Shown here: one piece after another, positions 1 through 22,438 of the stretch
Numbering within the stretch: the first letter of the stretch is position 1
Layout: each line of letters begins with the position of its first letter
DNA from: a virus
Direction: 5' to 3' (one strand)
IMG/VR virus record: IMGVR_UViG_3300009104_000129
Span: 1 to 22,438 of that record
DNA length: 22,438 nt
Notes under the pieces: generated by a model
Databases searched by the model: none
Told to the model about the DNA's origin: nothing
The model's input: the letters and a program-made list of their open reading frames with translations, nothing else
Position numbers and translations under genes: made by a program

Positions 1-110
1 CCAATGGTGAGTTCAGTCTGCCTGAATTTTTGCCCCTGTATTTCGTAAAACTTCTCATGCATAGATTTCCCTGCCTCCACAGGTTTCTCTGATGCCTTTA
101 TTTGGTCCAT
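1..110 (-). CDS. Partial phage protein, N-terminus only
   Basis: An open frame begins at an ATG at 110 and runs off the left edge, giving about 36 residues that start MDQIKASEKPVEAGKS. The ATG follows a very strong Shine-Dalgarno site, AGGAGGT, 4 bases upstream, which decides the start over an in-frame ATG at 143. The visible part is hydrophilic and has no motif I recognise. It follows the tail-type genes 1181-1621 and 156-887 in the same direction, so a tail assembly chaperone or other tail gene would fit that place in a siphovirus or myovirus map. That is position-based inference only. Confidence 0.7.
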   Translation of the reverse strand, partial: MDQIKASEKPVEAGKSMHEKFYEIQGQKFRQTELTI

Positions 111-155
111 ATTACCTCCTAAATGGTCGTTTTTCTCTCTCATGGTATCTTTACC

Positions 156-887
156 TTAAACCAAGCCTGATGGGTGCATTCTCACCCTGATATATTCTTT
201 TGCATCATCTGCAATTGTTGGTGTTGTCATCCTGACTTTTATTGGTGTTGTCATTGCATTGCCACTTGTTGCATCACCACTCACCCATGCTGATCCATTC
301 CAATATTCCCATGATGTCTCTGCAGTGATTGAATCAAATGTTGCTGTGGTGGACTTTTCCAGAATGGGTCTGACCCTGACATTGGTCCAGTATTGTGGAG
401 TTTCAAATGTGGCAACTGGTTGGTCCTCATACCCAAATGAATCCTTGATTGTGTTGCCCTCCAGTGCAAACTTTGTGATCTGCTTTCTCAAATCAAGAGT
501 TTGACCTGTCCATTCTGTTGCAGACTCTGCAAGTGGGATGTTTCTGGTCCCATCATTGAATGTCAGTTTGAAAGATATGTCTGTGTGTTTTAGGGGTAGG
601 ATGTCACTGTGGCATTGCCAGACAAATGTCTCCACCCTGTTTCTCATGTTCCCCTTGAGAGTCTTGGTCCCTGCAGATGCCTGTCCAACCACAGACATAT
701 TGGTGTATGATCCACCTGATAATTTATATTGTCCATTGACACTGCCAGTGATGTACCCATTTGCTTTCCATGTGACCTTGAATGTCATGATTTGATTCAA
801 GGTGTCAAGTGTGAAAGATGGGGTAGGTGTGCTCTGGACCTTTAGATCATCTTGCCTTGTATAATTATATACTGTAGGGTCTGCCAT
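156..887 (-). CDS. Probable virion (tail-region) structural protein
   Basis: A 243-residue protein starting MADPTVYNYTRQDD. It is rich in Thr, Ser, Trp, Asn and Gly with few charged runs and looks beta-rich, as virion surface or tail proteins often do. Segments such as SWEYWNGSAWVSGDATSG resemble the Trp/Gly-rich strands of phage tail or fibre beta domains, but I cannot name a family. An AGGGA site lies 7 bases before the ATG. It follows the 66-residue gene 896-1096 with an 8-base gap and precedes the partial gene at the left edge, so it belongs to the late transcription unit. The role is inferred from position and composition. Confidence 0.75.
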   Translation of the reverse strand: MADPTVYNYTRQDDLKVQSTPTPSFTLDTLNQIMTFKVTWKANGYITGSVNGQYKLSGGSYTNMSVVGQASAGTKTLKGNMRNRVETFVWQCHSDILPLKHTDISFKLTFNDGTRNIPLAESATEWTGQTLDLRKQITKFALEGNTIKDSFGYEDQPVATFETPQYWTNVRVRPILEKSTTATFDSITAETSWEYWNGSAWVSGDATSGNAMTTPIKVRMTTPTIADDAKEYIRVRMHPSGLV

Positions 888-895
888 AGTGATCC

Positions 896-1096
896 CTACT
901 CATCGAAAATGTATTTCCTTTGAGGATGTTTTTTCAATAAGCCATGAGGGTCCTTGATGGTCCTGCCTCTTGATTTAAGTTCCACACAATAATCAAGATT
1001 GTCCTCTGACACCTTAATGATCCTGCCACCCATGCTCACTGCATCAACATACAATTTTGCCTTTGGCTTGGACTTGCTTTCAGTCTTTTTTGCCAT
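896..1096 (-). CDS. Small basic phage protein, unknown function
   Basis: A 66-residue protein. The start MAKKTESK at 1096 is chosen because AGGAG lies 5 bases upstream; an in-frame upstream ATG at 1126 has no such site and falls inside an inverted repeat. The N-terminus is a short Lys/Ser/Ala-rich stretch (KSKPKAK) followed by a compact segment containing GGRIIKVSED, CVELKSRGRTI and HPQRKYIFDE. No family is recognised. The Lys/Ala/Ser-rich stretch is like the C-terminal tail of the protein at 2547-2753 in the same operon. It sits between two probable tail genes, so a small virion or assembly protein is plausible. Confidence 0.7.
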   Translation of the reverse strand: MAKKTESKSKPKAKLYVDAVSMGGRIIKVSEDNLDYCVELKSRGRTIKDPHGLLKKHPQRKYIFDE

Positions 1097-1118
1097 AGTA
1101 TCTCCTATGATGTGACCA

Positions 1119-1157
1119 TGCCCCACCTGATCACTGGCTCTGGATCATAGTGGGGCA
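1119..1157. promoter_or_regulatory. Intergenic inverted repeat downstream of the tail-tube-like gene
   Basis: TGCCCCAC at 1119-1126 pairs perfectly with GTGGGGCA at 1150-1157, and TGATC/GATCA can pair inside the 23-base loop. It lies between the stop of the gene ending at 1181 and the start at 1096. No T-run follows on the minus strand, so it is not a typical intrinsic terminator. It could be an RNA-processing or mRNA-stability hairpin behind a strongly expressed tail gene. Confidence 0.45.
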
Positions 1158-1180
1158 GAGGGTCAGTTTAATTGAACAAC

Positions 1181-1621
1181 TTATGCAGAGTTATCTGCTA
1201 TTGTCCAAGGTCTTGTTGCACTGGATGAGGACTTTTTGGCTTCAATTTTGGTCCTGAAACCATCATTGTATGCCCTTATCTGATCACAGTCAGTCATAGT
1301 GAAGATCATGCCAGTGGCATTTCCACCACCTGTTGATGTTTTCACCACAATTTCCCCAAGGTTTTCACAAGCATCAATGTTTGTCAACTCTGTGGCATCC
1401 AAGTGACTGACAGTGAGTTCCAGAACAGATTTGAATCCGTATGCTGTCACTACTTCCTGACCAGATTCAATTTCCGTGACTGTCTCTTTCAATTCATCAG
1501 AGATGGTCACTGTTTCTGGTTTTAGGTTTTCCCAGTCAATCTTGGTTGTGTCCCCAGAGTCCTTGATGATGACTTGCACCAATCTACCAACAAAGACCTT
1601 TGAAGTGGCTAAATTTGCCAT
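1181..1621 (-). CDS. Probable tail tube (major tail) protein
   Basis: A 146-residue protein starting MANLATSKVFVGRLVQVI, with AGGAG 8 bases before the ATG. The sequence alternates Thr/Val-rich strands (ETVTISDELKETVTEIES, VVTAYGFKSVLELTVSHL) and has a Gly/Thr loop, a pattern typical of small phage tail-tube folds. The position, two genes after the connector-type genes and before small tail genes, is where a tail tube gene is expected. The MAN N-terminus and a good ribosome site suggest strong expression, as for the capsid gene. No diagnostic motif is visible, so the family assignment is inference. Confidence 0.55.
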   Translation of the reverse strand: MANLATSKVFVGRLVQVIIKDSGDTTKIDWENLKPETVTISDELKETVTEIESGQEVVTAYGFKSVLELTVSHLDATELTNIDACENLGEIVVKTSTGGGNATGMIFTMTDCDQIRAYNDGFRTKIEAKKSSSSATRPWTIADNSA

Positions 1622-1651
1622 TTTAATACTCCTTTAAGGTTTGGGATTTGT

Positions 1652-2128
1652 TCATGCTGAACCCTCAAAATTCAAGGTCACAGTTGGGAAGTTCAACAGA
1701 CCTGCATCCAACCCACCAAATTCATCTGAATCCAAAAACTCAAACTCACTTGTCATTGATTGGATATGGTCACACCCAGAGAACTTTGCAGTCACAGCAC
1801 CAGATTCACCTGTTGATGAGTCCAGTGCTTTTAATGTGTCCACCATGCCTCTTGTGACATCATTGATCTTGGTCATCTCTTTCCCTGCACTTGTATTCAA
1901 AACAAATGCCACACTGTAAACTGCCTGATAAATGTTCACCCCTGAAAAGGTGTGCTCATCTACACCACCAGTCACAAATGTGATGAAATATGATTGATCA
2001 AGTCTGCCTGTCATAAAATTCCCACTGTCAATCCATTGATACTTTTTCAACCTACTGAACCCAGATAGATTGGCATTCAATTTGGTCTCAATATGATCTG
2101 CCCCAAATTCTAAATTTGGAAATGCCAT
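1652..2128 (-). CDS. Probable minor capsid or tail completion protein
   Basis: A 158-residue protein starting MAFPNLEFGADHIETKL. An AGGTG ribosome site sits close to the ATG, and the gene begins 2 bases after the stop of 2130-2546. The protein mixes strands and short helices (SYFITFVTGGVDEHTF, YQAVYSVAFVLNTSAGKEM) without a membrane segment or known catalytic motif. In the standard head-to-tail gene order this slot, between a head-completion gene and the tail tube gene, usually holds a tail terminator or neck protein. I infer that role from order alone; an unrelated virion protein is possible. Confidence 0.5.
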   Translation of the reverse strand: MAFPNLEFGADHIETKLNANLSGFSRLKKYQWIDSGNFMTGRLDQSYFITFVTGGVDEHTFSGVNIYQAVYSVAFVLNTSAGKEMTKINDVTRGMVDTLKALDSSTGESGAVTAKFSGCDHIQSMTSEFEFLDSDEFGGLDAGLLNFPTVTLNFEGSA

Positions 2129-2129
2129 G

Positions 2130-2546
2130 TCACCTGCTAAAGCCTATCTGTACCAGAGGCTCACCTGTCTTTTCAGAATCTGTGATTGTTGCATCTGTAG
2201 AAAAGGCAAGATCAGTCAACAGAATTGAATCCGCTTTTGACTGATACAGTTGTGCCTGTTCTGCATGATTGTGATTGAACATCACATTGGCAATCACCTG
2301 ATAACAGATTTTCCTCTGGATTGGCTTGGACAGTTCAAACTCTCTCAACTCTGCAATTTCAGCATCAGTTTTTACATTCCTGTACTGATTTTTCAGATCA
2401 TCAAACAACTGACACAGAGCCTGATTGATCTCATGTGTGAGACCTCCTGTCTCTGCATCTGCCAGAAATGATGTAATGGTTGGGAGATATTCTGTGACAT
2501 CCGAGTCACTGATTGATATGTATGAGAATGGATTGGACAGAGCCAT
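2130..2546 (-). CDS. Probable head-tail connector protein
   Basis: A 138-residue, mostly helical protein starting MALSNPFSYISISDSD. The middle reads as long helices (FDDLKNQYRNVKTDAEIAEL, QRKICYQVIANVMFNHNHAE), and the end is a short strand-rich segment. Small all-helical proteins right after the major capsid gene are commonly gp6/gp15-type connectors. The ATG follows the preceding stop codon with no gap, and an AAGGG site is upstream. No sequence motif proves the role. Confidence 0.5.
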   Translation of the reverse strand: MALSNPFSYISISDSDVTEYLPTITSFLADAETGGLTHEINQALCQLFDDLKNQYRNVKTDAEIAELREFELSKPIQRKICYQVIANVMFNHNHAEQAQLYQSKADSILLTDLAFSTDATITDSEKTGEPLVQIGFSR

Positions 2547-2753
2547 CTATTTGCCCTTGCCCTTTGCCTTGGATTTTGATTTTGCTTTGGCTTTTGGTTT
2601 TTCAGTCACCTCAAAGTTCCTGTCATAGCATCCAATGAGCCATGACCCAAACTTTTCAGAGACCTGTTTTACCTCACCAACTTTCCAGTGAATATCACCA
2701 CCTTTCTCAATGTCTGGGGTGATACATTCAATGATACATTTGATCCACAACAT
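2547..2753 (-). CDS. Small phage protein with Lys/Ala/Ser-rich tail
   Basis: A 68-residue protein starting MLWIKCIIECITPD, with AGGAG 8 bases before the ATG. Residues 1-52 look like a small folded domain (KVGEVKQVSEKFGSWLIGCY). Residues 53-68 are a repeat-like basic tail, KPKAKAKSKSKAKGKGK. It lies between the capsid gene and a connector-type gene. A disordered basic tail suits nucleic-acid or charged-surface contact in the virion, but function is unknown. Confidence 0.65.
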   Translation of the reverse strand: MLWIKCIIECITPDIEKGGDIHWKVGEVKQVSEKFGSWLIGCYDRNFEVTEKPKAKAKSKSKAKGKGK

Positions 2754-2776
2754 GATTCAACTCCTCATTTGTTGGT

Positions 2777-3763
2777 TTATGCCAATGCGTTCACTACACC
2801 TTGTTTGAAAGGATTCCTGCAAACAAGAACCATGTAACAAACAACAGTGAATGCAATTTCATCTTTTCCTGATGCATCTTTTGCCTCTACCTTGAAAGCA
2901 CCCTCAATGAGTTTACCCTCTGCAGTGTATGACTTCTGCGGTAGATAGTACAGTGCAAAATCGGAATTGTTTACAAAATCCATTCTTGCATTGTTGTACT
3001 TCGGGATGGCAATCACAGGGATGCCCCTGTAATCAAGAGCCATGAACCGAGCATCACCCTTTGCAGTCGGAACTGGACTGTATCTGCTATTCGCAGTTAA
3101 TAGTCCCTCATAGGCAGAATACTGCTTTTGAGATGTCCAGATTTGATTGGGTGGGGACAGTCTTGAATCAATCAAGTTGTCCCAGACATCATCCATCATT
3201 GCCAATGTCAGAGCACTGGACCCACCTGCTTTCACATAGGATGCAAACCATGACTGTGCAGTCTGGTCCACACCTGCAAGAGATGTGTTTGTGTTTCCAA
3301 CAATGTCACTGACACCATCAAAGGATGAGGTGCTTGTTGCTCCCTCTCCCATCATGTCCAGTGTGATGGCATGTTTTAGATCATCAACAGATAGCAATAA
3401 TTCATCTGCCAATAGGTCTGTGAGTGCGTTGTATCCACCTGCCAAGGCTTTGGCTTGGACCATACCATCAACAGATACAGTTGTACCATATCTCTTGTAG
3501 TCCCATTCTACTGTTTGCCTACCTTGTGCCTGTCCAACAGGGATCGCAGAACCTTCAGAAAAGGCTCCTGCATAGTCAGCCTCATTTGAGGTGACTGTGA
3601 CTGCTTGACCAGACTTGTGCATGGGGATTTGAATTCTCGCTTTTCCTGCGGACAGACCGACCTGTCCCATAAACCCTGCAGTGTTTGCAAAGGCTTTCTG
3701 GAATTCTGGAAAAGCAACTGTGTTCAGAATGTTCTGAACTTGAGTTGAGGCTACATTTGCCAT
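2777..3763 (-). CDS. Major capsid protein (HK97-fold)
   Basis: A 328-residue protein starting MANVASTQVQNILNTVAF, with AAGGAG 7 bases before the ATG. Length, place directly after the scaffold-like gene, and content fit an HK97-fold major capsid protein: an Ala/Gly-rich N-terminal region with RIQIPMHKSGQAVTVTSN, a helix region (LTDLLADELLLSVDDLKHAI), a central DxWDxLIDSRL segment, and a C-terminal strand region ending RNPFKQGVVNALA. No separate protease gene is seen nearby. The gene contains about a dozen CpG dinucleotides, many more than neighbouring genes, which may reflect selection for high expression. Confidence 0.85.
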   Translation of the reverse strand: MANVASTQVQNILNTVAFPEFQKAFANTAGFMGQVGLSAGKARIQIPMHKSGQAVTVTSNEADYAGAFSEGSAIPVGQAQGRQTVEWDYKRYGTTVSVDGMVQAKALAGGYNALTDLLADELLLSVDDLKHAITLDMMGEGATSTSSFDGVSDIVGNTNTSLAGVDQTAQSWFASYVKAGGSSALTLAMMDDVWDNLIDSRLSPPNQIWTSQKQYSAYEGLLTANSRYSPVPTAKGDARFMALDYRGIPVIAIPKYNNARMDFVNNSDFALYYLPQKSYTAEGKLIEGAFKVEAKDASGKDEIAFTVVCYMVLVCRNPFKQGVVNALA

Positions 3764-3820
3764 TTCAATTCTCCTTGATTAGTTTCGTTTAAAGGAAAAC
3801 TGTTCTGGCTGTGGTCTTAT

Positions 3821-4453
3821 TTACAAGGCTTTCTGTAGTTCTTGTGAAACAAACTTTGAGACTTGTTCTCTGTCACTCAAGTCATCTGGCACACCACCAT
3901 TGGGTTCAACCTTTGGAGTGCCTTTGCCAAATGTAGGTGAGGATGGAGGTGAACCAGTGGAATCAAACAATCCGAGTTTCTCAACTTTTCCAAGTGATTC
4001 ACTCATGTTTCCAATACCATCTGGGTCAAGACCTGTCAGATCAATTTTCCCATCTTCATTCTGACTGACATCCAAGAAAGACTTTGCTTTGTCCCAGTTG
4101 GTGTGTGTGGCATACTTGTCCAGTTTCTTTTGGAGGTTGGTCCGAGCACTTTCAGTCCATTTCTGTTCTTTTTCCTTGAGTGTCTGAATCTCTGCTTTGA
4201 GTGCAGAATCATCAAGAGAATTGACTTGGTTTGTGAGAGAATCTACCTGTGCCTTGAGTTCTCTGTTGTCCTTGGCAAGAGATTCATTGTTGATCCTCTT
4301 GTCCTTGTTCTCTGATCCAAATACTTGGACCTTTGCAACCATGTCATCAAACAAACCGCCCATTTTCTGAAGGGCAACCTTGACCTCACTGGAGTCCATT
4401 TCAGTTCCTTTTGAACTGACCTCATTGAGGATTTCATGAAACGATTCAGCCAT
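3821..4453 (-). CDS. Scaffold-like capsid assembly protein
   Basis: A 210-residue acidic, highly helical protein starting MAESFHEILNEVSSKG, with AAAGGAG before the ATG. Residues about 45-115 form a coiled coil (DKRINNESLAKDNRELKAQV, LKAEIQTLKEKEQKWTES). A Pro/Gly-rich linker follows at about 165-190 (STGSPPSSPTFGKGTPK), then a short C-terminal helix (DREQVSKFVSQELQKAL). Such a helix and linker layout, immediately upstream of the capsid gene in transcription order, is the usual signature of a phage scaffolding protein, where the C-terminal helix binds capsid subunits. No protease motif is visible. Confidence 0.75.
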   Translation of the reverse strand: MAESFHEILNEVSSKGTEMDSSEVKVALQKMGGLFDDMVAKVQVFGSENKDKRINNESLAKDNRELKAQVDSLTNQVNSLDDSALKAEIQTLKEKEQKWTESARTNLQKKLDKYATHTNWDKAKSFLDVSQNEDGKIDLTGLDPDGIGNMSESLGKVEKLGLFDSTGSPPSSPTFGKGTPKVEPNGGVPDDLSDREQVSKFVSQELQKAL

Positions 4454-4523
4454 TTGGTGAATCTCCTTTCATTATTTGGTGTACAATTTAATAAATGATT
4501 TGTTCAGTTGGGTAATCTTTTTT

Positions 4524-4787
4524 TTAATCTGGGACAATTAATACATCTGATGCCCTGATTCTGCTCCCAGAATAATGGGTTGCAAGTCTTTTCATGAACT
4601 TCAATCCATCGTATGGGTAGAGGTACTTCCCCCTGATCCCTACCTTTGTAAATATGCCCCTGTCTTTGAGTTCTTTTGCCAGATATCTGTCACCATCAAA
4701 CCTGCATGTTTTGCCCACAAGTTTCACTGTCAGGATCACATGCTGTGTGGCATCATCTCTGGTCTCATATACTTCAACAATTTTCAT
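4524..4787 (-). CDS. Small phage protein, unknown function
   Basis: An 87-residue protein starting MKIVEVYETRDDATQHVILT. The ATG follows the stop codon of 4788-6800 with no gap, and GGGAG lies inside the end of that gene. It has an alpha/beta pattern with a basic middle (RGIFTKVGIRGKYLYPYDG) and no recognised motif. It lies between the large head protein and the scaffold gene, so an assembly or virion role is plausible but not shown. Confidence 0.65.
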   Translation of the reverse strand: MKIVEVYETRDDATQHVILTVKLVGKTCRFDGDRYLAKELKDRGIFTKVGIRGKYLYPYDGLKFMKRLATHYSGSRIRASDVLIVPD

Positions 4788-6800
4788 TTACTCACTCCCT
4801 TTCCTATATTTCCCTTTTGCAAAATTATGATATTTATCAGACTCAAATCCTTTTGCATAGAAAGAATCAAGATGGACCCCTGTGTCAAGCACTCTGTCAA
4901 GCCTTGTGAAAAACACATCAATTGCAATGTCACTCATCCCTGATTCCTGTTTCATTCTGGTCCTGATGAATTGTTCATTTTGTTTCATGGTTTTCAATTT
5001 GCCCATCCAGTAGTCTGATACTCTTTTTCCTGAATAGGATGTGAGTGGTGTGCCATTTGATGGTGAGCCATGACCTGTGGGGAGAGTCAAACCATTATCA
5101 ATCAATGCAATCCTGACTTCCCATTCCTCCTCTGTGATTGTTTTCTGTGCAGGTGCATTTTTCATCTTTGTATTCAGTTTCCTGATTTCTCTCTTGCTCT
5201 TGGCAACATCTGCCTTTGCACTTTTAACATCTTCAGTCCTTTGAAACACATTCCTTGTCTGGCTCTGGATTCTCATTGTCACATTTCTTAATTCATCACT
5301 GTATGTCTGTGCTCTTTTTGACCATTTGAACCACTCATCTGTGTTGTCCTGTTCTGCAAACTTGTTGGCTTTATCTTCTGCATCTTTTATTTTCTTTTTC
5401 CATAGTGTCTGACCCTTTTTCATATCCTTGAGATGGTCTTTGCCTTGGACCAGTCTTTTTTCCATTATCTCAAGATGTTGCTCATTGTCTTTCAGTGCCT
5501 CTTTCTCTTTGTCTGTGTCTTTCCTGATCTGCACCCTTGGATCAATCTTTTTCTTGACCTGTTTCTTGACAGGTTTTGCCATCCAGTTTCCACCATGCCT
5601 GTCTGTGTTCTGCCCTATTGAGTCAATCAGATACCACCCCTCTGCATGTCTTGGTTTAATCAACTTCCTCCAGTTTTTGATTCCCCTATCACTCAAATAA
5701 TATTGCATATCACTGGATGACATATATCCATCTTTCCATCTCTGGAATGATCCAATCTTTCCTTTGTGCTTTCTCATCACTGTTGTTGGAACCAGACCAA
5801 GACCCATTTCCTCATCCAAGATTGAAAATGCCACCTCTCTCTTGTACTGATTGCCAATCTTGATCCCATCCCTCAACTGGTTGCCCACACTGTATGACTT
5901 TTTTGCTTTAGGCATCCCATACTCTGCCTCATGGCTTTTGAATACACCTTTGACACCATTCTCAAGGATCACACTCTCATTCACACCACCTGCTTTGATG
6001 TCACTCTCTTTCTTGACCTTTGATTTCTCCATTGAGGTCCTATCCTTGGCATGTGCTTTCCCAATCTTGCTCTTTCTTCTTGCTTTTGGACCCTCTGTGA
6101 GTGGTTTCTCCAGTGCAGTCTGGTGTGCCTCCATCTCTGCTTTAAAGTTTCTCTGTGCCACTGCAATCACTCTGTCATTCACATCCTGATATGATGTAGT
6201 CCTTGGGGCAACCTTTGCCTGTTGGTGGACCACATTTTGCATCCTGATGTCCCTCACTCCAAGGATTTCCTCTGCCTGTGTTCCTGCCCCTCTACCTCTG
6301 AACACTGCATTTGATAATGATGACACCTTTTGTCCTCTTTTGACTGGTCTCAACATGCACTTGCATCCTATGTTGCATTCTGTATCTCCCCACCTTGGCA
6401 GTCCCCTGCCCAAATCAAGCCACCCTTGTTTGGTCCTTGGTGGCATCTTTCCGAATCTCAAACAGTCCACACACCCTGATGCCTTTGGGTCCCTCACCCA
6501 GAGATATAGTTGCCCCCTCTCTGCTTTGAGGTCCTCAACAGGTTTGGCAACCATCCTCTGCTCCTGATCTGCAATCATCCTGTGGATTTTCCTTTTGATC
6601 CCAACAAAGTTGCCTGTGTAGTTTTGTGATGAGTATTGCTTTGCATCTGCAACCAGACCTCTCCTCACCTGTGCAGGACTCTCACCATTCAGGACCCTCC
6701 GTTTGAAGTCAGTCTCTGCCTGTGCCAAGATAGCATCAATCTCACCATCCAATTCAAGGGCAGTCAGGTCCACCAGATATTTTGTCCTCCTGTTATTCAT
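4788..6800 (-). CDS. Head morphogenesis protein with PI3/4-kinase-like domain
   Basis: A 670-residue protein, long for its family. Residues 1-155 resemble the Mu gpF/SPP1 gp7 minor head group: helices, then a Cys cluster C110, C113, C142, C146, C148 around GWLDLGRGLPRWGDTECNIG, a likely metal site. Residues about 275-590 look like an atypical (PI3/4K or HipA-like) kinase: VKGVFK with candidate ATP lysine K288, a Glu-bearing helix near E322, catalytic loop QNTDRHGGNW at 397-406, and metal-binding IDNGL at 567-571. Between the last two lies a charged coiled coil, residues about 410-555. ATGA overlap with 6797-7297 and position after the portal support a virion protein injected or packaged with the head. 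Kinase activity is inferred from motifs, not shown. Confidence 0.8.
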   Translation of the reverse strand: MNNRRTKYLVDLTALELDGEIDAILAQAETDFKRRVLNGESPAQVRRGLVADAKQYSSQNYTGNFVGIKRKIHRMIADQEQRMVAKPVEDLKAERGQLYLWVRDPKASGCVDCLRFGKMPPRTKQGWLDLGRGLPRWGDTECNIGCKCMLRPVKRGQKVSSLSNAVFRGRGAGTQAEEILGVRDIRMQNVVHQQAKVAPRTTSYQDVNDRVIAVAQRNFKAEMEAHQTALEKPLTEGPKARRKSKIGKAHAKDRTSMEKSKVKKESDIKAGGVNESVILENGVKGVFKSHEAEYGMPKAKKSYSVGNQLRDGIKIGNQYKREVAFSILDEEMGLGLVPTTVMRKHKGKIGSFQRWKDGYMSSSDMQYYLSDRGIKNWRKLIKPRHAEGWYLIDSIGQNTDRHGGNWMAKPVKKQVKKKIDPRVQIRKDTDKEKEALKDNEQHLEIMEKRLVQGKDHLKDMKKGQTLWKKKIKDAEDKANKFAEQDNTDEWFKWSKRAQTYSDELRNVTMRIQSQTRNVFQRTEDVKSAKADVAKSKREIRKLNTKMKNAPAQKTITEEEWEVRIALIDNGLTLPTGHGSPSNGTPLTSYSGKRVSDYWMGKLKTMKQNEQFIRTRMKQESGMSDIAIDVFFTRLDRVLDTGVHLDSFYAKGFESDKYHNFAKGKYRKGSE

Positions 6801-7297
6801 GCAATAGTCTTGCCCATCTTTCTGGCTTGTTTGACCAGTTGTTTCTCCACCTGCTTGTCTGCCTCCTTTGCCAGTCTCTTGAAAAACTGTGATCCTCTGG
6901 GTAGTTTATTGAACACCCCACTGTAATTCTCTTGGTTATGCCATCTGAACAATGACCTGTATGTTGGAGGGTTTTTTGCCTTGCCAACACCTTTCCCTCC
7001 ATTATATAAATATTTCCCACTATGTTTTTTTCCTGATGCAAACACAATCAATTTCAATGGCTTTGCACCAAACTTGAATCCACTTTTCATTGTTTCACCT
7101 GTGCTCACAAGCCAGTGGTTCTTTCCTTTTCTCTTTTGGGTGCTCTTGGCATTGGATGGAGCATGGTCAAGATTGATGCCCCTCTTTGTATTCAATAGGG
7201 ACTTGTATGTTGGATAAGAGGTGGTAGGCTGACCAATAATGTTCTTCTTTGCCTCTTTTGTAAAGAACCTCCTGAAATCCAGTTTCACTTTAGCCAT
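6797..7297 (-). CDS. Basic virion-morphogenesis-like protein
   Basis: A 166-residue strongly basic protein starting MAKVKLDFRRFFTKEAKK. The segment HWLVSTGETMKSGFKF resembles the LV(D/S)TG-L--S element of HK97 gp10-like or Mu gpG-like morphogenesis proteins, and the C-terminus is a basic amphipathic helix (KEADKQVEKQLVKQARK). It starts 13 bases inside the end of 7285-7542 and ends in an ATGA overlap with the kinase-bearing head gene, which suggests translational coupling. Gp10-type genes usually come after the capsid gene, whereas gpG follows gpF in Mu, so the assignment is tentative. Confidence 0.5.
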   Translation of the reverse strand: MAKVKLDFRRFFTKEAKKNIIGQPTTSYPTYKSLLNTKRGINLDHAPSNAKSTQKRKGKNHWLVSTGETMKSGFKFGAKPLKLIVFASGKKHSGKYLYNGGKGVGKAKNPPTYRSLFRWHNQENYSGVFNKLPRGSQFFKRLAKEADKQVEKQLVKQARKMGKTIA

Positions 7298-7542
7298 GAC
7301 TGACCCAGTTTTATTCCACCCTTGACAATCCTCTCTGCATGTTTCCTGATTTCAACTCTCATTTGTTGAGTCAGTTCTGCCTTTTCTTCTTTGGTTGTTG
7401 CCTTGATGATCTTGGGTGTGTGCTTGGCAATGATCCTGTTCATCCTCTCCTGTAGTTTGACAGTGAGAATCTGTTCTTTGTCTATCAGTTCACCAAGTTC
7501 ATCCCTCAAGTCTGATGCAACATAGACCTCCCTGATTGCCAT
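7285..7542 (-). CDS. Small helical basic protein, unknown function
   Basis: An 85-residue protein starting MAIREVYVASDLRDELGEL. It is almost entirely helical and rich in Lys, Glu and Arg (KATTKEEKAELTQQMRVEI). Its ATG shares one base with the portal stop (TGATG), so it is probably translated by coupling to the portal gene. No motif is recognised. The whole reading frame lies inside the CpG-free stretch 6702-8075. Confidence 0.65.
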   Translation of the reverse strand: MAIREVYVASDLRDELGELIDKEQILTVKLQERMNRIIAKHTPKIIKATTKEEKAELTQQMRVEIRKHAERIVKGGIKLGQSWLK

Positions 7543-9017
7543 CAGTTTTCAACCATTGCCCCATTGCTCCCCAGTGGGACAGGTGGTGCTTTTTGCTGTG
7601 GTGGTGATGCTATGCCAAACAACTCCTCAAACTCTTGGATGTTGTCCTTGATGTGTTGCTGTGCCTCATCTCTGCTCATTTCTGGGTTCTTTTTCTGGAC
7701 CCAGTCCACTGCACTGATCACTCCATCCTCCATCTGCAACTTTGCCAGTTCATAGTCTGCCTTTTCATCACTGATGATCTTTGGTTGTTGGTAGTCCACA
7801 ATCAGGCTGTCCATCACATTGGGATTGATCTGGTTGAATGGTCTGTGATAGTTGTTGCATTGAATCAATGTCTCAATGAGTCTCTGATCATTCTTTGTGA
7901 CTTTCATGATGTCTGATGCCCATTGTCTCAACAGTGGCTCATTCTTGATCCTCAATGCAATCCCTGACAGGTCCTGTTTGAGTTGTGTCTTGAGCACTGA
8001 TTCCACACTGTAGGTGGCACTCACCATGTCAACAAGTTGGTCCACATACTTCAACACATCCTCTGTGTATAGGTCCGCAGAAAGAATCTGTGTGGGTGCA
8101 CCTCCCTCTCCTGTGAATGCATTGGCACTGAATATGGGATTTCTCAATCCAGTCTTGATCTTGCCCTTGATGTCCTTGGTCCCAGTTGGTTCAAATCCCA
8201 TGATCAACAATCTGATTGCCTCTCTGATGGTGTCATCCTGCAGGACTGTGAGCAACAGGTTGATGGACCTGATCAGTTCAATCAGTGAGTCCATGCCATT
8301 GCCCCAAAAGGAATCCTGTCTCCTGTACCTCATTGTGACCCATGGAAAGTATTCACCAACAAACATGTCAGATGCCTCCTCACCAAATGAGAACTTTTCT
8401 CCAAGGATGTCCCTGCTCACTGGATCATATACTGGTGCATCTGCCATGAAGTAATGCAGACCCCTGATCCTGTCCCAGACTATATACATCTGTTTGTTAT
8501 CATCTGTTATGTATGGATATGCCACAATCATTGGATCATAAAAATGCTCTGGCAGTTCATAGACCAGTGCTGTCCCTGCATTGTACTGCTCAACCACAAG
8601 CCTGTCTATGTCCTCAACCCATTTGCAGTGGACCATGATGGTGTTGTGCATCTTCATCTTGATCATGTTGTCTGCCATCAGATGCTTGATATCCACCTCA
8701 TCAAACAGAGCCTCAAGCCTATCTTGGTCTTGACCCTCATTCTCAAACTTGATGATGGGTGGTGTGTTATATACAGAGCAAATCTTGTCCATGAATGATG
8801 GGATGAAATAGTCAAGTGTGATCAGTTTCATATCATCCAAGTCCTTTGCATCAGAGTAATATTTCCCAAGGTCCTCTTTTAGTTTTGCCTGTATGTGGAC
8901 AGAGTCCTGCTCCAGAAAGAAATCTCTTATTGATGCCCTCTTTTGTAGGTCAGCAAGTTGGTTCTTTTCTATTAGTGAATAATTAACAGCATGAACTGAA
9001 TCAAGTGATGACTGCAT
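7542..9017 (-). CDS. Portal protein
   Basis: A 491-residue protein starting MQSSLDSVHAVNYSLIEK, with AGGAGG 7 bases before the ATG. Portal proteins form the dodecameric DNA channel at the capsid vertex and bind the terminase and the connector. Length, place directly after the large terminase, and content fit: an N-terminal helical region, a wing region with many Asp/Tyr strands (LVYELPEHFYDPMIVAYPYI), a stem-type helical part (MDSLIELIRSINLLLTVLQD), a clip region, and a long C-terminal helix region rich in Gln and Glu (DEAQQHIKDNIQEFEELFG). The pattern is closest to the SPP1 gp6-type portal group as I read it; the subfamily is less sure than the function. Confidence 0.85.
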   Translation of the reverse strand: MQSSLDSVHAVNYSLIEKNQLADLQKRASIRDFFLEQDSVHIQAKLKEDLGKYYSDAKDLDDMKLITLDYFIPSFMDKICSVYNTPPIIKFENEGQDQDRLEALFDEVDIKHLMADNMIKMKMHNTIMVHCKWVEDIDRLVVEQYNAGTALVYELPEHFYDPMIVAYPYITDDNKQMYIVWDRIRGLHYFMADAPVYDPVSRDILGEKFSFGEEASDMFVGEYFPWVTMRYRRQDSFWGNGMDSLIELIRSINLLLTVLQDDTIREAIRLLIMGFEPTGTKDIKGKIKTGLRNPIFSANAFTGEGGAPTQILSADLYTEDVLKYVDQLVDMVSATYSVESVLKTQLKQDLSGIALRIKNEPLLRQWASDIMKVTKNDQRLIETLIQCNNYHRPFNQINPNVMDSLIVDYQQPKIISDEKADYELAKLQMEDGVISAVDWVQKKNPEMSRDEAQQHIKDNIQEFEELFGIASPPQQKAPPVPLGSNGAMVEN

Positions 9018-9020
9018 ATT

Positions 9021-10256
9021 TTATCCTCCTATCATTTGGTGGTTTCTTTGTGTTGTGTAAAATTTATCTGCAAATAGAATCCATGTGATATAATCAAATG
9101 CATCACTGGCATGGGTCCTCATTGGGTCCACCTTGCTCTTGGCTCCTTTGCCATCTGTCTCATTGGACTGTAAATCAGAAATCAAATATTGTGCCTTGTC
9201 TGTGATTGAAATTCTCTTATGTTGAATAAGGGAACAAATGACATTGACCCTGTTGTTGATGTTGGGGTTTTTCCTTGGGACCTTGAGAATGACATGCCAG
9301 TTGTGATTGACCAACTCATCCCTGATTAGGACATAGTCTGATGTGAAATCCCTGTGAGTCTCATATTTTGATGATGCATCTCCTGTCACATAGATCATCT
9401 TTTCTTTCACATGTGCATACTTCTTACAGAACTCTCTGATCAGGTGCTGTGTCTTGGCATTGTATTTCATGACCATCTCATCAATGACAATTATGTGCCC
9501 ATCCACCTCTTGGCAAACCAACCAGATCATTGGACTCTTGTTGAAATCACATGTCAGCCACAGTGGTGATCTCTCATCCCTTGTGATTGAACTTCTCACA
9601 ACTTGAACTGGATCAAAATTGTAGTATAGTGTGCCCTCATAGGTTTCAAAGGTTGCCTCAAACTCCTGCCTGAATGTTCTCTCATCCATCTCTTTCTCTG
9701 CCAGTGCAATCTCTTCTGGGTCCACACAGCCACCATCCTTTGTCTTGTACTCATACACCGCCCAGTCAGGATCATCCATTGCTCTCAAAAATAGGGAATG
9801 GAAATGGTTGTAGCCAGAGGGTGTCCCAGTGAACAGTGCCCTGCCTTTGGTATTTGATAGCATGGGCAGGATCACCATCTGCCAGACCTCTGGTTTCATG
9901 TAGGCATACTCATCCAGAACAACTTTTGTCAAGCCAACACCCCTCAATAGATTGGCTCTATCTGCCCCAACAATCCTGATCTCATTGTTGTTTGGCAGGA
10001 TGGCTTTCAGTTCTGTTTCATTGAATTGGCATTTGGTATCAGACAACATCTGCTTGAGTACATTCCAAGCAATTAGTTTGCCTTGCCTATAGGTGGGAGC
10101 AACAAAGAAACGGATGTCATTTGCTGTGAATTTATCTGACAGCAACCATGTCAAAGACAAGTAAGTTTTCCCCCATCTTCTCCCTGCCACTAAAATGACA
10201 AACCTGTGGGGGTCATGGAGTATGTTTACTCTATTATCATCAACTTTAATTTGCAT
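9021..10256 (-). CDS. terL: Terminase large subunit
   Basis: A 411-residue packaging motor, starting MQIKVDDNRVNILHD at the ATG at 10256; an in-frame TTG lies just before it. It drives ATP-powered DNA translocation into proheads and cuts concatemers. Walker A is GRRWGKT at 25-31, Walker B KVVLDE at 111-116 with catalytic E116, and the coupling motif is LFTGTPSG at 141-148. The RNase-H-like nuclease domain shows D237 in TCDFN, D293 in TGDAS, and D385/D388 in ASDAFD. The start overlaps the small terminase gene by 11 bases. All key residues are present, so it should be active. It comes just before the portal gene in transcription order. Confidence 0.95.
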   Translation of the reverse strand: MQIKVDDNRVNILHDPHRFVILVAGRRWGKTYLSLTWLLSDKFTANDIRFFVAPTYRQGKLIAWNVLKQMLSDTKCQFNETELKAILPNNNEIRIVGADRANLLRGVGLTKVVLDEYAYMKPEVWQMVILPMLSNTKGRALFTGTPSGYNHFHSLFLRAMDDPDWAVYEYKTKDGGCVDPEEIALAEKEMDERTFRQEFEATFETYEGTLYYNFDPVQVVRSSITRDERSPLWLTCDFNKSPMIWLVCQEVDGHIIVIDEMVMKYNAKTQHLIREFCKKYAHVKEKMIYVTGDASSKYETHRDFTSDYVLIRDELVNHNWHVILKVPRKNPNINNRVNVICSLIQHKRISITDKAQYLISDLQSNETDGKGAKSKVDPMRTHASDAFDYITWILFADKFYTTQRNHQMIGG

Positions 10257-10608
10257 CAAGCATGGACTTCACTCTTATCAGTTCAATTGGCTTGACCTGC
10301 TCCTGCTTGGGTTGTCCATTGTCAGATTGTCCAAGATGTTGCTTTCCCCACCATATTGACATGACAGGGACCTCATGTGCCATCCTGAACTGTGCTCTCC
10401 TCACTGAATGCTGTCCACCCAGACTGCCTTTTTTATATAGGCTGTCAAAAGTCTCCTCTCTTTCCGCTTTGCATCTTCTCTGTAAGGTGCGTACAGAAAC
10501 AGCCAGAACTTTTGCTATTTCCTCTTGGGTGCACTGGATTTCACAAAGGCTGTCAAAGACTCCCCAATCTATTTCGATTTTAGGTCTGCCAGTTCTGACT
10601 TTTGTCAT
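10246..10608 (-). CDS. terS: Terminase small subunit
   Basis: A 120-residue protein starting MTKVRTGRPKIEIDWGVFDS, with GGGAG 7 bases before the ATG. Residues 26-46 form a helix-turn-helix (TQEEIAKVLAVSVRTLQRRC) used by small terminases to bind the packaging site. The RAQFRMAHEVPVMSIWWGKQ segment is typical of the phage small terminase group in which a Trp/Gly/Lys-rich motif follows the oligomerisation region. The overlap with terL is standard. The packaging (pac or cos) site would be expected in or near this gene, but I cannot locate it by sequence. Confidence 0.85.
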   Translation of the reverse strand: MTKVRTGRPKIEIDWGVFDSLCEIQCTQEEIAKVLAVSVRTLQRRCKAEREETFDSLYKKGSLGGQHSVRRAQFRMAHEVPVMSIWWGKQHLGQSDNGQPKQEQVKPIELIRVKSMLDAN

Positions 10609-10650
10609 TCCTTTGCTCCCAAGTTTCTTGGTGGGAGAATAAAAGTCACA

Positions 10651-11232
10651 CTACAATTTAGTCAAGAAATATCTCTCTATTACAGTTTTTATTTCTTCAC
10701 CTGCCTTTTTGGTCCCTTTCCTCTGCTCAACAGTCAGGGCACAATGGGGTGAATCATCATCATAAATAAAGCCAGTATCTCTCAAAGCATCAATCATCCA
10801 TTTGTGTGCACCATAGAGATTGTCCTTGTCCATGATCCTCTTTCTGTATGATCTAATGAGGAGAAAATATGTCCCTCTTTCCTTGGCTTTTGGAATCTGG
10901 TCTTGATCCATGTAGTGTTTGAATATCAGAGTCCATTTCTTTTTTTGCTTGTATGGGATGGACCAGTGCCCTCTCAATGATTTGTTCAGGGTGGGCACAA
11001 TTGCACTCTTGCCCCATTCTTTTTCTGTCAGGGTGATGCTGACCTTGGAGTCCAAGAATTCTGGCTCAACCTCTCCAGTCCTTTCTGAATAGTATTTGAC
11101 CCAGTTGCTCAATCTGTCAGCAATCCTTTTGTCCCTGTCCCATGGTGCTCCATTGATGAGTTGATCCTCAATGTCCATGTCATTTCCAGACAAGCCTTGA
11201 TGGTCGTGAAATGGAGTTTTTTGGGGGAGCAT
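10651..11232 (-). CDS. RusA-like Holliday junction resolvase
   Basis: A 193-residue protein. The C-terminal half carries the RusA signature: basic RKR at 130-132, DKDN at 135-138, a helix ending ALRDTGF, and IYDDDSP with D158-D160. These acidic residues bind the metal in a dimeric enzyme that resolves four-way junctions and branched DNA before packaging. The N-terminal ~70 residues are longer than in E. coli RusA (about 120 aa) and contain SNWVKYYSERTGEVEPEFLD. The ATG at 11232 has no clear ribosome site; M19 at 11178 is an alternative start. It precedes the terminase genes, consistent with processing replicated DNA for packaging. Confidence 0.8.
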   Translation of the reverse strand: MLPQKTPFHDHQGLSGNDMDIEDQLINGAPWDRDKRIADRLSNWVKYYSERTGEVEPEFLDSKVSITLTEKEWGKSAIVPTLNKSLRGHWSIPYKQKKKWTLIFKHYMDQDQIPKAKERGTYFLLIRSYRKRIMDKDNLYGAHKWMIDALRDTGFIYDDDSPHCALTVEQRKGTKKAGEEIKTVIERYFLTKL

Positions 11233-11245
11233 ATTTGGAAAATTC

Positions 11246-11290
11246 AGGTGGGGAGTTTATAATGACACTACTCACTTGGACCCCCCACCT
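11246..11290. promoter_or_regulatory. Inverted repeat in the RusA leader
   Basis: AGGTGGGG at 11246-11253 pairs with CCCCACCT at 11283-11290, leaving a 29-base loop. The loop contains TATAAA on the minus strand (11256-11261), a possible -10 box about 25 bases upstream of the RusA start codon, without a good -35. It may be an operator, leader hairpin or chance pairing. Confidence 0.35.
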
Positions 11291-11293
11291 TTG

Positions 11294-11334
11294 CTGTGCC
11301 AGTTCGGAGACTGAACTTTCGTAAATAGGCACAG
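11294..11334 (-). ncRNA. Nested hairpin with loop complementary to the early Shine-Dalgarno module
   Basis: The outer stem is CTGTGCC (11294-11300) with GGCACAG (11328-11334). Inside, AGTTC (11301-11305) pairs with GAACT (11313-11317), giving a 7-base loop that reads AGTCTCC on the minus strand. That loop is the reverse complement of GGAGACT, the Shine-Dalgarno core shared by several early genes. With two stem bases on one side the match extends to TTCAGTCTCC, complementary to the ribosome sites of 18227-18988 and 15848-16471. It lies in the gap between the HTH gene and RusA. An antisense or attenuator RNA is a hypothesis; an inverted remnant of a ribosome site is the simpler alternative. Confidence 0.35.
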
Positions 11335-11336
11335 AC

Positions 11337-11666
11337 TTAATTTTTTAAAACTTCATCAAGAATCTTTCTGATGTCTGCTCTTGATTGTTTTTTCGTGGTT
11401 TGCTGTGGGACATACAGCATCCTGATGCCTCCTTGATACTTTGCTTTGATGTGTCCATTGTCTTTCAATGATGTGATCCACAATGATACTGTGGTCTGGG
11501 TTACATCATACAGTTTTGCAAAATACCCATTGGTTGCAAAGCAATACCCTTTTTTGTTGGATAATGCTGTGATTTCTGAAAACAGAATTTTGGCTCCCAT
11601 GGTGAGATCATTGTCATACCTTACCTTGGCAGTCAATATGGAATAATATGCAGGTTTTGGTGTCAT
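11337..11666 (-). CDS. Helix-turn-helix replication-type protein
   Basis: A 109-residue protein starting MTPKPAYYSILTAKVRYD, with AGGAGG 5 bases before the ATG. The body (DLTMGAKILFSEITALSNKK, then NGYFAKLYDVTQTTVSLWI) matches the winged helix-turn-helix seen at the N-terminus of many phage replication proteins (O-like, DnaD-like), with recognition helix near TQTTVSLWITSLKDNGHI. The usual C-terminal extension is missing: only about 30 basic residues follow. It could be a short replication initiator or a transcription regulator. It lies at the end of the early gene series, just before the resolvase and terminase genes. Confidence 0.65.
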   Translation of the reverse strand: MTPKPAYYSILTAKVRYDNDLTMGAKILFSEITALSNKKGYCFATNGYFAKLYDVTQTTVSLWITSLKDNGHIKAKYQGGIRMLYVPQQTTKKQSRADIRKILDEVLKN

Positions 11667-11675
11667 TTCAGCCTC

Positions 11676-12122
11676 CTATCTGCCATAATAAACTACACAT
11701 TCCTTGGCATTGTAATCAATCTCCAATCCCTTTGGAAAAATAGCATGTGGAATTGCATTGAATGCAAAATCCTTGGCATCATAATATGACTGTGCTTTCA
11801 ATTCCCATTTTGAATCAAGGTCATCATTGAACTCAAACTCAATCTCATGGTCATCAACATCATTCCTGTCAAATTCACAACAGTGTGTGCCTGTGATTTT
11901 GTTGATTGTGATTGACATGTAAAACCCTGCACCCTTATGATCAAACCTGACTGACCATTCAATTGTCACATTGTCTGTCTTGTAATATGATGCAAATGCC
12001 TCATGATTTATGTATCTGTCTTGGTTCTCTCCATTGTCCCAGATGATGTCAGTGAGCACAACCCCCCTGATCCCCTGTGCACTTATGTTTGCCTCTGATA
12101 ATAGGCTTTTAAATTCCATCAT
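11676..12122 (-). CDS. Acidic phage protein, unknown function
   Basis: A 148-residue protein starting MMEFKSLLSEANISAQGIRG. The ATG at 12122 is chosen because AAAAGGAGAC lies 6 bases upstream; upstream codons in frame merely translate this leader. The gene starts inside the last codons of 12109-12564. The protein is Asp/Asn/Glu-rich, mostly strand (VTIEWSVRFDHKGAGFYMSI), with CCEFDRNDVDDHEIEFEF in the middle and NAKECVVYYGR at the end. No family is recognised. Its place among recombination genes suggests an early DNA-metabolism or host-interaction role. Confidence 0.65.
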   Translation of the reverse strand: MMEFKSLLSEANISAQGIRGVVLTDIIWDNGENQDRYINHEAFASYYKTDNVTIEWSVRFDHKGAGFYMSITINKITGTHCCEFDRNDVDDHEIEFEFNDDLDSKWELKAQSYYDAKDFAFNAIPHAIFPKGLEIDYNAKECVVYYGR

Positions 12123-12564
12123 TGTTGTCTCCTTTTGGTTTGGTATTATTTGACTTGATCCATCTGTTATATGTGGAATGCTCATTTGATTTGCTCACAT
12201 AGTGATAACCCTTTTCCTCATCCCACCTGATTGCTTTTCCTTTGGGTGGTGTTTTATCTGGGTTCACTTCACCTGTCTCCTTGAATTGATTCATGATTCT
12301 TTGCATCAGTCTCATGCCACCTTGTTCCTTGTTTATGATCCGTGCCTGTCTTGTTTTTGGATCAACCACAAACTGCTCTGTGGCTGTGTCTGCTTGTGAT
12401 GTTCCTTTTGGTTTTCTCTGGAATAGGGTCTTGACCGCAAACCATAGACACTCCAGAATCCTTGCATTATGAAATGTGAAAACCATGCCCCCATGATGAA
12501 TCATTAGTTTTTGGTTTGGGAACTTGGCAATGTAGTCTCCTACTCTCTTATTTAGTGGTAGCAT
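12109..12564 (-). CDS. Phage protein of unknown function
   Basis: A 151-residue protein starting MLPLNKRVGDYIAKFPNQKL. The ATG at 12564 follows AGGGGGT by 4 bases; a longer frame from 12597 has no ribosome site. It has a short hydrophobic segment (RILECLWFAVKTLF), then a hydrophilic basic region with TPPKGKAIRWDEEKGYHYVS. The last residues (NTKPKGDNNDGI) are encoded by the ribosome-binding sequence of the next gene. No family is recognised. It follows the 406-base non-coding stretch 12565-12970. Confidence 0.6.
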   Translation of the reverse strand: MLPLNKRVGDYIAKFPNQKLMIHHGGMVFTFHNARILECLWFAVKTLFQRKPKGTSQADTATEQFVVDPKTRQARIINKEQGGMRLMQRIMNQFKETGEVNPDKTPPKGKAIRWDEEKGYHYVSKSNEHSTYNRWIKSNNTKPKGDNNDGI

Positions 12565-12632
12565 GTGGACCCCCTGTGATGCGTTTATTTGGCTCATAAA
12601 GGGGGCAAGGAGGCTGTTTTATAGTGTGGGTG

Positions 12633-12674
12633 TCTGATATGTTCATTAATGGGGTGAAACCAATAATTATCAGA
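12633..12674. promoter_or_regulatory. Long two-part hairpin in the 12565-12970 gap
   Basis: TCTGATA (12633-12639) pairs with TATCAGA (12668-12674), and ATTAATGG (12645-12652) pairs with CCAATAAT (12660-12667) with one mismatch, leaving a 7-base loop and a GTTCA-type bulge. It lies about 70-110 bases upstream of the start at 12564. There is no following T-run. It could be an operator or a leader hairpin. Confidence 0.45.
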
Positions 12675-12737
12675 CTTGGTAGTTGTGAGTAAAAACAGCA
12701 CTCCTTGTGAGCAAGTCCCCCTGAAGTTTTTGAGGCA

Positions 12738-12830
12738 AGGGGAAAGCACCTACCGATAGGAATTGGATTTGAAGTCCAGACATTAGGTGTTACCAAACAC
12801 ACATTCTCATGTGCATTATTACTTTCCCCT
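12738..12830 (-). ncRNA. Candidate tRNA-like structured RNA or attachment site
   Basis: This element lies within the gene-free stretch 12565-12970. AGGGGAAAG (12738-12746) and CTTTCCCCT (12822-12830) are perfect 9-base complements that close it like an acceptor stem. Inside are CACCTA/TAGGTG (12747-12752 with 12784-12789), a hairpin TGGA-CTTCAAA-TCCA on the minus strand (12764-12778), and CACAT/ATGTG (12800-12813) with a GAGA tetraloop on the minus strand, a GNRA loop that favours minus-strand RNA. CTGGACTTCAAATCCA is, from memory, the anticodon arm of bacterial tRNA-Sec. A normal T-loop is absent, so it is not a functional tRNA by the usual rules. A phage attP or a novel RNA are both possible. 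Confidence 0.4.
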
Positions 12831-12970
12831 GACTCATGCTTTGCACGGATTGGCTCCTTGGTTTTCAGTGAATTGATCAAGAACACCTACTCACCAACTC
12901 AATGCCATATTTCAGGACCCAGAACCTTTGCATGTATGGGGTCCACTCCGTGACTGACAATTTCATTCCC

Positions 12971-13537
12971 TTATGTGACCACAGAAAATGATGGCTCTTG
13001 TGACTCAACCTCAACACCATCAGGGATGTCACCTGTTTCCTTGATGTATTTTTTCATCTCTGCCTTGTTGATCATCTCCTTGATGCGGAGCATTGAGTCA
13101 AAATCACTTGAACCAGATTTGATCCAAGCCAAAACCTTTTCCTCATCTACAACTTGCACCTTGTCCTGTCTGGCTCTCATTTTCAGATCACCATTGGGCA
13201 GTGATATTGTTTTTTGATCTTGACCCATCATGAACAGGTGCAGTCTTTCAGAAAGAAAATCAATTGTTTTTTCTCTCTTGTTGCTTTCCCTGTCAATGTA
13301 TGCCTGTGCACTTTCAATCTGGTCTTGCCCAACTGCTTTGACCTTTTCTATTTCATTTCTCAACTTTGAAATAACATAGAGGTATTTATTTGCAGTGGTC
13401 TGACCCTCCACCACTTCATCAGTGGTGATTGGATCATCCAGATTCATTTCCCCAAGGACATCATACAAATATGAATCCTCTGGGTCTCTTGGTCCCATGT
13501 CTTTCAGTTCATGGTCCAGTTCTGCCATTTTACTCAT
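12971..13537 (-). CDS. Gam/Gp157-like host nuclease inhibitor or DNA-end protein
   Basis: A 188-residue protein from the ATG at 13537 (MSKMAELDHELKDMG), chosen for AAAAGGAGAC 5 bases upstream; the frame is open back to 13657 without a better site. Residues about 49-105 form a coiled coil (KLRNEIEKVKAVGQDQIESA). Then comes the family-type turn ISLPNGDLKMRARQDKVQVV, a helix DEEKVLAWIK, and a C-terminal IPDGVEVESQEPSFSV. This layout is that of Mu Gam and siphovirus Gp157-like proteins, which bind DNA ends and block RecBCD-type nucleases. It lies in the same cluster as the Rad52-type annealing protein. The role is inferred from family likeness. Confidence 0.65.
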   Translation of the reverse strand: MSKMAELDHELKDMGPRDPEDSYLYDVLGEMNLDDPITTDEVVEGQTTANKYLYVISKLRNEIEKVKAVGQDQIESAQAYIDRESNKREKTIDFLSERLHLFMMGQDQKTISLPNGDLKMRARQDKVQVVDEEKVLAWIKSGSSDFDSMLRIKEMINKAEMKKYIKETGDIPDGVEVESQEPSFSVVT

Positions 13538-13631
13538 TACAGTCTCCTTTTGGTTTGCAGGGGAGTCATTGACCTCCTGATTCTCATCTGGAGTGGCATC
13601 CATCCCATCAATGCCCTCCCCTGCCATTTTA

Positions 13632-13961
13632 TTAATCAAGGAACAACTTGAGATCATAGATGTCCTTTTTGACCTGTTCAGCCTTTTGATGCCTCTTGTC
13701 CCATAGTTTGCCCCTCAAATGAGGTTTCAACTCTTGGAGTTTTCTTCTGCATCTTCTGACAGATCCATCATCAGGTAGGTTGCCCTCTGCCATCTCATGC
13801 AGGAACTTTTTGACACCACTCATCTCCTCACCTGTCAGTTTATTCTGCAAGGTGTTTGATACTCTCAACCAATAAACATTGGCAAGGAGTTTCTGGTCAT
13901 TGTCCCTCAAATGCTCATTGTCAGTGAGCAATTGTTCTACCTGTTTTTTATAGCCTTTCAT
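13632..13961 (-). CDS. Conserved-looking phage protein, unknown function
   Basis: A 109-residue, highly helical and basic protein starting MKGYKKQVEQLLTDNEHLRD. The central part (DQKLLANVYWLRVSN, then FLHEMAEGNLPDDGSVRRCR and LRGKLWDKRHQKAEQV) is a pattern I associate with small hypothetical proteins in phage recombination/replication clusters, where an SIRRCRRKLQE-type helix follows a short loop. The ATG overlaps the stop of the Rad52-like gene by 4 bases (ATGA), so it is probably translationally coupled. A DNA-binding or partner role for the annealing protein is possible but unproven. Confidence 0.65.
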   Translation of the reverse strand: MKGYKKQVEQLLTDNEHLRDNDQKLLANVYWLRVSNTLQNKLTGEEMSGVKKFLHEMAEGNLPDDGSVRRCRRKLQELKPHLRGKLWDKRHQKAEQVKKDIYDLKLFLD

Positions 13962-14800
13962 GACTGGATGATTAGCATTGCCATGGTTTCAGTGGCATCC
14001 TGATCCATATCACCTGCAGGTTGTACCCACTGATTGGCTGTGATCCTTGTGATGATTTCCTTTGATGCCATCAACTGTCTTTCAGCATTCTTTGGATATT
14101 TCTCCACATCCATCTTTGTGAGAATCCACATCAACAGGTTTGGCTCAATGTCTTTCCATGCCTTGTCCCTGTTTTCATCTGTGAATCCAATTGGCTGTCT
14201 CCTGCCATTCAGTTTCCAATCCTGATAGTCACCATTGTCTCCATTGGGTGGTGCTCCATTCTGCTCATCTTTCTCATCTTCATCAAATGGTATCTCACGA
14301 TAGTCACCAGTCTCCATCTCTTTCCTCACTGCCTTTTGCTTTGTCTTGCGGTCCTGTGTAGGGGACCAGTCAAAAGGTGCTTTCCAGTTGCCATCTGATC
14401 TCTGCTCACAGTCCACAAAGTGGATGTCCAGATCATATAGGTCTGCACAAATGCCAAAGGCAAAACATGCCCTCTTGAATGCATCTGATACCTCACCCTT
14501 TTCCTTTTCAAACTCTGATGGGACACCACAGTCCTGCTTGGTCACTTTCGTGCCATCAGGTGATGTGATTGTGAGTGAACAAAAAAGAACTCCTTTTGAG
14601 TCCCTTGTGTACACACACTCCCACCCAAAGATGCCCAGTGCCTCATCAAGAATTCTCCTGACCAGTCTGGCATCCGTGTATGCAACCATAGTGGCTTTAC
14701 CAGTGTTCCTGTTGATGCTCTGGCACTTCCACTTGATTTCATCAATTGGGGTTGGTTGTTGCAGGATGGCTTGAATGTCATCCCATTTATTTGGTTTCAT
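13958..14800 (-). CDS. Rad52/Sak-type single-strand annealing protein
   Basis: A 280-residue recombinase from the ATG at 14800, which follows AAAAGGAGACAACA. Residues about 20-125 are the Rad52-type annealing domain: EIKWKCQSINRNTGKATMVA, YTDARLVRRILDEALGIFGW, a strand pair VLFCSLTITSPDG, and the diagnostic helix GEVSDAFKRACFAFGI. Such proteins form rings that anneal complementary single strands during phage recombination and replication. After about residue 140 the sequence is acidic and disordered (IPFDEDEKDEQNGAPPNGD), then a C-terminal helical region (EKYPKNAERQLMASKEIIT) that may bind a host partner such as SSB. It is preceded by its own promoter and starts the block 14800-12971. Confidence 0.8.
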   Translation of the reverse strand: MKPNKWDDIQAILQQPTPIDEIKWKCQSINRNTGKATMVAYTDARLVRRILDEALGIFGWECVYTRDSKGVLFCSLTITSPDGTKVTKQDCGVPSEFEKEKGEVSDAFKRACFAFGICADLYDLDIHFVDCEQRSDGNWKAPFDWSPTQDRKTKQKAVRKEMETGDYREIPFDEDEKDEQNGAPPNGDNGDYQDWKLNGRRQPIGFTDENRDKAWKDIEPNLLMWILTKMDVEKYPKNAERQLMASKEIITRITANQWVQPAGDMDQDATETMAMLIIQS

Positions 14801-14851
14801 TGTTGTCTCCTTTTGCTCTTTGTTCAAATGCCCAAAAATAGGCACTTTGAT

Positions 14852-14880
14852 ATGATATAACTTACAAAGATTTAAAACAA
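14852..14880 (-). promoter_or_regulatory. Candidate promoter for the Rad52-like gene cluster
   Basis: On the minus strand TTGTTT (14880-14875) is followed after 17 bases by TATCAT (14857-14852), a 5/6 match to the -10 consensus. It lies between the terminator at 14882-14908 and the start at 14800. The -10 box sits inside a copy of the TATATCATA motif (14851-14859) found three more times around 19220-19362, so the same regulator may act at both places. Confidence 0.5.
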
Positions 14881-14881
14881 T

Positions 14882-14908
14882 AAAAAAGGGGCAGAAAAAA
14901 TCTGCCCC
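14882..14908 (-). terminator. Intrinsic terminator after the Toprim gene
   Basis: GGGGCAGA (14888-14895) and TCTGCCCC (14901-14908) form a perfect 8-bp stem with a 5-base loop. On the minus strand six T residues follow. It ends the transcript that includes 14937-15848 and separates it from the promoter at 14852-14880. The stem is the same as that of the terminator at 18173-18199. Confidence 0.85.
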
Positions 14909-14936
14909 TCTTGTTTGGGTGGTGTGCTGTCAGGGA

Positions 14937-15848
14937 TTATTCTCCCATGTCCTCCAGATAGTCAAGGACCATGCTGTAATTTTCAGCAATCCTTGTGAGG
15001 TTTGCTTTGTCCTCTTTTTCAATTGCCACCTGTTGATCATACAGGTCCACATCAATCCAATCTTTGATGTGATTCTCAACTGTGTCAGACAACACCTGTG
15101 GCTCAATAGCATCAATCTCCCATGAGTCTGTGCCATACTCATTGATGTATTCTTGTGCCCTTGAGTCTGTGACCTTGGCAAAGTTGGGTGGTGGTTTGAG
15201 AACTTCAATCTGGTTCATGGTCAAAGCAATGTGCTTGACTTTCAGATCATAGCCATTCTGCTTGGCATTGAATTCACCAACCCTGTCATCCACATCCCTG
15301 ATCATATCCAGTCCTGATGGGTCATGGTCCCCCATGTACAGGATGACATTGTTGTCATGTCTCTGGAATCTCTGATGTGCATCTCTCATGGCTGTGCAGG
15401 ATGAATATCCCCTGTTGACCATAAGCCTGACATGATACTTGCTTGTGACCCTGCCCACAATTGCTGACAGTGCCTCTTTCTCAAGCCAGACCTCAACATT
15501 CCAGTCCTGCCCTTTCTGCCTGTCCACCCTGTAGGTCCTTGCAGTGTCCTCAAGTGCATCCTCAACATCAATGGACCAATAAGGCAACCTCGGTCTCCGT
15601 AGTCTGTCCTCGATTGAGTCCCAGTCTATGAGTCCACCCATCCTGCCTTTGGTGCAAAGGTTGATCACCTTTTTATACTCTGACATGTTGTTTGGGATGA
15701 TGTCCCTTGCAACCATCTGGTAATACAACTGCCTCAAGGTCAGCCTCAATCCTTGGTTCCTGTAGTCATCAAGAATGTTGTTGATGATGTCCAGTTTGCC
15801 AAGGTTCATTTTGCTGATCCCTGCATTGGCTCTGAATGATTCTTTCAT
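14937..15848 (-). CDS. Toprim protein with Spo11/TopoVIA-like tyrosine motif
   Basis: A 303-residue protein starting MKESFRANAGISKMNLGKL, with AAAGGAGACTGAC before the ATG. Residues 35-80 look like the winged-helix region of Topo VI A/Spo11: LRLTLRQLYYQMVARDI has the R-x-L/I-YY pattern that carries the catalytic tyrosine (Y42/Y43), then SEYKKVINLCTKGRMGGLID. Residues 115-230 are a Toprim fold: VWLEKEAL with E123, then LYMGDHDPSGLDM with D174 and D176 for metal. Together they resemble the single-chain 'Mini-A' Topo VI A homologues found in mobile elements. No B subunit is seen here. DNA cleavage or topoisomerase-like activity is inferred. Its ATG shares one base with the HAD gene stop. Confidence 0.75.
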   Translation of the reverse strand: MKESFRANAGISKMNLGKLDIINNILDDYRNQGLRLTLRQLYYQMVARDIIPNNMSEYKKVINLCTKGRMGGLIDWDSIEDRLRRPRLPYWSIDVEDALEDTARTYRVDRQKGQDWNVEVWLEKEALSAIVGRVTSKYHVRLMVNRGYSSCTAMRDAHQRFQRHDNNVILYMGDHDPSGLDMIRDVDDRVGEFNAKQNGYDLKVKHIALTMNQIEVLKPPPNFAKVTDSRAQEYINEYGTDSWEIDAIEPQVLSDTVENHIKDWIDVDLYDQQVAIEKEDKANLTRIAENYSMVLDYLEDMGE

Positions 15849-16471
15849 TAGTCAGTCTCCTTTGTTTTTTTGAAATACTCCAGTTTACTATCAATTGACC
15901 TTGGTCCAATTCCTTGTGTGTAGAAATTGGCAAACTCCTTGACACTTGAATCTGTCCATGCAAATGGTTCAAGGATTTTGTTGAAGTCATATTCATCACC
16001 AAACTTTGCATTGGGATGATATTGATCACAGTTGGTCCACTGCACTTTGTATCTCTCTGCAGACCTCTGGTCCCTGCCAACACCATTGTCACCCACAAAG
16101 TACAACTCATCAAGACTGATGCCAAAGTCATCTGCAATCAATGCAAAATTTTTGTCACCATGTTTGTGCTGTGTGAAATCCAATGATTCATATCCATAAA
16201 ATAGGAAATGATCAATTGCAGGTAGATCACTGTGGGTCCTGTCATTGGTGAAATAGTCAGCAATGCCGATCTCTTTCAATAGACCCCACACTCTTTCTTT
16301 CCTGTGGTCATCTGTTGCAATGGCAATCTGGATGTCATTTGCCACACACTTGTCCAAGAACTCAATGAGTCCTTTTCTTGCAGTCTGTCCCTGATATGGT
16401 TCCAACCCATATCCAACTATGGTCCCATAGCAGTCAAGTACTACAACTTTGATTTTGTCAATAAGGTTCAT
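15848..16471 (-). CDS. HAD-superfamily hydrolase
   Basis: A 207-residue protein starting MNLIDKIKVVVLDCYGTIVG, with AGGAGACTGAAA before the ATG. Motif I is DCYGT with nucleophile D13; the residue two further on is Tyr15 rather than the acid/base Asp of most phosphatases, as in haloacid dehalogenases. Motif II is IAIATDD (T53), K107 may serve as motif III, and motif IV is FVGDNGVGRD (D128, D134). The small cap and lack of an extra domain suggest a soluble cytoplasmic enzyme acting on a small substrate such as a nucleotide. Substrate is unknown. It is cotranscribed with the Toprim gene. Confidence 0.75.
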   Translation of the reverse strand: MNLIDKIKVVVLDCYGTIVGYGLEPYQGQTARKGLIEFLDKCVANDIQIAIATDDHRKERVWGLLKEIGIADYFTNDRTHSDLPAIDHFLFYGYESLDFTQHKHGDKNFALIADDFGISLDELYFVGDNGVGRDQRSAERYKVQWTNCDQYHPNAKFGDEYDFNKILEPFAWTDSSVKEFANFYTQGIGPRSIDSKLEYFKKTKETD

Positions 16472-16484
16472 TTTCAGTCTCCTC

Positions 16485-16940
16485 TTATTTTATCTTTTTG
16501 ATTTGTTTCAAGTCATCAAGTCTGCCCCAGTGCTGAAGTTCTTCTTTTCTTGCTCTCCAGAACTTCTTGTCTTTCCTTGCCTCTTGGTGCAGGGTCTTGA
16601 TCTTTTTCCGTTCCTCTTTCAGGAACTCATTTCTCCATGCAATGAATTCAGTGTGAGATTCAAAAGCATGTGAGATGTGTTTGATCAGAATGTGCTTGGA
16701 CCCATAATCATGTTTGTATGATAAAGGGTTCATTTTACTGATCCTGACAGGTGTCAATTTATATGGGTTCCTGTCCTGCCCATACCACTGCAGTTCCCTT
16801 GAACACAGTGGGGTTTTACGATAGTCAAACATCATCCATCTGGCTGACAGCAGGGTCTTTTTCCCCCAGTCATCCACAGGTGCATTGCCCAACAGGAGCC
16901 ACATCCCTGAATGAAGATTTGATTTTTTGAGTAGTGTCAT
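16485..16940 (-). CDS. Basic phage protein, unknown function
   Basis: A 151-residue protein from the ATG at 16940 (MTLLKKSNLHSGMWLLLGNA), chosen for AAGGAGACAATC directly upstream. The first 60 residues are Trp/Arg-rich (DWGKKTLLSARWMMFDY, then RELQWYGQDRNPYKL). Residues about 95-151 are a strongly basic helix likely to be a coiled coil (FLKEERKKIKTLHQEARKDK). No family is recognised. It is the first gene after the promoter/operator candidate at 16951-16995, so it may be a specially regulated early gene. Confidence 0.65.
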   Translation of the reverse strand: MTLLKKSNLHSGMWLLLGNAPVDDWGKKTLLSARWMMFDYRKTPLCSRELQWYGQDRNPYKLTPVRISKMNPLSYKHDYGSKHILIKHISHAFESHTEFIAWRNEFLKEERKKIKTLHQEARKDKKFWRARKEELQHWGRLDDLKQIKKIK

Positions 16941-16950
16941 GATTGTCTCC

Positions 16951-16995
16951 TTCATTAGTACCTGTAAGGTACTAATGAAAACCCATACTTGTCAA
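16951..16995 (-). promoter_or_regulatory. Promoter overlapped by a perfect 12-bp inverted repeat
   Basis: TTCATTAGTACC (16951-16962) and GGTACTAATGAA (16968-16979) are perfect complements separated by TGTAA. On the minus strand a perfect TTGACA (16995-16990) is followed after 18 bases by TACCTT (16971-16966), which lies within the repeat. The left arm ends at the Shine-Dalgarno site of the gene starting at 16940. The arrangement suggests an operator over the -10 region, or an RNA hairpin at the ribosome site. Confidence 0.55.
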
Positions 16996-17007
16996 GTCCT
17001 ATTTGTC

Positions 17008-17022
17008 GAGGAGAAACTCCTC
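17008..17022. promoter_or_regulatory. Short perfect hairpin after the ParB-like gene
   Basis: GAGGAG (17008-17013) pairs with CTCCTC (17017-17022) over an AAA loop. It lies 16 bases past the stop of 17038-17634 and just before the TTGACA box at 16990-16995. There is no T-run on the minus strand, so it is a weak terminator candidate or a processing hairpin. Confidence 0.35.
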
Positions 17023-17037
17023 AATCTTGGTCTTGGT

Positions 17038-17634
17038 CTATTCTTTAGACACTTTCCTGATTAAAAAGTTAAAAAGTTTATTCAATATATTATATGGTAT
17101 AGAGACCACCCTGATCAGAACAAGAATCAGGAACAAAATCATGTAAGTTGTGACCATGACCAATGTGATGATTGTGACCATTGTGCTCTGCACCCATCCC
17201 ACAACCAGAAAGTCTGCCTCATAATCTGGACCATGTTTTGCATAGAGCAACTCATATCTGTGATTGCCATCAATGAGCCAATGGAATTTGTGGAGTTTCA
17301 TGTGACCATTCTTGAATAGTTCTGGCTGATATCCATACTCCATAAGGCTCTGCAGTACATTGCCGAAATTCTCCGCTTTCCTCTTTTGCCTGACCTTCCA
17401 CCTGCGTTTGTTTCTTTTGTGCCACCAGTGGGGAAATATGGCTGTTTTAGGGGTATCTCTGCCTATGTATTCAATGGCATCATCATGATCCTGTGTGGTC
17501 CAGAATCTTTTCAGATGTTTTACTCTGTCATTCTTCAGATGTTTTGCTTTCTGTTTTATGTCTCCAAGTTTGCACCTGATCACAGTCCCTCTTGTTTTTT
17601 CTCTTTTTGCTTTGTATCTATTTGTCGCAGACAT
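17038..17634 (-). CDS. ParB/sulfiredoxin-like domain with C-terminal membrane segment
   Basis: A 198-residue very basic protein starting MSATNRYKAKREKTRG. Residues 108-145 hold a ParB-like element: NGHMKLHKFHWLIDGNHRYE, with the D-G-x-H-R pattern at 122-126 and a following short helix, as in ParB/Srx nuclease-like folds. Residues about 147-176 are a long hydrophobic stretch (TMVTIITLVMVTTYMILFLI) that should cross the membrane once, followed by a basic tail. A ParB-like core tied to a membrane is unusual. The ATG has no Shine-Dalgarno site; a TATAAT box ends 7 bases upstream. An adenylate-dependent or nuclease role is possible; neither is shown. Confidence 0.65.
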   Translation of the reverse strand: MSATNRYKAKREKTRGTVIRCKLGDIKQKAKHLKNDRVKHLKRFWTTQDHDDAIEYIGRDTPKTAIFPHWWHKRNKRRWKVRQKRKAENFGNVLQSLMEYGYQPELFKNGHMKLHKFHWLIDGNHRYELLYAKHGPDYEADFLVVGWVQSTMVTIITLVMVTTYMILFLILVLIRVVSIPYNILNKLFNFLIRKVSKE

Positions 17635-17776
17635 TCTATTTATTATAATAGTTTTTTTTTATTAAATACTTGTATTATTATGGTTTAAAATAATTTAAAA
17701 CCCACCCTTTAATTTTTTTTAATGGTGGATCATAGTTCTCCACAGGTTTTTTAAAGTTATCCACAGGTTGTCCACG
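17634..17776. other. Candidate replication origin: DnaA-box-like repeats next to an AT-rich tract
   Basis: Three same-direction sites read TTCTCCACA (17736-17744), TTATCCACA (17757-17765, a perfect DnaA box) and TTGTCCACG (17768-17776). Their starts are 21 and 11 bases apart, about two turns and one turn of the helix. The neighbouring 17635-17735 is extremely AT-rich and would melt easily. The sites lie inside the coding end of 17678-17941 and partly reflect a repeated PV(D/E)N peptide, so coding coincidence must be excluded. Confidence 0.5.
17642..17647 (-). promoter_or_regulatory. Perfect TATAAT box upstream of the ParB-like gene
   Basis: The minus strand reads TATAAT at 17647-17642, 7 bases before the start codon at 17634. 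Transcription would begin at or near the ATG, giving a leaderless mRNA, and no Shine-Dalgarno site is present. No good -35 box is seen. The AT-rich surroundings make a chance match quite possible. Confidence 0.35.
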
Positions 17777-17941
17777 ACCCCTCATTGCTCCTGTGTACCA
17801 CCACCACCCATTGCCATTCTTCTTGAATAGTGCATCTCTGTCCTTGATATATTCTGGATCATTCAATCCTTTATATTTCCACCCTTTTTTCTCCCAGTCT
17901 TTCCAGTCCTTGGACCTTACTGGTCCTGCCTTTTTTTTCAT
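17678..17941 (-). CDS. Small basic Trp/Lys-rich protein, unknown function
   Basis: An 87-residue protein starting MKKKAGPVRSKDWKDWEKKG. It is rich in Lys, Trp and Gly (KKNGNGWWWYTGAMRGRG) with a repeated PVDN/PVEN near residues 59-70 that is encoded by the DnaA-box-like repeats. The ATG overlaps the stop of 17938-18144 by 4 bases, so it is probably coupled to that gene. A DNA- or RNA-binding role would fit the charge, but no family is recognised. The gene's end lies in the AT-rich tract proposed as an origin. Confidence 0.6.
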   Translation of the reverse strand: MKKKAGPVRSKDWKDWEKKGWKYKGLNDPEYIKDRDALFKKNGNGWWWYTGAMRGRGQPVDNFKKPVENYDPPLKKIKGWVLNYFKP

Positions 17942-18144
17942 TTGTTCTGTGGATGATACTTATGGGCAAAGATATAATTGGAGCACATCTCAATGAATGC
18001 CACCTTGCGTGTCACCCCTTTCTCCTTGCATACTTGATCAAGGTCTTTAATCAATTGTGGCTCTAAATTCCTAAACAAAACCTGACATTTTGATTTGTCA
18101 ACTTGTCTCTGGTAAACAGTGCCATTGCCATTTTCATGTTTCAT
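17938..18144 (-). CDS. Ribbon-helix-helix-like small regulator
   Basis: A 68-residue protein starting MKHENGNGTVYQRQVDKSKC, with AAAAAGGAGA before the ATG. Residues 20-56 fit a ribbon-helix-helix: strand CQVLFRNLEP, helix QLIKDLDQVCKEKG, turn VTR, helix KVAFIEMCSNYIF. Such proteins bind operators as dimers of dimers, so it is a candidate for a regulator acting on the repeated motifs near 19220-19362 or on its own operon. The gene starts just downstream of the terminator at 18173-18199. The assignment rests on pattern only. Confidence 0.55.
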   Translation of the reverse strand: MKHENGNGTVYQRQVDKSKCQVLFRNLEPQLIKDLDQVCKEKGVTRKVAFIEMCSNYIFAHKYHPQNK

Positions 18145-18172
18145 GCTGTTCTCCTTTTTAAAATTTTAATAG

Positions 18173-18199
18173 AAAAAAAAAGGGCAGATTTCTCTGCCC
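18173..18199 (-). terminator. Intrinsic terminator after the DUF932-like gene
   Basis: GGGCAGA (18182-18188) pairs with TCTGCCC (18193-18199) over a TTTC loop; an extra C and a T run lie on the plus-strand side. On the minus strand the stem is followed by nine T residues (18181-18173). It closes the transcript of 18227-18988. A TTTT after the stem on the plus strand allows weak action in the other direction. Confidence 0.85.
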
Positions 18200-18226
18200 C
18201 TTTTCTGGTTCTGATTGGTTGGTATA

Positions 18227-18988
18227 TTATGCTTGACCAACAAGCACCCTTGGAGTGTTGTGGTGTGCTGTCACAAACTTTTCAGTGAAAACCTGATGCA
18301 GAGCAAGTCTCCTGCTCATGGCATTGGTTGGGTCACTTTCCAGTTTGAGTGCCTCTGTGCAGGAATTAAACAATCCCCACAGGTTGTCAGTTGGGTGATC
18401 ATAGTCAGGTTTCTGCCACTGTTCAAAAGCCTTGGACAGTTGGACAGGTTTCAGGATGTTGGACCCTCTCAAGAATCCAAGCAGTTCCCAACCCCTTTGC
18501 TGTGTGATCTGGACCCCTTTCATTTCCTCTGCATCTTCAATGTGCTTGTGGTAAATGGTGGGAGCATTTTTCAATGCGTGTTCTGTGGTGGATTTGATTG
18601 CATCCCATCCATTAAGGGTGTGCTTTTTGCTCATCACAATGTCACCAGACAGATCAAGGTTTTCACAGATCATGACTGATGTTCCAAGTGCCACACCATA
18701 GGGCAGGGTCTTGTCATATCCTTGCCTGTAGGCAATTGCCAACTCTTGCTCATTAGATGAGTTTGCAAATGTCAGCATCCCAAACAGTCTTTGTCCTTTT
18801 CTTGCCAAGCCATATACATTCTTTTTGAATGTGAATGAAGTGTCCAAGATACCCTTTGCATACGATTCCACCATTGTGATCACTTCTGCATGGGGTGTTG
18901 GGAAAAAGGTTTCAGTGATTTCTGGAACTGGGATTGCCCTTACTTGGTCCATTGTTGCTTGGTTACTTATTATCATGTGATTGCTCAT
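18227..18988 (-). CDS. DUF932-like phage protein
   Basis: A 253-residue protein from the ATG at 18988 (MSNHMIISNQATMDQVRAIP), which follows AAAAGGAGACTGAAA; longer in-frame starts lack a site. Within it LFGMLTFANSSNEQELAIAY, YRQGYDKTLPYGVALGTSVM, and ICENLDLSGDIVMSKKHT match the pattern of DUF932 (phage/plasmid-like) proteins, whose members often carry a C-N-L-x-F/L-S-G element followed by a conserved K/R-KHT. The biochemical role of the family is not known. It is the first gene of the minus-strand early unit and has its own extended -10 promoter and terminator, so it is probably made early and strongly. Confidence 0.65.
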   Translation of the reverse strand: MSNHMIISNQATMDQVRAIPVPEITETFFPTPHAEVITMVESYAKGILDTSFTFKKNVYGLARKGQRLFGMLTFANSSNEQELAIAYRQGYDKTLPYGVALGTSVMICENLDLSGDIVMSKKHTLNGWDAIKSTTEHALKNAPTIYHKHIEDAEEMKGVQITQQRGWELLGFLRGSNILKPVQLSKAFEQWQKPDYDHPTDNLWGLFNSCTEALKLESDPTNAMSRRLALHQVFTEKFVTAHHNTPRVLVGQA

Positions 18989-19038
18989 TTTCAGTCTCCT
19001 TTTGATTATGAGTGATTCATTATTTACCCACAAAATTA

Positions 19039-19047
19039 TTTATACCA
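19039..19047 (-). promoter_or_regulatory. Extended -10 promoter for the DUF932-like gene
   Basis: The minus strand reads TGGTATAAA at 19047-19039, a TG-N-TATAAT extended -10 with one mismatch. No -35 consensus is visible; the spacer carries a variant of the TATATCATA motif (CATATCATA, 19046-19054). Transcription would start near 19032, leaving a leader of about 44 bases before the start at 18988. Confidence 0.5.
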
Positions 19048-19066
19048 TATCATATATCAAAGCACT

Positions 19067-19252
19067 TTATTTTATAAATGAGTTTTTTAATTGTGTTGTA
19101 TAGCAAAGATCATGCCAAACATTTTTTAGGTCCCATCCATGAACATTGGTCAAGGTCAACATTGCATTTTTCACAGGTGATTTTGTCGAGAGTAAATCCA
19201 CGATCTCTGCATGAGGTGATATGATATATGCTAAATCATAAAAGTCCCGCAT
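19067..19252 (-). CDS. Possible small protein in the divergent control region (doubtful)
   Basis: A 61-residue frame starting MRDFYDLAYIISPHAEIVDL and ending QLKNSFIK. The composition is protein-like, but there is no Shine-Dalgarno site, and the ATG sits in the loop of a CCCG-AATG-CGGG hairpin (19246-19257). It also spans one of the TATATCATA repeats. It may be a regulated small gene or simply open sequence in the control region; I favour the second slightly. Confidence 0.3.
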   Translation of the reverse strand: MRDFYDLAYIISPHAEIVDLLSTKSPVKNAMLTLTNVHGWDLKNVWHDLCYTTQLKNSFIK

Positions 19253-19362
19253 TCGGGCAATTAGACCCCTTCACAGCGATTTTGCACTTTTTTGCTATAT
19301 CATACAATTTGTGCTGTTTTACTGCACTTTTCATGTCTGAAATAGGATTTGATTATATCATA
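19220..19362. repeat. TATATCATA motif cluster in a divergent control region
   Basis: The 370-base stretch 19034-19403 separates the minus-strand early genes from the plus-strand gene. Exact copies of TATATCATA lie at 19220-19228 (inverted), 19296-19304 and 19354-19362; near copies are at 19046-19054 and 19232-19240. A fourth exact copy is at 14851-14859 over a promoter. GCACTTTT-type words (19284, 19323) recur beside them. The motif is close to self-complementary (ATAT-ATAT), as an operator half-site pair would be, and one copy overlaps a -10 region. A regulator binding site or a phage-specific promoter element is likely. Confidence 0.55.
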
Positions 19363-19403
19363 TTATTGTTTAAATTGTGCCAACATAAAATGGAGATTGA
19401 ACA

Positions 19404-19640
19404 ATGAAAAAACTAATCAACTGGATCAAGGCAAAGTTTTTCAAGCCTAAATGGGAGAACCTACACATCCCAATAATCCAAACCCCAAGAAAGCCATCTG
19501 GGTTCACAGCACCTCCCACATTTCATGGCAACTCACATCAAAGGAGAGTGGCAAGGAGAGCATGGGAAAGGGACCAGAGGCAGAAATATCTGGACCAAAC
19601 CAGAGATGCAGGACTTAATGGTCATGAGGTTGTTGAGTAA
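19404..19640 (+). CDS. Lone plus-strand basic small protein
   Basis: A 78-residue protein starting MKKLINWIKAKFFKPKWENL, with GGAG 9 bases before the ATG. It is the only convincing plus-strand gene in the window. The N-terminus is a short amphipathic basic helix, followed by a Pro-rich stretch (IPIIQTPRKPSGFTAPPTF) and an Arg-rich helix (HQRRVARRAWERDQRQKYL). No family is recognised. It has its own upstream motif cluster and its own terminator, so it is transcribed alone. This setting, opposite to everything else, resembles early host-takeover or regulatory genes of phages; that is inference. Confidence 0.7.
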   Translation: MKKLINWIKAKFFKPKWENLHIPIIQTPRKPSGFTAPPTFHGNSHQRRVARRAWERDQRQKYLDQTRDAGLNGHEVVE

Positions 19641-19662
19641 ACATCACCTGATCCAAATGAAA

Positions 19663-19688
19663 GGGGCACAGCAATGTGCCCCTTTTTT
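19663..19688 (+). terminator. Intrinsic terminator of the plus-strand gene
   Basis: GGGGCACA (19663-19670), a GCAA tetraloop (19671-19674) and TGTGCCCC (19675-19682) form a perfect 8-bp stem followed by six T residues. It lies 23 bases past the stop codon at 19640. On the other strand only TTTCATTT follows, so it can at best weakly stop the converging minus-strand lysis transcript. The 99 bases from 19689 to 19787 hold no supported gene. Confidence 0.9.
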
Positions 19689-19787
19689 ATTGCCATCATG
19701 ATCAGGAGGTATGGGATGGAGGTAGTCGAGAGTGAGCATGATGACAGAATGCCTGTGGTGGCTCAAATTTGCCCATTCAAGGGACTT

Positions 19788-20090
19788 TTATTTGTTGTCG
19801 GACCTCAACCCCTCCACAAACTTTGCAATCCCTGTCACAGCAATATTATCAATTGCATCTATGATATAGGGTTCAATGGTGGCATTCCAGATTCCTTTTG
19901 TCCATTTAAACTTTGATAATCCCAAAGAACAGGTCACACCAAGACCATACATGAACAACCCAAATTTTGCCTTGATAGTCTCATTTGGAATCTTTTTTAA
20001 AATGTAGGCAACCACCATGCCTGATAAACCTGTGGCTCCATAAGCCAGTGCAGTGCTCCCCAATTTTGCTGTCAATAATTCAATCATCAT
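19788..20090 (-). CDS. Small membrane protein, holin candidate
   Basis: A 100-residue protein starting MMIELLTAKLGSTALAYGAT, with GGGAG before the ATG. Residues about 11-32 (GSTALAYGATGLSGMVVAYI) and 43-58 (FGLFMYGLGVTCSLGL) are hydrophobic and could cross the membrane; the C-terminal half is amphipathic. It is the last gene of the lysis-side cluster in transcription order. Size and membrane segments allow a holin, but the Lys/Trp-rich middle (SKFKWTKGIWNATIEPYIID) suggests a family of its own. No motif proves the role. Confidence 0.6.
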   Translation of the reverse strand: MMIELLTAKLGSTALAYGATGLSGMVVAYILKKIPNETIKAKFGLFMYGLGVTCSLGLSKFKWTKGIWNATIEPYIIDAIDNIAVTGIAKFVEGLRSDNK

Positions 20091-20099
20091 TTTCTCCCT

Positions 20100-20363
20100 T
20101 TATTTTATTATTGCAATCACAATGAGCAGAACTGTGAACAGTGCTGAAATGAATATCCCTGCCCCCCTGTTTGTGTTGCTTGTTTTTTCATTCTCTCTCA
20201 ACCTGTCATTCTGTACTGCAAGGAGGCTGTCAATGCTGTCAAGTCTGTGCATGTACTGATCATGATGCAGGTCAATCTTTTGATCAATGCCCTTGAGTCT
20301 CTCACTCTGGGCAATCATTTGCTTTCCTAAATCTTGGGTGGATTTTTGTGGTCTCCGTTTCAT
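20100..20363 (-). CDS. Coiled-coil protein with C-terminal membrane anchor, XhlA-like
   Basis: An 87-residue protein starting MKRRPQKSTQDLGKQMIAQS. Residues 10-60 form a heptad-like coiled coil (HRLDSIDSLLAVQNDRLREN), and residues 68-86 (AGIFISALFTVLLIVIAIIK) are one membrane segment at the very end. This N-coil, C-anchor layout is that of XhlA-type hemolysin/holin-associated proteins of phage lysis cassettes. The ATG overlaps the stop of the HeH gene by 4 bases. Spanin-like roles are less likely because there is no signal or lipobox. Confidence 0.55.
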   Translation of the reverse strand: MKRRPQKSTQDLGKQMIAQSERLKGIDQKIDLHHDQYMHRLDSIDSLLAVQNDRLRENEKTSNTNRGAGIFISALFTVLLIVIAIIK

Positions 20364-20548
20364 GCTCTTAATACCTTATCCAACAGGTCCCCCTTTGTGT
20401 CTCCAGAATTATATTCAATCTCATGGCTGTCCATGTACTCTTTGATCTGGGTCTTGGTCCACTTGTCGTTTGGCTTTGGTTCAATGACCAGAGGTTTTCC
20501 TGTGTCCTCAATTACTTTGAGGTTGTGTTTCTCAACTATGCTTGGCAT
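20360..20548 (-). CDS. HeH/LEM-domain peptide
   Basis: A 62-residue protein starting MPSIVEKHNLKVIEDTGKPL, with AAGGGG 7 bases before the ATG. Residues 29-60 match the phage HeH/LEM fold: KWTKTQIKEYMDSHEIEYNS, then TKGDLLDKVL. These small helix-extended-helix domains occur in phage structural or accessory proteins and can bind nucleic acid or proteins. The first 28 residues are strand-like. It lies between two membrane proteins, so a lysis-cluster accessory role is suggested by position only. Confidence 0.65.
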   Translation of the reverse strand: MPSIVEKHNLKVIEDTGKPLVIEPKPNDKWTKTQIKEYMDSHEIEYNSGDTKGDLLDKVLRA

Positions 20549-20549
20549 T

Positions 20550-20897
20550 TCATTTCCCCTTTTTCTTTGACTTCCATGAGAATGGGTTCAAACTTACTCC
20601 ACCCACCTTGACAATTTCCTGCTCATACCATTTGATGGTTTCCTCCATCTGTGCCAGTTTAGCATTGGACTCCTGTTCATGGATTGAGATGAGTGTTTCA
20701 AGTTGGAGTTGGTTCTCTGCAATTGTGTTCTCAATGTTGATGATCTTCATCTGGTATGTGTAAAAGGTGTAAATCAATGAACCCACCAAGACAAACAATT
20801 GAATGAGCCATTTGAAATTTACTGTCACAGAAAATGAATCTGATCCAATGACTTGACTCTTGAATGATCTTGCTCCATTGTCCATGTCCTTTTGCAT
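20550..20897 (-). CDS. Membrane-anchored coiled-coil protein
   Basis: A 115-residue protein starting MQKDMDNGARSFKSQVIGSD. Residues 29-48 (KWLIQLFVLVGSLIYTFYTY) form a single membrane segment; residues 50-92 are a coiled coil (IINIENTIAENQLQLETLIS), and the tail ends WKSKKKGK. This resembles an inner-membrane spanin layout (N-terminal anchor, periplasmic coil), though no partner lipoprotein is seen. The ATG shares a base with the stop of the MscS-like gene (TAATG). The last residues overlap the ribosome site of the HeH gene. Confidence 0.6.
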   Translation of the reverse strand: MQKDMDNGARSFKSQVIGSDSFSVTVNFKWLIQLFVLVGSLIYTFYTYQMKIINIENTIAENQLQLETLISIHEQESNAKLAQMEETIKWYEQEIVKVGGVSLNPFSWKSKKKGK

Positions 20898-21307
20898 TAT
20901 TCAACAAGACCCTCACCCATTTCTTTCTTGGTTGGTTCCTCTCCCTCTTTGTAGAGACCCCCATCTGGATCATCTTCTGTGGGCAATTGTGAAAGGTCTG
21001 CCATTGGGAGTGCTTTCTCCATCCTTTGTGATTCCAGTTCATGGTTTGGGATTGTCATCTTTGTGCCTCTGTCATAGAATATCAATGTGGTTTTCATCAT
21101 CCCAATTTTGGTGATCCTTGCCACTCTGTTGTATATCCAGATGACATCCAGTTCATTAAAGTCTCTGCTCTTGTAAAACCTGACACCTGCAATTGCATTG
21201 ATGACAGCCTCCCTGAAAAAGAATCCTGCCACCATAATGACAGCAACCCATACCCAGTGCCCAAAGAACTGTTCAATTTCTGGTGATAATTGTGGTATTT
21301 CAGCCAT
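20897..21307 (-). CDS. Truncated MscS-like membrane protein
   Basis: A 136-residue protein starting MAEIPQLSPEIEQFFGHWVW. Residues 13-34 (VAVIMVAGFFFREAVINAIA) are a membrane helix that runs into a short amphipathic segment. Residues 44-90 match the MscS beta domain: DFNELDVIWIYNRVARITKI, then GMMKTTLIFYDRGTKMTIPN, including the T-L-I/M-x and I-P-N-x-E/K-L positions of that fold. The C-terminal alpha/beta cage of MscS is replaced by an acidic tail (LPTEDDPDGGLYKEGEE). MscS normally has three helices per subunit and opens under membrane tension. Next to the endolysin this could act as a pore. No ribosome site precedes the ATG. Confidence 0.65.
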   Translation of the reverse strand: MAEIPQLSPEIEQFFGHWVWVAVIMVAGFFFREAVINAIAGVRFYKSRDFNELDVIWIYNRVARITKIGMMKTTLIFYDRGTKMTIPNHELESQRMEKALPMADLSQLPTEDDPDGGLYKEGEEPTKKEMGEGLVE

Positions 21308-21356
21308 TTATTAATGAAATCAAAACATAAAAGCACAACTCAACATCCCTCACTCA

Positions 21357-21872
21357 TCATGACTCTAACTTTGAGACTGCTCTCCTGAACCACCCAAACC
21401 AGAACTTCATCTGTGTTGGTTTGTTCAAGACCAATTTTGAATAGTGTAATACATTGAATGCAACAAGCCTGTCAACCTCAAGGTTCCCACATGCCTTTGC
21501 TGTCATTCTCCCAATGTAGCCATCCACAGCAATCTGGCTGTCTTTTTTCCTCTGGTTCTTGCTGTTGGTTGCCTCCTGTAGAATCTTGACCCCTCTCCTG
21601 CCTTTATTGACAACCATGTCAAAGGTCATCCCCTGCAGGTGCTCTGGCAATAATTCTATTTTGTACTTTTTCCAATAGAATTCCCAGTAGATTTTTACTG
21701 CATCTGCTTTGGTCAGGTCCAGAATGTTGGTGTCAGGGAATGCTCTCTTGGAGATTCCAAATTTAGTCTCTCCTCCTGCATCATCCTTTGTGTTGCTGTA
21801 TCCACCCTCATGCTCCAGAACCCTCTCAACCTCCCTCATGAAGATTTTCGAGTATGTGAGATCAGTGCTCAT
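21357..21872 (-). CDS. GH108 endolysin (N-acetylmuramidase)
   Basis: A 171-residue enzyme starting MSTDLTYSKIFMREVERVLE. The GH108 signature is present: VERVLEHEGGYSNTKDDAGG with catalytic E22, then GETKFGIS at 34-41. GH108 enzymes hydrolyse the beta-1,4 bond after N-acetylmuramic acid in peptidoglycan. The C-terminal half (AVDGYIGRMTAKACGNLEVD, then WFGWFRRAVSKL) matches the binding region that usually follows the catalytic domain. There is no signal peptide, so it needs a holin or pore for access. It is followed by the MscS-like gene after a 49-base gap. Confidence 0.85.
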   Translation of the reverse strand: MSTDLTYSKIFMREVERVLEHEGGYSNTKDDAGGETKFGISKRAFPDTNILDLTKADAVKIYWEFYWKKYKIELLPEHLQGMTFDMVVNKGRRGVKILQEATNSKNQRKKDSQIAVDGYIGRMTAKACGNLEVDRLVAFNVLHYSKLVLNKPTQMKFWFGWFRRAVSKLES

Positions 21873-22127
21873 TTAGTCAGATGGATTTGCGACTTTTTCG
21901 ATCTTCACCAAATCTGCCTCAAGTTCTGCTTTTCTTGCCTGTTGCTGTGCAATAATCTCATCACACCTTGCCACATCCTTTTCAATTTGCCTATAGGTCA
22001 ACTGTGTCTGGACCTTTGCAGGGGTGTGTTCCCTCTGGATTTGCTTGTCTTTCCATGCATCTGCCTTTGGCTCTGGTCCTGCAGGGACTTCTGGCTCTGG
22101 CACTGCTGTGAATTTATCAACTGCCAT
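21873..22127 (-). CDS. Small coiled-coil protein, unknown function
   Basis: An 84-residue protein starting MAVDKFTAVPEPEVPAGPEP, with AAGGAG 6 bases before the ATG. Residues 5-25 are Pro/Glu-rich and disordered; residues 42-79 form a coiled coil (CDEIIAQQQARKAELEADLV). Pro-rich N-terminus plus coil is common in small virion or tail-fibre accessory proteins. The stop codon directly abuts the endolysin ATG. No family is recognised. Confidence 0.6.
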   Translation of the reverse strand: MAVDKFTAVPEPEVPAGPEPKADAWKDKQIQREHTPAKVQTQLTYRQIEKDVARCDEIIAQQQARKAELEADLVKIEKVANPSD

Positions 22128-22141
22128 GATTTACTCCTTTT

Positions 22142-22438
22142 TTATGTTGCTTTTCTGAATGCATCAAATGCCTCATCATCAGCACCTTCATACATTTCAT
22201 TCTTTGTTAATGAATATCTTGACAGGTCCCACTTTTGCCTGTGCTTCTGGTCAATTGTTGGTGTCCTGTGCCTGTCTCTTATTACCAATGATAATTTCTT
22301 TCCATCTGCCATCATTAAACTGTGTCCTGAAAATCTTCTGTATTCTCTCAAAGGGACCTCCACCAACACATCAACATCTGACTCTGCAGTTGGGGTCCCC
22401 CACACATACGATCCAACAAGGACCACTTGGATGACATC
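22142..22438 (-). CDS. Minimal nucleotidyltransferase-domain protein, N-terminus outside the window
   Basis: The frame is open through the right edge, so the real start lies beyond 22438. The visible residues include VLVGSYVWGTPTAESDVDVL, the NTP_transf_2 (Pol-beta-like) signature G-S-x(n)-S-D-x-D with both metal Asp residues. The rest is basic (RDRHRTPTIDQKHRQKWDLS) and lacks a second domain. Such minimal nucleotidyltransferases transfer AMP or other nucleotides to proteins or RNA and occur as antitoxins beside HEPN toxins, but no HEPN gene is visible. In a phage it could modify a host factor. Role unknown. Confidence 0.65.
   Translation of the reverse strand, partial: DVIQVVLVGSYVWGTPTAESDVDVLVEVPLREYRRFSGHSLMMADGKKLSLVIRDRHRTPTIDQKHRQKWDLSRYSLTKNEMYEGADDEAFDAFRKAT

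What the first reader, a model, noticed from the sequence alone, without database searches (positions are those of the whole stretch)
4788..6800. Head protein carrying a PI3/4- or HipA-like kinase domain
The Mu gpF/SPP1 gp7-like Cys-rich head region (C110, C113, C142, C146, C148) is joined to a domain with candidate ATP Lys K288, catalytic loop NTDRHGGNW and metal motif IDNGL. A virion protein of this family can be injected, so a phage may deliver a kinase with its DNA. ADP-ribosyltransferase fusions of this head family are known; a kinase fusion is, to my knowledge, much less described.
Basis: partly seen in the sequence, partly recalled or inferred. Interest (0 to 1): 0.75.

Follow-up and report, generated by a model that had tools for sequence, protein, structure and literature searches.

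The report
Phage head protein with fused kinase
An uncultivated bacterial virus carries, at the head-protein position of its structural genes, one long protein that ends in an apparently intact kinase resembling the human lipid kinase PI4K type II, with an exchangeable coiled-coil arm beside the active site, so the virus may inject a phosphorylating enzyme together with its DNA.

Summary
In detail: window 4788-6800 (minus strand) is one 670-aa ORF with every named residue present. The kinase reading is confirmed and sharpened. Residues 264-412 plus 553-645 form a complete kinase core, best matched by PI4K type II in sequence (single-sequence phmmer 3e-5; profile of diverse phage relatives 1.7e-13) and in predicted fold (pLDDT 90; all 12 PDB hits at E<=0.001 are PI4KII). 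HipA is much further away.

The Mu-F identity of residues 1-200 is plausible but not significant by sequence. It rests on the Cys motif, the gene slot, and the sister kinase L010, which has a significant Phage_Mu_F domain.

(1) Related kinases are fused to Phage_Mu_F, minor-capsid-2, portal, zeta-toxin or 2H proteins in other viral contigs. (2) A 140-aa coiled-coil hairpin between catalytic loop and metal motif is exchanged as a cassette: 17% identity where flanks are 70-74%, and about 100% DNA identity between two relatives whose flanks are about 65%. The gene is the least conserved of its head cluster.

Best explanation: a virion-packaged kinase effector. Activity, injection and substrate are inferred, not shown. 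Verdict: new variant of the known MuF-effector kind.

The parts
4788..6800 (-). 670-aa ORF: MuF-like N-terminus, linker, PI4KII-like kinase with coiled-coil insert
   Evidence: conserved at 58-65% identity in IMG/VR contigs L001, L002, L003/L005
6201..6800 (-). MuF-like head region, residues 1-200
   Evidence: 69-87% identical among relatives; no significant Pfam/NCBIfam/PDB match; hhalign to 12 MuF domains not significant, 11 of 200 shuffles as good
6333..6515 (-). Cys cluster C110-x2-C113 ... C142-x3-C146-x-C148-x3-P152, residues 96-156, resembling the MuF motif W..D..C..C...G...CRC...P
   Evidence: invariant in all relatives; motif resemblance by eye and by the weak hhalign path
6012..6200 (-). 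linker, residues 201-263, Lys-rich
   Evidence: variable
5565..6011 (-). kinase core part 1, residues 264-412: N-lobe, alphaC, alphaE, catalytic loop
   Evidence: AlphaFold2 pLDDT about 90; Foldseek PI4KII E=2.4e-7; profile of relatives to PI4KII 1.7e-13
5937..5939 (-). K288, candidate ATP-binding Lys (NGVKGVFK)
   Evidence: at least 90% conserved over 17 phage kinases; the family's VFK lysine aligns with PI4KII-alpha VFKPK
5835..5837 (-). E322, candidate alphaC Glu (YKREVA)
   Evidence: invariant in 24 kinases
5583..5609 (-). catalytic loop NTDRHGGNW, residues 398-406 (D400, N405)
   Evidence: D400, R401, H402, N405 invariant in 24 kinases; aligns with PI4KII NTDRGNDNW
5145..5564 (-). insert, residues 413-552: antiparallel coiled-coil hairpin (helices 421-483 and 487-548) extending the beta-hairpin between catalytic loop and metal motif
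   Evidence: pLDDT about 90 or more in both models; absent from the other 20 kinases aligned; mosaic inheritance
4866..5144 (-). kinase core part 2, residues 553-645: metal motif and C-terminal helices
5088..5102 (-). metal motif IDNGL, residues 567-571 (D568)
   Evidence: D568 invariant in 24 kinases; aligns with PI4KII IDNGLAFP
9021..10259 (-). terminase large subunit (start of head cluster)
   Evidence: phrog_2 6e-29, PF03237 2.6e-7
7542..9017 (-). probable portal protein (by position only)
   Evidence: no family match; position as in Vibrio phage 1.157.O and Pelagibacter phage HTVC111P
6797..7297 (-). 166-aa upstream gene, overlapping start
   Evidence: syntenic in L001 and L008; no family match
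4524..4787 (-). 87-aa downstream gene, start abuts the kinase stop
   Evidence: syntenic, 60-80% identical in relatives; function unknown
3821..4453 (-). coiled-coil protein, probable scaffold
   Evidence: coiled-coil matches only; position between MuF slot and major capsid gene
2777..3763 (-). major capsid protein
   Evidence: PF17236 4e-7, phrog_9953 6e-19

Best explanation
The gene encodes a virion-associated effector of the MuF type. The N-terminal Cys-rich region anchors the protein in the head at the portal, and the C-terminal part is a catalytically complete PI4K type II/FAM20-like kinase that is packaged with and ejected with the DNA and phosphorylates a host molecule, most likely a protein, early in infection. 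A long coiled-coil hairpin, inserted between catalytic loop and metal motif and exchanged between related phages as a cassette, probably sets which target (or which virion/host partner) the kinase docks on. Shown here: ORF, kinase homology and predicted fold, conserved catalytic residues, gene slot, mosaic arm, relatively fast divergence, recurrent fusion of the same kinase family to head and portal proteins. Inferred: MuF identity of this particular N-terminus, activity, packaging, injection, target, role of the arm.
For: Kinase: phmmer 3e-5, profiles 4e-8 and 1.7e-13 to PI4KII, then FAM20B 2.6e-7, FAM20C 3.4e-7, CtkA 0.003; predicted fold pLDDT 89.8 with the 12 PDB hits at E<=0.001 all PI4KII; catalytic residues invariant in 24 kinases; NCBIfam SCO1664 family 2.7e-5, far below its cut-off. 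Head protein: cluster TerL-portal?-85aa-166aa-ORF-87aa-coil-MCP, same slot as 'head morphogenesis' in Vibrio phage 1.157.O; sister kinase L010 has significant Phage_Mu_F (1.2e-15; sister support 88/90). Delivery theme: the same kinase family is joined to Phage_Mu_F (L010, L022, L028), Phage_min_cap2 (L021), portal (L015, L042, L049), portal plus Mu_F (L060), zeta toxin (L017), 2H/HAD (L020); on the tree the head, portal and other labels need at least 7 changes. Effector-like evolution: 65% and 59% identity where TerL, portal?, coil and MCP keep 81-95%; insert swapped. dN is below dS over the kinase parts.
Against: No enzymatic, proteomic or ejection data. PF00454 is below its cut-off for the window protein itself (14.2 against 27.1 bits), although most relatives pass it. 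Mu_F identity of residues 1-200 fails every sequence test. The window is a 22-kb record of unknown completeness, so host and lifestyle are unknown. No integrase was found in the 37-kb relative, whereas MuF toxins were reported as restricted to temperate phages (PMC5576092). A fast-evolving gene could also reflect relaxed constraint.
Confidence: 0.55

Rival explanations
1. The kinase acts inside the producing cell or capsid on phage proteins (portal, scaffold, capsid, packaged proteins) to time assembly or packaging, and is not a delivered effector.
For: Gene sits between portal? and scaffold/capsid genes; fused to a structural-type region. FAM20-type relatives phosphorylate secreted structural proteins (own knowledge).
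Against: Presumed partner proteins are 81-95% conserved while the kinase gene diverges to 59-65% overall and the arm to 17%; the kinase family also occurs beside zeta toxin and 2H domains in polyvalent-type proteins.
Confidence: 0.2
2. A phage lipid kinase: the domain phosphorylates phosphatidylinositol or another host membrane lipid after injection, as its closest solved relatives do.
For: PI4KII is the closest solved relative in sequence and fold.
Against: The palmitoylation Cys motif known from PI4KII (own knowledge) is absent between K288 and E322 (no Cys in that stretch); FAM20 and CtkA, also matched, phosphorylate sugars or proteins; most bacteria lack phosphatidylinositol (own knowledge); host unknown.
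Confidence: 0.1
3. The kinase fold is kept as a structural or binding module (pseudo-enzyme); the coiled-coil arm is the working part, for example as a plug, spacer or binding element.
For: The arm is large, confidently predicted and exchanged as a unit.
Against: The catalytic residues are invariant or nearly so across 24 distant relatives, and dN is below dS over the kinase parts.
Confidence: 0.1
4. MuF polymorphic toxin with a dedicated immunity gene: a kinase toxin used by lysogens against competitors, the 87-aa downstream gene being the immunity protein.
For: MuF toxins exist (PMC5576092); a small gene abuts the kinase stop.
Against: The 87-aa protein tracks the conserved cluster rather than the arm type: 80% identical to L001, which has a different arm, and 60% to L008, which has the same arm type; no integrase in the 37-kb relative.
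Confidence: 0.05

Closest known systems
Phosphatidylinositol 4-kinase type II alpha/beta (PDB 4hnd, 4pla, 4wtv)
   Same: Best sequence and fold match; colinear GSFQ, NTDR..NW and IDNGL motifs, ATP Lys in VFK
   Different: 13-14% identity over the structural alignment; no Cys in the stretch between ATP Lys and alphaC Glu; coiled-coil hairpin instead of the short segment between catalytic loop and metal motif; phage head context
FAM20 kinases and bacterial CtkA/HipA
   Same: Related fold and catalytic-loop region
   Different: Weaker matches than PI4KII; no head fusion
MuF effector fusions (ART, RelA/SpoT, nucleases, 2H, Nudix, zeta-toxin kinase)
   Same: Architecture: head domain followed by enzymatic C-terminus (PMC5512222, PMC5576092, PMC9503650)
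   Different: Enzyme class is PI4KII-like; the swappable arm within the enzyme is not described in the passages read
Polyvalent-protein kinase (Pfam Kinase-PolyVal; Iyer 2017)
   Same: Kinase in an injected-type phage protein
   Different: Described as lacking the C-lobe and having an insert between catalytic His and Asp; the window protein does not match that Pfam model and retains C-terminal helices
NCBIfam SCO1664 family (TIGR03843)
   Same: Weak similarity over the alphaC to pre-catalytic-loop region (2.7e-5)
   Different: Far below that family's cut-off (23.6 against 172.4 bits)
Myxococcus phage Mx1 'kinase' WNM70334.1
   Same: PF00454-type kinase in an isolated phage, next to a Nudix protein, found with relative L017
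   Different: Not matched by the window protein itself in the isolate collection

Membership tests
PI3/PI4-kinase superfamily, type II-like | PI3/4K kinase fold | tested here: met
   Foldseek: the 12 PDB hits at E<=0.001 are all PI4KII, model pLDDT 89.8
PI3/PI4-kinase superfamily, type II-like | ATP Lys, alphaC Glu, catalytic Asp and Asn, metal Asp | tested here: met
   K288, E322, D400, N405, D568 conserved
PI3/PI4-kinase superfamily, type II-like | Pfam PF00454 above curated cut-off | tested here: not met
   14.2 bits against 27.1 for the window protein; relatives L012, L014-L017, L020-L022, L028 pass
Phosphatidylinositol 4-kinase type II (the enzyme) | palmitoylated CCPCC motif between ATP Lys and alphaC | tested here: not met
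   no Cys between K288 and E322
Phosphatidylinositol 4-kinase type II (the enzyme) | phosphorylates phosphatidylinositol | not testable with these tools
   no assay
Phage_Mu_F / SPP1 gp7 minor head protein | PF04233 or TIGR01641 match | tested here: not met
   no match at the thresholds used, E up to 5-10; relatives L010, L028, L060 match
Phage_Mu_F / SPP1 gp7 minor head protein | profile-profile similarity to MuF domains | tested here: inconclusive
   score 18.0, colinear over 120 columns, 11 of 200 column shuffles as good
Phage_Mu_F / SPP1 gp7 minor head protein | Cys motif and gene slot between portal and scaffold/capsid genes | tested here: met
   motif judged by eye, portal assigned by position
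Phage_Mu_F / SPP1 gp7 minor head protein | present in the virion and ejected with DNA | not testable with these tools
   no virion available
HipA | HipA_C / HipA_2 family match | tested here: not met
   no match for the window protein; Foldseek 0.05
Kinase-PolyVal | Pfam model match, C-lobe lost | tested here: not met
   no match among Pfam-A at E<=5; C-terminal helices predicted
MuF polymorphic toxin | adjacent immunity gene | tested here: inconclusive
   87-aa gene abuts, but does not track the arm type

The most novel reading that the evidence does not exclude
A virion-delivered kinase with exchangeable targeting: the catalytic core is kept while a coiled-coil arm placed between catalytic loop and metal motif is swapped between phages by recombination, retargeting the injected kinase much as tail fibres are swapped to retarget adsorption.
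Probability: 0.3. Interest if true: 0.82.

Novelty: new variant of a known kind. Interest (0 to 1): 0.6.

Why it matters
If right, phages inject not only ADP-ribosyltransferases and nucleases but also PI4KII/FAM20-like kinases, so host phosphorylation at the moment of entry becomes a testable layer of phage take-over. It gives a candidate function to phage proteins matched only by phrog_3162 ('unknown function'), and the two natural arm types offer a built-in experiment on kinase targeting.

Tried and rejected
Full-length AlphaFold2 on five close sequences gave pLDDT 50 and no usable MuF or kinase-core model; only the coiled-coil insert was confident. hhalign of the N-terminus to 12 MuF domains and hmmsearch with a MuF profile were not significant. 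BLASTP of the N-terminus to the L010 MuF domain found nothing; to the Vibrio 1.157.O MuF protein a weak colinear match, E=0.019 for a single comparison. tblastn against 50,697 isolate phage records: no match with the window protein, L028 or L022 kinases; L017 finds Myxococcus phage Mx1. Two further scans for N-terminal relatives without the kinase returned only the same contigs. BFVD fold search had no hit at E<=0.001; its first-ranked hit was a Nudix-domain phage protein (0.0012), and an ADP-ribosyltransferase of Mycobacterium phage Onyinye stood at 0.007, noted but not followed. Considered an assembly artefact and rejected: the same architecture occurs in several IMG/VR contigs. Considered HipA and Kinase-PolyVal membership and rejected.

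Full report
What was checked. Window 4788-6800 (-) holds a 670-aa ORF in a 22,438-base virus record. Its start overlaps the stop of the preceding gene and its stop abuts the next start.

Kinase identity. The single protein finds PI4K type II-beta in the PDB at E=3.3e-5, with colinear matches over the catalytic loop and the metal motif. A profile of the window family finds it at 4e-8. A profile of 11 distant phage relatives that excludes the window family gives PI4KII-alpha 1.7e-13, then FAM20B, FAM20C, CtkA and PI4KIII-alpha. An AlphaFold2 model of residues 264-670 on 24 sequences has mean pLDDT 89.8 and pTM 0.72. All 12 PDB hits at E<=0.001 are PI4KII; CtkA follows at 0.006 and HipA at 0.05. 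TM-scores against PI4KII are moderate (0.32-0.49), as expected with a 140-residue insert, so the assignment is fold and motif level, not close kinship. K288 is at least 90% conserved; E322, D400, R401, H402, N405 and D568 are invariant in 24 kinases. The active site is therefore predicted to be complete.

The insert. Residues 413-552 form a helical hairpin (421-483, 487-548) that extends the beta-hairpin between catalytic loop and metal motif. The other 20 kinases aligned have only a short loop there. Identity between window and L001 is 74% and 70% in the two kinase halves but 17% in the insert; between window and L003 it is 55%, 49% and 54%; between L001 and L002 it is 64%, 65% and 78%, with dS 0.18 in the insert against 0.94-0.99 in the flanks. 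In sliding windows the L001-L002 insert reaches 99-100% DNA identity over window residues 434-491 while the adjoining kinase windows are about 55-75%. The insert is thus exchanged as a cassette, in at least two types.

Head-protein identity. No profile recognises residues 1-200, and profile-profile comparison with 12 MuF domains is not significant. In favour stand the Cys pattern, the order TerL - probable portal - 85 aa - 166 aa - ORF - 87 aa - coil - MCP, the same slot being 'head morphogenesis' in Vibrio phage 1.157.O, and the sister kinase L010, whose N-terminus is a significant Phage_Mu_F domain (1.2e-15; 88/90 support). I give MuF identity about 0.8, and it remains inferred.

Spread of the kinase. 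Viral-contig scans with kinase profiles returned related domains in roughly twenty further distinct proteins. Fusion partners with Pfam or PHROG support: Phage_Mu_F in L010, L022 and L028 (L022 below the Pfam cut-off), Phage_min_cap2 in L021, portal in L015, L042 and L049 (Pfam portal matches below cut-off in L015 and L042; PHROG portal 1.6e-24 in L015), portal plus Mu_F in L060, zeta toxin in L017, 2H in L020 and L042. A tree needs at least seven label changes for head, portal and other, though many deep forks are weak and only five of 21 inner branches are strongly supported. Most of these relatives pass the PF00454 cut-off. In isolates I found one related protein, a 'kinase' of Myxococcus phage Mx1.

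Evolution. In a cluster where the other genes compared keep 80-95% (window-L001) or 60-91% (window-L008) identity, the kinase gene is the least conserved, at 65% and 59%. Within it the MuF-like part is most conserved and, against L001, the insert least. The 87-aa downstream protein is next lowest. dN is below dS over the kinase parts, so they look to be under purifying selection, although dS is near saturation in several comparisons.

Mechanism. The best-supported account is a head-packaged kinase effector. That MuF proteins can carry injected enzymes is taken from the literature (PMC5512222, PMC5576092, PMC9503650). Activity, injection and target are not shown here. Against: no biochemical data, PF00454 below cut-off for this protein, and no integrase in the 37-kb relative although MuF toxins were reported as restricted to temperate phages.

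Novelty. MuF fusions with enzymes, including a zeta-toxin kinase, are known. A PI4KII-like kinase in this position was not found in the papers searched; the search covers open-licence papers only and supplements were not read. I rate it a new variant of a known kind, with the swappable arm as the part most likely to surprise a specialist.

Noticed in passing
L042:1802-6844: Portal protein that appears to be interrupted by an intein (Hint domain match, below cut-off) and carries 2H and PI4KII-like kinase domains at its C-terminus.
   Followed up: no
L010:5898-6917: Phage integrase (PF00589 1.7e-27 at G004:19814-20398) immediately upstream of the MuF-kinase gene in the closest outgroup.
   Followed up: no
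L064:5672-6559 and L065:5916-7364: Kinase relatives in bacterial MAG contigs (Gemmatimonadetes, Planctomycetota) whose proteins begin with what looks by eye like a signal peptide, possibly secreted kinases of the same superfamily.
   Followed up: no
L090:348-4787: Myxococcus phage Mx1 has a 4.4-kb gene annotated NUDIX hydrolase beside its kinase gene; BFVD's first-ranked fold hit to the window kinase is also a Nudix-domain phage protein.
   Followed up: no
window 12971-15848: Replication/recombination block: Mu Gam-like protein, Erf-like annealing protein, a 303-aa topoisomerase-family protein (phrog_6247, 1.2e-85).
   Followed up: partly

Follow-up and report, generated by a model that had tools for sequence, protein, structure and literature searches.

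A phage protein family with a minimal MscS layout, encoded beside an endolysin in one lineage

We report a family of small phage proteins that almost certainly belongs to the MscS superfamily. The member studied here, which we call F, is a 136-aa mini-MscS protein encoded by ORF 20897-21307 (minus strand) of the window, the whole stretch of DNA analyzed here: a 22,438-base virus record, a linear fragment in IMG/VR. Our best reading, favored tentatively, is that F is a predicted channel, a minimal MscS-superfamily pore of phages that would leak or release ions and osmolytes and that, in this lineage, would act as an accessory on the lysis side.

Layout and predicted fold of F

F starts with ATG and ends at TAATG, where its stop codon runs into the start codon of the next ORF. 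The protein has a short acidic N-tail, a TM3a-like helix, a TM3b-like amphipathic helix, a beta domain and an acidic, low-confidence C-tail. Hydropathy and alignment columns place the membrane helix, which corresponds to MscS TM3a, at about residues 13-31 (21215-21271, minus strand); the PF00924 match, an AlphaFold2 model and the fold search place the MscS beta domain at residues 50-94 (21026-21160, minus strand). The helix is the only hydrophobic stretch, and with about 12 residues ahead of it there is no TM1-TM2 sensor paddle. After the beta domain come only about 36 residues, modeled at low confidence, and the C-terminal alpha/beta cage with side portals is absent. A preliminary description of this DNA had proposed one membrane helix plus an MscS-type beta domain at this ORF, had assigned residues 44-90 to that domain, and had noted that two MscS helices and the C-terminal cage were missing. 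Our analysis bears out the ORF, its coordinates and the domain; PF00924 aligns over residues 35-94, family and fold agree with it, and TM1, TM2 and the cage are indeed lacking.

F evolves under purifying selection. Against a 70%-identical homologue on a second contig, L002, pS was 0.70 and pN 0.16 (dN/dS about 0.09), and dN/dS lay between 0.05 and 0.17 across the four pairs tested, this pair among them. These low values rule out a spurious ORF. Across 108 family sequences, the 16 residues that precede the helix carried a mean net charge of -1.7 and the 18 that follow it one of -0.45, a pattern that weakly fits an N-out topology.

The AlphaFold2 model of F (pLDDT 74.9, pTM 0.50) has a helix at residues 9-47 and strands at 55-58, 61-68, 72-77 and 82-87. 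A second AlphaFold run with nine sequences scored lower (pLDDT 63.2) and left the topology unchanged, with the helix broken at residue 31. In a Foldseek search with the model, MscK (E 5e-4), FLYC1, MSL10 and MscS led; 46 of the best 50 matches were named MscS-type channels, and the other four were titled "a membrane protein" (3udc, 3t9n), entries that we take to be MscS. VIA-align gave MscS-type proteins in its first 40 matches (one titled "a membrane protein"; Z 7.9-10.7, with TcMscS at 9.0); SH3-like folds, CarD and a Tudor domain among them, came further down, at Z about 7.3-7.5. The fold search thus ranks MscS, MscK, MSL10 and TcMscS first, which agrees with the mini-MscS proposal of the preliminary description. 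A viral structure library additionally contains three unnamed small proteins with an F-like fold (E 7e-7 to 1.5e-5), and some F members may therefore already be in UniProt.

Kinship with MscS and spread of the family

The window sequence by itself is only suggestive of kinship with MscS. F matched PF00924 over residues 35-94 at E 0.072 and 13.7 bits, and its 65-aa core at E 0.023; the window scores ranged from 13.7 to 15.2 bits overall, below the Pfam cut-off of 20.2. None of eight reversed or shuffled controls matched the profile. The L002 homologue had no Pfam match, and a genome-style PF00924 search matched 0 of 2 records. A phmmer search of F against the PDB put unrelated chains on top, with MscM appearing at E 1.4-1.5 only (3 of 15 matches).

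The relatives make the case. When eight of them were compared with PF00924, seven gave a match and four exceeded the cut-off (24.9-27.4 bits against 20.2), so that the profile check proposed in the preliminary description, while sub-threshold for the window itself (E 0.07), comes out in its favor through the family. A profile built from 47 family sequences, searched against the PDB at E up to 10, returned 20 chains, every one an MscS-type channel; the top chain was 4hw9 (H. pylori MscS), at E 0.0013 over TM3 and the beta domain. We consider the MscS identity of F firm because relatives pass PF00924, the family profile finds MscS-type channels, and the predicted fold ranks such channels first. 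Chance resemblance to MscS was ruled out by the controls, the relatives' Pfam scores, the PDB profile search and Foldseek.

The consensus of the family core reads FKD..NFA.G....G.DF.NDDI.YISGRQARIVRVG...T.FYMTDR.TKM.VPN..L., and all 47 diverse members compared share eight residues: R61, G69, T73, D79, T82, P87, N88 and E97. Residues were matched to the E. coli MscS sequence. When F50 is set equal to MscS F130, the helix and TM3b align gap-free; N37, A40 and G41 of the window protein lie opposite N117, A120 and G121, and T73, D79, P87 and N88 equal MscS T153, D159, P166 and N167. On this numbering, T153, D159, P166 and N167 are kept in 47/47 members each, G140 in 45/47, G121 in 44/47 and F130 in 40/47. 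The beta-domain turn of F is longer than that of MscS by one residue. A charged pair, R32-E33, sits where MscS has its Q112-G113 kink (K/R in 46/47 and D/E in 44/47 of the family). Also specific to the family are R61, which never varies, and EK at positions 97-98 (E 47/47, K 45/47). At position 25, 43/47 members have A or G, and at position 29 all 47/47 have a bulky hydrophobic residue; F itself has M25 and F29.

We gathered the relatives by scanning viral contigs with a degenerate nucleotide pattern based on the motif. At least 119 contigs matched, of which 111 were confirmed by translation and eight were chance matches, and the family is therefore present on at least 111 viral contigs. Sixteen of the 111 carry two copies, a long and a short form, on opposite strands in 15 of the 16 (L085, L087, L091, L095, L100, L106, L118, L122, L128, L144, L145, L172, L176, L187, L191 and L196); such paired paralogues could form hetero-oligomers. 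The L002 contig was the sole match to a pattern (N60) made for the sub-lineage of the window. In a further search (A4), genome contigs yielded one match, a phage-like contig within a Flavobacteriales MAG that carries the PhoH-type phage genes as well. Patterns from a two-sequence alignment found nothing among viral or genome contigs because they were poor. No INPHARED match was found for any of the five F members tried, the window protein included, and the 65-aa core matched only eight Klebsiella phage records there, at E 0.2 or worse and mostly at thymidylate synthase. The plasmids searched gave two MscS proteins at E 0.9, and PHROGs gave chance-level matches only for F and eight relatives. 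The family is thus large, apparently unnamed, and carried by marine phages, "marine" being a label that rests on phage relatives and sampling names rather than on a habitat table.

Several known proteins resemble F in part. With MscS, MscK and MSL10 (PF00924) it shares the TM3b and beta-domain fold and the conserved T, D, P, N and Gly residues, whereas it lacks the paddle helices and the cage and has the longer beta turn and the charged pair at the TM3 kink. MscS2 of Nematocida displodere is described as consisting of TM3 and the beta domain and as assembling into a heptamer whose beta-domain ring measures about 26 A (PMC11262690). F is like it in having a TM3-like helix and beta domain alone, with no TM1-TM2 and no full cage; unlike F, MscS2 comes from a eukaryotic parasite, has a possible signal sequence, and is not known to be connected with phages or lysis. 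The same source states that E. coli MscS without both cytoplasmic domains is not inserted in the membrane (PMC11262690), and hence a cage-less form need not work. The cage-less TcMscS of Trypanosoma cruzi (165 aa; PDB 9bgq, 9bgu) is described as conducting under tension, at 478 pS, with a narrowest transmembrane point of 10.8 A and a gate at A60/F64 (PMC12334622). Most of the F family is TcMscS-like in its lack of a cage, its beta domain, and the small and then bulky gate residues (positions 25 and 29); TcMscS differs in having an N helix and TM2 besides TM3, whereas F has one helix and is a predicted channel.

Among phages, HHpred reportedly matched gp51 of Paraglaciecola phage PANV1 to MscS (6RLD), and a single TM helix was assigned to this protein with uncertainty (PMC9239159). 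Both it and the F family are phage matches to MscS, and gp51, a single mention that we liken to F by its description only, is one earlier, single-protein hint of a phage mini-MscS. MscL genes have been reported from estuarine viromes (PMC13288924). Both the MscS superfamily and, in two eukaryote groups, minimal MscS proteins are already known; the large phage family of TM3 plus beta domain is a new variant. Our literature search, to which subscription papers and preprints were mostly not open, returned no description of the F family or of an MscS-type holin.

Gene neighborhood in the window and in other phages

In the window and in L002 the endolysin gene is followed by F, and F by genes for small proteins; neighboring genes either overlap or lie no more than about 50 bases apart. 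The GH108 endolysin (171 aa; 21357-21872, minus strand; PF05838 E 6.3e-22, phrog_315 E 6.9e-35) has no signal or SAR helix; its best 19-residue hydropathy is 0.85 and its N-terminus is not hydrophobic. From its stop to the start of F there are 49 bases, in agreement with the earlier placement of F directly after the endolysin in transcription order. Beyond F, all on the minus strand, lie a 115-aa protein with one TM and then a coiled coil (20550-20897; related to phrog_20984, E 0.0068), a 62-aa soluble protein (20360-20548; weak Ish1/SAP-like match), an 87-aa protein with a coiled coil and then a C-terminal TM (20100-20363; from hydropathy, with a homologue in L002), and a 100-aa weakly hydrophobic protein (19788-20090; best 19-residue hydropathy 1.44) that is a possible, doubtful two-helix membrane protein. 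Of the three small membrane proteins described previously at this place, the 115-aa and 87-aa proteins are thus clear and the 100-aa protein is doubtful, while the 62-aa protein is soluble. The terminase large subunit is encoded at 9021-10259 (minus strand).

The 115-aa protein aligns with proteins near F in other phages and is, by its layout, a candidate i-spanin-like protein. In pelagiphage HTVC121P a phrog_20984-type relative has the tail fibre on one side and DNA maturase B on the other, with a murein hydrolase nearby, and in pelagiphage HTVC027P another lies two genes from a peptidase M15; these lysis-region relatives support a lysis-type operon in the window. On contig L109 (2669-3243) a phrog_20984-like gene and, directly after it, a lipoprotein-like gene (Cys after a hydrophobic N-terminus), a possible spanin pair, precede the mini-MscS gene by about 700 bases.

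Upstream of the endolysin in transcription order, the window encodes a truncated nucleotidyltransferase-domain protein (PF01909; 22142-22438), and L002 has a related gene just upstream of its endolysin (3988-4446). At the far end of the operon, similar hairpins occur in the window (GGGGCACAGCAATGTGCCCC, 19660-19690) and in L002 (AAAGGGACACATTGCTGTGTCCCTTT, about 6170-6200). They look terminator-like by eye and are absent from the output of the scan that gave the promoter counts; that scan found fewer promoter sites than in shuffles.

Adjacency of F to an endolysin is clearly not general. GH108 was found in 2 of 34 records, namely the window and L002. The wall hydrolase Hydrolase_2 (PF07486) occurred in 4 of 33 records, at 11.1, 16.4, 10.5 and 10.9 kb from F, and Peptidase_M15_3, Phage_lysozyme, Amidase_2, Peptidase_M15_4 and SLT in 0 of 33 each; the records searched were mostly fragments, and absence of an endolysin from them is therefore not proof. 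Conversely, among 80 loci from an endolysin scan, F was present in one (L004, which is the L002 contig) and not in the other 79. The contigs L005 and L006 encode endolysins about 80% identical to that of the window and have no F; directly upstream of the GH108 endolysin they carry membrane-type genes of 203, 87 and 76 aa (L005:3780-4893, L006:394-1507).

Elsewhere F neighbors genes for tail fibre or laminin-G proteins, sheath, PhoH, sigma-like proteins and glycosyltransferases. Small TM proteins made up 67 of the 339 same-strand ORFs within 1.5 kb of F and 31 of the 329 further away; averaged over groups, the share was 0.22 near F and 0.15 far from it (28 and 23 groups), a weak difference. When 93 neighbor representatives were assigned to families (88 and 39 families), no lysis family stood among the best 25 entries, although a less common one may lie below them. 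No holin family in Pfam or PHROGs was matched by F or by the relatives scanned. In a PhoH-type phage (L204:7513-9437), two proteins beside F have prepilin-type N-termini (GFTLVELLVVIGIIALL, GFTLIELLVVIAIIAIL), which is unusual for a phage.

Possible functions of F

On the reading that we favor, F would represent the pore core of MscS, TM3 plus beta domain, free of the tension-sensing paddle and the cytoplasmic cage. The N-tail would be periplasmic and the beta domain cytoplasmic, and in the inner membrane of the host several subunits would assemble into a ring, seven of them if MscS2 and TcMscS are a guide; this ring would pass ions or small osmolytes, by leak or by opening under tension. Some channel activity of F is somewhat probable. 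With less confidence, F in the window lineage may be co-produced with the lysis proteins and aid lysis through lower membrane potential or turgor, and we regard such an accessory role as possible but doubtful. The large hole would be made by another small membrane protein of the operon, perhaps the 100-aa or the 87-aa protein, and the drop in potential or turgor caused by F could help set off the real holin. In other phage lineages F probably has a membrane role that is not tied to an endolysin.

Because its N-terminus is not hydrophobic, the endolysin needs a large hole. The diameter of a compact 20-kDa protein is estimated at about 36 A, while known MscS-type pores measure about 11 A to 26 A; judged against those pores, F is therefore an unlikely exit hole for the folded 171-aa endolysin, and the other small membrane proteins of the operon appear to be better candidates for the main holin. 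The preliminary description had suggested that an MscS-like pore itself acts as holin and releases the endolysin. Its mini-MscS stands, on family and fold; its holin we consider unlikely. F does adjoin the endolysin in both members of the lineage, and it is a small membrane protein whose one helix follows an acidic N-tail, like holins and pinholins in its size and position, but it differs from them in its MscS beta domain and in matching no holin family, and its neighboring endolysin is soluble, with no signal and not of the SAR type, and would need a hole wider than known MscS-type pores. In other phages searched no endolysin lies near F, and the close relatives of the endolysin in L005 and L006 do without F and have other small membrane genes upstream.

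The endolysin's proximity may instead be ordinary late-gene packing with no part in lysis, F being an osmotic or ionic safety valve that holds turgor and ion balance of the infected cell within bounds while the phage replicates. We give this a limited chance: in most lineages F lies away from wall hydrolases, near tail-fibre, sheath, PhoH and glycosyltransferase genes, and the two copies on 16 of 111 contigs suggest a role in dosage or tuning, but the TM1-TM2 tension sensor is gone, and in the window and L002 the operon is tightly packed and, apart from F, looks like a lysis operon. It is rather unlikely that F is not a channel at all and that its helix anchors a ring or oligomer of beta domains, as a scaffold or to block superinfection or some other process at the membrane. 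In favor of this, the family does not retain the Gly/Ala pattern that lines the pore in MscS TM3a, the hinge holds the charged K/R-D/E pair (46/47, 44/47), and the beta domain, taken by itself, is similar to SH3-like folds (CarD, a Tudor domain); however, TM3b and the beta domain are conserved together, gap-free against MscS, and the same reduced layout is described as a heptameric pore in MscS2 (PMC11262690).

Endolysin synteny in one lineage does not make F a holin. A more specific idea, to which we assign a low probability, is that many marine phages use single-helix MscS channels of this family to set host membrane tension or potential and that, in this one lineage, F was moved into the lysis operon as a tension- or voltage-linked trigger of the true holin. 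If true, such a trigger would be a new kind of lysis-timing device, and F would be among the smallest MscS-type channels. If F conducts, it would offer a very small natural MscS channel in which to ask what the paddle and the cage do, and it would mean that phages manage the membrane tension or potential of their hosts.
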